Shown: positions 1 to 64,000 of the stretch, piece by piece
How the letters are laid out: each line of letters starts with the position of its first letter
How positions within the stretch are numbered: position 1 is the stretch's first letter
From: Pseudogemmatithrix spongiicola
GTDB taxonomy: Bacteria > Gemmatimonadota > Gemmatimonadetes > Gemmatimonadales > Gemmatimonadaceae
NCBI RefSeq assembly: GCF_030623445.1
Contig: NZ_CP130613.1
Coordinates: 1,674,001 to 1,738,000, forward strand
DNA length: 64,000 nt
Reading direction: 5' to 3'
The notes under the pieces: model-generated
The model's input: the letters and a program-made list of their open reading frames with translations, nothing else
The model's database searches: none
What the model was told of the DNA's origin: nothing
Translations under genes and position numbers: made by a program

Positions 1-2
1 CC

Positions 3-884
3 ACGACACCGCTGCAGCGGCGGCAGCTGGCCGCGACCGAAGTGTGGATGCGCGTCCGACTGGGCGTGCCGGATGAACTCCCGAGCTTGCGTCGCGCACG
101 ACTGGTCGCCGACTCGCTGCTTCGCACAGCCATCGCCGCGGATGGCGACGCTGCCGAGCTCGCGGCCGCCGTGCTGGCAGGACGTCTCGCCCACCTCCTC
201 CGTGTTCACGATTCCGTCCCCGCGTCACGGGTGCGCCCGGATGCTGAGGGCCGCCTCATGCTGGATGCAGAGATCCTCGCGCTCCACCTCGCCGCGGGAA
301 TCGGCGCTCCCGATTCCTCGCTGGCGCGCCGCGCGTGGCGAGTGGACTCGCTCATCAGCACGGTGATGCCCGAGCCTGTCCGGAGCGCGACACGAGCCAG
401 CGCGTTTTCCCGCGCGGAGGCGCTCGCGTATCCCGCGCGACACCTACCACCGGAGCTCCTGACCGGACTCGACGACGACTATCTCATTCGCCTCATTCAC
501 GCTGAAGCACGTGGGGACTCGCTCGCGTTGCACGCGGGTCTTCAGGACTTGATCGCACTGCGGACGGACTGGTCGCCGGCGGAGACGGCCGCCCTTGACG
601 CGCTCATTGCGGAAGTGGCGTTGCTGGTGCGCGGCGGTCACATCGCGATGGCCGCCGACTGGCTCGACGCCGCCCTCCGCGCACAGCGTCAGTCAGCACC
701 AGAGTTCGATCCTGTCGGAGTCGTTGCGTTCGTGCGCGCCATGGCACTTCGCGGACACATCGCTGCGGCGATGCAGGACAGCGCGACCGCCAGACGTTGG
801 ACCGGCGCCGTGTCGGAACTGTGGGCCAATGCCGATGCAGAAGCGCGCGGCATGCTGACGCTCTGGCCATCCGGAAAACAGTAG
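3..884 (+). CDS. C-terminal part of an unknown alpha-helical protein (5' end outside window)
   Basis: The reading frame is open back to the first bases of the window, so the gene begins upstream; the first internal possible start is a GTG at 42. About 294 residues are visible. They are rich in Ala, Leu, Arg and Asp and look like a stack of amphipathic helices resembling TPR-type scaffolds, but no family motif is recognisable and no catalytic residues stand out. There is no membrane segment in the visible part. The gene ends 56 bases before the next plus-strand gene and may be in one transcript with it. Function unknown. Confidence 0.6.
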   Translation, partial: TTPLQRRQLAATEVWMRVRLGVPDELPSLRRARLVADSLLRTAIAADGDAAELAAAVLAGRLAHLLRVHDSVPASRVRPDAEGRLMLDAEILALHLAAGIGAPDSSLARRAWRVDSLISTVMPEPVRSATRASAFSRAEALAYPARHLPPELLTGLDDDYLIRLIHAEARGDSLALHAGLQDLIALRTDWSPAETAALDALIAEVALLVRGGHIAMAADWLDAALRAQRQSAPEFDPVGVVAFVRAMALRGHIAAAMQDSATARRWTGAVSELWANADAEARGMLTLWPSGKQ

Positions 885-940
885 CAGGACACGGGTCGCA
901 GCCCGTGCAGCAGGTCGGAACGCCACCCTCGGAGGGCCCG

Positions 941-2182
941 ATGCCCAAGAATCGTACGCTGCTGATGGTTTCGCTGCTCCTGGTCGTCGCATCCGTTGCC
1001 ACGTGCAGGAAGCGACCGCGCGTCATCACGCCCCATTCGAAGCCCATCGCGGTCGCGGGTCTACCGGAATGCCCGCATGACTGGCGGAGGAGCAAGCGGG
1101 AGGTCACGACTTTCGCAGGCGTCGGTGCGCACGTGCCCGAGCTGAACGATTGCCAGCGCCTCGTCCTGGGCAATGAACAGGATGGCTACACGTACGGTGA
1201 CATTGCCGGGGTGTTTGTGAACAAAGACGGCGGCACGTACACGGACGCCAGCCTCAGCACGCCCCGCGCGCTGGCACTGGTGTATTTCCCGTACGGAGGC
1301 AAGTACGATCCCCTGCACCTAACCGCGGAACTGAGCTGTATCTGGGTACAGCGCACCCGTCAGGGCTATGACGCGTGGGTTCGTGCGGCGAGCGAGGACC
1401 ACGATTGCCTCGACACGGCTACCGCTGCGAACGATAAGTCGCTCACACTCGCCGTCCGCGCCACCAAGCCGCAGGCAGCGAGCCGCACGTTGCCGGACAC
1501 CCTCTACAACGTCGTACGCTGGGACTGGGATCCCGTTACCAGCACACAGTTCGTGAGCGTGCGCTGCGGCGACTCATGGTGCGAAATCGGCCAAGAAGGC
1601 TTTGGTGGCTCCCGCTCCCATGTCGATGGACTTCCGACCGCCGCCATCGCATTCAATGCGTTGCGCGTGAAGGGGTACTACGACGAACAGTATCTGGCGG
1701 AGTGGCGCAACGATCGGCTCGTCGTCGGCCGCAATCGCGGTACGATCTTCCCCACCGCGCAGCTGGCGGCGTTCGCCGCGAACAAGCCGACGATCGGCGA
1801 ATGGATTCCCGTTGCGGAAATCAACATGGCCCCGGAGGTCGGGCAGTACGAACACATGCTGAACTTGGTCGGAAACAGCGAGAGGCTCGTCGCCGGTCCC
1901 CGTGCCATCGTTTCCCTGTGCCTCGGCGACGGACGCTCCTGCGCGCCAATCAAGAACGAGGTCATCTTGAACGAATCGTCCTGCCCACCCACGGAGGATG
2001 GGCGGTGGTACGCGAGAATCGAGCGCCCTGGAGGTGCACGGTACTTCTGCGTGAAACACCGGTCGCATCCACCGGGCTTCTACATTCCCCCGGTCGTTCG
2101 CTGGCGCTGGCGAGAAGACGACGAGACCATATGGATTCGCTGTTTCGGCGGGTGCTGCGAGGTCGACGTCGACGAAACGTGA
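941..2182 (+). CDS. Secreted or lipid-anchored protein with a duplicated Trp/Cys module, function unknown
   Basis: Protein of 413 residues. The ATG at 941 is chosen because it follows a GGAGG ribosome binding site and opens a hydrophobic signal peptide (residues about 6-20) ending in VATC, a weak lipobox; a longer frame starting at 797 would bury this signal. The mature part has many Cys, Trp and Tyr residues. Two segments resemble each other: one near residues 190-215 (VVRWDWDP ... VRCGDSWCEI) and one at the C-terminus (VVRWRWRE ... IRCFGGCCEV). The Cys pairs suggest disulfides outside the cytoplasm. It could belong to an ADYC-like family, but I cannot confirm that. It converges on sdhB. Confidence 0.7.
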   Translation: MPKNRTLLMVSLLLVVASVATCRKRPRVITPHSKPIAVAGLPECPHDWRRSKREVTTFAGVGAHVPELNDCQRLVLGNEQDGYTYGDIAGVFVNKDGGTYTDASLSTPRALALVYFPYGGKYDPLHLTAELSCIWVQRTRQGYDAWVRAASEDHDCLDTATAANDKSLTLAVRATKPQAASRTLPDTLYNVVRWDWDPVTSTQFVSVRCGDSWCEIGQEGFGGSRSHVDGLPTAAIAFNALRVKGYYDEQYLAEWRNDRLVVGRNRGTIFPTAQLAAFAANKPTIGEWIPVAEINMAPEVGQYEHMLNLVGNSERLVAGPRAIVSLCLGDGRSCAPIKNEVILNESSCPPTEDGRWYARIERPGGARYFCVKHRSHPPGFYIPPVVRWRWREDDETIWIRCFGGCCEVDVDET

Positions 2183-2204
2183 ACAGTGAGTGAGGATGAC
2201 GTGC

Positions 2205-2232
2205 GACGGGCTCGGCTCAAGCCGAGCCCGTC
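2205..2232. terminator. Perfect 12-bp hairpin at the sdhB / 941-gene convergence
   Basis: The arms GACGGGCTCGGC (2205-2216) and GCCGAGCCCGTC (2221-2232) are perfect complements with a TCAA loop. The sdhB stop codon (2217-2219) sits in the loop. No long T-run follows on either strand, so it is a probable bidirectional, weakly intrinsic terminator. Confidence 0.6.
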
Positions 2233-3014
2233 CACTCCTTCGCCTCGCTCTTCGTCGCCATCGCCACCGCATAGTCGCGGTTCATCTGCTGGATGGCGTC
2301 GATCGAGATCCCCTTCGGACAGGCCGCCATGCACTCCCCGAACAGCGAGCACCCGCCGAACCCCTCGAGATCCATCCGCGCCACCATGTCCAGCGCCCGC
2401 TTCCGCCGCTCCGGCTGCCCCTGCGGCAGCACGGCGAGGTGGTTGATCTTCGCCGCCGTGAACAGCGACGCCGAGGCATTCGGGCAGGCCGCGACGCAGG
2501 CCCCGCAGCCGATGCAGGCCGCGTTGTCCATCGCGAGGTCGGCATCCGGCTTCGGGATCGGCAGGGCGTTGGCGTCCTGCGGCGTGCCCGTCGGTGCGGA
2601 GATGTAGCCGCCGGCCTGGATGATGCGGTCGAACGCCGAGCGATCGACCATCAGGTCCTTCATCACCGGAAAGGCCTTCGCCCGCCACGGCTCGATGTAG
2701 ATCTGCTCGCCGTCCTTGAAGCTGCGCATGTGCAGCTGGCAGGTCGTCGTGAGCTTCATCGGCCCGTGCGCAGCGCCGTTGATCATCATGCCGCAGCTGC
2801 CGCAGATGCCTTCGCGGCAGTCGTGGTCGAACGCGATGGGCTCCTCGCCCTTCTCGATCAGACGCTCGTTGACGACGTCGAGCATCTCGAGGAAGCTCAT
2901 GTCCGGGCTGATGTTCGGCGCCGGATACGTCACCATCTGGCCCTGCGCGTTCGGGCCCTTCTGGCGCCAGACGTGCAGCGTGAGGTTGAGAGTGGCCGTG
3001 CTGGACCCGCTCAC
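2217..3014 (-). CDS. sdhB: Succinate dehydrogenase iron-sulfur subunit
   Basis: Protein of 265 residues that passes electrons from SdhA-bound FAD to the membrane quinone site (complex II, TCA cycle). The first half carries the [2Fe-2S] ferredoxin-type cysteines ([10 protein letters not shown], later TTTCQL). The second half has the cluster motifs [13 protein letters not shown] and [16 protein letters not shown] for the [4Fe-4S] and [3Fe-4S] centres. The GTG start at 3014 is chosen because it overlaps the sdhA stop (GTGA), which gives a family-typical N-terminus. It is the last gene of sdhCAB. The C-terminus ends inside a hairpin terminator. Confidence 0.95.
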
Positions 3015-4933
3015 TTGTAGCTCCGCGTGCTCAGGTGGACGTTCTCGAACTCGAGCGGCTCCTTGTTCAGGATCGGGGCCTTCCCCTCCCCCGCATACTC
3101 CCAAGCCGCCACATACGCGAACTCCGCGTCGTTGCGCTTCGCTTCGCCGTCTTCCGTCTGGTGCTCCGTGCGGAAGTGCCCGCCGCAGCTCTCTTCACGA
3201 TGCAGCGCGTCGATGCACATGAGCTCGGCGAACTCAAGGAAGTCCGCTACGCGGCCGGCCTTCTCCAGCGACTGGTTGATCTCCTCGTTCGCACCGAGCA
3301 CGCGCACGTTCTGCCAGAACTCCTCGCGCAGCTTCGGGATGCGCACCAGCGCCTCCTTGAGCCCCGCGGCGTCGCGCGCCATGCCGCACTTGTCCCACAT
3401 GATCTGCCCGAGCTCACGGTGGAACGAGTCCACCGTGCGCGTGCCCTTCACGCTCAGCAGCTTCTTCGTGCGCTGCTCCACCTGCTCCTTGGCCTCACGG
3501 AATGCCGGGTGGTCGGTCGTCACCTTGTCGAGCTTGTTGCTCGCGAGGTAGTCGCCGATGGTGTACGGGATCACGAAGTAGCCGTCGGCCAGGCCCTGCA
3601 TCAGCGCCGAGGCGCCGAGACGGTTCGCACCGTGGTCGGAGAAGTTCGCTTCGCCAAGCACGTGCAGGCCGGGGATGCTGCTCATCAGGTTGTAGTCCAC
3701 CCAGAGGCCGCCCATCGTGTAGTGCACGGCCGGGTAGATGCGCATCGGACGCTTGTACGGATCCTCGTCCGTGATGCGCTGGTACATCTCGAAGAGATTG
3801 CCATAGCGCTCCTCGATGGCCTTGGCGCCGAGGCGCTTGATGGCGTCGGCGAAGTCGAGGTAGACGCCGCGGCCGCCCGGGCCCACGCCACGCCCGTCGT
3901 CGCAGGCTTCCTTCGCGGCGCGCGAGGCGATGTCGCGGGGCGAGAGGTTGCCGAACGACGGATACTTGCGCTCGAGGTAGTAGTCGCGGTCTTCCTCGGG
4001 GATGTCCCAGGGATTCTTGCCCACGTCCTCGCGCTTCTTCGGCACCCACACGCGCCCGTCGTTGCGCAGCGACTCGGACATCAGCGTCAGCTTCGACTGA
4101 TGGTCGCCGGCGACCGGGATGCAGGTCGGGTGGATCTGCGTGAAGCAGGGATTCGCGAACGCCGCACCCTTCTTGTGCGCGCGCCACGTCGCCGTGACGT
4201 TGCAGCCCTTGGCGTTCGTCGAGAGGTAGAAGACGTTGCCGTAGCCGCCGGTCGCGAGCAGCACGGCATCGGCCGCGTGCGATTCGATCTCGCCGGTGAC
4301 CATGTCGCGCACGATGATGCCGCGGGCCTTGCCGTCCACGACGACCAGCTCGAGCATCTCGTGGCGCTCGTACATCGTCACGCCGCCCCTGGCGATCTCC
4401 TTCTCCAGCGCCTGGTAGGCGCCGAGCAAGAGCTGCTGGCCCGTCTGGCCGCGGGCGTAGAACGTACGCGAGACCTGCGCGCCGCCGAACGAGCGGTTGG
4501 CGAGCAATCCGCCGTACTCCCGCGCGAACGGCACGCCCTGCGCCACGCACTGGTCGATGATGTCCACCGACACCTGCGCGAGGCGGTACACATTGGCCTC
4601 GCGGGCGCGGAAGTCACCGCCCTTGATCGTGTCGTAGAACAGCCGCTGCACGGAATCGCCGTCGTTGCGGTAGTTCTTGGCGGCATTGATGCCGCCCTGT
4701 GCGGCGATCGAGTGCGCGCGGCGCGGCGAGTCCTGGTAGCAGAAGCAGGAGACGTTGTAGCCGAGCTCGCTGAGCGTGGCGGCCGCCGAGGCGCCGGCCA
4801 AGCCGGAGCCCACGACGATCACGCTGAACTTCCGCTTGTTGGCGGGGTTCACGAGCTTCATCTCGAAGCGGTGCTTGTCCCACTTCTCGGCCAGCGGTCC
4901 GCTGGGGATCTTGGCGTCGAGCTTGAGTGCCAT
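3011..4933 (-). CDS. sdhA: Succinate dehydrogenase flavoprotein subunit
   Basis: Protein of 640 residues that oxidises succinate to fumarate. Visible features are the Rossmann FAD motif [10 protein letters not shown] near residue 42, the motif [14 protein letters not shown] containing the His that binds FAD covalently, the substrate-binding QIHPT motif, and [15 protein letters not shown] near the active site. The ATG at 4933 begins [10 protein letters not shown]. The length and the 'type B' style (Bacteroidetes/Chlorobi/epsilon-like) fit a two-haem, single-membrane-subunit enzyme, in agreement with the lone SdhC upstream. It lies 14 bases after sdhC and overlaps sdhB. Confidence 0.96.
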
Positions 4934-4947
4934 TGGGGGGTGTGTCC

Positions 4948-5604
4948 TCAGTCGACGATGCCGAGCAGGACGCCGATCGGAACGGCGATGAATCCTGCCC
5001 AGATGATGACGGCGGCGCCGAGCGCGAGCTTCCGCTCCATCGGCATCGGATTCGGCTTCGAGATGCCGAGCGTGCGAGCGCCGGCCCAGATGCCGTGGTA
5101 CAGGTGCAACCCGAAGAAGCTCATGGCGACGATGTAGAACACCGCCACCCACCACACCCGGAAGCCCAGCACCACGTTGCCATAGGCCCCGCCCTTGCTG
5201 AACGCCGGGTGCAGCTGCCCCGTGGTGAAGTGCAGGATGTGGAAGATCAGGAACGCCGCGAGGATGATCCCGCCGACGCGCATCGTGCGCGAGGCCAGCG
5301 TCGAGATCTGCGGCTCCATCTTCACGTAGCCCTCGGGGCGCGCGGCGCGCGCCCGCGCCGTCAGCTGCAGGGCCGAGATGATGTGCAGGATGGCCATCGC
5401 GAGGAGTCCGAGGCGGCCGATCCAGAGCAGCGGCCCAAGCGACTGCAGCTTGTGGGCGTAGTCGTTGAAGACGCCCGCGCCCATGAAGACCTGCAGGTTT
5501 CCGGCCATATGGGCGAAGGCGAACAGCACGAGACCGATGCCGGTCACGGCCATCACCCACTTCTTGCCGATGGTGGATTCCCAGAATTGCAGCAACGCCG
5601 ACAT
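4948..5604 (-). CDS. sdhC: Succinate dehydrogenase cytochrome b558 subunit
   Basis: Protein of 218 residues with about five transmembrane helices that anchors SdhAB and carries haem b and the quinone site. It belongs to the single-subunit cytochrome b558 family (B. subtilis/Bacteroidetes type) rather than the SdhC+SdhD pair. Candidate haem-ligand histidines lie in FAHMAGN, ILHIISA, HILHF and GLHLYHG. It is the first gene of sdhCAB. Only about 30 bases separate it from the hairpin after mdh, so it is either transcribed by read-through from mdh or from a promoter I cannot see. Confidence 0.94.
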
Positions 5605-5634
5605 CAGAGTCCTCTGCGGGGGTCAGAGACGAAA

Positions 5635-5662
5635 CCGGGAGGTACCAATCGGCACCTCCCGG
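5635..5662 (-). terminator. Hairpin between mdh and sdhC
   Basis: The arms CCGGGAGGT and ACCTCCCGG are perfect complements around a 10-base loop and are followed on the minus strand by TTTCGTCT. It lies just after the mdh stop and would uncouple or attenuate sdhCAB relative to mdh. Confidence 0.6.
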
Positions 5663-5673
5663 GAATCAGCTGG

Positions 5674-6678
<1,005 letters not shown>

Positions 6679-6685
6679 CTGCCGT

Positions 6686-7657
6686 TCAGCCGCCCACCTG
6701 CGACAGCGCCTTGAGCCCGCCGACCTTGAGCTGCAGCAGGTTGTGCTCCTTGGGCTTCTCGGCCAGCGCCTGAACAAACAGCGGCTCCAGTCCTAGACCG
6801 GCACGCAGCGGCTCGCGCAGGTTCACCTCGTGGTCGCCATAGAGACAGGTGCGCAGGCGCCCGTCGGCCGTGAGGCGCACGCGGTTGCAGTCGCCGCAGT
6901 AGGTGTGCGTCATCGGCGTGATGACGCCCACCGTGCCCGCCGCCCCCTGCAGCCTGTAGTACTTGGCCGGCCCGTTGCCCTTGGCGGGGCCGCTCGCGGC
7001 CTCCAGCGGCGCGATGGTCGCCACGCGCCGCAGCAGCTCGTCGCTCGGGACGATGTGCGCGTCCGTGAGATGCGCCATCTCGCCCACGGGCATCAACTCG
7101 ATGAAACGCACGTGGATCGGCAGCGCCTGCGTGAGCCGCGCGAAGTCCTCGACCTCATCATCGTTCACGCCGCGCATCACGACCACGTTCACCTTGACGG
7201 GCTCCAGGCCAGCGTCGAGCGCGGCCTCGAACGCCTTCACGGGCTCGAACTTCAAGTCCCGCCGCGCGATCGCGACGATGCGATCCGGTCGCAGCGAATC
7301 GGCACTGATGTTGACGCGATCGAGCCCGGCCTCACGAAGCTCGCGGGCCATGGCCGGCAGCTTGGCCCCGTTCGTGGAAAGCGCGATGTCCTCGATGCCG
7401 GGCACCGCCTTCAGCATTGCGATCAAGCGGGCGATGTCCGGCCGGATCGTAGGCTCGCCACCCGTGATGCGCAGGCGTCGTAGCCCCAATGGCGCCAGCT
7501 GCCGCACCACGGCGGTGATCTCCTCGTAGCTGAGGATCTCCTCCTTCGGCAGCCATTGCAGGCCTTCGGCGGGCATGCAGTACACGCAGCGGAAGTTGCA
7601 ACGGTCCGTCACCGAGATGCGCAGATACTCGATGCTGCGCCCGAACTGGTCTCTCAT
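6686..7657 (-). CDS. moaA: GTP 3',8-cyclase (molybdopterin biosynthesis)
   Basis: Protein of 323 residues, a radical SAM enzyme that converts GTP to 3',8-cyclo-dehydro-GTP, the first step of molybdenum cofactor synthesis. The N-terminal cluster motif is DRCNFRCVYCMP. A second Cys set for the C-terminal [4Fe-4S] cluster lies in TYCGDCNRVRL and RTCLYG. The protein ends in Gly-Gly, the tail known to be needed by the MoaA active site. The ATG at 7657 overlaps the moaE stop as ATGA and gives a normal N-terminus; a longer frame to 7690 would run into moaE. moaC is not in the window. Confidence 0.95.
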   Translation of the reverse strand: MRDQFGRSIEYLRISVTDRCNFRCVYCMPAEGLQWLPKEEILSYEEITAVVRQLAPLGLRRLRITGGEPTIRPDIARLIAMLKAVPGIEDIALSTNGAKLPAMARELREAGLDRVNISADSLRPDRIVAIARRDLKFEPVKAFEAALDAGLEPVKVNVVVMRGVNDDEVEDFARLTQALPIHVRFIELMPVGEMAHLTDAHIVPSDELLRRVATIAPLEAASGPAKGNGPAKYYRLQGAAGTVGVITPMTHTYCGDCNRVRLTADGRLRTCLYGDHEVNLREPLRAGLGLEPLFVQALAEKPKEHNLLQLKVGGLKALSQVGG

Positions 7658-8085
7658 ACCGCCACCGCCCCGCCTTGGTTGTCCACCCACGCGCGGTCGC
7701 CGTCCACGTAGTGCTCGCGCTTCCAGATGGGCACCCGCGCCTTGAACTCCTCGATGATGTAGCGCTGCGCGTCCATGGCCGCGGCGCGCCGTTCGTGGCT
7801 CACCGCGATGGCAATGCTTGCCTCGCCCAGCGTCAGTGTGCCCAGCCGATGTTCGACGACGACATGCGGCGTGCCGAAGCGCGCCACGGCCTCCTCGGCG
7901 ATGCGCTGCATCTCCGCCTCGGCCATCGGCGCGTACGCCGAGTAGTCGATGCCCGTCACGGCTCGCCCTTGGTTGCTGCGGCGCACCGTGCCCACGAAGA
8001 GCGTGCTTGCGCCCGAACTCACGGCCGCGACTTCCGCCAAGAGGGCGGTCGGGTCCAGCGGGCGGTCCACGAGGGCGGTGCGCAC
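7654..8085 (-). CDS. moaE: Molybdopterin synthase catalytic subunit
   Basis: Protein of 143 residues with a GTG start at 8085, directly after the moaD stop. It adds two sulfurs from MoaD thiocarboxylate to precursor Z to make molybdopterin. Family motifs seen are FVGTVR, YSAYAPMAEAEM, the EHRLG segment and the C-terminal VPIWKREHYVDG, whose Lys is part of the active site. An ATG start further upstream (8157) would overlap most of the moaD end and is unlikely. It is coupled to moaA by a 4-base overlap. Confidence 0.92.
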   Translation of the reverse strand: MRTALVDRPLDPTALLAEVAAVSSGASTLFVGTVRRSNQGRAVTGIDYSAYAPMAEAEMQRIAEEAVARFGTPHVVVEHRLGTLTLGEASIAIAVSHERRAAAMDAQRYIIEEFKARVPIWKREHYVDGDRAWVDNQGGAVAV

Positions 8086-8086
8086 G

Positions 8087-8344
8087 TCAGCCCCCGGCCA
8101 CAGGCGGAATGATCGCGATCTCGTCGCCGGCGGCGAGCACGGCGTCCGGCTTGGCATAACGCTGATTCAGCGCCACGGACGGACGCGGCAACGGCGTGAT
8201 GGACTTGGACTTGGCCTGCGTCTCGAGCGTCTCGAGCAGGTCGGCCACACGAGCGCCCGCGGGCAACTCGACCTCGACTTCAGGGCCGAGGGTGTCGCTC
8301 CAGGACGCGAAGAGCTGGACGCGGTGCTTCACGGAGGGGGTCAC
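8087..8344 (-). CDS. moaD: Molybdopterin synthase sulfur-carrier subunit
   Basis: Protein of 85 residues with a ubiquitin-like fold, ending in the Gly-Gly tail (PPVAGG) that is adenylated and thiocarboxylated and inserts into the MoaE active site. Central motifs VALNQRYAK and AAGDEIAIIPP match MoaD/ThiS proteins. Its ATG overlaps the stop of the HU-like gene by 4 bases (ATGA), so the two are probably translationally coupled. An MoeB-like activator is not present nearby. Confidence 0.93.
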   Translation of the reverse strand: MTPSVKHRVQLFASWSDTLGPEVEVELPAGARVADLLETLETQAKSKSITPLPRPSVALNQRYAKPDAVLAAGDEIAIIPPVAGG

Positions 8345-8664
8345 CCCTCCTCGGGCACCATCTCCAGGTCGGCGACCAGGGCCCGCAACTCCTTGCTGGG
8401 CTTGAACACCGGCACCGGACGGGCCGAGACCTCAACCGGGGCGCCGGTGCGCGGATTGCGAGCCATGCGGGTCTTCCGATTGCGGATCTTGAAGGTGCCG
8501 AACCCACGCACCTCGATGTTCTTCTGCTCCTTCAAGGCGTCCTTGATGGCGTCGAGGAAGGCGTCCACCACGCGGGCGCAGTCCTTCTTCGAAATCATCG
8601 GCCCGGAGGTCTGGGACATCGCCTCCGTGACACGCTCCACAAGGTCCGCTTTGGTCATCGACAT
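8341..8664 (-). CDS. HU/IHF-family DNA-bending protein
   Basis: Protein of 107 residues. The N-terminus MTKADLVERVTEAM, the core VRGFGTFKIRNRKTRMARNP and the DNA-intercalating Asn-Pro in the beta arm are typical of HU/IHF. The C-terminus is about 12-15 residues longer than usual and ends in acidic MVPEEG. The family binds and bends DNA in the nucleoid. A strong promoter precedes it. The gene overlaps moaD by 4 bases, an unusual neighbour for a nucleoid protein. I cannot tell HU from IHF alpha/beta by eye. Confidence 0.93.
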   Translation of the reverse strand: MSMTKADLVERVTEAMSQTSGPMISKKDCARVVDAFLDAIKDALKEQKNIEVRGFGTFKIRNRKTRMARNPRTGAPVEVSARPVPVFKPSKELRALVADLEMVPEEG

Positions 8665-8705
8665 ATCGAGGAGGGGTTGACGGCCCGATAGCCGTAAGTG
8701 CCCAA

Positions 8706-8734
8706 AGGTTAGGACGTTAGCTGTTGTGTGTCAA
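8706..8734 (-). promoter_or_regulatory. Strong sigma-70-type promoter of the HU-moaDEA unit
   Basis: On the minus strand, TTGACA (8729-8734, perfect -35), a 17-base spacer and TAACCT (8706-8711). Transcription would start near 8699, giving a leader of about 35 bases before the HU ATG. Confidence 0.75.
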
Positions 8735-8759
8735 GCGGTTGCGCGCGTTCCGGCGGGGC

Positions 8760-9878
8760 CTATTGGGCCCCGCCAAGGGCTGCAATGAACTCGTCAAAAT
8801 GCGGGACCGCATCGTGCGGACCGGGGGCGGCTTCGGGGTGGTACTGCACCCCAAACACGGCCCGATTACGATGCCGCAGGCCTTCCACGGTCCCGTCGTT
8901 CAGGTTCAGATGGGTGACCGCCAACTCGGGGGCGCCCGGGATGCCCTCGGCGCTGCCCTGCACCGCAAACCCATGGTTCTGGGACGTGATCAGCACGTCG
9001 CCCGTCGCGAGGTCCTTCACGGGGTGATTCCCGCCGCGGTGGCCATACGGCAGCTTGGTCGTGCGCCCGCCAAAGGTGATGCCCAACAGCTGATGCCCCA
9101 AGCAGATGCCGAACACCGGCACACCGGCCTCGACGATCTGCTTGATGTTGGCCGGCGCGTAGGTCACGGCCTCCGGGTCGCCGGGGCCGTTCGAGAGGAA
9201 CACGCCGTCGGGCTTCTTGGCAAGCACCTCGGCGGCGGGCGTCGTGCTGGGGACGACCGTAATCCGGCAGCCGCGATCCTCGAACATCCGCAGGATGTTG
9301 CGCTTGATGCCGTAGTCGTAGGCGACGATGTGGTGCGGCGCCTTCGCGTCGCCCCAGAGGTACGGCTCCTTCGTCGACACGCGCGAGGCCAGGTCGAGGC
9401 CGCTCATCGACGGACAGGCCGCCAGCTCCGCCTTGTGCGCGGCCGTCGGTTCGACGCCCGCTCCGATCAGCCCGCGCAGCACGCCCACCGTACGCAGGTG
9501 CCGCGTGAGGCGACGCGTATCAACTTCCGACAGCACCGGCACATCCGCGGCGATCAACCACTCACCCAGCCCCTGCTCGGCACGCCAGTTCGAGTGCGTG
9601 CGCGAGAGCTCCCGCACCACCACGCCAGCCACGTGCGGCTGCGCCGACTCGGGGTCTTCGGAGTTGACGCCGTAGTTGCCGATCATCGGCGCCGTCATGA
9701 CGACGATCTGGCCGCGGTACGACGGGTCGGTGAACGTCTCCTGGTAGCCACTCATCGAGGTCGTGAAGACAACCTCCGCCGTGGCGGCGGCCTTCAGCGG
9801 CGCGTGGAGACGGCCAAGAAAAAGGGTCCCGTCCTCGAGGAGGAGGAACCCTGGTTCGTCATGCTGGATGTCGGTCAC
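8760..9878 (-). CDS. carA: Carbamoyl-phosphate synthase small (glutaminase) subunit
   Basis: Protein of 372 residues that releases ammonia from glutamine for carbamoyl phosphate, feeding pyrimidine and arginine synthesis. The N-terminal CarA domain ([12 protein letters not shown]) is followed by a class I glutamine amidotransferase domain with Cys about 259 in FGICLGHQ and the His-Glu pair in VQYHPE. The ATG overlaps the secG stop by 4 bases. The large subunit carB, often adjacent in other bacteria, is absent here: the next gene is HU with its own promoter. Confidence 0.96.
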
Positions 9879-10261
9879 GGCTGGGGCGGCGGCGTGGTCG
9901 GCGTCGTCGGCGCGGCCTCGAGCGGCACGGCAGACTGGGCCGAGGGCTCAGCAGCGGGCGACGCGGACGGCGCCGTCTGCGCAGCGGGCGTCATCGCCCG
10001 ATCGAGAATCGAGGTCGGCACGCGCGTGCGCGCCGACATGATCTGCAGGACGAACGCGAGGCCGATGAAGATGCCGCCGGCCCACCAGCTGGTCTTGGTC
10101 AGGAGGTTGCCCGCCTGACGCGTGCCGAGGAGAGAATCGGACGACGACGAGGCACCGCCGAAGCTCGCCGCGAGGCCCCCGCCCTTGCCGGCCTGGAGCA
10201 GCACGGCGGTACCGAGGATCAGCGCGTCGATGATGAGGATGACGAGGAGGAACGTATACAC
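9875..10261 (-). CDS. secG: Sec translocase subunit SecG with Ala/Pro-rich tail
   Basis: Protein of 128 residues with a GTG start. Two transmembrane helices (residues about 2-22 and 58-75) flank the conserved loop [16 protein letters not shown], the SecG signature. It assists SecYE in protein export. The last 45 or so residues are a low-complexity Ala/Pro/Thr/Ser tail (ends in PPPQP) not needed for the SecG fold. It follows tpiA, a common neighbour of secG, and overlaps carA. A good promoter overlaps the tpiA stop. Confidence 0.93.
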
Positions 10262-10297
10262 AGCAGTCCTGGGGGCTACAGATGAGGTAAGCCTTGA

Positions 10298-10326
10298 AGA
10301 ATACCGGAGTTAGCCCATTGGGTCAA
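10298..10326 (-). promoter_or_regulatory. Predicted promoter of secG-carA
   Basis: On the minus strand, TTGACC (10321-10326), a 17-base spacer and TATTCT (10298-10303). The -35 box overlaps the tpiA stop codon. Predicted leader of about 30 bases before the secG GTG. Confidence 0.7.
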
Positions 10327-11072
10327 CTGCGGACGATGGCCAACCACTGCTCCGCGTCGAGGCTGGCTCCACCGACCAGCACGCCATCCACGTCCTCGAC
10401 GGCAATCAGGGCCTCGACGTTGCTGCGGTTCACGCTGCCGCCGTAGAGAATCGGCACCGCCCCGCCCCGCTCGCCCACCATCCTCACGAGCTCGGCCCTG
10501 AGCGCCGCGTGCACCTCGGCGGCATCGGCCGGGGTAGCCGTCTTGCCGGTGCCGATGGCCCACACGGGTTCGTAGGCGACCATCGCGGAGGCCACGTGCG
10601 CTGCATCGATGCCCTCGAAGCCGGCACGCAACTGCCGCAGGCAGACGTCCAGCGTCTTGCCCGCCTCGCGCTCCTCGAGCTTCTCGCCGACGCAGAGCAT
10701 GGGCGTGATGCCTGCCCGCACCGCGGCCGCGACCTTCTTGTTGGTTTCGGCATCGGTTTCGCCAAACACATGGCGGCGCTCCGAGTGGCCGATCAGCGCG
10801 TGCCGCGCCCCCGCCCCGCGGGCCAGCGACGCCGACGTCTCGCCGGTGAAGGCGCCCTTGTCTTCCCAATGGATGTTCTGCACGCCGCACTCGAGGTCCG
10901 AGCGCGTGCGCACGGCGGCCATGCACACATGCAGCGACACCGCGGGCGGGAAGAACAGCACGCGCCGGTCCTGCTGCTTGGCGTACTGCGCCGTGAACGT
11001 GCGCATGAACGCCTCCGCGTCGGCGGGGGCTTGGTTCATCTTCCAGTTCGCGGCGAATACGAGCGACTTCAT
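10323..11072 (-). CDS. tpiA: Triose-phosphate isomerase
   Basis: Protein of 249 residues that interconverts dihydroxyacetone phosphate and glyceraldehyde 3-phosphate. It begins MKSLVFAANWKMN with the catalytic Lys of the NWKMN motif. The catalytic His lies in ALIGHSERRHVFGE and the catalytic Glu in AYEPVWAIGTGKTAT. The phosphate loop is YGGSVN near the C-terminus. The ATG at 11072 is the family-typical start; a frame extending to 11120 runs into the upstream repeat. It is separated from pgk by a 184-base inverted-repeat region. Confidence 0.97.
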   Translation of the reverse strand: MKSLVFAANWKMNQAPADAEAFMRTFTAQYAKQQDRRVLFFPPAVSLHVCMAAVRTRSDLECGVQNIHWEDKGAFTGETSASLARGAGARHALIGHSERRHVFGETDAETNKKVAAAVRAGITPMLCVGEKLEEREAGKTLDVCLRQLRAGFEGIDAAHVASAMVAYEPVWAIGTGKTATPADAAEVHAALRAELVRMVGERGGAVPILYGGSVNRSNVEALIAVEDVDGVLVGGASLDAEQWLAIVRS

Positions 11073-11108
11073 GTCAATTGGATTTGCGTGGACTGCATTG
11101 CCACAGGG

Positions 11109-11246
11109 GCACGGAGGCACAGAGCCGTGCGTGCCTCGCGGAGAGTTCCTGCCACTTCAACACAACGGAACAACGGCCCTGAAGGCTTCACGCACAGAGG
11201 CCGTCGACGCGTCGCGCACGGCTCCGTGCCTCTGTGCCTCCGTGGC
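11109..11246. repeat. Inverted repeat of CTCCGTG-type units between pgk and tpiA
   Basis: The whole 11073-11256 gap has no gene. A left arm at 11109-11131 (GCACGGAGGCACAGAG, then CCGTGCG) is complementary, with a small insertion, to 11216-11246 (CGCACGGCT, then CCGTGCCTCTGTGCCTCCGTG). About 85 bases lie between the arms. The units resemble the CTTCGTG run at 35743-35768. Confidence 0.6.
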
Positions 11247-11256
11247 GAAGTCGATC

Positions 11257-12453
11257 CTACTTTGCGTCCAACGCCGCAACGCCCGGCAGCACCTTGCCTT
11301 CGAGGAACTCGAGCGAGGCCCCACCGCCGGTCGAGACGTGCGACATCGCCGTCGCGAGCCCGGCCGCTTCGACGGCCGCGGCAGAGTCGCCACCGCCGAC
11401 GATTGTCGTCGCGCCCTTCTTCGTAGCCTCGACCATCGCCTGCGCGATCGCATTCGTGCCCTTGTCGAACGGCGCCGTCTCGAACACGCCCATGGGCCCG
11501 TTCCAGATGATGGTCTTCGCCGATGCAATGGCGCGGGCATAGCTGGCCGCCGAGTCGGGGCCGATATCGAGCATCGCCTCGTCGGTCGGGATCTCGTCGC
11601 GCTTCACGGCATGCGCCTTCGCGCCCTCGGCGATCGCCGGCGCCACCGTCGCGTCGTGCGGAATCGTCAGGCGAAACGCCGCGCGCTCCATGAGGTCCTT
11701 CGCCATGTCCACGCGGTCCGGCTCGACCAACGACTTGCCCGTCTCGAAGCCCATGGCCTTGTAGAACGTGCAGGCCATGGCGCCGCCGATGAGGATGCCG
11801 TCCACCTTGGGCAGCAACGCCTCGATGACGTCGATCTTGCCCGAGATCTTGCTGCCGCCGAGGATCGCGATGAACGGACGCTTCGGCTTCTCGAGCGCCC
11901 CGCCGAGGTAGTCGAGCTCCTTCTGCATGAGCAGGCCCGCGACGGCTGGCTTGAGCAACTTCGCCACGCCCTCAGTGCTCGCGTGCGCGCGATGTGCCGC
12001 GCCGAAGGCGTCGTTCACGTAGAGGTCACCCAGCTTGGCGAACGCGGCGCTCAGCGCCGCGTCGTTCTTCTCCTCGCCGGCCTCGAAGCGCGTGTTCTCC
12101 AGCAGGCAGACCTCGCCATCCATGAGCGCCTTCGTCGCCGCCTCGGCCTCGGCGCCCACCACGTGCGGCACGAAGGTCACCGGCTTGCCCAGCAACTCCG
12201 CGAGCCGCGGCGCGACCGGCGCGAGCGAGTACTTCGCCTCCGGCTTGCCCTTGGGGCGGCCCAGATGCGAGCACAGCACCACGCGGGCGCCGGCCTTGAG
12301 CAGCGTTTGGATGGTCGGCACGGCCGCACGGATGCGCGTGTCGTCCGCGACCTTGCCGTCGTCGCTGAGCGGGACGTTGAAGTCCACGCGCACGAGGGCC
12401 CTGCGGCCGGCGAGCTCCGCGGCCCCAAGGTCCTTGATCGTCTTGGTGTGCAT
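11257..12453 (-). CDS. pgk: Phosphoglycerate kinase
   Basis: Protein of 398 residues that transfers phosphate between 1,3-bisphosphoglycerate and ADP. Visible motifs are [43 protein letters not shown], the nucleotide-binding [11 protein letters not shown] and [10 protein letters not shown]. Length is normal for a bacterial monomer. It lies 10 bases after gap, so the two are almost certainly co-transcribed. Its stop is followed by the repeat-bearing gap before tpiA. Confidence 0.97.
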
Positions 12454-12463
12454 GGGACGCGCC

Positions 12464-13477
12464 TTAGAGCGACTTGCCGACCATCTCGAGCAGATCGACG
12501 CAGCGCGACGAATAGCCCCACTCGTTGTCGTACCAGCCGGAGACCTTCACCAGCGTCCCGTCGATGACGTTCGTGCACTTGGCATCGAGCACCACGGAGT
12601 GCGGGTTGCCGATGTAGTCCACGCTGACGAGCTCTTCCTCGGAGTAGCCGACAATCCCCTTGAGCGCGCCCTCGGCGGCCGCCTTGAACGCCGCGTTCAC
12701 CTCGGCGATCGTCGTGCCCTTCTCGACCTCCACCGTGAGCTCCGTGATGGACACGTCCGGCGTCGGGACGCGGATCGACGTGCCGTCGATCTTGCCCTTC
12801 ACTTCCGGGATCACCAGCGAGGTCGCCTTCGCGGCGCCCGTCGAGGTCGGGATCATCGAGAGCGCCGCGGCACGCGCACGGCGCAGGTCCTTGTGCGGCA
12901 GGTCGAGGATGTTCTGGTCGTTGGTGTAGCTGTGGATCGTCACCATCGACGCGTGCTTCATGCCGAAGGTATCGCGCACCACCTTCACCATCGGCGCGAC
13001 GCAGTTCGTGGTGCAGCTGGCGTTCGAGATGATCGTGTGCTTGGCGGCATCGTACTTGTCGCCGTTCACGCCGAGCACGAGCGTGATGTCCTCGCCGGTG
13101 GCGGGCGCGGAGATGATCACTTTCTTCGCGCCGCCGGCGATGTGCTTCTTGGCGTCGTCGGCCTTCGTGAAGCGCCCCGTGCTCTCGAGCACCACGTCGA
13201 CCTTGAGGTCCTTCCACGGCAGCAGCGCCGGATCCTTCTCCTTCAGGACCTTGATCTTGTCGCCGTTGATCGTGATGGACTCGTCGTCGTGCGACACGGT
13301 GCCCTCGAAGCGGCCGTGCACCGAGTCGTACGTGAAGAGGTGCGCCAGCGTCTTCGTGTCCGTGAGGTCGTTGATGGCGACGATATCGAGGTTGGCACCG
13401 CGCTCCTTGGCGGCGCGGACGACCTGGCGGCCGATGCGGCCGAATCCGTTGATGCCAACGCGAAGCTTTGCAGACAT
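12464..13477 (-). CDS. gap: Glyceraldehyde-3-phosphate dehydrogenase (type I)
   Basis: Protein of 337 residues that oxidises glyceraldehyde 3-phosphate with NAD+ and phosphate. It starts [18 protein letters not shown] with the Rossmann motif; the catalytic Cys is in SNASCTTNC and the catalytic His in IHSYTNDQ. The conserved C-terminal segment [11 protein letters not shown] is present. The ATG at 13477 has an upstream AGGA; the frame upstream to 13543 lacks family sequence. It is the first gene of the gap-pgk(-tpiA) glycolytic cluster. Confidence 0.97.
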
Positions 13478-13508
13478 GGCCCGGTTCCTGTGGGCAGACT
13501 GTGAAGGA

Positions 13509-14249
13509 TCAAGGGCGGTCCGCAGCGGTGCGGGCCCGGCCAAACGTCAGGTAACTCAGGGTGCGGGCCCCCGCCTCGAACAGCGCCTCGGCGCAGGCAT
13601 TGAGCGTCGCCCCGGTGGTCAACACGTCATCGACGAGGATCAGGTGCCGGCCAGTGACCTGGGCCGCCGCGAAATCCGCGCACGAGAACGCGCCGTGAAC
13701 GTTCGCCAAGCGCTCCCCGCGAGTCAACGAGGTTTGCGACGGCGTCGCTCGCCGGCGCTGCAGCACGTCGGTCCAGACGGGCAGCCCCCAGCGGCGTCCC
13801 ACGGCCTCGGCGAGCCGCTGCGCCTGGTTGTAGCCTCGCGCGCGCTGCTTGGCCGCCGCCAGCGGCACTGGAAGCAGCGCCGCGCGCTCCCGCAACACGT
13901 CAGGCGGCCACGGCAGGCGTGCAATCCGCGCGCCCATCTCCTCGGCGACGGTGGGCCAGCCGTCATACTTGAGCGCGGCCAGCAGGCCGGAGCTGACGGG
14001 ATGCGGAACCCAGCAGAGCGACCGGGCGCAGCGCACGAACGGCGGCAGGAGGGCGCAGCCATTGCAGGCGCCACGCGGCGCACGGGGATGGCCGCAACGC
14101 AGGCATTGCGGCTGTGGCAGCAGCGGGAGCCGCGCCCAACAGGCGCCGCACACCACACCGCGTTCGTGCTCGGCTAAGGCGGCCTCACACCTCGCACAGT
14201 GCCGTGGGAGCAGCAGCTGCAGGGCTGCTGTGGCCATCGCTCGCAACAT
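13509..14249 (-). CDS. ComF-family phosphoribosyltransferase-like protein
   Basis: Protein of 246 residues. The N-terminal part has zinc-ribbon-like cysteines ([25 protein letters not shown]), followed by a type I phosphoribosyltransferase fold with the PRPP loop [17 protein letters not shown] near residue 210. The [14 protein letters not shown] motif is typical of ComF/GntX. In naturally competent bacteria ComF acts in DNA uptake; in others its role is unclear. It lies between aroE and gap in the same direction and there is no competence cluster here. Confidence 0.88.
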
Positions 14250-14283
14250 GCTGGGAGGATGTGCCTTCCAGCCTGCCGACGTA

Positions 14284-15111
14284 TCAGCGGCGTATTGCGT
14301 CCAGCATCACTTGCCGCGGCGCGGGTAGGCCGAACCACCGCTCGAAGGCGAGGGCGCCCTGCTCCACCAACATGCGCAGTCCATCATCCGCCGCGAGTCC
14401 GCGTGCGCGGCAGGCCGATACCCACCGTGTGGGCACTGCGCGCCCGTAGACGAGATCGAGCACGGCCGTGTGCGGATGCAACGCCTCGGGCGGAAACGGG
14501 AACGCGTCGTCCGGGTGTAGGCCGAGCGGCGTCGCATTCACCACGACGTCCACCGCGTCCAACACCTCGCGATTCAACAGCTCCGCGTCGGTGACGGCCT
14601 GCGCCCGCGCGCCGAGCGGCGCGATGAACGACCGCGCCTGCTCCGGCCGACGGGCGTGCACGCGCAGTGCAGCGCCCTCCCAACCCCGAACGGCCTCGCG
14701 CACGGCCAGCGCGGCACCACCGGCACCAAGCAGGAGCACGCGCAGGCCCGTGAGGTCGCGCTCGAGCAGCGACGAGAGTGCCGCCTCGAATCCGCCCACA
14801 TCGGTGTTGTCCCCGTGGAGCCGGCCGTCGGCGTCGGACCAAAAGGTATTAACGGCGGCCACGCGTTCGGCGAGCGGCGTGAGCACGTCGCAGCACGCCA
14901 TGGCCGCCTGCTTGTGCGGCACGGTGATGTTGCCCGCCGCGCCCTCTTCGCCAAGCCGCTCGAGCGTTGCACGCAGGGTATCCGGCGCGACGTCGAGCGC
15001 CTCGTAGCGCAACGGAATCCCGAGGTGATCGAGCGCCGCCTGCTGAAAGCGCGGCGAGAGCGAGTGCGCCACGGGATGGCCGAGCAGCACCAGCCGCCGT
15101 GGCTGGGACAC
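14284..15111 (-). CDS. aroE: Shikimate dehydrogenase
   Basis: Protein of 275 residues that reduces 3-dehydroshikimate to shikimate with NADPH in aromatic amino-acid synthesis. N-terminal substrate-domain motifs are LLGHPVAHSLSPRFQ and NITVPHKQAAM (catalytic Lys), followed by GDNTDVGGFEAAL (catalytic Asp), the Rossmann motif LLGAGGAALAV and VNATPLGLHP. The GTG at 15111, 4 bases after the ywlE stop, is chosen because upstream sequence in this frame lies inside ywlE and has no family similarity. Confidence 0.94.
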   Translation of the reverse strand: MSQPRRLVLLGHPVAHSLSPRFQQAALDHLGIPLRYEALDVAPDTLRATLERLGEEGAAGNITVPHKQAAMACCDVLTPLAERVAAVNTFWSDADGRLHGDNTDVGGFEAALSSLLERDLTGLRVLLLGAGGAALAVREAVRGWEGAALRVHARRPEQARSFIAPLGARAQAVTDAELLNREVLDAVDVVVNATPLGLHPDDAFPFPPEALHPHTAVLDLVYGRAVPTRWVSACRARGLAADDGLRMLVEQGALAFERWFGLPAPRQVMLDAIRR

Positions 15112-15115
15112 CGGT

Positions 15116-15586
15116 TCAGCGGCCGGTGCTGCCGCGTTCCGCCGCGACGCGGTCGAGGATCTTGCCGATCGCGCGGTCGAGCTCGGCGAACGTCGCGCGA
15201 TACGCGTCGAGATCCCCGCCAAACGGATCGGCGATCGGCGTCGCATCGCCGCCATGCGAGGCGAAGTGCGCAAGCAAGTGCGTCTTTCCCGCACCACCGA
15301 GGGCGACGGCGCGCTCGGCGTGATGCGGGCCCATCGTCAGCACGAGGTCGGCGGCGGCGACGATCTCGCGCGACAGCGCACGCGCGCGATGACCTTCGAG
15401 GGCGAGCCCGTGCTCAAGCGAGACGAGCAGCGCACCGTCAGACGCGGGCGCGCCGTCCCAGGCGCTCGTGCCCGCGCTGCCGACCTGCAAATCCGTCAAG
15501 CCGCGCGCCGTCACCGCCGCCCGTGCGATGGCCTCGGCCATCGGCGAACGACAGGTGTTGCCCGTGCACACGAAGAGCAGCTGCAT
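15116..15586 (-). CDS. Low-molecular-weight protein phosphatase, YwlE-like (arginine/tyrosine)
   Basis: Protein of 156 residues with the P-loop VCTGNTCRSPMAEA at the N-terminus (Cys-x5-Arg) and the general-acid Asp in IADPFGGDLDAY. The Thr in CTGNTCRS and the DPFGG segment match B. subtilis YwlE, which removes phosphate from arginine; ordinary tyrosine phosphatases usually have other residues at the Thr. No McsB arginine kinase is visible in the window. The start is supported by a leaderless-type -10 box 6 bases upstream. It lies between tsaC and aroE. Confidence 0.88.
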   Translation of the reverse strand: MQLLFVCTGNTCRSPMAEAIARAAVTARGLTDLQVGSAGTSAWDGAPASDGALLVSLEHGLALEGHRARALSREIVAAADLVLTMGPHHAERAVALGGAGKTHLLAHFASHGGDATPIADPFGGDLDAYRATFAELDRAIGKILDRVAAERGSTGR

Positions 15587-15592
15587 ACGCGG

Positions 15593-15598
15593 AAGTTA
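15593..15598 (-). promoter_or_regulatory. -10-like box (TAACTT) 6 bases before ywlE
   Basis: On the minus strand TAACTT is followed by 6 bases and the ATG of the phosphatase gene; the first three bases are the TAA stop of tsaC. The geometry fits a leaderless transcript. No convincing -35 is seen at 17 bases. Confidence 0.4.
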
Positions 15599-16264
15599 AC
15601 GGTCGCCCACGAGGTCGGGGCAACTCGCGCGGAGCACGTCGGCGGGAATCGCGCCAGGACGGATCACGCGCGGCCGGCGCCCGGTGCAGTCCACGACGGT
15701 GGACGGCGTGTCGGTTGGCAACTGGCCGGCATCGAGCAGGAGCACCTGCCCCGCAGCGATCGGGCCTGCGAAGTCGCGGAGAACCTCGCGCGCCGCGGTG
15801 GCGGCGGGTTCCCCCGGCCGATTCGCGCTGGTGCTCGTGATCGGGTCGCCGAGCGCTGCGATGAGCCGCTGCAGTCCGGGATGCGGCGTCCATCGCACGG
15901 CGACGCCACCTTCAGGTCCGCGCAGGCGGTCTGGGATGCGACGCTCGCCGCCCGGAAGCACCAGCGTGAGCGGCCCCGGCCAATGCCGAGCCGCGAGCAT
16001 CGCCGCGGGCTGCGTGAGGTGCAGCCCCAGCCGCGCGAGCATCGGGGTGTCCGATACCAGCAGCAGGAACGGCTTCGCCGCCGGTCGTCGCTTGAGCGTC
16101 ACGAGGCGCTCGATGGCCTCGTTGTCGATCGTCGTGCCGAAGCCGTACAGCGTCTCCGTCGGGTACGCGAGCACGCGCCCCTCGCGCAGATGGGCGAGCG
16201 CCGGACCGAGCGCCGCCCCGATCTCCTCTTGAGACCAGAACGGCAGCCCGCGCGGTTCAGGCAT
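15596..16264 (-). CDS. tsaC: L-threonylcarbamoyladenylate synthase (YrdC/Sua5)
   Basis: Protein of 222 residues that makes threonylcarbamoyl-AMP from Thr, bicarbonate and ATP for the t6A37 modification of ANN-decoding tRNAs. Motifs are AYPTETLYGFG, VTLKRRPAAKPFLLLV and SITSTSANRPG-like TSTSANRPGEP. Size fits the short YrdC-type enzyme, with a modest C-terminal tail and no full Sua5 domain. The ATG overlaps the end of ispD by 8 bases. Partners tsaB, tsaD and tsaE are not in the window. Confidence 0.93.
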   Translation of the reverse strand: MPEPRGLPFWSQEEIGAALGPALAHLREGRVLAYPTETLYGFGTTIDNEAIERLVTLKRRPAAKPFLLLVSDTPMLARLGLHLTQPAAMLAARHWPGPLTLVLPGGERRIPDRLRGPEGGVAVRWTPHPGLQRLIAALGDPITSTSANRPGEPAATAAREVLRDFAGPIAAGQVLLLDAGQLPTDTPSTVVDCTGRRPRVIRPGAIPADVLRASCPDLVGDR

Positions 16265-16961
16265 CGTCGCCCTCGTTCCACCCGGCCATCAGCTCGGCGC
16301 GCGCGAAGTCCGCCGCTTCGGTGACCTTGAGCGCACGTTCGCTACCCCGCACCACGTGCACCGCGATGCCGAGGCGCTCGCAGAGCGCGGCATCGTCGGT
16401 GGCCTCGGCGTGCCAGCCGGCGCGCTTCGCCTCCGCGTGCGCCTGCACGATCACGTCGCGCGGGAATCCCTGCGGCGTCTGCGCGCGCCAGAGCATCTCA
16501 CGGCTCACGGTCTCGACGATCCGGCCGTCGGCATCCACGCGCTTCAGCGTGTCCACGACCGGCAGCGCTGCGATCGCCCCGTGCCCTTTCTTCGCCTCGT
16601 CCATGACGCGGCGGATCATCGGCACGCTCACCAGCGGGCGTGCCGCGTCGTGGATCAACACCGTCGTGCACTCGGCGGGCAGGTCCTCGAGTCCATTGGA
16701 CACCGACTCGGCGCGCGTCTTGCCGCCCACCGAAATGAGCATGCGCTCCGGATCGCTCTGGAAGATCCACGGTGGCGGATCGCCCGCGTACTGCTTGGGC
16801 AGCACGCAGACGACCATCGCGACTTCGGGAATCGACTGGAACGCCTGCAGCGAGTGCAGCAGCATCGGCTTGCCGGCCACCCAGCGCAGTTGCTTGAGTT
16901 CCGCGCCGCCGACGCGGCTCCCACTGCCGCCCGCGACGATCACGACGCCGACACGGCTCAT
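16257..16961 (-). CDS. ispD: 2-C-methyl-D-erythritol 4-phosphate cytidylyltransferase
   Basis: Protein of 234 residues that joins CTP and methylerythritol phosphate in the non-mevalonate isoprenoid pathway. The N-terminal nucleotide-binding motif is VIVAGGSGSRVGG with the downstream Lys in GAELKQLRWVAGKPML. The sequence IHDAARPLVS and the later WRAQTPQGF are typical. The ATG overlaps the radA stop by 4 bases. ispF, often fused or adjacent to ispD, is not seen here. Confidence 0.95.
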   Translation of the reverse strand: MSRVGVVIVAGGSGSRVGGAELKQLRWVAGKPMLLHSLQAFQSIPEVAMVVCVLPKQYAGDPPPWIFQSDPERMLISVGGKTRAESVSNGLEDLPAECTTVLIHDAARPLVSVPMIRRVMDEAKKGHGAIAALPVVDTLKRVDADGRIVETVSREMLWRAQTPQGFPRDVIVQAHAEAKRAGWHAEATDDAALCERLGIAVHVVRGSERALKVTEAADFARAELMAGWNEGDDA

Positions 16962-18364
16962 CGGAACAGCGCCCGGAACAAGGCCACCAGATCCGGCACG
17001 CCCTCGACCTTGAGCTGCTTGGGCAGCCGCTTCGGCACCGAGCGCTGGCTCACGAATGCCCGGCGCATGCCCATCTTCTCTGCTTCGAGCAAGCGACGCT
17101 CCGCCTGCGAGATGCCGCGGATCTCGCCGCCCAGCCCGACCTCGCCAAGGAAGATCGCGTCACCGGGCAGCGGCTTGTCGTAGAAGCTCGACGCCAGCGC
17201 TGCGGCCACTGCGAGATCGCCGGCGGGCTCCTGCACGCGCACGCCGCCGACCACGTTCAGGAAGACGTCGAGCTGCGCGAACGAGAGTCCCGCGCGCTTG
17301 TCGAGCACGGCGAGCAATAGGGCGAGCCGACGCGCGTCGTAGCCCGTACTCACCCGCTGCGGCGTGCCGAAGCCCGCCTTTGCCGCGAGGCCCTGCACCT
17401 CCAGCAGCATCGGCCGCGAGCCCTCCATGAGGCAGGTCACCGCCGAGCCACTGGCCGGCGATTCGCTGCGCTCACCGAGGAAGAGCGCGCTGGGATTCTC
17501 GACCGCCTCGAGCCCCTGCACCGTCATGCGGAACACGCCAATCTCGTCCACCGAGCCGAAGCGGTTCTTCGTGGCGCGCAGCACGCGGTGATCCGCCGAG
17601 CCCTCGCCCTCGAAGTAGAGCACCGTGTCCACGATGTGCTCGAGCGTCTTCGGCCCGGCGATGCCGCCGCCCTTCGTCACGTGCCCGACGACGAACACTG
17701 CGGTCCCGCTCTCCTTCGCGAAACGCATCAGCCGCGCCGCGCACTCGCGCACCTGCCCCACGTTGCCGGGCGCGCCTTCCAGATCGCCCGTGAACACCGT
17801 CTGGATCGAGTCGACCACCATCACCTTGGGCTGCGCCTGCGCGGCGGTGGCGAGAATTGTCTCGAGGTTTGTCTCGCCGAGCAGCGCGACGCTGCCGGCG
17901 GTCGAACCCAGCCGATCGGCGCGCAGCTTCACCTGCAGCGGCGATTCCTCGCCGCTCACGTAGAGGCAGCTATGTCCCTCGCCCTCGAGCCGCGCCGCAA
18001 CCTGCAGCAGGATCGTGCTCTTGCCGATGCCCGGCTCGCCGCCGACGAGGACCATCGAGCCTGGCACGACGCCGCCACCGAGCACGAAGTCAAACTCGGC
18101 GATTCCCGTGGTCCACCGGTGCTCCTCCGCGCCCAGCACGTCGCGCAGGCGCGGGGTCTCGAGCACCTGACCGCCCTCGCCGAAGGCGTTCGCACCCCCG
18201 AGGCGCCGCTGGGCGCCGGCGGCCTTGCTCGCGCTCACCTTGGGCGCCACGAGCTCCTCGACGAGCGTGTTCCACTCGCCGCAGGTGTCGCACTTGCCCT
18301 GCCAACGCAATGACTCGGCGCCGCACTCCGTGCAGCGATAGACGGACTTGGCCTTCATCGCCAT
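16958..18364 (-). CDS. radA: DNA repair protein RadA/Sms
   Basis: Protein of 468 residues, or 466 if the second ATG (18358) is used. An N-terminal zinc finger (CTECGAESLRWQGKCDTCGEW) is followed by a RecA-like ATPase with Walker A GGEPGIGKST and the RadA-specific RATKNRFGS motif. The C-terminus has a Lon-protease-like domain without the catalytic site (GVRVQEPAGDLAVAAAL). RadA is a branch-migration helicase in recombination. It follows dnaB in the same direction and overlaps ispD. Confidence 0.97.
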   Translation of the reverse strand: MAMKAKSVYRCTECGAESLRWQGKCDTCGEWNTLVEELVAPKVSASKAAGAQRRLGGANAFGEGGQVLETPRLRDVLGAEEHRWTTGIAEFDFVLGGGVVPGSMVLVGGEPGIGKSTILLQVAARLEGEGHSCLYVSGEESPLQVKLRADRLGSTAGSVALLGETNLETILATAAQAQPKVMVVDSIQTVFTGDLEGAPGNVGQVRECAARLMRFAKESGTAVFVVGHVTKGGGIAGPKTLEHIVDTVLYFEGEGSADHRVLRATKNRFGSVDEIGVFRMTVQGLEAVENPSALFLGERSESPASGSAVTCLMEGSRPMLLEVQGLAAKAGFGTPQRVSTGYDARRLALLLAVLDKRAGLSFAQLDVFLNVVGGVRVQEPAGDLAVAAALASSFYDKPLPGDAIFLGEVGLGGEIRGISQAERRLLEAEKMGMRRAFVSQRSVPKRLPKQLKVEGVPDLVALFRALFR

Positions 18365-18401
18365 GGCCGGCTCCGGCGTCGCGGACGCGCGAGACCTCGC
18401 A

Positions 18402-19838
18402 TCACCCCTCGTGCTGGCGGCTGGTCCAGTTCTCGAAGCGCGTGTGCGACTTCCGGTAATGCAAGCGGATGTGGCCCGTCGGCCCGTTACGCTGCTTGCC
18501 GACGATCACTTCCGCGTAGCCGTCGAGCGGGATGTCCGTCGTGCCCGACACCATGCGCGGATTGCCTTGGTCGTCGTAGGGCCGCTCGTTCATCTCGGGG
18601 CGGTAGATGAACAGCACCACGTCGGCGTCTTGCTCGATGGCGCCGGAGTCGCGCAGGTCGGAAAGCTGCGGCCGGCGATTCTCGCCGCCGCGCTGCTCCG
18701 AGGCACGCGAGAGCTGCGAGAGCGCCAGGACCGGCACCTCGAGTTCCTTGGCCAGCGCCTTGAGGGAGCGGGAGATCGCCGAGACTTCCTGCTGACGGCT
18801 CTCCGAATTCGGCGGACCGCTGAGCAGCTGCAGGTAGTCGACGATGATCAGCTTGATGTCGGCCTGGCTCTTGAGGCGGCGTGCGCGCGAGCGCACCTCC
18901 AGCACCGAGAGGCCCGGCGTGTCGTCGATCCAGATCGGCGCCTGGCCCAGCAAGGCCGCGGCCTTGGCGAGGTTCGACGCGTCCTGCGCGGTCAACTGAC
19001 CGCTGCGCAAGCGTTGGGCATCCACGTATCCCTCCGAGGCGAGCATACGCAAGAGGAGGGATTGAGTACTCATTTCCAGCGAGAAGATCGCCGTCGGAAC
19101 ATTGCCTTCGATGGCCGCGTATTGCGCGACGTTGAGCACGAAGGCCGTCTTGCCCATCGACGGACGCGCCGCGACGATCACGAGGTCCGAGGGCTGGAAG
19201 CCCAGCGTCATCTTGTCCAGGTCGACGAAGCCGGACGGTACGCCGGTGATGCTGCCGCCAGCGGTGCGCAGCACCTCGATGCGCTCCATCGCGCTCCAGA
19301 GCAGGCTCTTGATGCGGATGAAGCCTTCGCTGCCGCGCTGGTCGTTCAGCTCGAGAATCTTGTGCTCGGCCAGGTCGAGCAGCTCGGCAATCTCCGCCGG
19401 CGACTCGTGGCCCTCGCGCACCAGCGAGGTGGCCGTCTCGATCAGCCGCCGCCGCAGCGCCTTGTCGCGGACGATGCGACAGTGATGCTCAACGTTCGCC
19501 GCGGTCGGGATCTCATCGAGCAACCCGCCGATGTACTCCTTGCCGCCCGCCGCCTGCAGGTCGCCGCGCTGCTCGAGCTCGTTCGAGAGCGTGAGCGGAT
19601 CGACCACCGCGCCGCCGTTGTGGATCGCCTGCATCGACCGGAAGAGCCGGCGATGCCCCTCACGGTAGAACATGTCTTCCGTGACGAGCTCCAACGCGGT
19701 GACGATCGCGTCGCCGGAGAGCAGCATGGCGGCAAGCACGGCACGCTCCGCGTCCTCCGACCAAGGAGGGCGGCGGTCCGCGAACGCATCAGGCGGGCCC
19801 TTACGGGCGATCGAAAATTCGACGGGCGAGCTGGACAT
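18402..19838 (-). CDS. dnaB: Replicative DNA helicase DnaB
   Basis: Protein of 478 residues. The N-terminal primase-interaction domain (SEDAERAVLAAMLLSGDAI) is joined by a linker to a RecA-fold hexameric helicase. Walker A is AARPSMGKTAF and Walker B LIIVDYLQLL; SQLSRASEQR and the arginine-finger region near the C-terminus are present. It unwinds the parental duplex at the fork. The chosen start overlaps the upstream uracil-DNA glycosylase gene by 38 bases; a slightly later start cannot be excluded. No intein is seen. Confidence 0.97.
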   Translation of the reverse strand: MSSSPVEFSIARKGPPDAFADRRPPWSEDAERAVLAAMLLSGDAIVTALELVTEDMFYREGHRRLFRSMQAIHNGGAVVDPLTLSNELEQRGDLQAAGGKEYIGGLLDEIPTAANVEHHCRIVRDKALRRRLIETATSLVREGHESPAEIAELLDLAEHKILELNDQRGSEGFIRIKSLLWSAMERIEVLRTAGGSITGVPSGFVDLDKMTLGFQPSDLVIVAARPSMGKTAFVLNVAQYAAIEGNVPTAIFSLEMSTQSLLLRMLASEGYVDAQRLRSGQLTAQDASNLAKAAALLGQAPIWIDDTPGLSVLEVRSRARRLKSQADIKLIIVDYLQLLSGPPNSESRQQEVSAISRSLKALAKELEVPVLALSQLSRASEQRGGENRRPQLSDLRDSGAIEQDADVVLFIYRPEMNERPYDDQGNPRMVSGTTDIPLDGYAEVIVGKQRNGPTGHIRLHYRKSHTRFENWTSRQHEG

Positions 19839-20844
19839 CTTCCCAGGCGGGGCGCTTCCAGTTGGGGTTCCGCAGCAGCGCGGCGGGATGATACGTGGCC
19901 ACGAGCGGGATCCCGTGATACCGGTGCACGACGCCCCTCAACTTACCGATTGGCGCGTCGGTGGCTAGCAGGGTTTGCGCGGCGAAGGTGCCCACGCAGA
20001 GGATGACCTTGGGCTCCAGCAGCTCAAGCTGCCGCAGCAAGAACGGACGACAGGCGTGGATCTCGTCGCTGCTCGGGTTGCGATTCCCGGGCGGCCGATG
20101 CTTGAGGACGTTGCAGATGAAAACGTCCTCGCGCTTGAAGCCAATCGCCTCGAGGATCTTCGTCAGCAACTCGCCACTCTTGCCGACGAACGGCCGGCCG
20201 AGTTCATCTTCAGTCTGCCCGGGCGCTTCGCCGACCACCACGAACCGCGCCTGCGGGTTGCCTTCGCCCGGCACGTGATTGAGCGCGGTACTCGAGAGCG
20301 CGCAGAGCGAGCATCCGGCGATTGCGCCGGCCACCGCCTCGAGCGACTCGAGATGGGCGAGCCCGCTCGGCGCGGCGCCCGCCCCCACCTGCAACGGCGC
20401 CCCTGACGCGCTCGGCGAGCGATCGGCATCGCTGCCCGGTGCGCCGGCCGTCGGCGCCGTGGTGCCGGCAGGAGCAACGGCCGAGGCGGTATCCAACGGC
20501 TCGGCAGCGCGCGTCTCTGCCTTCGGCGCGGGCTTCGAAACCGGCTTCGCAGAAGCGCCGCCTTCCTCGGCGTTCACGGCTCGCAACGCCTCGCGCCAGT
20601 CGCCCGACGCCGCGGCCGCTTCGGCCGCGCGATGCAGATCCGAGTCGCCGCGCGGGGGCATGCGCTGCGCCTCACGCCCTGGCGCCGCCGCGGCGCTCCG
20701 CGGCGTGCCGCCGGCGAGTGCGGCGCTGCCGCCAAGGGCCTTGAGCGCATCCTCGATCGACAGCGAATCGAGCACGAACTCAGTCTCGCCGAGTTCGCGG
20801 CGCTGCTCGAGATACTGGCGCAGCCGCTCGAGCGACTCGCTCAC
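19801..20844 (-). CDS. Family 4-type uracil-DNA glycosylase with long N-terminal linker
   Basis: Protein of 347 residues. The catalytic domain, about residues 165-347, shows GEAPGQTEDELGRPFVG, CNVLKHRPPGNRNP, CVGTFAAQTLL and TYHPAALLRNP, plus Cys residues (GCSLC, CNV, CRP) expected for the [4Fe-4S] cluster. It removes uracil from DNA. Before it lies a short helical N-terminus (residues 1-40) and about 120 residues of low-complexity Ala/Pro/Gly sequence, longer than usual. The GTG at 20844 overlaps the coaBC stop; the frame further upstream is inside coaBC. Confidence 0.92.
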   Translation of the reverse strand: MSESLERLRQYLEQRRELGETEFVLDSLSIEDALKALGGSAALAGGTPRSAAAAPGREAQRMPPRGDSDLHRAAEAAAASGDWREALRAVNAEEGGASAKPVSKPAPKAETRAAEPLDTASAVAPAGTTAPTAGAPGSDADRSPSASGAPLQVGAGAAPSGLAHLESLEAVAGAIAGCSLCALSSTALNHVPGEGNPQARFVVVGEAPGQTEDELGRPFVGKSGELLTKILEAIGFKREDVFICNVLKHRPPGNRNPSSDEIHACRPFLLRQLELLEPKVILCVGTFAAQTLLATDAPIGKLRGVVHRYHGIPLVATYHPAALLRNPNWKRPAWEDVQLARRIFDRP

Positions 20845-22040
20845 AGCATGGCCTCGATGCGATCCAGGATCGCATCGGCGGTCTCGCGCTTGCTGAGCAA
20901 GGGAAACTCCTCCGCCGTCCCATTCGCGGCGAAGATCGTCACGCGATTGGTATCGTGCCCAAAGCCGGCGCCCGCCTCGCGGGCGCTGTTCGCAACGATC
21001 ATGGTCAGCTGCTTGGCCGCGAGCTTCTTCTGCGCGTTCTCGGCCACGTCGTCCGTCTCGAGGGCGAAGCCGACGGCAATCATGCCCGCTTTGCGGTGCC
21101 CGGCCGTGGACTTGAGAATGTCCGGCGTCTCCTCGAGCGCGAGCGTCGGCGCCGTGCCCGTCTTCTTCATCTTTGCAGACGCGACCTGCGCCGGGCGGAA
21201 ATCGGCAGGCGCGGCGGCCATGATGAGCACGTCGGCATCGCCGACCTCGCTGGCAACCGCCTCGGCCATGTCCTGCGTCGTCTCGACCGGCTTCAGCACT
21301 GCGCCCACCGGCGCAGGCGCGCTCAGCGGCCCGTGCACGAGCACCACCGCGGCGCCGCGACGCCACGCCGCCTCGGCCAAGGCGATGCCCTGCTTGCCCG
21401 TGGAGTGATTGGTCAGGTAACGCACCGGGTCCAGCGGCTCGCGTGTCGGGCCCGCAGTCACGACGATGCGCTTGCCGGCCAGCTTGCCGCGGGGCTCGAG
21501 CAACCGCGCAGAGTGCGCGACGATGGTCTCGGGTTCCTGCATGCGCCCCTGCCCCGCGCCTTCATCGGGCGACGCCAACGGCCCCACGCCCGGGTCGAGG
21601 ATGTGCTTACCCTGCGCCGCCAGCGCCGCGCAATTGGCCCGCACCGTGGCGTTGGCCCACATCTTGTCATTCATCGCCGGCACGAGCAGCACGGGGCACT
21701 CCGCGGCCAACAGGGTGGCCGAGAGCAGCTCATCGGCATGGCCATGCGCCGCACGCGCGAGGAAATCAGCCGTCGCCGGGGCAATGACGATCAGCTCCGC
21801 CTCCCGGGCGAGCCGGATGTGGTCGAGGGCGTGCCCGTCGCCGATGAGGACGGTGTGCACCGGGCGCCCGGTGAGCGCCTCAAAGGTCACGCTGCCGATG
21901 AACTCGCGCGCGGACCGGGTCAAAACGACATCCACCTGGGCGCCGGCCTGCGTGAGCAGGCGGGCGAGCCAGGCGGACTTGTAACTGGCGATCCCCCCGG
22001 TGACTCCGAGGAGGATGCGGCGACCGTCAAACGGGCGCAC
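20841..22040 (-). CDS. coaBC: Bifunctional phosphopantothenoylcysteine decarboxylase/synthetase
   Basis: Protein of 399 residues for two steps of coenzyme A synthesis. The N-terminal flavoprotein CoaC domain has GVTGGIASYKSAWL and the decarboxylase motif PAMNDKMW. The C-terminal CoaB domain has VTAGPTREPLDPVRYLTNHSTGKQG and the KMKKTG segment for CTP-dependent ligation of cysteine. The start is a GTG at 22040, 32 bases after rpoZ, a common neighbour of coaBC together with gmk. Confidence 0.96.
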   Translation of the reverse strand: MRPFDGRRILLGVTGGIASYKSAWLARLLTQAGAQVDVVLTRSAREFIGSVTFEALTGRPVHTVLIGDGHALDHIRLAREAELIVIAPATADFLARAAHGHADELLSATLLAAECPVLLVPAMNDKMWANATVRANCAALAAQGKHILDPGVGPLASPDEGAGQGRMQEPETIVAHSARLLEPRGKLAGKRIVVTAGPTREPLDPVRYLTNHSTGKQGIALAEAAWRRGAAVVLVHGPLSAPAPVGAVLKPVETTQDMAEAVASEVGDADVLIMAAAPADFRPAQVASAKMKKTGTAPTLALEETPDILKSTAGHRKAGMIAVGFALETDDVAENAQKKLAAKQLTMIVANSAREAGAGFGHDTNRVTIFAANGTAEEFPLLSKRETADAILDRIEAML

Positions 22041-22072
22041 GGCGCGCAGGCCCGAGGCCGACGCCGCGCGGG

Positions 22073-22285
22073 TTACGCGCCCTTGGCGCGACGGCGCGGC
22101 ACCACGCGGTACTCGATGTCCCCGTCCTTCAGGTCCTCGAGCGCGCGGGTGGAGAGCTTCTTCTCGTTCTTCGAGCGGTCGCGCGGGAACTCGTTCAACA
22201 CACGCGCATACTTGGCCGCCACGAGCACCGCGAGGTACTTGTTCGTCGCGTGCTCGGTAATGTCCTTCGGCGTAAAGACTTGCAT
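22073..22285 (-). CDS. rpoZ: RNA polymerase omega subunit
   Basis: Protein of 70 residues beginning MQVFTPKDITEHATNKYLAVLVAAKYARVLNE, the omega N-terminal helix that binds beta-prime. It helps RNA polymerase assembly and is part of the ppGpp site in other bacteria. The ATG at 22285 has an upstream AGGAG. A much longer open frame in this register (to 23299) is a shadow of gmk and yicC. Position between gmk and coaBC is the conserved one. Confidence 0.93.
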   Translation of the reverse strand: MQVFTPKDITEHATNKYLAVLVAAKYARVLNEFPRDRSKNEKKLSTRALEDLKDGDIEYRVVPRRRAKGA

Positions 22286-22401
22286 CGGACTGCTCCTGAA
22301 AATTGGCTGCTGCCTAGACCTCGAAAGATAACCAGCGGCCGGGCGTTCCGAAACCGGGCGGACCCCCTGCTGCGCCGGCCCGCCTGGTCCCTCGGCCGGC
22401 C

Positions 22402-23046
22402 CTAGATCCGGGCCATCAACTCCTGCTGGATCCGCGTCACCACCCGGTCCACGTCCTTGCCGAGGGCCGGCAACCGCTCGCGCTTGAGGGTCTCCTCGTC
22501 GATGAGCGCGCTCACGCGCGCGACGGCGTCCTCGAGGTTGTCGTTCACGACCACATGCTGGTAGCGCTCCGCCTCCTCGAGTTCCTGTATCGCGTTCCGG
22601 AGCCGCAGCGCCAGCATCTCCGTGCTTTCGGTGTTCCGGCCCGCCAGCCGCGCCACCAGGGCCTCGGCGGAGGGCGGCACGACGAAGACCGTCACCGCAT
22701 CGAGGAAGCGCTGCACCACCTGCCGCGCGCCCTGCACGTCGATGTCGAGCATCACGTGCTGGCCGCGGTCCATCACCGCCTTCACCTCGCGCACGAGCGT
22801 ACCGTACTTCCGCCCGTGCACTTCCGCCCACTCGGCGAACTCCCCGCGCTCCACGGCGGCGTCGAACTGCTCGGGCGTCAAGAAGTGGTAGTCGACGCCA
22901 TCCACCTCGCCGGGCCGCGGGGCGCGGGTCGTGCAGGACACCGAGTAGCCCACGTCGCTGCGCCGCTTCAGCAGCATCCGGGCGATGGTCGTCTTGCCCG
23001 CACCCGAGGGCGCGGAGAGCACGAGCGGAAACGGCTGCCGCGTCAC
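22402..23046 (-). CDS. gmk: Guanylate kinase
   Basis: Protein of 214 residues that phosphorylates GMP to GDP with ATP. The P-loop SAPSGAGKTT is followed by SVSCTTRAPRPGEVDGVDYHFL (GMP-binding Arg and Tyr) and MLDIDVQGARQV. Slightly longer than the E. coli enzyme, with a C-terminal extension of about 10 residues. The ATG overlaps the yicC stop as ATGA, so the pair is translationally coupled; rpoZ follows after 116 bases. Confidence 0.97.
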   Translation of the reverse strand: MTRQPFPLVLSAPSGAGKTTIARMLLKRRSDVGYSVSCTTRAPRPGEVDGVDYHFLTPEQFDAAVERGEFAEWAEVHGRKYGTLVREVKAVMDRGQHVMLDIDVQGARQVVQRFLDAVTVFVVPPSAEALVARLAGRNTESTEMLALRLRNAIQELEEAERYQHVVVNDNLEDAVARVSALIDEETLKRERLPALGKDVDRVVTRIQQELMARI

Positions 23047-23924
23047 TCGACGTTCTCCACCTGCTCGCGGATGCGCTCAAGCTCTTCCTTGATCGCCACC
23101 ACGTCCTGGAGCATCGGCGCGTCGTTGGCCTTGCTGCCGGTCGTGTTCGCCTCGCGCAGCATCTCCTGCAGCAGGAACCCGAGGCGCTTGCCGACGCCTT
23201 CGCCCGTCTTGCTCGCGAGTGCCTCGCGGAACGCGGCGATATGACTCGCGAAGCGATCCAGCTCTTCGCCGACATCGAGGCGGTCGGCGAGAATGGCAAT
23301 CTCCTGCGCCAGTCGCTGTGGATCGACGGCGATGCCGCCCGCCAGCTTCTCGACGTTCTCGCGCAGTCGCTCGCGTTGGGCGAGCACGCGCTCCGGCGCC
23401 CGTGCCGCGATCCGCGCGACCGCCTGCTCCACCAGCGCCAGGCGCTCGGCGATCACCTGCGCCAGGCGCGCACCTTCCGCCGCCCGCATGGCCTGCAGGG
23501 CGACGACCGCCGCGTCGACGACGGGCAGTAGTTCCTCGACGGTCGCGGCATCGAGGCCCGCGTCGTCGCGCGTCAGTTGCAGCACGTCCGGCATGCGCAA
23601 CACCGTCGCGACATCCACGGCGCCATCCAATCCGTGCCGCTGTTGCAGGGCCTTCAGGGCCGACGCTGCGGCGGCGAACTTCGCCTCGTCCACCAGTGTC
23701 GCGGCCTCTTGCTCACGCACCACGCGTGCCGAGACCGTGACATGTCCACGGGCGATCCGCTGGCGCAGGTGCTCGCGTACGTCGCCTTCAAACCGCGACA
23801 GCGCGCTCGGCAGCTTCAGGCTGGGATTGAAGAACCGATGGTTCACCGAGCGGAGCTCCACACTCAGGCGCGTGCCGCCGACCGGTCCTTCGGCCGTTCC
23901 AAACCCAGTCATTGATCGCAGCAT
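23043..23924 (-). CDS. yicC: YicC-family endoribonuclease
   Basis: Protein of 293 residues. It begins MLRSMTGFGTAEG, the N-terminal signature of the family, and ends with the conserved GVGKRLGFLLQEMLREANTTGSKAND segment. Members degrade RNA, for example the RyhB small RNA in E. coli. The start at 23924 lies 9 bases after a good -10 box, so the mRNA would have almost no leader; the internal ATG of MTGFG (23912) is the alternative. It is the first gene of the yicC-gmk-rpoZ-coaBC run. Confidence 0.93.
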   Translation of the reverse strand: MLRSMTGFGTAEGPVGGTRLSVELRSVNHRFFNPSLKLPSALSRFEGDVREHLRQRIARGHVTVSARVVREQEAATLVDEAKFAAAASALKALQQRHGLDGAVDVATVLRMPDVLQLTRDDAGLDAATVEELLPVVDAAVVALQAMRAAEGARLAQVIAERLALVEQAVARIAARAPERVLAQRERLRENVEKLAGGIAVDPQRLAQEIAILADRLDVGEELDRFASHIAAFREALASKTGEGVGKRLGFLLQEMLREANTTGSKANDAPMLQDVVAIKEELERIREQVENVE

Positions 23925-23933
23925 AGAGCCCGT

Positions 23934-23962
23934 AAGTTACGCAGCCGCAGTCACTTGGACAA
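23934..23962 (-). promoter_or_regulatory. Predicted promoter of yicC-gmk
   Basis: On the minus strand, TTGTCC (23957-23962), a 17-base spacer and TAACTT (23934-23939). The -10 box ends 9 bases before the yicC ATG, leaving a leader of only a few bases. Confidence 0.65.
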
Positions 23963-23967
23963 GCGAC

Positions 23968-25722
23968 CTAGTTCCAGAACTCCCAGCGCACACCGTACTG
24001 CTGGATGAGGCGCGGCATGAGGTAGCCGGGCACAGTCTCGTAGACCTCGCCCGTGAAGTTCCGGTTGTGGAAGAAGATGTGCGCCTGGCCGAGCCGGATG
24101 TCGATGAGGATCGCCTGCACGCCGGTGCCCTTGGCCTTGAGCACAGTGCCGCCGGCCCCCGGCGCGAGGAGATCGCTGCGATAGTCATGCACGAAGCTCC
24201 CCCGCAGCCAGAACGTGTCGCGCTTGAGCCAGCGGCGCAGGCCGGTCTCCACCTGCAGCGCGGAGCGCACCTGATGGCGCGGGCGGTAGAACTGTTCATC
24301 CCCCCAATCGACGCCGTACACGTCGAGACTGAACGGCCCCCACACTTGGCCGCCGAACGCGAGGCTGAACCCGCGTGATTCCGGAATCCGCGCCGCAGTG
24401 AACAGCGTGTCGTAGATCGCCAAACCAGCAACGCGCGCCTCGGACTGCTGCACCGCCCCGACTCGCAGCCAATGGCGCGGGAGCTCGAGCCCGAGTTCTG
24501 CGCGGGCCGTGCTCCGGTCTGGCCCCTGGACTGCGGCGTTTGCGGGCGTCTGCTGCCCGGCCGCGAGTCCCAATGACAGCCACCGCAGCGGCAGCAACCG
24601 CGCGCTCACGTCCACGCGCCGTGTCGAATCCGGGCCATCGACTTCCGCAAACGCCGCGAGTGCCAGCCGTTCACGCTCGTACGACGCGCGAATGCTGGGC
24701 GCGAGCCGCGCCTCACCCCCGCGCACGCGGTAGCGCGCCGCAGCGCTCAGCCGCAGCGCACCCTGTGTCCATCCGCCCGTCAGCACGTACTGCGACTGCG
24801 AGCGCAGGGTATCCGGATCCGGCGTCGTCCCGCTCGAGGCGAGCGAATCGTCCTCCATGTACGCCTGCGTCGCGGCGATGGCCTGCGCCCAAAATCCCTC
24901 GGCCTCCGGTTGCCGGAATCCGACGCGCAGGTAGCCAAGGCGCTCGCTGCCTTCGAAGCGCGGGATCGCCACGTCCACGGGCGCGCTCCCACGCACGTAG
25001 CGACGCGTCGCCGCCCGCTTCCGCCCGGAGGACATGCCCACCGCGTCCACGCTCCAGTCGCCGGCCGCCCAGCCCAGCCGCGCCACGCCGCCGAACGAGT
25101 CGCCATCGCCGCGCGTGAGGCCGTTGATCACGCTGAACTGCTGGGCCGCAATCTGGAATCCGCCGCCATTGTGCAACCGCCGCGCGTAGTAGCCGCGATA
25201 CAGGGTGAAGTTCTCGGCGCCCGTGCCGACGTCCACGCGCGTCTCCGGCGTCGTGCGCTCGGCGCGCCAGGTTCGCAGATGCACGCGCAACTCCGTGGCC
25301 GCGCGCTCGACGGCGACTTCTTCGAGGCCGTAGAGCGGAATCGCCGCGAGGTCGAGCTGCTCGCCCATGCGCGCGTCGAGCGCGTCGAGCTCCACGCCGT
25401 CCAGGAACACGCGGACCCGGCCCGGCTGACCCTGCCAGCTCGTGACGATGGGCGCCATCAGGTAGCCCGAGCGCACAATGCTCGCGCCGGGGACTTCCGC
25501 GATGAGTTCCGCGAGGTTCTGCGCGCCGGTGACGAAGATCGTCTCGCGCGACCAGACGTACTGCCGCCCGCGCAGCTCCGCGCCGCGAGGACGCTCCGCG
25601 GCGGCAAATGCCGTCTTGAGGGTATCGCGCGGCGGTGTGCTATCCCTGCGCGCAGCGGTGCTGTCATTGCGCAGCGGAACCGTGTCCTGCGCGCCAAGGC
25701 ACGACACCAACGGCGCCCCCAT
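23968..25722 (-). CDS. TonB-dependent receptor-like outer-membrane protein
   Basis: A plug domain (IFVTGAQNLAELIAEVPGASIV ... VRVFLDGVEL) is followed by a long stretch of alternating beta-strand sequence ending in the aromatic C-terminus VRWEFWN, typical of outer-membrane barrels that import siderophores or other ligands. With the ATG at 25722 the protein has 584 residues but loses most of its signal peptide. The full signal (LIRTLWFGALLMGAPLVSCLGAQD) begins at codon CTG 25755 or ATT 25752; ATT overlaps the pepA stop as TGATT. No in-frame ATG, GTG or TTG lies between 25722 and 25872. Ligand unknown. It is probably co-transcribed with pepA. Confidence 0.82.
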   Translation of the reverse strand: MGAPLVSCLGAQDTVPLRNDSTAARRDSTPPRDTLKTAFAAAERPRGAELRGRQYVWSRETIFVTGAQNLAELIAEVPGASIVRSGYLMAPIVTSWQGQPGRVRVFLDGVELDALDARMGEQLDLAAIPLYGLEEVAVERAATELRVHLRTWRAERTTPETRVDVGTGAENFTLYRGYYARRLHNGGGFQIAAQQFSVINGLTRGDGDSFGGVARLGWAAGDWSVDAVGMSSGRKRAATRRYVRGSAPVDVAIPRFEGSERLGYLRVGFRQPEAEGFWAQAIAATQAYMEDDSLASSGTTPDPDTLRSQSQYVLTGGWTQGALRLSAAARYRVRGGEARLAPSIRASYERERLALAAFAEVDGPDSTRRVDVSARLLPLRWLSLGLAAGQQTPANAAVQGPDRSTARAELGLELPRHWLRVGAVQQSEARVAGLAIYDTLFTAARIPESRGFSLAFGGQVWGPFSLDVYGVDWGDEQFYRPRHQVRSALQVETGLRRWLKRDTFWLRGSFVHDYRSDLLAPGAGGTVLKAKGTGVQAILIDIRLGQAHIFFHNRNFTGEVYETVPGYLMPRLIQQYGVRWEFWN

Positions 25723-25751
25723 GAGGAGGGCGCCGAACCACAGGGTGCGAA

Positions 25752-27223
25752 TCAGCGCGCGCGTCCCCGTACGAACTCGACGAAGGTGCGCACCGGCACG
25801 CCCGTGGGACCCTTGGGCATCACGACGAGATCCGTCTCCGAGTAGGCCGTGCCGGCCACGTCGAGGTGCACCCACTTCATCTCTCCGGCGAAGTGCTGCA
25901 GGAACAGGCCCGCGGTGATCGTCCCCGCACCGCGCCCACCGATGTTGCGGAGGTCCGCCACGTCGGACTTCAACTGCTCCTTGTACTCCTCGAACAGCGG
26001 AAGTTGCCAGGCCAGCTCGCCACCGCGCCCGCTGGCGGCCAGCACCTCGTCGACCGTGGACTGGTCGTTGCCCATCACGCCGATCGTCACGTTGCCCAGG
26101 GCGATGACCACGGCGCCCGTGAGCGTCGCCGCGTCCACCACCGCCTGGGGCTTGAAGCGCTTCGCGTAGTGCAGCACGTCGGCGAGCACGAGACGCCCCT
26201 CGGCGTCCGTGTTCTGGATCTCGATCGTCGTGCCGTCGCTGGCGCGCACGACGTCACCGGGACGGATCGCATCGCCGTCCACGACGTTCGTCGTCGAGCC
26301 GACGAGGCCGACGACGTTGACGTTCGGCTTGAGGTGGCCAATCGCCTCCATCGCGCCGAGCACACCCGCCGCGCCGGACATATCGAACTTCATCGTCTCC
26401 ATGCCCGCCGCCGGCTTGATGCTCACGCCACCGGTGTCGAAGCAGAGGCCCTTGCCCACCAACGCGACCGGGGCCGCGCCGCGCTTGCCGCCGTTGTACT
26501 CGAGGACGATCAGCTTGGGATCCTGCGTCGTCCCCTGCGCGACCGCGAGGAACGACCCCATGCCGAGCTTCTCCATGTCCTTGCGGCCGAGCACGGTGAG
26601 CTTCATGCCGTGCCGCTTGGCGATGTCCTGCGCCGACTCCGCGAGGTAACTCGGCGTGCAGATGTTGCCCGGCAACATCGCGAGCCGGCGGGCCAAGCGC
26701 TGGCCCTCGGCCACCGCGATGCCTGCGGCCAACGACGCCTTGGTCGCGGCGACGTTCTCGACGTAGATGCGCGCCGTGGCGAGCGGCTTGCGCGGCTTGC
26801 CCGTCTTCGGCGTCGCCATCAACTCCCGGAACTCCCAGCTGCCGAGCGAGAGGCCGACCACGACGCCTTCGACACGCTCACCCTGCAGGTCGTCCGCCCA
26901 CAGCGCCATCGTGCCGACGTTCAGCGCATTCGCCTTGCGGCCCGCCATGGTGGCCGCCCGCGTAAGTGCGCGCGTGTCGTTGGCGCCGCAGCCGACCAAG
27001 AGCACGCGCTGCGGCCCCGCACCCGGGTTCACGACGAGCAGGGTCTCGTCCTTGCCGCCGCTGAAGTCACCGCGACGGATGGCCAGCGACAGCGCGCCCT
27101 TCGTGGCCTTGTCGAGCGCCGAGAGCGCACGCGGCAACTTGGGCTCGGCCGGCAGCAGGACGGCGAGCAGCGGCACCGCCGCCCGCGCGGCGTCGCCCTT
27201 GGTCGTCGTGAACGTCAGGGACA

Positions 27224-27224
<1 letters not shown>
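25752..27224 (-). CDS. pepA: Leucyl aminopeptidase (M17 family)
   Basis: Protein of 490 residues, a two-metal cytosolic aminopeptidase that removes N-terminal amino acids. The C-terminal catalytic domain has VGKGLCFDTGGVSIKPAAGM (metal and catalytic residues) and the family signature NTDAEGRLVLADVL. The N-terminal macro-like domain is less conserved. The usual ITFDSGG is here LCFDTGG, a conservative change. The start codon overlaps the icd stop by one base (TGATG). The stop overlaps the proposed ATT start of the TonB-dependent receptor. Confidence 0.96.
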
Positions 27225-28468
<1,244 letters not shown>

Positions 28469-28539
28469 TGGCTGGATTCACGGAGGGGGTGGAAGCGGAA
28501 AGCTAGGGGCCCGCCGACACGGCGAGCAAGCCAGCGGTG

Positions 28540-29508
28540 CTACGACACGACGCGATCGCGCACCGCCTCGCCGCGGAAGAACGCCGTAAGGTTGGCCAGG
28601 GCCCGCATCCCCATCGCCTCGCGGGTCTCACGCGTTGCCGAGCCAAGGTGCGGCAGGAGGACGACGTCGTCGCGCCTCAGCAGACCCGGATGCACGACGG
28701 GCTCCCGTTCGAACACGTCGAGCCCCGCGCCGGCGATCTGTCCGGCCTCCAGCGCGGCGACCAGCGCCGCTTCATCGACGACGTCGCCGCGTGCCGTGTT
28801 GACCAGCACGGCGTGCCGGCCCATGAGCGCCAGTTGCGGCGCTGCGATCAGGTGCTTGGTGTCCGGGGTGGCGGGACAATGCAGGCTCAGCACATCGACC
28901 TGCGCCAGCAGCGCATCTAGCGTCGCCACGCGCTCCACCCCCGGCTCGGGACCGCGCGGCGCGGAACGCGACCAGGCCAGGACGCGCATGCCAAAGCCCG
29001 CGCTCGCCCGCTGCGCGACCGCCATGCCGATGCGCCCCAAACCTACGATGCCCAGCGTCTTGCCCGTGAGTCGCGTCCCGAGCAGGTGCGTCGGCCGCCA
29101 CCCGGCCCAGCGGCCCGCGCGCAACTCACGCTCGCCCTCACCCGCACGCCGCAGCGTCGCCAACATGAGCAGGATGGCGAGGTCAGCCGTGTCGTCGGTG
29201 AGCACGTCCGGCGTGTTCGTGACCGTCACGCCCGCGGCGCGCGCCGAGGCCACGTCGATGTGATTCACGCCGACGCCGAAGTTCGCGACGATCCGCGCCC
29301 GCCGTTGCGGCTGCGTCAGGCACGCCGGCGAGATGCGGTCGGTCACGGTGCACAGGACGGCGTCGGCCTCGCGAAACGCCTGCGCGAGCGCGTCCGCGTC
29401 GAGCGGCGCGTCGTCCTCGCGCTGACGGATCTCGAAGTGCTCGTGCAGCGCCTGCTCGACGGCCGCCGGCAGGCGGCGCGTCACCCACACCACCGGACGT
29501 GCGCTCAC
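28540..29508 (-). CDS. D-2-hydroxyacid dehydrogenase (glyoxylate/hydroxypyruvate reductase-like)
   Basis: Protein of 322 residues. The NAD(P)-binding motif GIVGLGRIGMAVAQR is followed by catalytic residues of the family: Arg in NTARGDVVDE, Glu in DVFEREP and His in LLPHLGSAT. The substrate segment NFGVGVNHIDV is also typical. Because it overlaps the aminotransferase gene by 4 bases, the likely substrate is hydroxypyruvate or glyoxylate made by that partner. A phosphoglycerate dehydrogenase role is less likely because there is no ACT domain. Confidence 0.88.
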   Translation of the reverse strand: MSARPVVWVTRRLPAAVEQALHEHFEIRQREDDAPLDADALAQAFREADAVLCTVTDRISPACLTQPQRRARIVANFGVGVNHIDVASARAAGVTVTNTPDVLTDDTADLAILLMLATLRRAGEGERELRAGRWAGWRPTHLLGTRLTGKTLGIVGLGRIGMAVAQRASAGFGMRVLAWSRSAPRGPEPGVERVATLDALLAQVDVLSLHCPATPDTKHLIAAPQLALMGRHAVLVNTARGDVVDEAALVAALEAGQIAGAGLDVFEREPVVHPGLLRRDDVVLLPHLGSATRETREAMGMRALANLTAFFRGEAVRDRVVS

Positions 29509-30671
29509 TCCGACTCGCGATACCAGCGCTGGGCCGCAGCAACGCCCGCCCCGAGCGGTACGGCGATGCCCGCATCGTGGAGGGCCAGCTCCGTGAGCCC
29601 GAGCGCCCCGAGCAGCATGCCTTCGTTGAGATCCCCGAGATGGCCGATGCGGAATACCTTGCCGTTCAGGCGGCCGAGGCCCGAGCCCAGCGCCATGTCC
29701 CAGCGACGATACGCGTGGTCGATCACATGCCGCGCGTCCTTGCCGTCGGGCACGACGATCGCCGTCACCGTGTTCGACCGGCGCTCCGGATCGCGGGCGC
29801 AGATGCGCAGTTCCCAGGCGGCCACGGCCCGCCGCACGCCTTCGCCCAGGCGCGCGTGGCGCGCGTGGATGTTCGCCAGCCCTTCCTCCTGCATCATGTC
29901 CAGCGCCTCACGCAGGCCGAACAAGTGCGCGAGCGGCGGCGTGTACGGGAAGTAGCCCTGGTCGTTATGCAGCACCTGCGGCCGCAGGTCGAAGTAATGC
30001 CGCTTGAATCCCGCCGTCTCGATGCGCTCCATCGCCGTCGGCGAGAGCGACACCATGCCCAACCCGGCGGGCATCATGAAGCCCTTCTGCGACCCCGTGA
30101 TCGCGACGTCGACACCCCAGGCATCCTGCCGGAACTCCAGCGAGCCGATCGAGCTGACGCCGTCCACGAAGAGCAACGCCGGATGCTTCGCCGCGTCCAT
30201 CGCCTCACGCAGCCCCGCGATGTCCGTCGTGACGCCGGTCGCCGTCTCGTTGTGCACGACCAACAGCGCCTTGATCGCGTGCGCGCGGTCTTCCGCCAAG
30301 CGATCCCCGATGGCCTGCGGGTCGAAGGACTCGCCCCATTCGAGGTCCATCACTTCGACCTTGAGCCCCAGCTTCTCCGCCGTGTCGATGAACAGATGCG
30401 AGAACTGCCCGAGCCGCACGGCGAGCACGTGATCGCCCGGCGACAGCGTGTTCGTGATGGCGACCTCCCACATGCCCGTCCCGGTCGCCGAGAAGAGGAA
30501 CGGACGCGCCACCGTGCTGCCGAACACCGGTCGGATGTCGCGCAGCAAACCCTCGGTCAGGGCCGGAAACGCGCTCGAGCGGTGATCTTCCTGCGCGCGG
30601 TGCATGGCGCGCAGGACGCGGTCGGGCACGTTGGACGGCCCGGGAACGAACAGATGATGACGACCAGGCAT
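29505..30671 (-). CDS. Class V aminotransferase, serine-glyoxylate type
   Basis: Protein of 388 residues starting MPGRHHLFVPGPSNVPDRVLRAM. The PLP Lys lies in TGSQKGFMMPAGLGM near residue 200, and the Asp contacting the cofactor is in LLFVDGVSSIGSLEF. Overall it matches serine-glyoxylate/alanine-glyoxylate aminotransferases, which turn serine and glyoxylate into hydroxypyruvate and glycine. The coupled reductase downstream would then give glycerate. The ATG at 30671 is chosen because the longer frame has no family sequence and is a shadow of the divergent gene. Confidence 0.92.
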   Translation of the reverse strand: MPGRHHLFVPGPSNVPDRVLRAMHRAQEDHRSSAFPALTEGLLRDIRPVFGSTVARPFLFSATGTGMWEVAITNTLSPGDHVLAVRLGQFSHLFIDTAEKLGLKVEVMDLEWGESFDPQAIGDRLAEDRAHAIKALLVVHNETATGVTTDIAGLREAMDAAKHPALLFVDGVSSIGSLEFRQDAWGVDVAITGSQKGFMMPAGLGMVSLSPTAMERIETAGFKRHYFDLRPQVLHNDQGYFPYTPPLAHLFGLREALDMMQEEGLANIHARHARLGEGVRRAVAAWELRICARDPERRSNTVTAIVVPDGKDARHVIDHAYRRWDMALGSGLGRLNGKVFRIGHLGDLNEGMLLGALGLTELALHDAGIAVPLGAGVAAAQRWYRESE

Positions 30672-30725
30672 CGGACGGCGGGCGGAGGTGAACGAACGTC
30701 CCACACACGGACGTCCCGAACAATG

Positions 30726-30731
30726 TAGTTT
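30726..30731 (+). promoter_or_regulatory. -10-like box (TAGTTT) 6 bases before the DUF983 gene
   Basis: TAGTTT is followed by GCAAGG and the GTG start at 30738. No -35 match is visible, so the assignment rests on spacing shared with other genes here. Confidence 0.35.
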
Positions 30732-30737
30732 GCAAGG

Positions 30738-31127
30738 GTGAGCACGCCCACCGCCCTCCCCTCGTCCACGACGCGCCTGCTGCGCGCCTTTGCGCTGCGG
30801 TGCCCGGAGTGCGGCAGCGGCGGCCTCTTCCGTCGATGGCTGTGGCTGCAGCCGCGCTGCCCGCGCTGCGCCCTCAAGACCGACCGCGGCAACCGGGATC
30901 ACTTCGTCGGGGCGTACCTCGTGAACCTGATTGTCGCCGAGCTGCTCTTCGCCGCGGGGCTGGGCATCTGGGTGCTGGTCGTGTGGCCCGATGTGCCCTG
31001 GGACCGCCTCGAGGTCGTGCTGGTCGTGGCGATGGTCGCTGCGCCGCTGCTCCTCTATCCGTTCACGCGGACGGTGTGGCTGGCGGCGGACCTCATCTTC
31101 GACCCGCCCAAGGCGAGCGACCGCTAA
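30738..31127 (+). CDS. DUF983 membrane protein
   Basis: Protein of 129 residues with a GTG start. The N-terminus has two zinc-ribbon Cys pairs (CPECGSGGLF and CPRCALK), followed by two transmembrane helices (about residues 58-82 and 90-112). This arrangement is the DUF983 family, whose function is unknown. It is divergent from the aminotransferase and converges on the hybrid kinase, whose corrected reading frame ends within 4 bases of this stop. Confidence 0.9.
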   Translation: MSTPTALPSSTTRLLRAFALRCPECGSGGLFRRWLWLQPRCPRCALKTDRGNRDHFVGAYLVNLIVAELLFAAGLGIWVLVVWPDVPWDRLEVVLVVAMVAAPLLLYPFTRTVWLAADLIFDPPKASDR

Positions 31128-32766
31128 GCCGAGCCGCCGCGCGGCGCCGGCGATTCGGCAGCGTCGATGGCGTCGCGGATCGTGCGAAGCAGCACCTCGG
31201 CGAGATACGGCTTCGGCACCCACCCGTCGATACGCAGGTCGTCCGAGACGCCGCGACCATCGAGCCCGTCAGGCCGCTGGTTCCGATGATCGGCACCTGG
31301 GCGTCCATCGCGCGGATGGCGCGGATCATCGAGGGCCCGTCGAGGACGGGCATCGCCATGTCCGTCAGGACCAGCCGCAGGTCCCGCCTCGCCTCGACGA
31401 ACGCGGCCACACCCTCGGCGCCGTTCGCCGCGCTCCGCACCGTGTAGCCATTGCGCTCCAGCGTGGGCGTGACGACCTCGCGAATCAGGGGCTCGTCGTC
31501 CACGACCAGCACCAACTCGCCGCGCCCGCGCGGCAGCGGCGCCGCACGGCCCGTCGCGTCGAGCGCGTCGACGGGGCCCGTGATGGCAGGCAGGTACACG
31601 ACGAAGCGGGCGCCGCGTCCGATCTCGCTGTACACGTTCACGAAGCCGCCCATGCCGCGGACGATCGCATGCACGGTCGAGAGCCCTAACCCCGTGCCCT
31701 GGCCCAGTTCCTTCGTCGTGAAGAACGGCTCGAACATGCGTTCTTGCACCGCGGGCGGGATGCCCGTGCCTGTATCCGCGACGGTCACGCGCACATAGCG
31801 ACCGGGACGGGCCTGCGGGTGCATGCCCGCGTACACCTCATCGAGCGTCTCGTCCGCGAGCGCGATCGACAGCTGCCCGCCGTGCGCCATGGCATCCCGC
31901 GCGTTCACGCAGAGGTTCATCAACACCTGGTACAGCATCGTGGCGTCTCCGAGGACCCGACTCACCGCAGCCGGCTCCTCGATGCGGACGCTGATGTCCT
32001 TCGGGAGGGTCTCGACGAGGACCCGCCTGGCGTCGTCGACGACCCGACGCAGATCGACCGGCACATGCTCGCCGCCGCTGCCGCGCGCGAACGCCAGGAC
32101 CTGACGCACCATCTCTGCGCCGCGGCGCGCACTCTCCTCGACTGTCGTCAGCAAATGTTCGCGCTCGGCGGGATCGTCTTCCTCACGGAGGAGATCGACC
32201 GTCGCGAGAATCGGCGTGAGCACGTTGTTGAGATCGTGGGCGATGCCCCCAGCCAGCGTTCCGAGACTCTCCAGGCGCTGCGTACGCAGGTGCTGCGCCT
32301 CAAGGCGCCGCCGCTCCGTGAGGTCTTGGCAGGTACCAGCGGCGCGTATGGGATGGCCGAGCCCATCGACGAACGTCTGCCAGCGCTCCTCGACGATCTT
32401 GGTGGACCCGTCGCCGGCGACGACGCGATGCTCGACCGTGCACACATCCCGGGTCGCGAACGACGCGCGGAAGGCCTCGTCTACCCTGGCGCGGTCGTCG
32501 GGATGCACGAACGACAGGAACGACACGTGCGTGGGCACGTACGTCCCGGGATCCACGCCGAAGATGCGATACGTCTCGTCGGACCACAGCACCGAGAGCG
32601 TTTGAAGATCGGTTTCCCAGCTTCCGACCTTCGCCACGGCCTGCGCGGTGACGAGGCGTTCCCGTTCGCGCTGAAGCGCCTCGGTGAGGTGCTGGAGCTC
32701 AGATACCTGCTGGCGGGCTGCGTCTGGCACGAGAGCTCCGGCGTGAACGAACGACCTCACGTGCAC
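31124..32766 (-). pseudogene. PAS hybrid sensor histidine kinase, frameshifted in the receiver domain
   Basis: A short coiled coil (residues about 15-45) leads to a PAS domain (AKVGSWETD ... TCQDLTERRR), a HisKA domain with phospho-His in [11 protein letters not shown], an ATPase domain (LMNLCVNARDAM, ADTGTGIPP, GQGTGLGLSTV) and a receiver domain with Asp in LVLTDMAMP. After GTSGLTG the frame is lost. A one-base correction near the CCC at 31265-31267 restores LDGRGVSDDL, the receiver Lys in WVPKPYLAEV and a stop at 31124. Uncorrected, the frame runs on to 31093, inside the DUF983 gene. The start may be the GTG at 32766 or, fitting the -10 box, the one at 32760. No transmembrane segment, so probably cytoplasmic. 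Confidence 0.8.
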
Positions 32767-32767
32767 G

Positions 32768-32773
32768 AACGTA
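32768..32773 (-). promoter_or_regulatory. -10-like box (TACGTT) upstream of the PAS hybrid kinase
   Basis: TACGTT on the minus strand ends 7 bases before the GTG at 32760 (and 1 base before the GTG at 32766), which favours 32760 as the true start. The -35 is weak. Confidence 0.3.
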
Positions 32774-32834
32774 CCGCTCTCAGATGTATCGATAAGTCAG
32801 CCGCGTGCCGCGGTCGGGGTCCGAGAACGACAAG

Positions 32835-32865
32835 GGCGGGCGCCAGGGAATCCCTGACGCCCGCC
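32835..32865 (-). terminator. GC-rich hairpin after tRNA-Leu
   Basis: A long stem (GGCGGGCG ... CGCCCGCC outer arms, AGGGA/TCCCT inner arms, one mismatch) lies 4 bases beyond the tRNA 3' end and is followed by CTTGTCGTT on the minus strand. Probable tRNA terminator with a weak T-tract. Confidence 0.6.
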
Positions 32866-32869
32866 TCTA

Positions 32870-32953
32870 TGCCCGGAGTGGGAATCGAACCCACAAGACC
32901 TTGCGATCGGGGGATTTTGAGTCCCCTGCGTCTGCCAGTTCCGCCATCCGGGC
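32870..32953 (-). tRNA. tRNA-Leu (anticodon CAA)
   Basis: The minus strand gives acceptor arms GCCCGGA and TCCGGGC with discriminator A, a D arm (TGGCGGAACTGGCAGACGC), an anticodon stem GGGGA/TCCCC around the loop CTCAAAA (anticodon CAA, reading UUG), a long variable arm typical of tRNA-Leu and the T loop GGTTCGATTCC. About 84 bases; the 3' CCA is not encoded. Confidence 0.95.
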
Positions 32954-32987
32954 GCGTTGGGAAAAGTAATCGGATGGCGGCGTGATG

Positions 32988-33554
32988 TCAGAGCGGCGGC
33001 GGACGTCGCGGCCCGGCGCCCGGAGGTCCGCCCGGGCGTACACCCGGCGCACCCGGGACGCCGCGCCGCGGACCGTCGCCCGGACGCGAGTCGCGCATCT
33101 CCTGCATCCGGCGGCGCATCTGCTCCTCCAACCCGTACAAGCGGGCGCGCTGCGTCGGCGTCAGGAAGGTTGCGAGTTCCTTCTGCTCCGCCTCCAAGAG
33201 GTCGAGCCGCTGCCGCTGCAGTTGGATCGTGCGGTCCAGCAGCGGCGCGACGCGGGCATCCTGCACGGAGTCGCGCGACTCCAGCGCGGCCCGCAACTCA
33301 CCTCGCACCCGACGCTCCTCGTTGAACAGCTCGCGACGCTGGCGTTCGAACCGGCGATTCGTCTGTTGCAGCCGGCGGATCTGGTCATCGTTCAGCCCGA
33401 TCTGCTCGCGCAGCATGGTCGTCATGCGGGCGCGCACGCGTGCCTCCAGCGAATCACGACGAGCGTCGGGACGCGGCTCACCCTGCGCGCCCGCCATGGT
33501 CACCGTGATCGCGAGGAGCACGCCGGCCCGCATGACCTGCCGCAGCATTCTCAT
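32988..33554 (-). CDS. Secreted Spy/CpxP-like (LTXXQ-type) protein
   Basis: Protein of 188 residues. A signal peptide ends at TMAGA before Gln-Gly. The mature protein is highly charged and helical (long runs of Arg, Glu and Gln, e.g. REQIGLNDDQIRRLQQTNRR) with a FLTPTQRARL segment matching the LTXXQ motif of Spy/CpxP-type periplasmic chaperones or stress sensors. The C-terminus is Pro/Gly/Arg-rich and disordered. The start overlaps the anti-sigma stop by 4 bases, so it is probably an output or feedback part of the sigma operon. Confidence 0.85.
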   Translation of the reverse strand: MRMLRQVMRAGVLLAITVTMAGAQGEPRPDARRDSLEARVRARMTTMLREQIGLNDDQIRRLQQTNRRFERQRRELFNEERRVRGELRAALESRDSVQDARVAPLLDRTIQLQRQRLDLLEAEQKELATFLTPTQRARLYGLEEQMRRRMQEMRDSRPGDGPRRGVPGAPGVRPGGPPGAGPRRPPPL

Positions 33555-34129
33555 AGGCCCTCCGGCGCGTCGACGACGGCGCGCTGCATGGACACGGGTT
33601 CGGCCGCAATGGTGGCTTCGAACTGGTCGAGCTCGGCCAACAGCGCTTCGAGTTCCGAGCTTCCGAGCTCGCCGAGTTCGGCGCCCGTCACCAGCGCGAC
33701 GGGAGCCGGCGCCGCCGACGCGACATCCGACACCGGCATCGCGGTGTCCGGCGAAACCGTGGCGGGTGTCGTCCCGTCGAACACGCGCCCCTTCAGAGCG
33801 GCGAACGAGAGCGTCGCGACCAGCGTGAGCGACGCCGCCGCCGCCAAGGCATAGCGCGGCACCAGCGGACGACGCGCCAGGCCCCGCTCCACGCGCAGGG
33901 CCGGCCGCTGCGACGGCGCCGGCAACTTCGCGACGATCGCCGACACGTCAACACGCGGCGTGGCCATGTCGAACAGCTTCGCGGCGCGCTCCAGCACGGC
34001 CAGATCCTCGGCGCAGGCGGGGCAGGACGCGACATGCGCCCGCACACGCGCGGCATCGCTGGGCGACAACCGCCCGCGCAGCAGCAGCGGCAGGGCATCC
34101 CGCTCCGTCGTCTCGTGGCATTCACGCAT
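33551..34129 (-). CDS. Zinc-finger anti-sigma factor
   Basis: Protein of 192 residues. The N-terminus has the ZAS motif His-x3-Cys-x2-Cys in RAHVASCPACAEDL plus an upstream Cys-His (RECHET). One transmembrane helix spans about residues 92-112 (YALAAAASLTLVATLSFAAL). The outer part (about 80 residues) is Ala/Ser/Glu-rich and lacks a known fold. It would hold the ECF sigma factor at the membrane until an envelope signal releases it. The ATG overlaps the sigma gene by 8 bases. Confidence 0.88.
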   Translation of the reverse strand: MRECHETTERDALPLLLRGRLSPSDAARVRAHVASCPACAEDLAVLERAAKLFDMATPRVDVSAIVAKLPAPSQRPALRVERGLARRPLVPRYALAAAASLTLVATLSFAALKGRVFDGTTPATVSPDTAMPVSDVASAAPAPVALVTGAELGELGSSELEALLAELDQFEATIAAEPVSMQRAVVDAPEGL

Positions 34130-34676
34130 CGCGCAACCGCTCCTTGATCGCCTTCAAGGCGTTGTGATAGTGCACTCGGCACGCGCCTTCCGTGCTCCCG
34201 ACCGCCGACGCGATCTCTGCGTAGGCCATCCCCTCGTTCACCCGCAAGCTGAAGACCTCGCGCTGCAGGTCCGTCAGGCCGCCCATCGCATCGCGCAGGC
34301 GCTCGGCCAGCTCGTCGCCGACCATCACGTCCAGCGCATCGTACTCCGTCGCCGCGTCCCGTTCATCGATCTCGGCGACGTCGCGTCGTCGTCGCTCCGC
34401 GCGCTTCCGGTCCAGCAGCAGGCGCTTGCAGATGGTAAACAGCCACGTTCGAAGCTGGCTGTCGGCCCGAAAGGACTCGAGGCTTTGGAACGCCCGCACG
34501 AACGTGTCCTGCACCAGCTCATCGATCTCCTCGCGCACGCCCAGGCTCGCCGCGAACCGCGCGACGGACGGCGCATGGCGCTCGACGAGCGCCGAGGCGG
34601 CCCGCTGGTCCCCCGACTGCCATCGGGCGATCAACTCCGCGTCGGTCGCCGGCTGGCTGGGGGCGGTCACAGGCAT
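34122..34676 (-). CDS. ECF-type RNA polymerase sigma factor
   Basis: Protein of 184 residues with sigma region 2 (DELVQDTFVRAFQSLESFRADSQLRTWLFTICKRLLLDRKR) and region 4 (LTDLQREVFSLRVNEGMAYAEIASAVGSTEGACRVHYHNALKAIKERL) and no sigma-1 or sigma-3 region, as in group 4 sigma factors. Together with the anti-sigma and the LTXXQ protein it forms a likely envelope-stress circuit. It is divergent from the phosphodiesterase gene across 47 bases. ECF promoters are often autoregulated, but I do not see a clear paired motif. Confidence 0.94.
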   Translation of the reverse strand: MPVTAPSQPATDAELIARWQSGDQRAASALVERHAPSVARFAASLGVREEIDELVQDTFVRAFQSLESFRADSQLRTWLFTICKRLLLDRKRAERRRRDVAEIDERDAATEYDALDVMVGDELAERLRDAMGGLTDLQREVFSLRVNEGMAYAEIASAVGSTEGACRVHYHNALKAIKERLRDA

Positions 34677-34711
34677 CCTCGAAAGGTCAGACGGCGCTGG
34701 TCCACGGACGT

Positions 34712-34717
34712 TAAACT
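34712..34717 (+). promoter_or_regulatory. -10-like box (TAAACT) 6 bases before the phosphodiesterase GTG
   Basis: TAAACT is followed by ACTGCC and the GTG at 34724. A partial -35 (CAGACG) lies 18 bases upstream. Compatible with a leaderless transcript. Confidence 0.4.
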
Positions 34718-34723
34718 ACTGCC

Positions 34724-35353
34724 GTGCCACGTCCCGAGATCATCGCCCACCGCGGCGCCTCCCGCGAGCGCCCCGAGAATACTTTGGCGGCCTTTGCCCG
34801 CGCCGCCGACCTCGGGGCCGAAGGCTGTGAATTCGACGTGCACCTGCATCCCGACGGCATCCTGCGGGTCCACCACGACCCGCTGGGCCCCGGTATCGTC
34901 CCCGGGCCCGACGTGCCGACGCTAGACGCCGTGCTGGACCTGCACCTCGCGCGCGGATTGACCGCCTACGCCGAGCTCAAAGGTCCCGGCTGCGCGGCCG
35001 GCTCGGTCGCTGCACTGGGCGCTCGCCCTGAGCTCCGGTCCGCCGTGCACGCCTTCGACCATCGCCAGGTCGCCGAAGCGCGACGGCTCGCTCCTGCGAT
35101 CCCTCGCGGTGTGCTCGAGGTGAACTATCCGCTCGACGCGCTGCACGCCCTGCAGGCTGTCGGCGGTCGTGATCTCTGGCGGCAGTGGCCTTTCGTCGAT
35201 GCCGATCTCGTGGCCGCGGCGATCGCCGCCGGCTGCCGCATCGTCGCGTGGACGGTGAACGACGCCGCCGTCATGGAACGCTTCGCCGCGCTCGGCGTAC
35301 ATGCCATCTGCACGGACGACGTCGCGCTCGCCCGGCAGGTCTTCGGCGCCTAA
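34724..35353 (+). CDS. Glycerophosphodiester phosphodiesterase
   Basis: Protein of 209 residues with a GTG start. Catalytic-site motifs of the GDPD TIM-barrel are present: IAHRGASRERPENT (His-Arg and Glu), GCEFDVHLHPDG (Glu-x-Asp and His) and VHHDPLG. It hydrolyses glycerophosphodiesters to glycerol 3-phosphate and an alcohol. There is no signal peptide, so it acts in the cytoplasm. It is shorter than E. coli UgpQ (about 247 residues) but all motifs are there. Confidence 0.93.
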   Translation: MPRPEIIAHRGASRERPENTLAAFARAADLGAEGCEFDVHLHPDGILRVHHDPLGPGIVPGPDVPTLDAVLDLHLARGLTAYAELKGPGCAAGSVAALGARPELRSAVHAFDHRQVAEARRLAPAIPRGVLEVNYPLDALHALQAVGGRDLWRQWPFVDADLVAAAIAAGCRIVAWTVNDAAVMERFAALGVHAICTDDVALARQVFGA

Positions 35354-35410
35354 CGCGCGAGGAAACCCGCGCGGCGTCTCCGGCGTACGGGACCGCAGGA
35401 GGATACCATC

Positions 35411-35716
35411 ATGAGTATCTGGGAGAAGGTTCAAGCAGAGCTGGACAAGGCCGGCACGGCCGCGAAAGGCGCCCTCGATGAGGGCAAGATCCGCATCGAA
35501 CTCTTCCGTGTGCGGCAGCAGGCCGACAAGGCCGCGCAGGCACTCGGCTACGCCGTACACCGGGCCAAGCGGGACAACACCGAGCTCGCGGCCGAAACGC
35601 AAGAGCATCTGCACGGCACGTTGGCCAAGTACGAGGCCGAAGCGAAACAGCTCGAGGAGGACTTGGCGAAGGTGCTGCATCGCAACGCCCCCAAGGCACC
35701 GGAGCCTTCGGCCTGA
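35411..35716 (+). CDS. Small helical coiled-coil protein, unknown function
   Basis: Protein of 101 residues preceded by a good AGGAGG site. Almost entirely charged amphipathic helix (e.g. KIRIELFRVRQQADKAAQALG, LAKYEAEAKQLEEDLAKVL) with a short Pro-rich end. No signal peptide or membrane segment. It resembles small hypothetical proteins seen beside ribosomal or envelope genes, but I do not recognise the family. It is followed by a CTTCGTG repeat and a strong terminator. Confidence 0.75.
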   Translation: MSIWEKVQAELDKAGTAAKGALDEGKIRIELFRVRQQADKAAQALGYAVHRAKRDNTELAAETQEHLHGTLAKYEAEAKQLEEDLAKVLHRNAPKAPEPSA

Positions 35717-35740
35717 CGCGTTCAGCCGCGCGGGTGCAGC

Positions 35741-35768
35741 ATCCTTCGTGCCTTCGTGTCTTCGTGGT
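35741..35768. repeat. CTTCGTG tandem run
   Basis: Three or four CTTCGTG-like heptamers in a row (CCTTCGTGCCTTCGTGTCTT, then CGTGG) lie between the coiled-coil gene and its terminator. The unit resembles the CTCCGTG/CTCTGTG repeats in the pgk-tpiA gap. Confidence 0.55.
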
Positions 35769-35777
35769 GCAAACAAG

Positions 35778-35806
35778 AAAGCCCCGGCTCTGTGAGCCGG
35801 GGCTTT
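35778..35806. terminator. Strong bidirectional terminator
   Basis: AAAGCCCCGGCTC and GAGCCGGGGCTTT are perfect 13-base complements around a TGT loop; the A and T ends serve both strands. It separates the plus-strand coiled-coil gene from the convergent rpmA. Confidence 0.92.
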
Positions 35807-35826
35807 CGATTTCGTACCGGAATCGC

Positions 35827-36084
35827 TTACGCGGCCGGGTAGACCGAGACCTTGAAGCGGGTCTTGGACTTGTGCTCGAACTTCACCACGCCGTCGATGA
35901 GGGCGTAGATCGTGTAGTCCGTGCCGAGGCCGACGTTGTTGCCCGGGTGCCACTTCGTGCCGCACTGGCGGACGATGATGTTGCCGGCAATGACCTTCTC
36001 GCCGCCGAACTTCTTCACGCCGCGGTACTGCGGATTCGAATCGCGGCCGTTGCGGGAGGAGCCTACGCCCTTCTTATGTGCCAT
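35827..36084 (-). CDS. rpmA: 50S ribosomal protein L27
   Basis: Protein of 85 residues beginning [20 protein letters not shown], the exact N-terminal style of L27, whose start reaches the peptidyl-transferase centre. Core motifs [18 protein letters not shown] and [17 protein letters not shown] follow. No N-terminal extension needing a Prp-type protease is present. The ATG at 36084 has an AGAGAGG site. It lies 19 bases after rplU, the universal arrangement, and ends before the bidirectional terminator. Confidence 0.97.
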
Positions 36085-36103
36085 GGTATCCTCTCTCCCC
36101 GGG

Positions 36104-36421
36104 TCAGCCGAGGGTGATGTCGCGGATGCGAACTTCGGTGAAGCCCTGACGATGGCCCTGCTTGCGCGCGTAGTTCTTGCGACGCTTGAACTTGAACACG
36201 ATGATCTTGTCGCCGAGACCGTGCTTGACGATCTCCGCGGTGACCGTGGCGCCCTTGAGCGTCGGCACGCCGACCTTGACGGCCGAGCCGTCAGAGCCAA
36301 GGAGCACTTCGTTGAACTCGACGGTCGCGCCCGCCTCACCCGGGAGGGTGGGAAGACGCAGCGTGCTGCCCTTTTCGGCGCGGAACTGCTTGCCGCCGGA
36401 GCGGAAGATTGCGTACGACAT
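36104..36421 (-). CDS. rplU: 50S ribosomal protein L21
   Basis: Protein of 105 residues: [20 protein letters not shown] at the N-terminus, [17 protein letters not shown] near the C-terminus, both typical of L21, which binds 23S rRNA. Length is normal. It has a well-matched promoter and a leader of about 30 bases. It is co-transcribed with rpmA; obg, often third in this operon, is not here. Confidence 0.97.
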
Positions 36422-36457
36422 TGGGAACTCTGCTAGATGGAATTGAGCGAGCCTAGA

Positions 36458-36486
36458 ACAATATCCGCTCGAGCGGTCGCGGTCAA
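36458..36486 (-). promoter_or_regulatory. Predicted promoter of rplU-rpmA
   Basis: On the minus strand, TTGACC (36481-36486), a 17-base spacer and TATTGT (36458-36463). Transcription would begin near 36451. Confidence 0.72.
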
Positions 36487-36496
36487 GTCCTTATGG

Positions 36497-36655
36497 TGGG
36501 AGAGGTTAGACGGCGGTACGGGCGGGGGGTGAGATACGGGAATGGGGGAGATGGGGGGCAGACGTCTCACGTACCCGGCCCCGTCTCTCCCCCGTCTTCC
36601 CTCTCCCGTCTCCCCTCGGCCCACCCCCGCCCGTACCGCCCTCTCTCGTCTCCCA
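36497..36655. repeat. GC-rich palindromic element, copy A
   Basis: Fills the gap between rng and the rplU promoter. Perfect 17-base inverted arms lie at 36512-36528 (GGCGGTACGGGCGGGGG) and 36624-36640, flanked by further imperfect pairing of TGGGAGA-type ends. It shares the block GAGATACGGGAATGGGGGAG (36531-36550) and GACGTCTCACG with copy B, which is in the opposite orientation. Confidence 0.85.
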
Positions 36656-36668
36656 CGTCGGGAGACGA

Positions 36669-38324
36669 TTACGCAACCGCGTACTGCGACGTAATATCCC
36701 GCCCGGCGCCTTTGACCACGAGCTTGAACTCGTCCGGCTTGAGCAGCGGATCGTCCCGCATCTCCACGCCGAAGCCGACCTGCTTCGCCAGGCGCGCGAC
36801 CAAGTCCTTCTCGTTCTCGAGCACGTAGATCGCGGTATCCGGGTACAGCTTCACCACGATGGCCTCGCGGCGGCCCTCGGACGCGAGGCGACGTACCGCT
36901 CGCTCCATCCGGCGGACGATCGTCTCCGCGGTGAACACACGCCCCGTGCCGTTGCAGACCGGGCAGGCTTCCGTCATGGCGTGGAAGTGGCTCTGCCGCA
37001 CGCGCTGGCGGGTCATCTCGATCAGGCCAAGGTCGCTCACCGCGTAGGCCTTCGTGCGCGCCCGGTCACGGCCAAGGTGCGTGCGCAGCTCTTGGAGCAC
37101 TCGGTCGCGGTTCGACTTCGACTCCATGTCGATGAAGTCGCAGACGATGATGCCGCCGACGTCACGCAGGCGCAGCTGCCGCGCGATCTCGCGGGCCGCT
37201 TCCATGTTGGTCTTCGTGACCGTCTTCTCCGGATCCTTCTTGCCGGTGAACCGGCCGGAGTTCACGTCGATCGAGACCAGCGCTTCGGTGGGCTCGATGA
37301 TCAGGTACCCACCGCTCGGCAGGTCGCAGCGCCGCTTGAAGAGGTCGCGGATCTCGCCCTCGATCTGCTCCTTGTCGAACAGCGGGATCTTGTCCTCATA
37401 CAGGGCCACGCGCTCGATGAGTTCCGGCGCGATGCCCTGCAGGTACTCGATGATCTCGTTGTAGACCTGCTTGGAGTCCACCGTCAGGCGGTCGACCTTC
37501 GTCGAGAAGAGGTCGCGGATGATGCCGCGCGTGAGCGAGGTCTCGCGATGCAGGAGCTTGGGCGGGTTGCCCACGAACTTCTGCTTCTTGACGATGCGGT
37601 TCCACTGGCCGATCAGCGTATCCAGCTCACGCTTGAAGGTCTCCTGCGTGACGCCCTCGGAGACCGTGCGCACGATGACGCCGCCGGCGTCCTTGGGCAG
37701 CACGCCTTCCACGAGCTCGCGGAGCTTCTGGCGCTGCGCGCGCTCGCCGATCTTGCGGCTGACGCCCACGCGTCGGGCCGCGAACGGCATGTACACGAGG
37801 AAGCGGCCAGCCAGCGAGACCTGCGCGGTGACGCGCGGGCCCTTCGTGGAGATGGGCTCCTTGCTGACCTGGACGATGAGCGACTGGCCGCGCTTCAGGA
37901 CGTCCTGGATCTGGGGCGGTTCCTTGCGCCGACGGCGGCCCCCACGGCCGCGTCCGCGGCCGCCCTTGGGCTTCTCACCGTCCTTCGCGTCCTTGCCCTC
38001 ACCGGCGTCCGCGGCGGATTCGGCGGCGTCGGCATCGGCCGAGTCCGCCTCGTCATCATCCGCGTCATCGTCATCCTCGTCGTCATCGCCGTCCTCGTCG
38101 TACGCGAGGTCGGAGTTGTGGAGGAAGGCGCTTTTCTCGGTGCCGATGCCGACAAACGCCGCCTGCAGTCCGGGCTGGACCGCTTCGACCTTGCCGAGAT
38201 AGATGTCACCGACCATCCGCTTGTTCTCCGGACGGTCGACCTGCAGTTCAACGAGCTGTTCGTCCTCGAGGATTGCGACGCGAATCTCGCGCTGCGTCGC
38301 GGAAATCAGGATCTCGCGCTTCAT
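36669..38324 (-). CDS. Ribonuclease G/E with acidic and Arg/Gly insertion
   Basis: Protein of 551 residues that cleaves single-stranded AU-rich RNA in rRNA maturation and mRNA decay. The S1 domain begins near residue 37 (GDIYLGKVEAVQPGLQAAFV). The RNase core has the metal-binding Asp residues in SIDVNSGRF and CDFIDM, and the zinc-link CPVCNGTGR. Residues about 75-137 form an insertion in the S1 domain: a run of Asp/Glu/Ala, then Lys/Arg/Gly (KGGRGRGRGGRRRRK). The long C-terminal scaffold of E. coli RNase E is absent. The ATG at 38324 is preferred over a TTG at 38333. Confidence 0.93.
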   Translation of the reverse strand: MKREILISATQREIRVAILEDEQLVELQVDRPENKRMVGDIYLGKVEAVQPGLQAAFVGIGTEKSAFLHNSDLAYDEDGDDDEDDDDADDDEADSADADAAESAADAGEGKDAKDGEKPKGGRGRGRGGRRRRKEPPQIQDVLKRGQSLIVQVSKEPISTKGPRVTAQVSLAGRFLVYMPFAARRVGVSRKIGERAQRQKLRELVEGVLPKDAGGVIVRTVSEGVTQETFKRELDTLIGQWNRIVKKQKFVGNPPKLLHRETSLTRGIIRDLFSTKVDRLTVDSKQVYNEIIEYLQGIAPELIERVALYEDKIPLFDKEQIEGEIRDLFKRRCDLPSGGYLIIEPTEALVSIDVNSGRFTGKKDPEKTVTKTNMEAAREIARQLRLRDVGGIIVCDFIDMESKSNRDRVLQELRTHLGRDRARTKAYAVSDLGLIEMTRQRVRQSHFHAMTEACPVCNGTGRVFTAETIVRRMERAVRRLASEGRREAIVVKLYPDTAIYVLENEKDLVARLAKQVGFGVEMRDDPLLKPDEFKLVVKGAGRDITSQYAVA

Positions 38325-38585
38325 ACGTACCAAGGAGTGGGGACATCCCCGCAGCGCACAGGATCGACCACGGCGTGCCCGCCCAGCGCGTCATCGCCGA
38401 CCGCCCACGGAGGGCGGCCGGCGCGGCCGGGAAAAGTCGGGACGACGTACGACCCAGGTTCATGGCGTGCAGTTGCGAGGGGGTGGGCGGACTCGCCCGG
38501 ATACAGCGAGGGCCCCGACAAGGGGCCCGTAAGTACCTGTAATGGTGGGGGATGGCGCCCATCGGCGCAACTGTGCAGGCCCTGG
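38325..38585. other. Intergenic region between acyl-CoA dehydrogenase and rng
   Basis: 261 bases without a supported gene. A hairpin GGGCCCC-GACAA-GGGGCCC at 38510-38528 could end the acyl-CoA dehydrogenase transcript, though it lacks a T-run. The remaining 185 bases before rng may be a long 5' leader; I see no clear promoter. Confidence 0.4.
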
Positions 38586-39806
38586 CTACTCCCGGCCTAA
38601 GCCGGCGATCAAGTGCCGCGCGATGACCATGCGCTGCACCTCCGACGTCCCCTCCCCGATCTCACCGATCTTGGCGTCGCGCATGAAGCGCTCCACGGGG
38701 TAGTCCTTGGTGTACCCGTAGCCGCCATGGAGCTGGATGGCCTTGATCGTGTTCCGCATGGCCAGCTCCGAGCAGAACAGCTTGGCCATCGCGGCTTCCT
38801 TGGAATAGGGCTGCCCGTTCTGGCTGAGCCAGGCCGCGTGGTAGACGAGGTGGCGCGCCGCCTCGAGCTCCGTGGCCATGTCCGAGAGCTGGAAGTGCAC
38901 GCCCTGGAATTCGGCGATGCGCTTGCCGAACTGCCGACGCTCGCCCGTGTACTTGAGCGCCTCGTCAAAGGCGCCCTGCGCGACGCCTAGCGACAGCGCG
39001 GCGATGCCGATGCGACCGGCGTCGAGCGTCTTCATGAAGTTGATGAAGCCCCGCCCTTCCTCTCCGAGCAGGTTCTCCGCGGGCACCTCGACATCCTCGA
39101 AGATCAGCTCGCGCGTGTCCGACGCGCGCCAGCCGAGCTTGTCTTCCTTCTTGCCGGCGCGGAAGCCCGGCATCGGCGTGAGCTCGGGGTCATGCCCCAT
39201 GCCGACCTTGGCCGCACCCGCGAGGTCGCAGGTTTCCTTGGTGAGGATGAAGCTCGAGATGCCCTTCGTACCCTTGGCGGGATCCGTGACGGCGGTGACG
39301 ACGAAGATCTCGCCGACGCCGCCGTGCGTAATGAAGCGCTTGGTGCCGTTCAGCACGTACGCGGCGCCCTTCTTGACCGCGCGCGTCTGCGTGCCGCCGG
39401 CATCCGAGCCGGCGTTCGGCTCCGTGAGCCCGAAACCGCCGAGGACCTTGCCGCTCGCCAAGCGCGGGACATAGCGCTCGATCTGCGCCGCGTTGCCGAA
39501 GTTGACGATGGGTGAGGTGCCCAGCGTGGTGTGCGCCGAGATCGTGATCGAGTGGGACGCGCAGATGCGCGCCAGTTCCTCGATCGCGATCATGAACGAG
39601 ATGGTGTCCAGACCGGCGCCGCCGAGGTCTGCACTCCACGGGATGCCCAACATCCCGAGGTCGGCCATCTTCTTGACGTTCTCCCAGGGGAATTCCTGAG
39701 TGTCGTCGAAGTGCCGCGCGACGGGCGCGACCTCTTCGAGGGCGAAGGCGCGCACCATCTCGCGCGTGGCGAGATGGTGTTCAAGAAAGTACAGGGAATC
39801 GTGCAT
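38586..39806 (-). CDS. Acyl-CoA dehydrogenase
   Basis: Protein of 406 residues that introduces the 2,3 double bond into acyl-CoA, passing electrons to ETF via FAD. Signatures are FGLTEPNAGSDAGGTQT (FAD/substrate), RFITHGG, GERRQFGKRIAEFQGVHF, IQLHGGYGYTKDYPVERFMRD and the C-terminal catalytic-base region IGEIGEGTSEVQRMVIAR with its Glu. Length is that of short/branched-chain enzymes. It has a possible promoter of its own just after the phosphatase gene. Together with the carboxylase/mutase operon it suggests acyl-CoA catabolism; chain-length specificity cannot be read from the sequence. Confidence 0.94.
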   Translation of the reverse strand: MHDSLYFLEHHLATREMVRAFALEEVAPVARHFDDTQEFPWENVKKMADLGMLGIPWSADLGGAGLDTISFMIAIEELARICASHSITISAHTTLGTSPIVNFGNAAQIERYVPRLASGKVLGGFGLTEPNAGSDAGGTQTRAVKKGAAYVLNGTKRFITHGGVGEIFVVTAVTDPAKGTKGISSFILTKETCDLAGAAKVGMGHDPELTPMPGFRAGKKEDKLGWRASDTRELIFEDVEVPAENLLGEEGRGFINFMKTLDAGRIGIAALSLGVAQGAFDEALKYTGERRQFGKRIAEFQGVHFQLSDMATELEAARHLVYHAAWLSQNGQPYSKEAAMAKLFCSELAMRNTIKAIQLHGGYGYTKDYPVERFMRDAKIGEIGEGTSEVQRMVIARHLIAGLGRE

Positions 39807-39812
39807 GCCGTG

Positions 39813-39818
39813 AAGTTA
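39813..39818 (-). promoter_or_regulatory. -10-like box (TAACTT) 6 bases before the acyl-CoA dehydrogenase
   Basis: TAACTT on the minus strand, then 6 bases and the ATG. No -35 match at the usual distance. Confidence 0.4.
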
Positions 39819-39823
39819 GGGGG

Positions 39824-41470
39824 TCAGCGCCTGAACGCCGCATCGAGTACGATGCCGTCCAGCTTTTCGAGCGGCGGCACGCCGAGCAGGCGCGCGAGTG
39901 TCGGGGCCATGTCGACGACGCGCGCCGCCGAGGAATCCCGGCCCGGCGCGAACGCGGCGCCCCAGAACAACACAGGCACCTTGGCGTCGTAGTCGTGCGG
40001 CGAGCCGTGCGTCGCGATCGAGCCGCCGTAGAGCCAGTACGGCTCCATGGTGATCGCGGCGATGGCCTCGCCGCCCGGGCGGAACATGTGGAGCCAGCGC
40101 CGCGCATAGTTGTCGCGCACGGTGTCGGCACGCACGATGTCGTCGATCACGTCGACACGCTGGATCCCGCGCACGCGCCGTGCGAGGCGCGCGAACTCAC
40201 GGGCGACGGTGCGCACCGCGGCGTCCTTGCCCTGCACCTTGCTGCGGTCCACCTCGAGGACGCCCCAATCGAGGTTGAAGGCCGTCGGGTCGAGCTCAAG
40301 GCGTCGAATGACCGGCGCGACGCCCGCGATCACCGGCTCCAGCTCCCGCGAGGTGAGCCGCGAGGCCCGCGAGTTGTCGCCCCACGTGGAACGCACCTCG
40401 GGAATCGGCGCGACGCCGTGGTCCGCGGTCAGGGCGATGACCACGTTGTCGCGGCCGCGGACCGCAACCAGCGAATCGAGGAAGGTGCCGAGCATGCGGT
40501 CGATGCGCAGCATGTGGTCGTGCACCTCGCGCGAATCCGGGCCCCAGCGATGGCCGACGGCGTCCAGCGTCGAGAGCGACACGGCGAGCAGGTCCGTACG
40601 ATCCGCACTCGCGCCAAGCTCCATCTCGCGCAGCGCCCGCCACGCGAAGTCGAGCGTCATCTGGTCCATCCACGGATACCCGATGATGGCGTTGCGCGCG
40701 AGTTCCACGTCGGTCGGCAAGGCATGCGGGAACGCCGGCTCCTGCCCCGCGCTCTCCGCCTGGACGGAGTCCGGTTCCGGGTAGTTCTCGACCGGCAGCA
40801 GGAGATCCCACACCCGCCCGGCGTAGCGCGTGCCCGCGTGATCTTCCGCGTTGAACGCCCGCACCCATGCCGGCAGGCTGTCGCCGTAGTAGCTGCTCGT
40901 GGTGAACTTGCCCGAGCGCTGCGCGTACCAGAACACCGGATACTTGCCGGCGCCGATCGGCAGGATGGCGCCACGGTCCTTGCGCGAGACGGACAGGATG
41001 CGCGCATCCGGTCGGGCGGCGCGCAGCCAGTCCGTGAGCGTGGTGCCCTTGAACCGGAACGGCGATGCCCCCACGCCGTCGCTCTCCAGCAGTGGCGCCG
41101 TCGGCGTGTTCACGCCGGCGGAGTTGCTGGCGATGCCCGTTGAGTAGGGAAAGCGACCGGACATCGTCGACGCGTGGCCGGGCGCCGTCTCCGTAATCGC
41201 ATGGTCGTGCACGCCGTTGACGAAGAAGCGGCCTTCATCCAGCAGGCGCCGGAAACCGCCCGTGAACTGGCTGTCCCACCGCGTCAGGTAGTCCGGTCGG
41301 AGTTGGTCGACCGTGAGAAACACCACCAGACGCGGCCGCGGGCCCTGCGGCGTCGGTGCTGCGATCGGCGCGTTGACGCTCGGCGGCGTCTGCGGGGCGC
41401 GCTGGGCGCACGCGGGCAGCGCAACCAGAAGGGCGGCGAGCGTCACCGCAGCGGAGGAGGCACGACGCAT
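39824..41470 (-). CDS. Secreted PafA-type alkaline phosphatase/phosphodiesterase
   Basis: Protein of 548 residues with a signal peptide (ALLVALPACA before Gln). It belongs to the alkaline-phosphatase superfamily: metal Asp in FLTVDQLRPDY, the nucleophile Thr in ITETAPGHAST, the second metal set in LTADHGVAPIPE and the late His in HGSPHDYDAKVPVLFWG. The motif SRKDRGAILP, holding Lys and Arg near the phosphate, matches PafA of flavobacteria. It would release phosphate from monoesters in the periplasm or outside. The Cys in PACAQ could instead be a lipobox. No pho box is recognised. Confidence 0.9.
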   Translation of the reverse strand: MRRASSAAVTLAALLVALPACAQRAPQTPPSVNAPIAAPTPQGPRPRLVVFLTVDQLRPDYLTRWDSQFTGGFRRLLDEGRFFVNGVHDHAITETAPGHASTMSGRFPYSTGIASNSAGVNTPTAPLLESDGVGASPFRFKGTTLTDWLRAARPDARILSVSRKDRGAILPIGAGKYPVFWYAQRSGKFTTSSYYGDSLPAWVRAFNAEDHAGTRYAGRVWDLLLPVENYPEPDSVQAESAGQEPAFPHALPTDVELARNAIIGYPWMDQMTLDFAWRALREMELGASADRTDLLAVSLSTLDAVGHRWGPDSREVHDHMLRIDRMLGTFLDSLVAVRGRDNVVIALTADHGVAPIPEVRSTWGDNSRASRLTSRELEPVIAGVAPVIRRLELDPTAFNLDWGVLEVDRSKVQGKDAAVRTVAREFARLARRVRGIQRVDVIDDIVRADTVRDNYARRWLHMFRPGGEAIAAITMEPYWLYGGSIATHGSPHDYDAKVPVLFWGAAFAPGRDSSAARVVDMAPTLARLLGVPPLEKLDGIVLDAAFRR

Positions 41471-41591
41471 CGGAGGGGGCTCCAGAAGGAAGACAGGGGA
41501 AAACTAGCCCGTGCGACGCCTCTGGTGCAGTTGCAAACCGACGCGCGGCGTCACACTTTCGTCGCCGCGACAACTCCCCCGCATCCCACGC

Positions 41592-42614
41592 ATGTCTGAC
41601 TTCTCGCAGTCCCTGATCTGGCGCAACCTGTACGTCCGCACGACCCTGTGGTACGCACTCTGCGGCGCCATCACCTGGGCGCTCCGCAACTACGCGCCGC
41701 CCTCATGGGGAGCCCTGGGCAGCGAAACGCTCGGCAATCTCGTCGGCGGCGCCCCTGCCCTCACGGGGAACGCCGAACCCACGACGCCGACGGCACTCGC
41801 CGCGAGCATCGCGATGTTCACCGGCTTCGCCGCGTCACTGCCCGTCGCGTGGATCTACACGCTCACGCGCCGCAAGAAGGGCTTTCAGCAGTCCGTCGTG
41901 CAGACGTACCTCATCCTGCCCGTCGTCGCGGCCGGCATCGTCGTCCTCGTCAAGCACTCCCTCGCCCTGGCGTTCTCGCTGGGCGGCATCGTCGCCGCCG
42001 TGCGCTTCCGCACCTCGCTGGACGACTCCAAGGATGCGGCCGGCATCTTCGTCGTCATCGGCATCGGCATGGCCGCCGCCGTCGCGCCGTCCGTGGCGTG
42101 GGTGATTTCGGTGGGCTTCAACCTCTTGATGCTCATCCTGTGGTGGTCCGACTTCGGCCGTCCGCAGGCGCTGGAGGGCAAGGCCGCCGAGAAGAAGCTC
42201 GAACGCGCGCTCAGTGTCGCGAACCGCACGGGCACGTTCCTGGCGAAGATGGACGACGAAGTGCTGAAGGCGATGTCGCCCGAGCAGCTCGAGGCGCTCG
42301 CCGACCGGGCCTGGCGGCGCCGCAAGCGCAACGATCCCGACCTCGCCGAGGAGGACTCGGTCCCGGAGCAGGCACCGCGCTACGAGCGTCTCCTGCGCCT
42401 CCGCACGGCGGACGTCGAGCGCACGCGCGCCCTCTGCGAGCCGCTTTTCCCCTCGTTGTTCTCCCAGTGGAAGTTCCTCGGCAGCGTGCGCGAGAACGAG
42501 GTGCGCGTCGTCGAGTACGGCGTCTCGCTGGCGCCGACCGTGACCCCGGGCGTCGTGTCTGACGACCTCGGCCGCCTCCCCGACTCGCCGCTCCGCGGCG
42601 TGGAGTTGCGATGA
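41592..42614 (+). CDS. DUF4956-family membrane protein
   Basis: Protein of 340 residues. Four transmembrane helices lie in the first 190 residues (about 18-35, 72-92, 102-122 and 145-185), including the conserved stretch AFSLGGIVAAVRFRTSLDDSKDAAGIFVVIGIGMA, which is the DUF4956 hallmark. The C-terminal 150 residues are charged and cytoplasmic. The ATG at 41592 is chosen because upstream residues are not membrane-like. Family members often sit beside CotH-like and VTC-type polyphosphate polymerase genes; here the next gene, overlapping by 4 bases, is CotH-like. Function unknown. Confidence 0.87.
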   Translation: MSDFSQSLIWRNLYVRTTLWYALCGAITWALRNYAPPSWGALGSETLGNLVGGAPALTGNAEPTTPTALAASIAMFTGFAASLPVAWIYTLTRRKKGFQQSVVQTYLILPVVAAGIVVLVKHSLALAFSLGGIVAAVRFRTSLDDSKDAAGIFVVIGIGMAAAVAPSVAWVISVGFNLLMLILWWSDFGRPQALEGKAAEKKLERALSVANRTGTFLAKMDDEVLKAMSPEQLEALADRAWRRRKRNDPDLAEEDSVPEQAPRYERLLRLRTADVERTRALCEPLFPSLFSQWKFLGSVRENEVRVVEYGVSLAPTVTPGVVSDDLGRLPDSPLRGVELR

Positions 42615-43642
42615 TCCTGCGTGCCCTCTTCGTCCTGACCGTCGCGTCCGCGACGGCCGCTCCGATCGCCGCGCAGCCGTTGTTTCGCGACCAGGTCCCG
42701 GTGGCGGTGACGATCACGACCAACCTGCGCGACCTCACGCGCGAGCGCGACTCGACGCGGCTCCGCTGGTTCGGCGCCGAGTTGAAGTACGCCGACAGCG
42801 CGGGCAACGCGGTGACACTGCCCGTCGAGGTGCGCGCCCGCGGCCATTTCCGCCGGCAGTCCAGCAACTGCACCTTCCCGCCGCTCTTCCTGCGCGCCGG
42901 GCGCGAGGCACGCGACGGCAGCCTGCTGCAGGGCAATCCGCGGCTCAAGATCGTCACGCCCTGCCGCCCGGCGAGCACCGATTACCAGCAGTACATCTTC
43001 ACGGAATACAAGGCGTACCGCTCGTACGCCGTGATCGACTCCATCCACCACCGGGTGCGGCTCGCGAACATCACGTACGTCGACTCACTGAACCGCGTGC
43101 GCCCCATCAGCGTCTCGGCGTTCTTCATGGAGACCGACGAAGAGGTGGGTGACGAGCATGCGCTCGAGGTGTTCGAGCAGAAAGGCGCGCTCTGGGAAGT
43201 CTTCGACGGCCCGCACATCGACCGCATCGCGCTCTGGGAGTACGCCATCGGCAACACCGACTGGTCCGTGTCGGGGCTGCACAACATCGTGATGTTCCGC
43301 GACAGCTCGGGCGCGTATCGGCCCGTCGCCTACGACTTCGACTGGACCGGCTTGGTGAACCCGCGCTATGCGTTCCCCAACGCCACGCTCGGCATCCGGA
43401 CGGTGCGCCAGCGCTTGCATCGCGGCCCCTGCCGCACGGCCGAGCAATGGGCGCCGACGATCGCGCATTTCAAGTCACGCCGCGCAGCCATCGACAGCAT
43501 CTGGACCACGCCGGAGCCCGGGCAAGACGCGCGGCGCCTCGAGGAGGCGAAGCGGTATCTCGATGAGTTCTGGCGGGTGCTGGATGATCCGCGGGAGTTC
43601 AAGCGCGAGGTCATTGACCAGTGCCAGCGGCACGGTAACTGA
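42611..43642 (+). CDS. Secreted CotH-kinase-like protein
   Basis: Protein of 343 residues with a signal peptide (ATAAPIAA before Gln). The central and C-terminal part has LWEYAIGNTDWSVSGLHNIVM and PVAYDFDWTGLVNPRYA, which resemble the metal- and catalysis-associated Asn-Thr-Asp and Asp-Phe-Asp motifs of CotH-type atypical kinases; an upstream FEQKGALWEVF may supply the nucleotide-binding Lys. It could be an extracytoplasmic phosphotransferase acting with the DUF4956 membrane partner. The assignment is from motif resemblance only. Confidence 0.6.
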   Translation: MILRALFVLTVASATAAPIAAQPLFRDQVPVAVTITTNLRDLTRERDSTRLRWFGAELKYADSAGNAVTLPVEVRARGHFRRQSSNCTFPPLFLRAGREARDGSLLQGNPRLKIVTPCRPASTDYQQYIFTEYKAYRSYAVIDSIHHRVRLANITYVDSLNRVRPISVSAFFMETDEEVGDEHALEVFEQKGALWEVFDGPHIDRIALWEYAIGNTDWSVSGLHNIVMFRDSSGAYRPVAYDFDWTGLVNPRYAFPNATLGIRTVRQRLHRGPCRTAEQWAPTIAHFKSRRAAIDSIWTTPEPGQDARRLEEAKRYLDEFWRVLDDPREFKREVIDQCQRHGN

Positions 43643-43650
43643 GGGCTGGC

Positions 43651-43807
43651 TGGGAGACGGGAGAAGGAGGTACGGGCGGGGGTTGGGTCGACGGGAGACG
43701 GGAGCTGGGAGACGAGGGGAAGACGTGCAACGTTCGTGAGACGTCGCCCCCCCGTCTCCCCCATTCCCGTATCTCCGCCCCCGCCCCTACACCCGTCTCC
43801 CCTCTTC
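43651..43807. repeat. GC-rich palindromic element, copy B
   Basis: Lies between the convergent CotH-like and recQ genes and nearly fills the gap. Its minus strand carries GAGATACGGGAATGGGGGAG (43756-43775), identical to copy A at 36531. The arms GTACGGGCGGGGG and CCCCCGCCCCTAC are imperfect complements with several GGGAGACGGGAG units outside them. Confidence 0.85.
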
Positions 43808-43810
43808 CAC

Positions 43811-45907
43811 TCAAAGAGTGCGCTGATCCCGAAGGCACTCCAGCACCTCCCGCCCGTACCGATCCAGTCGCGCGGGCCCCACTCCACTGACGCGCTCGAG
43901 CTGCGCCAGTGATTCCGGATTCGCGACGGCGATGCCGCGGAGCGCGCGATCCGGAAAGATCACGTAGGCGGGGACTTCTTCCGCCTTGGCCAAGCGGCTG
44001 CGCATCGCCTTGAGCGCGTCGAAGCGCGCCATGTCGTCGCGACTGAGCGGCGCGTCCGTGGCGCCGCCGCGTCCCGCGCTGGCACCGAGCTTCGCGCTGC
44101 CTGCCGCCTTGCTGCCCCGCGCGCTGCGGCTTCGCGCGGAAGGCGCGGCCGCGACGCGCTGCTCGTGCTTGATGCCGAGGCAGACGTCGCAGTTGTCACA
44201 GCGCGGCTTCGCCGCCGGATCGCCGAAGTAGCGCAGCACGAAGCCGCGGCGGCAGTACTTGGTGTACGCGTACTGCTGCACGGCCTCCAGCTTGCGCAGC
44301 TCGCCCTGCCGCCGACGGTCGAGACCGGCCCAGTCGACGGGCCAGTCCTTGAGCGGTCGCTTGGGATCGGTGAGCGTGAGGCCCTCGCCGAGTCGCTTCC
44401 AGACGAGCATCTGCCGGGCCTGCAGGGCGTCGAGCAGCGGCACCGCGCCCATGGCACCGCCGATGCCTGGGGGCATCGCATCGAGGTTGGCGACAATGCC
44501 AGTGTGGAGTGCGGCGCCGGCGCGCTTCCAGAGTGCACGCAGCAAGGCGAGCTCGAGACCGTGCGCGTCCTCGCTGAGTTCCGCCTTGATGCGCTCGGGC
44601 GCGGCGAGCAGGCGCACCTGCGCCATCGTGCGCGACGCGTCAGCCACGGCCAGCGCGCCGCCCCGCTGCAGGATGCGCATCGCCGACTCCGCCTCGCGGT
44701 CGCTGACCTTCCCGCGCGCCGTCGCCGCGAGCTGCGGGGCGCCGGCTTCGACCAGGCCCGCGCGGTCCGCGAGCTTCACGAGCGCGTCATAGACCGCGCT
44801 CACCGTCTCGCGCTCGGGCAGCGCGCCCTTGATGAAGAACTCATGCGTGAACCGATCGGGAAACGCGTGCAGGAGCACGGCCGTCGCCGGCGCGCGGTCG
44901 CGGCCGGCGCGGCCGGCTTCCTGGTAGTAGGCCTCAAGCGTCCCCGGCATCGCGTAGTGCACCACGAGGCGCACATTCGGCTTGTCGATGCCCATGCCGA
45001 ACGCGTTGGTGGCCACGATGACGCGCACGCGCTCGCTCATGAACGCGTCCTGCACGTCCGCGCGATGCTCATCGTCGAGGCCGGCATGGTAGCCCAGGGC
45101 CGGCAGCTTGGCCTTGGTGAGGAGCTGCGCGATCCGCTCGACCGTCTTGCGGGTGCTCGCGTAGACGATGGCCACGCCCTCCCCGTGCATACTCAGGTGC
45201 TCGCGCAGCAGTTCGACGAGCGTCTCGTCCTTGGCGGCGTCGTTCTTGGCGGGGATCACGTGGTAGCTCAAGTTCGTGCGGTCGAACCCGGTGATGACCA
45301 CCGTCGGGTCGCGGAGCTCGAGCTGCCGCGCGATGTCTTCGCGCACCTCGGGCGTTGCCGTGGCGGTCAGGGCGACCGTGGGCGGATTGCCGAGGCGCTT
45401 CCGCACGTCCTTCACGCGCAGGTAGGACGGCCGGAAGTCGTGGCCCCATTCGCTGATGCAGTGCGCCTCGTCGATGGCGAGCAGCGTCACGCCGATCTCG
45501 CGGAGACGATCCGCCATGCGACCGACGTCGAAGCGTTCGGGCGCGAGGTAGAGGAGCTTGACCTCGCCGCGCTGGACGGCGGCCATCCGGCTGCTGACCT
45601 CCGCTTGGGTCAGCGTACTGTTGATGAAGGTGGCAGGAATGCCGCGCGCGACCAGCGCGTCGACCTGGTCCTTCATCAGCGAGATCAGCGGCGAGATGAC
45701 GACGGTGAGGCCGTCCAGCACCAGCGCCGGGACCTGATAGCACAGCGACTTGCCGCCGCCCGTCGGCAGGATGACCAGGGTGTCGCGCCCGGCGAGCACA
45801 CTCTCGACCGCCTCGGTCTGGCCCGGACGGAAGTCGGGATACGCGAAGCGCTCGCGAAGCAGCTGGCGGGCGGCCGCGAGGCCGCCGGAGGTCGTCTGGG
45901 AATGCAC
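43811..45907 (-). CDS. recQ: ATP-dependent DNA helicase RecQ
   Basis: Protein of 698 residues. Helicase motifs are FRPGQTEAVESVL, Walker A LPTGGGKSLCYQ, DEAH box AIDEAHCISEWGHDFRPSY, ALTATATPEVR and the motif VI region YYQEAGRAGRDRAPA. The zinc-binding segment CRRGFVLRYFGD ... CDNCDVC and winged-helix follow, and the C-terminus has an HRDC domain (FDALKAMRSRLAKAEEVPAYVIF). It unwinds recombination and repair intermediates. The GTG at 45907 is chosen by the helicase N-terminus and a TATCCT box 5 bases upstream; sequence further upstream is a shadow of the kinase gene. Confidence 0.94.
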   Translation of the reverse strand: MHSQTTSGGLAAARQLLRERFAYPDFRPGQTEAVESVLAGRDTLVILPTGGGKSLCYQVPALVLDGLTVVISPLISLMKDQVDALVARGIPATFINSTLTQAEVSSRMAAVQRGEVKLLYLAPERFDVGRMADRLREIGVTLLAIDEAHCISEWGHDFRPSYLRVKDVRKRLGNPPTVALTATATPEVREDIARQLELRDPTVVITGFDRTNLSYHVIPAKNDAAKDETLVELLREHLSMHGEGVAIVYASTRKTVERIAQLLTKAKLPALGYHAGLDDEHRADVQDAFMSERVRVIVATNAFGMGIDKPNVRLVVHYAMPGTLEAYYQEAGRAGRDRAPATAVLLHAFPDRFTHEFFIKGALPERETVSAVYDALVKLADRAGLVEAGAPQLAATARGKVSDREAESAMRILQRGGALAVADASRTMAQVRLLAAPERIKAELSEDAHGLELALLRALWKRAGAALHTGIVANLDAMPPGIGGAMGAVPLLDALQARQMLVWKRLGEGLTLTDPKRPLKDWPVDWAGLDRRRQGELRKLEAVQQYAYTKYCRRGFVLRYFGDPAAKPRCDNCDVCLGIKHEQRVAAAPSARSRSARGSKAAGSAKLGASAGRGGATDAPLSRDDMARFDALKAMRSRLAKAEEVPAYVIFPDRALRGIAVANPESLAQLERVSGVGPARLDRYGREVLECLRDQRTL

Positions 45908-45912
45908 GACGA

Positions 45913-45918
45913 AGGATA
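45913..45918 (-). promoter_or_regulatory. -10-like box (TATCCT) 5 bases before recQ
   Basis: TATCCT on the minus strand is followed by TCGTC and the GTG start. The recQ and kinase boxes are divergent within 66 bases. Confidence 0.4.
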
Positions 45919-45961
45919 GCGCCAGGCCCGGACGCCCGGCATCGCCGCGTTGCGCAGGCAG

Positions 45962-45967
45962 TATCTT
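45962..45967 (+). promoter_or_regulatory. -10-like box (TATCTT) 6 bases before the 7-TM kinase
   Basis: TATCTT, then TTTCGC and the GTG at 45974. The -35 is weak. Confidence 0.4.
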
Positions 45968-45973
45968 TTTCGC

Positions 45974-48601
45974 GTGCGCATCCCGCTGTTCGTCTCCGCG
46001 TCTGGCATTCTGGTCCTCCTGGCGCTCGGCTTCGCCTGGACCTTCCAGGCGCTGGGGGCCACGTACGAACGAAGCTACGTTCGCGCGTGGCGCAGCTCCT
46101 GGCTGGCGTTGGGGGCCTACGGGCTCTTTGCCGGTCTCGCGCTGCTGGCGGTCAATGTCCCGGGCCTCGCGCCGCTCCGCAGCGCGTTCTCGCTCGGCTC
46201 CATGCTCGCGGCCTTCGTGCACATCCGCGCGCTGCTCGCCGGCATGGAGCAGCTCTGCACCCCCGAGCGCCCTGCTTCGGCATGGCCGCTCCGCGCGGTC
46301 GCGCTGCTAATCGCAGCCGCCGGACTGCTGGTGCTGGTGCCTGTCGAGCGGCGCTCCGATGCGGCGATGCAACTGTACCTCATCCGCATCGGCCTGCTCG
46401 CGCTCGCGTGGGGCATCGCGTACACGGCGGCGGGCCTGCTCATGCTGCGACGCCCGCCCGGCACCTCGGCACTGGGCCGCCTCGCACTGCTGGTGACGCT
46501 CTTTGCCTATGCCGCATTGCGCGTGGGCGAACCGGCTACGCACTTCCTCGGGCCGAGCCCGGTGCTCGCGCAATTCCTCACGTTCGGCGGCTTGCCGCTC
46601 CTCGTGGGGGTCGGGGCCGGCATGCTCATCACGCTGCTGGAGGTCGAGCAGGCACGCGCGGTGGAGGCGGCCGATGCGCGCAGTGCGGCCGAACGCACGG
46701 CCAACGAGTCCGAGGCGACGCTCGCCGCGGCCCTCGCGACGAGCAGCGACCCGGTGTTCATCGTGAATCGCGACGGGACCCTGGCGTCCGCGAATCGCCG
46801 CTTCGTCGAACTCGTCTCGCAGGCCACCGGGATGGTGCTCTCGCCGGGGATGTCGCTGGAGGCCCTGATGGACGAGCCGACGCGGGCGTTCTGGACCGAC
46901 GCCTTGCCGCGCGTGTTGGCCGGCGAGGCCGTCGTACGCCTCAAGCGCTTCCGCTTCGCCTCGCAGGCCGAGCTCCGGGCATTCTCGGTACGCTTCACGC
47001 CGGTGCGGGAGGGCGGTAGCGTCATCGGGGCCTTGGTGGTCGCCCACGACTCGACCGAGGAAGAACGCCTTCGGCACGAGATGGCACGCCGGGAAGAGTG
47101 GTTCCGCTCGCTGATCGAGAATGCGAGCGACATGATCTTCCAGGTCACGCCCGACGCGCTGATCGAGTACGCGAGCCCATCCGTCGACCGGGTCCTCGGC
47201 TACGACCATCTGCGGATGATCGGCCAGTCGGGGTTCGAATTCATCGACCCCGACGACGTGCCGACGGTCGCCGATGCCCTGCGGCGCTCCCTCGAGCGCG
47301 ACGAGACCGTCCCGACGGTCGTGCCGCTCCGCGCCCGGACCGCCCAGGGTGACTTCATTCCGCTGGAGGGCGTGTCGCGCCCGTATACCGAGCGCGATGG
47401 CAGCGAGCGCCTGATCGTGGCGCTGCGCGACGTGCGTGAACGCCAGCGGCTTGAGGACGAGCTCACCGGCGCGAGGCGCCTCGAGGCGATTGGCCGACTC
47501 GCGGGGGGCGTGGCGCACGACTTCAACAATCTCCTGACCGCCGTCGCCGGCAACGTCACGCTGCTCAAGCTGAAGACCGCCGAACAGGCCGGCATCGGCG
47601 AGCATCTGGTCGAGATCGAGCACTCGGTGCAGCGTGGCGCCGAACTGACGCGGCGCCTGCTGGCGTTCGCGCGGCAGCAGCGCATCGAGCCGCGCATCCT
47701 CCATATTCCGACGCAACTCGCCGACCTCGAGCGTCTGCTGCGACGCCTGCTCGGGGAGGGAATCCTCGTGGATCTCGACGTGCCGCGGACCCTGTGGTCT
47801 ATCCGCGCGGACGCCACGGCCTTCGAACAGATCCTCGTGAACCTCGCCGTGAACTCCCGCGATGCGATGCCGCAGGGTGGGACGTTCCGCGTCGCCGGCC
47901 AGAACCTCACCGTCGGAGCGGGCGGGCGGGAATCACTGAATCTCGCGCCTGGCGACTGGGTCCAGCTCGAAGTCGAGGACACCGGGGGCGGCATCCCGCC
48001 GGAACTGGTCGGCCGCATCTTTGAACCCTTCTTCACCACAAAGGCGGACCGCGGCGGCACCGGACTCGGACTCGCGACCGTGTACGGCGCGGTCACGCAG
48101 ATGGGGGGACAGGTCCGCGTGGACTCGACACCAGGGCGTGGTACGACGTTCACGATGTTCTTCCCGCGCGTGATCGCGCCGCACGAGACCGCGGCCCCCG
48201 TGGCGAAGCCGGCGCTGCCGCAGGCCGCGGCGGGCGATGTCGTGCTCCTGATGGAAGACGAGACGCCGGTGCGCGAAGTGACGGCCAAGCTGCTCCGCCG
48301 CCTCGGCTACGAAGTGCTCGCGGCCGCGGATGGAGAGGAGGGCGTCGCGCTCGCGGAGGCCAGGACCGGCCCCATCTCGATCGTCGTGAGCGACATCGTG
48401 ATGCCGGGCATCCACGGCGACGTGGCCTGCGCCCGCATCCGCGAGCGTCGCCCCGATGTGCCGGTGCTCTTCATCTCGGGCTTCAGCCAGGAGGCGCTGC
48501 GTTGGCAGCATGGCATGCCGGCGGGGGCCCGCTTGCTCTCAAAGCCGTTCACGCTCGACGACCTCGCGCTCTCCGTGCGGGAGCTGATCGACGGCCGCTA
48601 G
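45974..48601 (+). CDS. Seven-transmembrane hybrid sensor histidine kinase
   Basis: Protein of 875 residues. Seven hydrophobic helices occupy about residues 3-218, followed by a short coiled coil, a first PAS domain (ATSSDPVFIVNRDGTLASANRRF), a second PAS domain (LIENASDMIFQVTPDALIEYASPSV) and HisKA with phospho-His in LAGGVAHDFNNLLTAV. The ATPase domain has LVNLAVNSRDAMP, EDTGGGIPPE and GGTGLGLATVYG; a C-terminal receiver has Asp in IVVSDIVMPGIHGD and Lys in LLSKPFTLDD. It would sense a membrane or small-molecule signal and phosphorylate its own receiver. No separate output regulator is nearby. A TTG at 45950 is an alternative start. Its stop overlaps the U32 gene by 4 bases. Confidence 0.92.
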   Translation: MRIPLFVSASGILVLLALGFAWTFQALGATYERSYVRAWRSSWLALGAYGLFAGLALLAVNVPGLAPLRSAFSLGSMLAAFVHIRALLAGMEQLCTPERPASAWPLRAVALLIAAAGLLVLVPVERRSDAAMQLYLIRIGLLALAWGIAYTAAGLLMLRRPPGTSALGRLALLVTLFAYAALRVGEPATHFLGPSPVLAQFLTFGGLPLLVGVGAGMLITLLEVEQARAVEAADARSAAERTANESEATLAAALATSSDPVFIVNRDGTLASANRRFVELVSQATGMVLSPGMSLEALMDEPTRAFWTDALPRVLAGEAVVRLKRFRFASQAELRAFSVRFTPVREGGSVIGALVVAHDSTEEERLRHEMARREEWFRSLIENASDMIFQVTPDALIEYASPSVDRVLGYDHLRMIGQSGFEFIDPDDVPTVADALRRSLERDETVPTVVPLRARTAQGDFIPLEGVSRPYTERDGSERLIVALRDVRERQRLEDELTGARRLEAIGRLAGGVAHDFNNLLTAVAGNVTLLKLKTAEQAGIGEHLVEIEHSVQRGAELTRRLLAFARQQRIEPRILHIPTQLADLERLLRRLLGEGILVDLDVPRTLWSIRADATAFEQILVNLAVNSRDAMPQGGTFRVAGQNLTVGAGGRESLNLAPGDWVQLEVEDTGGGIPPELVGRIFEPFFTTKADRGGTGLGLATVYGAVTQMGGQVRVDSTPGRGTTFTMFFPRVIAPHETAAPVAKPALPQAAAGDVVLLMEDETPVREVTAKLLRRLGYEVLAAADGEEGVALAEARTGPISIVVSDIVMPGIHGDVACARIRERRPDVPVLFISGFSQEALRWQHGMPAGARLLSKPFTLDDLALSVRELIDGR

Positions 48602-51084
48602 ACCGCGCGGGCGAAATGTCCGCGGGTGATCGCATCGCCGAGGACCTCGCGCGGCCGACGCGACGGCGCCGCGCCGCGCGCCACGGCATCGACGGCCTCA
48701 CGATATGCCGCGACGCGCTCCGCCACCCGGTCGCCCGGGACGTTGAACACCAGCCGATAGCGCCGGATGCCCGACTGCCACAGCGACGGCAGGTATTCGC
48801 TGCCCTCGACGGGACGTGAGTGCAGCAGACGGTTGCGGCAGGCGTAATCGGTGGCGACCGGGAACTCGTACCCGGCCGGGTCGGTCAGCCGCGTATCCGT
48901 GTGGCGCTTGGTGCAGAGGTCGCGGCAGTGCGTCGGGGTGCGGTCGAAGGCCGCACTGAGGACGCAGTGCTCCAGCGTCATGCCTTCCGGCCTTCCGTGC
49001 AGGAAGACCTCGAAGCCCGCGCCCTGCCAAGGAGCCGTCACGTCGGCGATCTCCTCGACCGTCAGCTCCACGGACGGCGTGATGCCGCTGGCCCCCAACG
49101 CAAACAGCTCGCGCGCGGTCGCGACATTGAACACGTTCGCGGCGTAATCCGCGTGGACGTCGCGACCGGCGGCGGCGAGCTCGGCGAGCAAGCCGAGGTG
49201 CCCGGAGAGCAGCGGCGTGCCGAGCGCCAGCCATTTGTCGAGCTTCTTGCGTTCTTCCGGCCGCACGATCGTCGGCAGTCGCAGCCGGAAGCGCTTGCCG
49301 GCCTCGGCCACGCGAGCGACGAGCGCCGCCACCTGCGACACCGGCGGGAACGGATGGCGCAGGAAGGGATCGAACACGATCTCATCCGCCCCCGCGGCCA
49401 GCGCGGCGTCCGCATCCTCGATGCGCCACACTTCGGCGACCAGTTCTGCGTGGCCGGCCATGCGCGCCAACGGCAAGTCATCGTGCACCTGCGCGATCGA
49501 CTGCGCGATGCGCTCGCGGCGCGCCCCGAGCTCGGCGTCGTGGTCCCAGCCCAGCTGCTGCATCAACTGCTCGGTCGCGTCCTGCCGCAGCCGGTTGAGC
49601 TCCGAGACGGGCAGAAAGAGCCCGGAAGCGACACCCGCCGCGTCGAGCTGGTTCAGGACGAACGGTGACTCGCCGAGGCGGCCGAACTGCTCACGCAGCT
49701 GCGCGACGTCGAGCGCGCGCTTCTGCGCCGGGGCAAGGGGCAGCTCGCTGCGGAGCTCGACGGCATGCCCCGCGGCGGAGAAGATGGCCTTGAGTGGGCC
49801 GCCGGCGGATCCGAAACAGCGCACGTCGAGCCCGACGCGCCGCCGCTTGCCCTGCCCCACCCCGGCGTACGACGCCCGCGCCGTCTCCAGCAGCGCCACC
49901 TGCGCGTTGCGCACGACCGTCCAGCCCACCGGCACGCTGCGCCGCGCGCCGATCGCCTGCCGCCACACGCCATCGCGCTGCGAGAGGGTGCGTACCGGAC
50001 CCGCCGAGAAGCCGAGGCTCTCAAGATGGCCGCCGGCTGGCGGCTCGAAGCCCAGCCCGTCGCGCTCGGCGATCGGCGCGCGGACGTCGACGATCACCTC
50101 GTCGCCGTCCATCGCGACGACCGTGCCGAGCTCGAGCCCACGATTGTCCGGCTGCGTACGCGTGATGTACTCGCGCCCCTCACGGCCACCATACATGCCG
50201 CCCGTGAACCCGCGGGAGAAGATCTGCACCAGCGGCTGCACTTCCTCGAATGTCGGCTCCACGAAGCTCCCGCGCTCGACGCGCTGCAGGAACTCCCGAT
50301 AACCCTTCGTCACCGTCGCGACGAACTCGGGCTTCTTCTTGCGACCCTCGATCTTGAGGCAGCCGACACCGGCCGCGGCGATCTCCGACAGGTGCTCCCA
50401 CGCACCGAGGTCCTTCGCCGAGATCAGGTAGCCTCGGTCGAGCTCCGTCCCGCTCGCGGCGTCCCGCAACACGTAGTCCTTGCGGCAGCTCTGCGCGCAG
50501 GACCCGCGGTTTGCGCTGCGCTCGGAGATCATCCCTGACATGTAGCACTGCCCGCTGTAACTGATGCAGAGCGCGCCGTGCACGAAGGTTTCGAGTCCCA
50601 GCCCCGGCACGGCCGCACGGATCTCGCGGATATCGGCCAGCGAGTTCTCGCGGGCGAGCACGATCCGCTCGATGCCCAGGCCCTGCATCACCTTCGCGCC
50701 GCTGGCGTCATGCACGGTCAGTTGCGTGCTGCCGTGGATTTCGAAGCCGGGGTACACCGCCTGGATCATCCGGATCAAGCCGATGTCCTGCACGATCGCG
50801 GCATCGATGCCGCGGTCGATGCACTCGCCAAGGTACTCGAGCGCCTCGGCCATCTCCCGCGGCTTGATGAGGATGTTGAGCGTGAGGTAGATGCGCGCCC
50901 CGCGCTCGTGGGCGATCAGGCAGGCCTGCTCCAGCTCGTCCAGCGTGAGCTGTGCCCCGTCATCGCGCGCGTTGAACTTCGACGCGCCGCAGTACACCGC
51001 ATTCGCACCGTTCGCCACGGCGGCGCGCACGGCGTCGAGCGAACCGGCAGGTGCCAGCAGTTCGGGAACGGGAGTCTTGGCCAC
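48598..51084 (-). CDS. U32 peptidase-family protein (RlhA-like)
   Basis: Protein of 828 residues with a GTG start. The N-terminal U32 domain (PELLAPAGSLDAVRAAVANGANAVYCG) contains a Cys cluster, HGALCISYSGQCYMSG then GSCAQSCR, and the KIEGRKK segment. A long C-terminal half has a second U32-like part ending with Cys motifs (EHCVLS, CRDLCTKRH, CRNRLLHSR). Length and layout match RlhA, which hydroxylates C2501 of 23S rRNA, rather than the short collagenase-like PrtC or the ubiquinone-related UbiU/V. The DUF3656-like middle region is present. A leaderless-type box precedes the GTG. Confidence 0.85.
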   Translation of the reverse strand: MAKTPVPELLAPAGSLDAVRAAVANGANAVYCGASKFNARDDGAQLTLDELEQACLIAHERGARIYLTLNILIKPREMAEALEYLGECIDRGIDAAIVQDIGLIRMIQAVYPGFEIHGSTQLTVHDASGAKVMQGLGIERIVLARENSLADIREIRAAVPGLGLETFVHGALCISYSGQCYMSGMISERSANRGSCAQSCRKDYVLRDAASGTELDRGYLISAKDLGAWEHLSEIAAAGVGCLKIEGRKKKPEFVATVTKGYREFLQRVERGSFVEPTFEEVQPLVQIFSRGFTGGMYGGREGREYITRTQPDNRGLELGTVVAMDGDEVIVDVRAPIAERDGLGFEPPAGGHLESLGFSAGPVRTLSQRDGVWRQAIGARRSVPVGWTVVRNAQVALLETARASYAGVGQGKRRRVGLDVRCFGSAGGPLKAIFSAAGHAVELRSELPLAPAQKRALDVAQLREQFGRLGESPFVLNQLDAAGVASGLFLPVSELNRLRQDATEQLMQQLGWDHDAELGARRERIAQSIAQVHDDLPLARMAGHAELVAEVWRIEDADAALAAGADEIVFDPFLRHPFPPVSQVAALVARVAEAGKRFRLRLPTIVRPEERKKLDKWLALGTPLLSGHLGLLAELAAAGRDVHADYAANVFNVATARELFALGASGITPSVELTVEEIADVTAPWQGAGFEVFLHGRPEGMTLEHCVLSAAFDRTPTHCRDLCTKRHTDTRLTDPAGYEFPVATDYACRNRLLHSRPVEGSEYLPSLWQSGIRRYRLVFNVPGDRVAERVAAYREAVDAVARGAAPSRRPREVLGDAITRGHFARAV

Positions 51085-51090
51085 CAGGGG

Positions 51091-51096
51091 AATCTA
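51091..51096 (-). promoter_or_regulatory. -10-like box (TAGATT) 6 bases before the U32 gene
   Basis: TAGATT on the minus strand, then CCCCTG and the GTG at 51084. The region also forms a CCAGGGG/CCCCTGG stem that includes the start codon. Confidence 0.4.
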
Positions 51097-51113
51097 ACCG
51101 CCCCTGGCGCCGG

Positions 51114-51656
51114 TCAGCCGAGGGCGGCGACCGTTTCCTGCAGCTGGAGGAGGTGACGCTCCTCGTGCCGCGCGACCATCAGCAGCCACTGCCAGCCATT
51201 GAAGTCCCCGAAGTACACGTGCGGGTGCTGGATCAGCGAGAGCCGTGGCCCGGACTCGTAGGCCGCCGCGAGGAGCTGCACGCGGCCGTCGGCCAAGCGC
51301 CCGCGCTCGGCGACAAGGTCCACCTGCTCCGGCGGACGGATGCCCTCGGGCGCCTCGAGGCGCCGCGAGCGGTCGAGGAACGGAACGTGGTCCAGCACCT
51401 TGAGCACGGCGTGCGACGATGGGCCGGGCGGGACCGTCGCCATGGGACCGATCTCGGCGTTCTTGCGCTCGATCAGCCGCGCGACGGAGCGCTCGACCTT
51501 GGCGAGATGCCACACGATTTGCGCGGCGGACCAGCGGCCGGGCGGCGCGAGCTGCCGCTTCGCCTCGGGCACGGCGTCGAGCGCCGCCTCAAAGGCACGC
51601 CGCACCCGGGTGAGCTCGGCCTCCAACACTTCGACCCGCTTGTCGCCACGCAGCAT
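51114..51656 (-). CDS. DinB-like (YfiT/DUF664-type) four-helix metalloprotein
   Basis: Protein of 180 residues. Metal-ligand histidines of the DinB superfamily are visible: WHLAKVERSV near residue 60 and the C-terminal HEERHLLQL. Two further conserved parts are WSAAQIVWH and GWQWLLMVARHE. Members include thiol S-transferases that use bacillithiol or mycothiol, but many are uncharacterised. The ATG at 51656 fits a -35/-10 pair whose -10 ends 6 bases before it; the upstream extension to 51758 has no family sequence. Confidence 0.87.
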   Translation of the reverse strand: MLRGDKRVEVLEAELTRVRRAFEAALDAVPEAKRQLAPPGRWSAAQIVWHLAKVERSVARLIERKNAEIGPMATVPPGPSSHAVLKVLDHVPFLDRSRRLEAPEGIRPPEQVDLVAERGRLADGRVQLLAAAYESGPRLSLIQHPHVYFGDFNGWQWLLMVARHEERHLLQLQETVAALG

Positions 51657-51662
51657 GCGGGG

Positions 51663-51691
51663 AATCTTGACTCGTCGCGTCGATGGAACAA
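51663..51691 (-). promoter_or_regulatory. Predicted leaderless promoter of the DinB-like gene
   Basis: On the minus strand, TTGTTC (51686-51691), a 17-base spacer and AAGATT (51663-51668), then 6 bases to the ATG. The -10 match is moderate. Confidence 0.4.
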
Positions 51692-51757
51692 GGGCCGCGC
51701 TCGAGGGCGCGAAACCGCTGGGCGGCCCCCGGCGTATAGGGAAACAAGGAGGCGACA

Positions 51758-52039
51758 ATGCTCGGAATACTCTCGGTGGTCATTTCGCTCGGGGCGGTCT
51801 GGTTCGGCTACGGGACGGCCCGGCGCTTCGTGCGCGATCGGCTGCGATACGTCGATGGTGCCCTCTCGAGCGGCGCCGCCGTGGTCGCGGGCGTCGGGGC
51901 CGCGCTCGTCGCCTGGCCGGTCGCCTGGCTGCTGCCGCTGGTGTCGGGCGGCACCGCCATCGCCTTCGGCATCGCCGTTGGCCTCGGGACGCGGGCCGGC
52001 GCCTCGGACATCAAGCACGGATATCGCCTCCGCGGCTGA
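51758..52039 (+). CDS. Small membrane protein, unknown
   Basis: Protein of 93 residues preceded by an AAGGAGG site. Two or three hydrophobic helices (residues 2-18, 36-60 and 62-78) with a basic loop between them (GTARRFVRDRLRY). No recognised family. It is divergent from the DinB-like gene and ends before a strong bidirectional terminator. Confidence 0.65.
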   Translation: MLGILSVVISLGAVWFGYGTARRFVRDRLRYVDGALSSGAAVVAGVGAALVAWPVAWLLPLVSGGTAIAFGIAVGLGTRAGASDIKHGYRLRG

Positions 52040-52060
52040 CCCGACGCGATTGGCACAACG

Positions 52061-52100
52061 AAACGGCGGCGCGCCTCGACTCCGAGGCGCGCCGCCGTTT
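52061..52100. terminator. Strong bidirectional terminator
   Basis: AAACGGCGGCGCGCCTCG and CGAGGCGCGCCGCCGTTT are perfect 18-base complements with an ACTC loop and T/A ends for both strands. It separates the convergent small membrane protein gene and the 52117 gene. Confidence 0.93.
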
Positions 52101-52116
52101 TGCGTTGCCGCCGCGC

Positions 52117-52770
52117 TTAGCGCCGGACGGCGAAGCCTTCGATGTGCAGATCGAGGTTGTGATTCACGCGAAGGCCGGCGATGCCGTCCGTGTTTGCGGC
52201 CATCCCCTGGCGCGGCAGCTCGCGGATGAGCTGGCCGTTGGCGAACAGACGCGACGCCGTCGCCGTGACTTCCACCCGCAGCGTGTTGGCCTGCTTGCCG
52301 TCGGCGCCTTCCTTCACGATGGCCGGATGTTCGGTCCACTCGACGATGTTATGGGTCTCGGCGCCGGCGCGGTGCTTCACGAGATACTTCCCGTCCTTCC
52401 GGATCACGAAGTACAGGTAGTCCTGGTTCGCCTCGTTCAGGTTCCGGCCGCCCCAGATGAGGCCGTAGGCCTCGGCGTGCTGCGGCGCCTTCACCTGCGT
52501 GAAGGATGCCTCGACGGTGTAGGCGCCCTGCACCGTGTTCGTCGCGTTCCAGTACACGGCGGCCGGGCCGCCCGTCACATGCATGCCGGCGCCCATGGTC
52601 TCGAAGCGAATGGCGTTGCGATCGGCGTTGGCCCGGTCGAAACGCAGGTTCCAGCCGGCCGGCGCCTGCGCGCGGCCCTGCGAGACCTGCCGATCCGGGT
52701 CGTTGCCCTGGGCGGCGAGCGTGGACGCGCTGCCGACGAGCAGTGCGGTGAGTGCGAGACGAGCGATCAT
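52117..52770 (-). CDS. Secreted beta-sandwich protein (laminin-G/DUF1080-like)
   Basis: Protein of 217 residues. A signal peptide ends at STLAA before Gln-Gly. The mature part has the strand pattern of concanavalin-like sandwiches seen in 3-keto-disaccharide hydrolase/DUF1080 proteins (EASFTQVKAPQHAEAYGLIWGG, YLYFVIRKDGKYLVKHR, NTLRVEVTATASRLFANGQLI, GIAGLRVNHNLDLHIEGF). No catalytic residues can be named. The ATG at 52770 has a GGAGG site and overlaps the upstream 63-residue gene by 4 bases, so it is the last gene of that operon. Confidence 0.75.
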   Translation of the reverse strand: MIARLALTALLVGSASTLAAQGNDPDRQVSQGRAQAPAGWNLRFDRANADRNAIRFETMGAGMHVTGGPAAVYWNATNTVQGAYTVEASFTQVKAPQHAEAYGLIWGGRNLNEANQDYLYFVIRKDGKYLVKHRAGAETHNIVEWTEHPAIVKEGADGKQANTLRVEVTATASRLFANGQLIRELPRQGMAANTDGIAGLRVNHNLDLHIEGFAVRR

Positions 52771-52958
52771 TGGGAGACCTCCGAGGGGGTAGTGACGGAC
52801 CGACGCGGGCCCGAGGGCCGATAGAACCGCAGCAACCAAGCGATCGCGACGAGCGCGATGCCTGCCCATCTCAACCACGGAAGCCCGAAGCGGGTTCCGC
52901 TCAGGAACACCACGACGCCGGCGAGGGCGAGGACGACCTTGGCCGTGTGCACCGGCAT
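52767..52958 (-). CDS. Small membrane protein (63 residues), unknown
   Basis: Two hydrophobic helices (residues about 5-20 and 26-44) and a basic C-terminus. It directly follows the reductase gene stop and overlaps the next gene by 4 bases (ATGA), which supports it as a real gene. No family recognised. Confidence 0.6.
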   Translation of the reverse strand: MPVHTAKVVLALAGVVVFLSGTRFGLPWLRWAGIALVAIAWLLRFYRPSGPRRSVTTPSEVSQ

Positions 52959-54011
52959 CTAGACGATATCCTCGCGCTGCGTGTCAGGGAACGAGAGAAT
53001 GAAGTCCTTACCAAACGCGGACGAAGGCGTTTGGAAGCCCACCGGCACGCCGCCAGCCGCCACGCGCTGCGCCGCGGCGACCGCCGTCATGGCCGTAAGC
53101 GAGTACCCATCGGGGGCCACGAGACGCGACTGCATGACCCGCCCCTCGGCGTCACGAACCTCGCCCCAGAGTCGGCTGCGCGCACCCGCCCGGCGCTCGG
53201 CGCTCGGCCCCGGCGTGCGTGCCGCGATCCGCGCCTTCAGGAAGCGCTGCACCGGGGCCGTGCCCAGCAGCGGGAGAATCGGCCGCGTGAGCCGCATCAG
53301 GCGCACGGTCTGCGGGGGCACCGCCGTATAGACGCGGATGTCGGGGATGCGCGTCGAATGGAACGCGGTGGAGACGTCGCCCCAGGGGATGGTCACGCAA
53401 TGGCGGCGGCGATCGCCGAAATCGATGTCGCGCGTCGCATAGGCGCTCGGCACGCGCACGATGTGGCAGTCGCGGCGGATCGCCCCGCCCTGCGCGATGC
53501 CTTCCACCATGGTCGTGGCGGTGCCGCGTGAGAGGCCCGTCCCGCCGGTGAACGCCAGTTCGAGCGCAATCGCGTCCGGCATGCGCGCGTGCAGATGCGC
53601 GGCAAGGCAGTCGCTGGGCACCACGTCGAAGCCCACGCCCGGGAGCAGCGTGATGCCCGCCGCCTTGGCGGCCACATCGCTGGCGGCCATGCGCTCGAAG
53701 ACCGCAATCTCGCCCGTGATGTCGAGGTAGTGGACGCGGTTGCGCAGGCAGGCTTCGAGCATCGGCTGCGCCATCCGATGGAACGGCCCCGCGCAATGCA
53801 GGACGGCATGCGCTCCGGCCAGTGCCGCATCGAGCGCACGCGGGTCGTCGAGCGAGGCCGGTCGAGCCTCCAGGCCGAAGGGCGCGGCCAAGCTTCGCAC
53901 CGCCTCTGGGTTCCGCCCGGACAGCACTGGGCGCAGTCCCAACCGGACCGCCTCCTCGACGATCAATCGCCCCGTATAGCCAGTCGCACCGTAGACGACG
54001 AACGCGCTCAC
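52959..54011 (-). CDS. Saccharopine dehydrogenase-like NAD(P)-binding reductase
   Basis: Protein of 350 residues. The N-terminal Rossmann motif is VVYGATGYTGRLIVEEA; GPFHRMAQPMLEACLRNRVHYLDITGE and LLPGVGFDVVPSDCLAAHL are characteristic of the saccharopine-dehydrogenase-like family that includes mycobacterial trans-acting enoyl reductase. The substrate is unknown; the operon suggests an acyl-CoA or lipid-related oxidoreduction. There is no lysine-pathway gene nearby. The ATG overlaps the carboxyltransferase stop by 4 bases. Confidence 0.85.
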   Translation of the reverse strand: MSAFVVYGATGYTGRLIVEEAVRLGLRPVLSGRNPEAVRSLAAPFGLEARPASLDDPRALDAALAGAHAVLHCAGPFHRMAQPMLEACLRNRVHYLDITGEIAVFERMAASDVAAKAAGITLLPGVGFDVVPSDCLAAHLHARMPDAIALELAFTGGTGLSRGTATTMVEGIAQGGAIRRDCHIVRVPSAYATRDIDFGDRRRHCVTIPWGDVSTAFHSTRIPDIRVYTAVPPQTVRLMRLTRPILPLLGTAPVQRFLKARIAARTPGPSAERRAGARSRLWGEVRDAEGRVMQSRLVAPDGYSLTAMTAVAAAQRVAAGGVPVGFQTPSSAFGKDFILSFPDTQREDIV

Positions 54012-55663
54012 CGAGCCGCGCCGACAAAGGGCGGAATCACGAAGGGCCCGAGATGCGGTCCGGGGTTCTGCCAGGCGGCACGCAACGCCATGGCGAGCGT
54101 CGCGCGGGTTTCCTCGGGGTAGACGATCGCGTCGATATACCCGCGCGCCCCGGCGTACCGGGCATCCAACTGATGCTCGTAGTCCTCGCGCATCTCGGCG
54201 ATCGCCGCCTGCACCGCGGGAGACGGATCCGTGCCGGACTTCTTGGCGGCCTCCAGCGCCGGGCCATGCACCGCGGCAACGGCCGACTCGCCTTCCATCA
54301 CCGCCATGCGACCGGTGGGCCAGCTCAGGATGAAGTCGGGGTCGAAGCCCTGCCCCGCCATCGCGTAGTAGCCGGCGCCGCTCGCGTGGTTCACCGTGAG
54401 CACCACCTTCGGCACGGTCGCCGTGGCCATCGCCTCGACCCAGCGCGCGCCTGCGCGGATGATCCCCTCGTGCTCGGCTTCCTTACCGACCATGAACCCG
54501 GAGACGTCCTGGATGAACAGCAGGGGGATCCCCTGGCGATCGCAGCGGTCGATGAAGAACGCGACCTTCTCGGCGCTCTCGGCGTAGATGATGCCGCCGA
54601 AGCGCGGCTTCTCGCCCTCCCGCCCCTTGATGAGGCCGCGGGCGTTGGCGATGACGCCGACCGGAATGCCTTCGATGCGCGCGTCGCCGCAGAGCATCTC
54701 GCGGGCGAGCTGCGGCTGGAACTCGTCGAGCGTCCCGTCGTCGAGCAGCGCCTTGAGCAGCTCGTGCACGTCATAGGACATGCGGTGGTCGCTCGGCAGG
54801 ATCTCATAGAGCGCAGTGGACTCGACCGCCGGCTGCGCGGTGGGGTCGTGCGGAGCCACGCGCGGCGGCGGCGCGAGGCGCGCCACTTGGTCGCGCACCA
54901 TGCGCAGGCACTCTTCGTCGTTCTCGGCGGCATAGTGCGCGACGCCACTCACCGTCGTGTGCATCGTGGCGCCGCCGAGCGTCTCGCCGTCCACGCTCTG
55001 GCCCGTGGCGCCCTTCACGAGATTCGGGCCGCCGAGGCCCATGAAGGAGCTGCCCTTCACCATGAGGATGACATCGCTGAGCGCGGGCAGGTACGCGCCA
55101 CCCGCCACGCACTGGCCCATGACGGCCGCGATCTGCGGGATGCGGAGGTAGCGCCGCATCAACGAGTTGTAATAGAAGATGCGCGCCGCCCCGTACTGCC
55201 CCGGAAAGACGCCGCCCTGGTAGGGCAAGTTCACGCCCGCCGAGTCGACGAGGTAGATGATCGGGATGCGGCAGCGCATGGCGCATTCCTGCGCGCGCAG
55301 CACCTTGGGGATCGTCTCCGGCCACCACGAGCCGGCCTTGACGGTCGCATCATTGGCGACGACCACGCACTCGCGGCCGTGCACCTGGATGATGCCGGTG
55401 ACGACGCCAGCGGCCGGCGCCTCGCCGTCGTAGCGATCATGCGCGACGAGCAGGCCGAACTCGAGGAACGCCGAGCCGAGGTCCTTGAGCGCCGCGACGC
55501 GTTCGCGTGCCGTCAGCTTGCCCTGCGCGTGCTGCTTCGCGATGCGGTCGGGGCCGCCGCCGAGGCGCAGCGTGGATTCGAGGTCGCGGCAGGCATCGGC
55601 CAGCTCACGCAGCCGGCTATGGGAGGAGGCCGCGCCGCGGGCGGCCGGTCGGGCGGCGGTCAC
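54008..55663 (-). CDS. Acyl-CoA carboxylase carboxyltransferase (beta) subunit
   Basis: Protein of 551 residues with two crotonase-fold halves. The N-terminal half has [37 protein letters not shown] and [12 protein letters not shown]; the C-terminal half has [24 protein letters not shown] and [21 protein letters not shown]. It moves carboxyl from biotin to an acyl-CoA. Sequence style is closer to methylcrotonyl- or geranyl-CoA carboxylase beta than to propionyl-CoA carboxylase, but neighbours hint at methylmalonyl-CoA. The biotin carboxylase subunit is not in the window. The ATG overlaps the mutase-subunit stop. Confidence 0.93.
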
Positions 55664-56073
55664 GCTTCCTGCGACTGTCGTTCGGCGAACCAGGTCTTGA
55701 TGTACTCGACGAGGTCCGCCGTCGACGTCCCGGGACCGAACAACTTGCCGACGCCCTGCGTTTCCAGCGCCGCCATGTCTTCCTTGGGAATGATCCCGCC
55801 ACCCGTGAGGAGGACGTCGTCTCGCCCCTGCTCGCGCAGGAGCTGCTGCACCCGGGGGAACAGCGTCATGTGGGCACCGGAGAGGATGCTGAGACCGACC
55901 ACGTCGACGTCTTCCTGGATGGCGGCCGACGCGATCATCTCCGGCGTCTGGTGCAGGCCGGTATAGATGACTTCCATGCCGGCGTCGCGCAGCGCGGCGG
56001 CGACGACCTTGGCGCCGCGGTCATGACCATCGAGACCGGGCTTGGCGACGAGTACGCGGATAGGGCGGGACAT
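55660..56073 (-). CDS. Cobalamin-binding subunit of methylmalonyl-CoA mutase-type enzyme
   Basis: Protein of 137 residues consisting of one B12-binding domain: [20 protein letters not shown] with the Asp-x-His-x2-Gly whose His ligates cobalt, then [19 protein letters not shown] and [12 protein letters not shown]. Stand-alone small subunits occur in two-part mutases. The large catalytic subunit must be elsewhere. The ATG at 56073 follows a well-formed promoter by 6 bases; the longer frame to 56211 is not family-like. First gene of the acyl-CoA operon. Confidence 0.93.
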
Positions 56074-56079
56074 GGGGGA

Positions 56080-56108
56080 ATAGTACCCCGCGCCAGAGCG
56101 CGATTCAA
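56080..56108 (-). promoter_or_regulatory. Predicted leaderless promoter of the B12/carboxylase operon
   Basis: On the minus strand, TTGAAT (56103-56108), a 17-base spacer and TACTAT (56080-56085), then TCCCCC and the ATG. Transcription would begin at or next to the A of ATG. Confidence 0.65.
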
Positions 56109-56184
56109 CGCGACGCACCGTCCCGTTTGACCGCGAAGGCTGGACCGAGTCCCATCCGAACGGGTGGGCTGCGCGGGCCCAGCG

Positions 56185-56233
56185 GTCACGGGGATGTGAC
56201 GGGACGGTCACAGGTGGGGTTGTTGTGAGTGAC
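56185..56233. promoter_or_regulatory. GTSAC pentamers at 11-base spacing upstream of susC
   Basis: GTCAC at 56185, GTGAC at 56196, GTCAC at 56207 and GTGAC at 56229 start at multiples of 11 bases. TGTGAC-N6-GTCACA (56195-56212) is a perfect inverted repeat. Likely binding site of a regulator in the divergent susC/mutase region. Confidence 0.45.
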
Positions 56234-56236
56234 TGC

Positions 56237-56268
56237 GCGGGATACGATACCCGCAGCAGGAACTGCTG
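56237..56268 (+). promoter_or_regulatory. Two small hairpins in the susC upstream region
   Basis: GCGGG/CCCGC (56237-56254) and CAGCAG-GAA-CTGCTG (56254-56268) lie 50-80 bases before the susC ATG. They may be leader structure if transcription starts upstream of them. Confidence 0.3.
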
Positions 56269-56318
56269 GACTGCAGGGGCCGACCTTCGGCCATCCCACC
56301 ATCTGCGGAGGGCATCAC

Positions 56319-59300
56319 ATGCCTGGTAGTCTCTTCCGGGCCGTTCGGGGCGTTGCCATGTTGGCGACGTTGCTCGTCGGTCCCTCGCTCGCGGCGCAGC
56401 AAGCCACGGGCGTCATCACGGGTCGCGTCACGGTGCGCGGTACCCAGGACCCTGTCGGCGATGCACGTGTCATCGTCGTCGGCACGGCGATCGCGGTGTT
56501 CACCAACGCGAACGGTGAGTACCGCATCAACACGGCGCCCATCGGGCGCGCGCAGGTCACGGTCTACAAGATCGGGTATTCGTCGGTCTCCGACACCGTC
56601 ACGGTGTCGTCCGCGCAGCCGGCCACGCTGAACCTCGCGATGGCGCAGACGCGCGTCCAGCTCTCCGAAGTGGTCGTGACGGGCGCGGTCGGCAACACCG
56701 AGCGTCGCGCGCAGGGTGCGGCGGTCGCGACGGTGAACGCCGAGGAGCTCGCGGCGCAGTCGCCGGCGCAGTCCTTCAGCCAGCTGCTGCAGTCGCGCGT
56801 ACCGTCGGTGTCCGTGAACTCGGCCTCCGGCACGGCGGGCACTTCGCGCCGCATCAACATCCGCGGCGCGGCGTCGATCAACCTGTCGAACCAGCCGCTG
56901 ATCTTCATTGACGGCGTGCGTATCGTCGAAGGCCAGCCCGGCCTCGGCGTCGGCGGCCAGTCGGCCGACCGTCTCAACAACATCAATCCGGACGACATCG
57001 AGAGCATCGAAGTCGTGAAGGGCCCGGCCGCCGCGACGCTGTACGGCGCCGACGCCTCGGCCGGCGTGATCCAGATCATCACCAAGGCCGGCCGCTCCGG
57101 CACGCCGCGCTTCCAGCAGCGCCTCTCGCTGGAGTCGGGCTCGGTGGACCAGAACTGGACGCCGCCCGACAACTACGCCCGCTGCCGCGCCGTCGACACC
57201 GTGGCGTCCAGCCTCAACCCGCTGTGCCGCGGCCAGGCGCTGAACACGCTGGTGTCGGATAACCCGCTGGTGCGCGAGGACGTGTTCCGCGTGGGTTCGC
57301 TGACCAACATGTCGTACTCGATCAACGGCGGTGGCCAGGGTTACGGCTACTACTTCGCCGTGAACAACGACCGCCAGCAGGGCACGCTGCCGAACAACGC
57401 CTTCGGCCGCCAGGGCATCCGCACGAACTTCAACTTCGTGCCGAACAGCAAGGTGACGGTCAACGCGTCGATCGGCATCCAGCAGTCGGAGCTCGACGCC
57501 CCGCAGAATGACAACAACATCTATGGGTACCTCGGTGGCGCCTTCCTCGGCACCCCGCTGTCCCGTACGGATGACGGCTCGGGCAACGACGGCTGGTTCG
57601 GCTTCAACCGCGGGCCTGAGGAAATCGCGGCCATCGAGACGCGGCTCGTCACGCGCGGCACGACGGCCGGCGCGACGGTGACCTTCGTCCCGATGCCCTG
57701 GTTCACGCACAAGCTGACGCTGGGCGGCGACCTTGTCGTCGACGAGTACACGAACTACTTCCCGCGCAACGGGCGGCAGGCCTATGCCGGCCTGCTCAAC
57801 ACCGGCTCGAACACGCAGAACCGCACGAACAGCGAGCGCTACACCGTTGACTACAACGCCAACGCCCGCAACACCTTCGGCGGCGGCGACTGGGAGCTGA
57901 ACACGACGGCGGGCCTGCAGCTGATCTCGACCCGAACGAACTTCCTCGGGTCTACCGGCACGGGCTTCGTGACGAACTCCAACAACGTGATCTCGTCCGC
58001 CTCGCAAACGTCGGGCGTTGGCTCGCTCACGGATGTGCGTCAGCGCGGCTGGATCGGCCAAGTCCAGCTCGGCCACCTGAACCGTCGCTTCCTCACGCTC
58101 GCGACGCGCGTCGATGAGTTCTCGGTGTTCGGCTCGGACGTGGATCCGGCCGTGCTCCCGACGATCCGCGGTTCGTGGGTCATCTCGGAAGAAGACTTCT
58201 TCCAGCCGATGAGCAACATCGCCAGCTCGCTGCGCCTCCGCGCGGCGTACGGCACCACCGGTCGTGCCCCGGGTGCGGGTGCGGCCCTGACGACCCTCGC
58301 CGCGGCGCCGAGCATCATCGGCACGTCGAGCGAGGCCGGCGCGGTCCCGGCCAACCCGGGTAACCCGAACCTCAAGCCCGAAACGGGCAAGGAACTCGAA
58401 ATCGGCTTCGACGCCGGCTTCTTCAACGAACGCCTCGGCCTCGAGTTCACGTACTTCAACAAGACGACGAACGACCTGATCCTGTCGCGGCCGCTGCCGC
58501 CGTCGCTCGGCTTCACGCAGGACCCGCAGGTCAACATCGGCGAGGTCGTCAACCGCGGCATTGAAGTCGCGGTCAACGCCACGCTGTATGACAGCCCGAC
58601 CTTCACCTGGGACGTCCGCGGTGGTTTCAACACGCTCTACAACGAGCTCGTGGACCTCGGCGATGTTCCCGCCTTCAACACGCTCAACCGCTTCACCGAA
58701 GGCTACCCGCTCGGTGCGTTCGTGTCGAAGCGCATCCGCAACATCGACGAGGCGACCGGCGTCGTGACCGTCGCCGACACCTTCGAGGTGGTCGGCTCGC
58801 AGTTCCCGGGCTTCGAGGGCACGCTGACCTCGACGTTCACGCTCTTCCGTCAGCTGCGCATCTCGGCACAGTTCGACACCAAGCAAGACTACCTTGTGTA
58901 CAACAACACCGACTTCTTCCGCGAGACGCAGCTGGTGCGCAGCAACGCGCGTCTGGACACCACGGTCCTGTCGCGTCGCGAGCGCCTGAAGCGCTACGGC
59001 AATCCGACGCCGGGCCAGCCGGCGTTCCGTCAGGAGAACGGGGCCAGCACCACGGTGAACGAAGTACGGGATTATTACCTGCAACCAGGTGACTTCGTCC
59101 GCTTTCGTGAGCTCGGTGTAACGTGGGACATCCCGGCCAAGTACGCGACGCGCATGCCCGGCGTTGCGACCGCGTCGCTCGGATTCGCGGTACAGAACGT
59201 CGCACTCTGGAAGGACAAGGATTTCACGGGCCCCGATCCTGAAGTAATCTCGGCCGCCGGCGCGCAGTTCAACCGCACCGACTTCCTGACTCTTCCGAAT

Positions 59301-59339
59301 CCGCGCACGACCGTGCTGCGGCTCAACATCACCTTCTGA
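56319..59339 (+). CDS. SusC/RagA-type TonB-dependent outer-membrane transporter
   Basis: Protein of 1006 residues. A signal peptide ends at GPSLAA before Gln-Gln. A carboxypeptidase-like N-terminal extension ([23 protein letters not shown] ... GEYRIN) leads to the plug domain with the SusC motif [24 protein letters not shown] and [22 protein letters not shown], then a 22-strand-type barrel. The C-terminal strand ends LRLNITF. It imports a bulky ligand such as a glycan or peptide together with SusD; no degradative enzyme is adjacent, so the ligand is unknown. The ATG at 56319 has a GGAGG site. Confidence 0.95.
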
Positions 59340-59346
59340 GGGACGA

Positions 59347-60597
59347 ATGCGACTGATTCCCAAGTTGTCCCGAGCCGCGACGGCCTTCGGAGGAGCCCTG
59401 CTTCTCTCGACGGCCGTGGCGTGCGCTGACTTCCTTACGGTCAGCAACCCGAACGTCATCAACCGGGACGAAATCGACCCGGTGCAGGACGCGACCACGT
59501 TGGCCAACTCCGCCCAGCAGTCGTACCAGTCGGCCCTCGGCTGGCTGATCATGTACGGCAGCTGGTTCCAGGGCGAAACGCTGGTGGCGGAGACGTTCCC
59601 CACACGTAACGAGTTCGGCCGCCGCGAAGTCGTCGCGGCGAACGGCTCGCTCAACGCCGACGTGTGGTTCCCGCTGTCGCAGTCGATTTCGGGGAACGCG
59701 CTCGTCGCCGAGCTCGCGCTGCCGAACCCGGACACGAACATCAACTATGTCCGGGCCCACACCTGGCTGGGCTACGGCTTCCTGCTGATGGCCGAGCAGT
59801 TCTGTGAGGGCACGACGCGCGGTGGTCCGTCGCTCGACACCAACACGATGTTGGATTCGGCGATCGCCAACTTCGGCGTCGCGATCACGAAGGGCACCGC
59901 CAACGGCAGCGCGGCGGCGGTCCAGCTGGCGAACATCTCGCGCGTGGGCCGGGCCCGTGCCCGTCTCCAGCGCGGCCTGAACGCCGACGCTCTCGCCGAT
60001 GCCACGTCGGTGCCGGCGGGCTTCACGTTCTCGTTCACGCACCTCGACGATCCGGGCAACCGGACGCGCCTCTCGAACCGCATGTGGCAGTTCACGTTCG
60101 ACCGCGGTTCGATCACGGTGGCGCCGGCGTTCCAGGTGAATGACCCGCGCGTGCCGTACCAGCTCCCCGGCCAGCACTCGTTGGCGGCGCAGGACCCGAA
60201 CTCGGGCCCCTTCGTCATCCAGCGTAAGTACCCGGCCTACACCAGCCCGATCCGCGTGGCGTCCAAGCTCGAGGCGGACTACATCGCCGCCGAGATCAAC
60301 GGCAACGCTGCGCAGCTCGCGCTGATCAACACCCGCCGCGCGGCGGCGGGGCTCACGCCGTATGCCGGCGCGGTCGACAACGCGTCGGTGCTGCGGGAGT
60401 TCATGCGCCAGAAGCACCTCGACTTCTACCTCGAAGGCCAGCGCTTCGGCGACTGGCGCCGCGTGCCGGCGGCCGTGACGGACGTGCCGGTCCCGGGCTC
60501 GACGTACTTCAAGCCGGGCTTCTCGCCGGTCGGCAACCAGACCTGCTATCCGCTGCCGCTGGCGGAGACCGACAACAACCCGAACTTCACCCCGTAA
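59347..60597 (+). CDS. SusD/RagB-type outer-membrane lipoprotein
   Basis: Protein of 416 residues. A lipoprotein signal ends at TAVAC (Cys 26). The sequence has the helical SusD/TPR-like architecture, with QSYQSALGWLIMYGSWF, RAHTWLGYGFLLMAEQF and the C-terminal LREFMRQKHLDFYLEGQRFGDWRR, which is a clear RagB/SusD signature. It forms the lid that captures ligand for SusC. It starts 7 bases after susC and is followed by a terminator. It is somewhat shorter than most SusD proteins (450-550). Confidence 0.92.
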   Translation: MRLIPKLSRAATAFGGALLLSTAVACADFLTVSNPNVINRDEIDPVQDATTLANSAQQSYQSALGWLIMYGSWFQGETLVAETFPTRNEFGRREVVAANGSLNADVWFPLSQSISGNALVAELALPNPDTNINYVRAHTWLGYGFLLMAEQFCEGTTRGGPSLDTNTMLDSAIANFGVAITKGTANGSAAAVQLANISRVGRARARLQRGLNADALADATSVPAGFTFSFTHLDDPGNRTRLSNRMWQFTFDRGSITVAPAFQVNDPRVPYQLPGQHSLAAQDPNSGPFVIQRKYPAYTSPIRVASKLEADYIAAEINGNAAQLALINTRRAAAGLTPYAGAVDNASVLREFMRQKHLDFYLEGQRFGDWRRVPAAVTDVPVPGSTYFKPGFSPVGNQTCYPLPLAETDNNPNFTP

Positions 60598-60618
60598 GGG
60601 GCGGTTCACCGCAGGCAC

Positions 60619-60652
60619 AACGGGGGGCTGGCACTCGCGCCAGCCCCCCGTT
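60619..60652. terminator. Strong terminator after susCD
   Basis: AACGGGGGGCTGGC and GCCAGCCCCCCGTT are perfect 14-base complements around ACTCGC, followed by GGTCTTTCCC. It lies between the convergent susD and DUF5916 genes. Confidence 0.85.
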
Positions 60653-60672
60653 GGTCTTTCCCTGCTCCGCGC

Positions 60673-63161
60673 CTACGGATTGAACCAGTAGCTCAGCTTG
60701 AGGAGCACCGTGTTGTCGGGGTGCGTGCCGAAAAGCGAGCGCACGTCACGGCCCATGTCGAAGGTCCCCGGATTCCGCGCGTCGGCCCGACCTTGCTGCC
60801 ACACCACGAAGAGCACCGAACCGGGGCGATACTCCCAGCGGAACACGACATTGGAGTTGAACTGCTTGCTGTTGAACCCGCCCGGGTCCGCCCCGCCGCC
60901 GTAGGGCGCATAGCGCGCATCGTACGCGCGGGCGTACGGATCGGCGATCTCACGCCAATCCGTAAAGTCGCCCACCGCGATGAACGGCTGGGCGTAGAGC
61001 TGCAGCGAGAGCGTCGGGCTCAGCGTCACATTCGCACGCGCCGTCAACTGCACGAGGTCCTGGTCGAGGCGCGCAAAGGTGTAGTGCGTGGTATCGCTGA
61101 ACGCGCTGCCGAAGTCTGCACCCACTGCGCATCGAGGACGCGCCCTTCGTACCCCGCCCCGAGCTCGAACGACGTGCGCGAGCCGGCGCGCGCGACGACG
61201 CCGACTTCTGCCGCACGTGACCAGCTGCGTCCCTCATCCGCGCGCGCGAAGGCCACGGACGCCGAGGGTTGCAGCGCCCGGCGGGCGTCGCCGTCAAACG
61301 TGACCGCGACGCGGTGTTGCGCCGACTGCCGCAGGGCCGGTCCGCCGCGCGCGCAGGACACGCAGTGAGTGGCGCCGAGATTCGACGCCGTGTACGTGAT
61401 CGTGCTGGTCCAGAAGTTCGTGAACTCGGCGAATCCGTGCAGCTGAGCCTGCGAGCCGGTCGGCAGTCCGCCGGTGGTCCAATGCTGCTCCGCCGAGGCG
61501 ACGGCCATGACGCGACGATGCCAGAGTCCCGGGCGCAGCGCCGCCAGGACCATCTGATTCCGCAGCATCACGTCGTTGACCAGCGTCACGAACCCGAGGT
61601 CATTCAGCTCGGTCCCCGGCGCCGCGTACCGCGTGGTCGTTTCCCAGCGCACGCGGCCGGCGTACCGACGCAGGCTGAGCGAACTCACCCCGCCGTCCAT
61701 CGACCGCCGCGTGGGGTCGTAGTCCATCTCGTGGTCCGGCCGCTGGAAGTAATGCACGCTGGTCAATTGCGTGCGCGCGATGGCATCGGCGCTGCCACGG
61801 GCCGTGGAGCGTCCGGTGTAGCCGCTGACTTCCCAGCGATCGGCAAAGCGATGGTAGCCCTGCAAGAGCAGCGTGTACGCCTCGCGGCGGAGGAGCGGTT
61901 CCGTCGCGGCGTCGAGGTCGCGGACCAGTGCGGTGACCATGGTGCCGAACTGCGATCGACCGCCCCGGAAGTCCTGCACCAAGCGTCCCACCAGCGTGGT
62001 GGTCTGGGGCTCGATGGTCTGGCCGAGGCTGCCGGTCTCGCGGGCCGAGGAGACGGCGACCACGCCGAACTGCGCACCGCCCTCGAGACGGCCGGTGATC
62101 TTCGCGGCGGCCTGGATGCGACTGAAGCGCGGATCGGAGGGCGCCGCGCGCAATTGCGGCGTGCGGCCCACGCGTCGCGTGTAGAAGATGCCTTCGCAGG
62201 GCCCCTGGCAGCGGAAGAGGTTCACGCCCTCTTGGAAGAACGGCCGACGCTCGTCGAAGCGGATCTCGAACGCACTGAGATTCAGCACCGCGGGATCCAT
62301 CTCGACTTGGCCGAAGTCGGGATTGATCGTCGCGTCGAGCGTGATGTTGTTCGTGAGCCCCGCCTTCAGGTCGAGGCCCGCGGTCTGCTGCTGCGGATTC
62401 CGCCAGCCGCTGGGCGTGGGCTCGGTGACGTTCTTGCTGACCGCGTAGGGCATCACTTCGAGCCGCCGGTTGCGGCCGATGTCACGGATACCCACGAGGT
62501 CGCCCAGCTGCGAGGCAAAGGTCTGCCGCGAGGGGCGATAGACCGGCCACGCATCGCGCTCGCCATAGCGGGCGACGTCGCGCCAGACGCCGAAGCCGAA
62601 CACGTGCTCATCCTTCGGCGTAAACCGCAGTTGGCTGAACGGAATCGCGAACTCGGCGTTCCAGCCGTCCGCGTCGATGCTCGTCGCGGCGTCCCACACG
62701 CCGTCCCAGGCGATGTCCTCCTGGACGTCACCATAGACGGTGGCGTCGCGCTTCACCCCGGCGGGGTTCACCATGAACTGCAGGGCGCTGCGACGGTCCC
62801 GGAACCCGTCGATGACGACCTTGATCCACTCCGACGGTGTACGGATGTCGCGGCGGCTGAGTAGCGCGACGAGCGAGTCCGGTCGCGGATCGTAGGCCTT
62901 CACGAAGACGTAGAGCACGCGGTCGTCGTAGGCGACACGGATACTCGTTCGGAATCGCGCCGGCCCCGCCTCCGTGGGCGTGAACTGATAGAACTCGTCT
63001 GTCTCCGGGGCGGTGGCCCAGACGCGTTCGGTGTCGCGGCCGTCGATGAGCATCGGCTCGTCGCTGCGTACGGCGCGCGCCTGCGCGCTGTTGGGATCGG
63101 AGGGTTGCGCCGCTGCCATGATCGGGAGCAGCAGCGCGACGCCAGCAAGGGAAAGTCGCAT
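60673..63161 (-). pseudogene. DUF5916 outer-membrane protein with carbohydrate-binding-like N-terminus, frameshifted
   Basis: Two open frames make one protein of about 829 residues. The first (63161 to about 61121) has a signal peptide (PIMAAA before Gln), a CBM9-like domain (LIDGRDTERVWATAPETDEFYQ ... WIKVVIDGFRDRRSALQFMVNP) and most of the DUF5916 barrel (NPDFGQVEMDPAVLNLSAFEIRFDERRPFFQEG). The second (ending 60673) supplies the last barrel strands, QLTARANVTLSPTLSLQLYAQPF to LLKLSYWFNP. The frame change maps to the CCC at 61121-61123 (GGG on the coding strand); one extra G restores AQWGADFGSAF. Uncorrected, frame one ends at 61044. Its substrate is unknown; it converges on susCD. Confidence 0.85.
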
Positions 63162-63301
63162 TCCGGGAAGGATCGGGTCGGAGTACCGCAGGGATGTCGC
63201 TCTTACGCGGGGGCGCCCCGGATTGTTTAGCCGGCACGTAGCCGGGGATTCCTCCGATACTCAAATGACCTATCTTGCGTTCTTCCCCCAAGCCCCCCGA
63301 C

Positions 63302-64000
63302 GTGGCCGATCCGCGCCCAACCCCTCCGCTGCACCCCGACGACCCGCAGATGTATCGCGACCTCGTGGAGTTCTCCCCCGAGGCTGCGTATGTCGTGGCC
63401 GACGGCCGCATCGTCTACGTCAACCCAGCGGCCATCCGGCTGTTCGCGGCGGAGGATGCCACCCAGCTCATTGGCTCGGAGATCCTCGCGCACATCCATC
63501 CCGACGACCATGCGCTCGCGTTGGCGCGTCGCAAGGCCGTGCTCACGTCCGGCGTCCCCGCCCCGATGGTCGAGATGCGCTTCGTGGCGCTCGATGGCCG
63601 CATCTTCGAAGTCGAGGTGCAGGCCACGCGTATCCTGCACGACGGACGTCCGGCCACCTACGCGGCGGCCCGCGACATCTCCGCGCGCAAGCGGCTCGAG
63701 GAACAGGTGCGAGAGTCGCAGAAGCTCGAGGCCGTGGGCCGACTCGCCGGCGGCATCGCGCACGACTTCAACAACACGCTCGCGGTGATCCTCGGACACA
63801 GCGAGATGCTGCTGGCGGACCTACCGGCGGATCACGCGATGCGCGACGAGTTGCAGGCCATCCACCGGGCCGCGCAGCACTCGGCCAGCCTCACGCGGCA
63901 GCTGCTCACCTACGCACGACGCCAGCCGATCGCGCCCCGCGCCCTCGACCTCAACACGGCGGTGCACGACACGCTGCGCATGCTGCGGCCGTTGCTCGGG
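63302..64000 (+). CDS. PAS sensor histidine kinase (3' end outside window)
   Basis: A GTG at 63302 opens 233 codons with no stop to the window end. After a Pro-rich start comes a PAS domain ([25 protein letters not shown] ... [16 protein letters not shown]) and a HisKA domain with phospho-His in [18 protein letters not shown] and the helix-2 segment [15 protein letters not shown]. The ATPase domain is just starting at the edge. It is the third kinase of this HisKA style in the window and is divergent from the DUF5916 gene. Confidence 0.85.

Follow-up and report, generated by a model that had tools for sequence, protein, structure and literature searches.

The window, the whole stretch of 64,000 nucleotides analysed here, belongs to a genome assembled as a single contig of 3.26 Mb. 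It carries a gene for a DUF4956 membrane protein followed directly by a gene for a CotH-like protein of secreted type; Table 1. The 4-base overlap between these two genes, described in an earlier note made from the sequence, was found again, and the product of the first gene matched PF16316 with 42.5 bits (cut-off 30.6, E 7e-11). Exactly the same length of overlap was observed in 17 of the 30 DUF4956-first pairs examined, and translation of the two genes may be coupled through the shared ATGA. Comparison with the orthologues in a second genome (G005) gave dN/dS values of ~0.21 for the DUF4956 gene and ~0.20 for the CotH-like gene, which suggests purifying selection on both. A homologue of the divergent PF01663 phosphodiesterase recurs close to the CotH-like gene beyond the genus, both in further genera and in a different family of the order (L041-L043, L090, L091, and L096), and it does so even at CotH-like loci where no DUF4956 gene was found. 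The phosphodiesterase is possibly an accessory gene only.

Table 1. Genes and sequence features at the DUF4956/CotH-like locus, in window coordinates
Feature	Position	Strand	Size or basis
DUF4956 inner-membrane protein gene	41592..42614	+	340 aa; PF16316
CotH-fold kinase-like protein gene, secreted type	42611..43642	+	343 aa; AF2 model and structural alignment
ATGA overlap, start of the second gene on the TGA stop of the first	42611..42614	+	sequence
Signal-peptide-like N-terminus, ~22 residues	42611..42676	+	hydropathy and sequence
Predicted catalytic segment GNTDWSVSGLHNIVMFRDSSGAYRPVAYDFD, residues 214-244 (Asp217, Asn225, Asp242)	43250..43342	+	conservation and motif parallel
Type I phosphodiesterase / nucleotide pyrophosphatase, secreted, divergent neighbour	39824..41470	-	PF01663, 110 bits
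RecQ-type helicase gene	downstream of the pair, convergent		named from sequence alone

The CotH-like protein and its membrane partner

When both model sets were scanned with the CotH-like protein, no Pfam match at E <= 10 and no NCBIfam match were obtained. A phmmer search against the PDB returned nothing useful, and a profile search of the window's own genome with PF08757, the CotH family, gave no match. An AlphaFold (AF2) model, calculated from an alignment with 18 relatives (24-84% identical), had a pLDDT of 86.7 and a pTM of 0.87. Foldseek alone found no match to this model at E <= 0.001. Foldseek's top 1000 chains were then re-ranked with VIA-align, as a second look at that list rather than a full search, and B. 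cereus CotH was placed first (5jd9; Z 19.5, rmsd 3.1, 265 residues aligned) and second (5jda; Z 19.2, 267 residues). CtkA (Z 12.7), HipT (12.6), PI4KIIalpha (11.8), and Fam20 (11.1) ranked below CotH, and the best 50 of the 1000 chains were kinase-fold entries only. By VIA-align, the protein is predicted to adopt the CotH kinase fold, and the kinase-like model bears out the resemblance to CotH that had been proposed from short motifs.

Both of those motifs are present, as Gly-Asn-Thr-Asp at residues 214-217 and Asp-Phe-Asp at residues 242-244. Asp217, Asn225, and Asp242 are conserved in all 57 distinct relatives, as are Glu132, Glu174, Gly78, and Arg81, while Lys113 is found in 55 of them. The catalytic segment reads N-T-D...L-H-N...Y-D-F-D, compared with N-F-D...V-H-N...W-D-Y-D in B. 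cereus CotH, and it parallels the stretch NFDGFVHNYALY...IPWDYD of that protein in a motif match made by eye. The putative catalytic Asp and the putative metal-binding Asn and Asp were assigned by position, and their equivalence to Asp228 and Asp251 of B. subtilis CotH is likewise a motif match by eye; variants of these two B. subtilis residues are catalytically inactive, according to the available text of PMC7821199.

A PDB search with the family profile gave HipA-type kinases, weakly (E about 0.05), exactly at the catalytic segment. When the family was aligned by hhalign to PF08757 proteins from relatives, E values of 0.2 and 0.17 were obtained, and the best local hit from the 57-row alignment covered the catalytic segment without being significant. 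As the hhalign scores are not significant and there is no Pfam match, sequence homology to PF08757 is not claimed, and because sequence methods fail to join the two, the protein is called CotH-fold and a non-member of PF08757. The structural score against CotH, together with the invariant catalytic set, therefore argues for a CotH-fold, kinase-like family without a Pfam model, which is conserved and has been missed by both Pfam and NCBIfam. The family is probably active as a kinase, as judged from the residues kept and from the model.

The N-terminus has a signal-peptide-like hydrophobic stretch (from hydropathy, with the cleavage site placed from sequence only), suggesting that the protein is exported. 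Cys87, Cys118, and Cys274 are present in 57/57 relatives and Cys338 in 54/57, with gaps in the other three; this set would fit disulfides outside the cytoplasm. The protein is like Bacillus CotH (5jd9, 5jda; PF08757) in its fold of ~265 residues and in its N-x-D, H-N, D-[FY]-D segment, and unlike it in lacking a PF08757 match, in an identity of 11%, and in having a Cys set of its own. Its gene is coupled to DUF4956, whereas that of Bacillus CotH goes with cotB and cotG. We know of no spores in the group to which the window's organism belongs.

For the DUF4956 protein, PF16316 was the sole Pfam match at E <= 10, with none to PF02308 (MgtC). Its AF2 model was poor (pLDDT 68 overall, pTM 0.39), with blocks within the C-terminal 80 residues at ~74-88. 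In the fold search, the small, ferredoxin-like C-terminal domain (about residues 263-340) outweighed the membrane part, and this domain aligned to ACT/ferredoxin-like chains with Z about 8-9 and many ties. One of them was the C-terminus of MgtC (7qa5), whose Z of 8.1 was shared by many unrelated ferredoxin-like chains. With hydropathy also considered, the protein is predicted to consist of an N-terminal membrane part and a C-terminal ACT-like domain, the latter cytoplasmic. The ACT-like domain may be a point of likeness to MgtC, whereas the missing PF02308 match is a point of difference, and a comparison of the two by hhalign was not significant. In one relative (G067), a weak PF16316 hit (21 bits, below cut-off) overlaps a true MgtC match.

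Conservation of the pair across genomes

Among 99 genomes, the CotH-like protein was found in 62 and PF16316 in 65. A DUF4956 match lay within 3 kb and on the same strand for 44 of the 65 CotH-like matches, with DUF4956 first in 41 of these pairs and the reverse order in 3, and the pairing is well above chance. DUF4956 and the CotH-like gene are thus a real, conserved two-gene unit. The earlier reading of the two genes as a module is supported by this coupling, but the pair is not obligate, since 5 of 16 same-genus genomes (G001, G004, G009, G012, and G013, each of 2.3 Mb or less) have the CotH-like gene without a PF16316 match. DUF4956 is therefore not strictly required. The profile of the CotH-like family matched 119 of 298 Gemmatimonadota genomes.

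When 50 DUF4956 proteins were placed in a tree, the 29 CotH-paired, DUF-first proteins formed one side of a single branch with a support of 96. The pairing state changed once on this tree, compared with a mean of 16.3 changes after shuffling, and none of 500 shuffles was as low. The three reverse-order proteins had been left out; when these and L085 were added, the number of changes was 5, and the three fell near other lineages. The combination therefore probably arose more than once. By the phylogeny of its DUF4956 proteins, the main pair represents a single lineage, and the reverse-order loci probably came together independently. A pair was also found in a contig labelled Planctomycetota (L037, JADLHO010000103.1), the DUF4956 protein of which lies inside the Gemmatimonas-type clade of the tree; the contig is probably mis-binned.

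Several DUF4956 genes of relatives have partners other than the CotH-like gene. Such unpaired genes adjoin calcineurin-type phosphoesterases, Ser/Thr kinases, or ~860-aa proteins of secreted type, and phosphate chemistry is a theme common to these neighbours. Protein-kinase-type genes adjoin DUF4956 in five loci, Pfam-confirmed in L072, L076, and L087, where the neighbouring genes have a short overlap, and recognised by sequence start in L082 and L088. The ~860-aa proteins (L077, L086, L069, L078, and L087) have, by eye, a kinase-like motif of the D-W-D-R-H ... R-D-R-D kind in the N-terminal half, and a C-terminal half that resembles an outer-membrane barrel, again by eye only. No Pfam family was found in the two that were scanned (L077 and L069), a PDB profile search with these proteins found nothing, and their profile-profile comparison with the CotH-like family was not significant.

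Polyphosphate enzymes near the pair

The absence of a VTC partner, pointed out previously for the window, extends to all 99 genomes, its own included, none of which matched PF09359 in a profile search (control: a match in 3 of 14 known genomes). The window's genome has one plain PPK1 gene (2285337-2287352), about 570 kb from the pair, and polyphosphate kinase is unlinked to the pair in the window's genus. Beside several relatives' CotH-like or DUF4956 genes, a protein of ~1050 aa was found, which has a CYTH-like domain at its N-terminus in addition to four PPK1 domains. The CYTH match was above cut-off in 2, below it in 3, and missing in 1 of the 6 PPK1 proteins scanned.

PPK1 matches occur in 90 of the 99 genomes, and a locus was classed as fused if its match extended into the N-terminal part, ahead of query residue 250. 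Of 19 fused CYTH-like/PPK1 loci, 15 had a CotH-like or DUF4956 match no more than 6 kb away and always on the same strand; one fused locus (G094) is an N-terminal piece only, at a contig start. Among plain PPK1 loci, 2 of 93 had such a match at this distance, both in G081 (Fisher p 3e-13 for fused versus plain). The order is DUF4956-CotH-PPK1 in G026, G052, and G056, and CotH-DUF4956-PPK1 in G065 and G074, while CotH and PPK1 stand together in G059, G091, and G097. All 18 genomes with a fused PPK1 have a CotH-like or DUF4956 gene (Fisher p 0.003), a weaker result than the distance test.

Outside Gemmatimonadota, the profile of the CotH-like family matched 14 of 129 genomes from the order of a Bacteriovoracaceae record. 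In one Bacteriovoracales-type genome (G420), a VTC gene (PF09359, 119 bits) follows the CotH-like homologue after 2 bases. The triphosphate-tunnel fold is common to CYTH and VTC domains, and the CYTH-like/PPK1 fusion may for that reason be a functional counterpart of VTC. The earlier view that a polyphosphate partner is missing is true of the locus in the window's genome; it fails in related genera, which have the CYTH-like/PPK1 fusion, and in G420, which has VTC. The polyphosphate connection is stronger than had been supposed, and runs through a different enzyme.

Possible functions of the pair

CotH, a polyphosphate polymerase, and DUF4956 are accessory genes of Gram-positive pel loci, according to the available text of PMC7112168. 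Deletions in S. intermedius, as given in the available text of PMC12345266, revealed that Pel is still made without any one of the SIR_1592-1594 trio. The mutant of SIR_1592 (4 TM plus ACT, described there as an MgtC-domain membrane part with ACT) made more Pel, and that of SIR_1594, the secreted CotH, made less; in both, aggregation in one medium fell by more than half. For the polyphosphate-polymerase mutant, the same text reports no change, with aggregation kept, and its authors fail to find synteny of the trio outside the Pel locus. From its architecture and place, SIR_1592 would be a DUF4956 protein, a name that does not occur in the available text of that paper. The pair described here is like the trio in joining an ACT-bearing membrane protein to a secreted CotH-type protein, with a polyphosphate enzyme nearby in relatives. 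It is unlike the trio in that neither VTC nor PelG was found in the window's genome or in 98 relatives (PelG, PF16933, 0/99 genomes including its own; control: a match in 1 of 14), in that its CotH-type protein lies outside Pfam, and in that the polyphosphate enzyme is the CYTH-like/PPK1 fusion in relatives and is unlinked in the window's genome. The yeast VTC complex couples cytosolic polyphosphate synthesis to membrane translocation (PMC9911596, available text). The likeness to this complex is one of idea only, namely polyphosphate synthesis beside a membrane partner. No published description of a DUF4956-CotH-PPK1 unit was found in the available text of the literature searched on the module.

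The chances are about even, in our judgement, that the pair is an extracytoplasmic phosphotransfer module of the envelope, coupled to phosphate or polyphosphate metabolism. In such a module, the exported CotH-like protein would phosphorylate an envelope or extracellular target, either a protein or a glycan. The DUF4956 protein would sense the cytoplasmic phosphate or nucleotide state through its ACT-like domain, and might supply or gate what the CotH-like kinase needs. A polyphosphate-making neighbour recurs, as the CYTH-like/PPK1 fusion in Gemmatimonadota and as VTC in G420 and the pel loci, and the module therefore appears tied to polyphosphate metabolism. The deletion phenotypes of the streptococcal SIR_1592 and SIR_1594 genes (PMC12345266, available text) also speak for a role at the cell surface. 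Against the phosphotransfer reading, this link is absent at the locus of the window's genome itself. Further points against it are the sequence and Foldseek searches that did not reach CotH, the five same-genus genomes without DUF4956, the poor DUF4956 model, and, in S. intermedius, the unchanged polyphosphate-polymerase mutant and the continued production of Pel.

Outside the cytoplasm, where there is little free ATP to draw on, a kinase depends on some donor of phosphoryl groups. To our knowledge, neither a donor nor a target has been established for bacterial CotH-type proteins outside spores. A bolder version of the proposal, which is very unlikely to be correct as it stands, would make DUF4956 a conduit that links cytoplasmic polyphosphate synthesis (by VTC, CYTH-like/PPK1, or unlinked PPK1) to the outside, with the CotH-fold kinase taking phosphoryl groups from the exported chain and not from ATP. 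If exported polyphosphate were the donor, this would explain how kinases can act in a place so poor in ATP. The repeated grouping of a CotH-fold protein, DUF4956, and a polyphosphate enzyme makes the donor question testable outside the pel locus, in small units of two or three genes.

The phenotypes of the streptococcal mutants, in which Pel levels and aggregation are altered on loss of SIR_1592 or SIR_1594 (PMC12345266, available text), together with the accessory place of CotH and DUF4956 in pel loci (PMC7112168, available text), favor regulation of a surface polysaccharide. The two proteins would then adjust the production or the properties of an exopolysaccharide, through phosphorylation of the glycan or of its synthase, and polyphosphate would be incidental. 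A Bacteriovoracaceae homologue points the same way, its gene being located 27 bases downstream of a GH114 glycosidase gene (L048:8996-9919; PF03537, 85 bits); the sole DUF4956 match of that genome is on another contig. An explanation through Pel is weakened, however, because none of the 99 genomes has PelG. In the loci read, where few neighbours were scanned, nothing beside the pair was recognised as a polysaccharide synthesis cluster, and PPK1 fusions are strongly associated with these genes; regulation of a polysaccharide is thus considered unlikely. The kinase fold might instead be used for a different reaction: it could transfer AMP, for example, or phosphorylate a lipid or a small molecule. 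PI4-kinases, HipA/HipT, and Fam20 all align to the model (Z about 10-12.7), and the fold therefore leaves the substrate unfixed. Use of the fold for another reaction is nonetheless distinctly unlikely, with the protein kinase CotH by far the best match and the CotH-type catalytic segment kept.

That two unrelated genes share an operon by linkage, without a shared function, is most improbable. The five same-genus genomes in which the CotH-like gene stands without DUF4956 are consistent with mere linkage, as is the neighbouring RecQ-type gene, which is also conserved within the genus. However, the pair is kept across genera and in other families of the order, and it has a distinct DUF4956 lineage, whereas outside the genus the RecQ-type gene was present in one examined locus, beside an unpaired DUF4956 gene. 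The phenotypes of the published trio are, moreover, related (PMC12345266, available text).

In contig 88 of G420, the CotH-like and VTC genes are followed by an open frame (L143:5545-5967), the end of which lies at the contig edge and consists of Ser-Lys-Pro repeats. These repeats resemble the Ser/Lys/Arg repeats that CotH substrates carry, according to the available text of PMC7821199, and this single case is only suggestive of a candidate kinase substrate.
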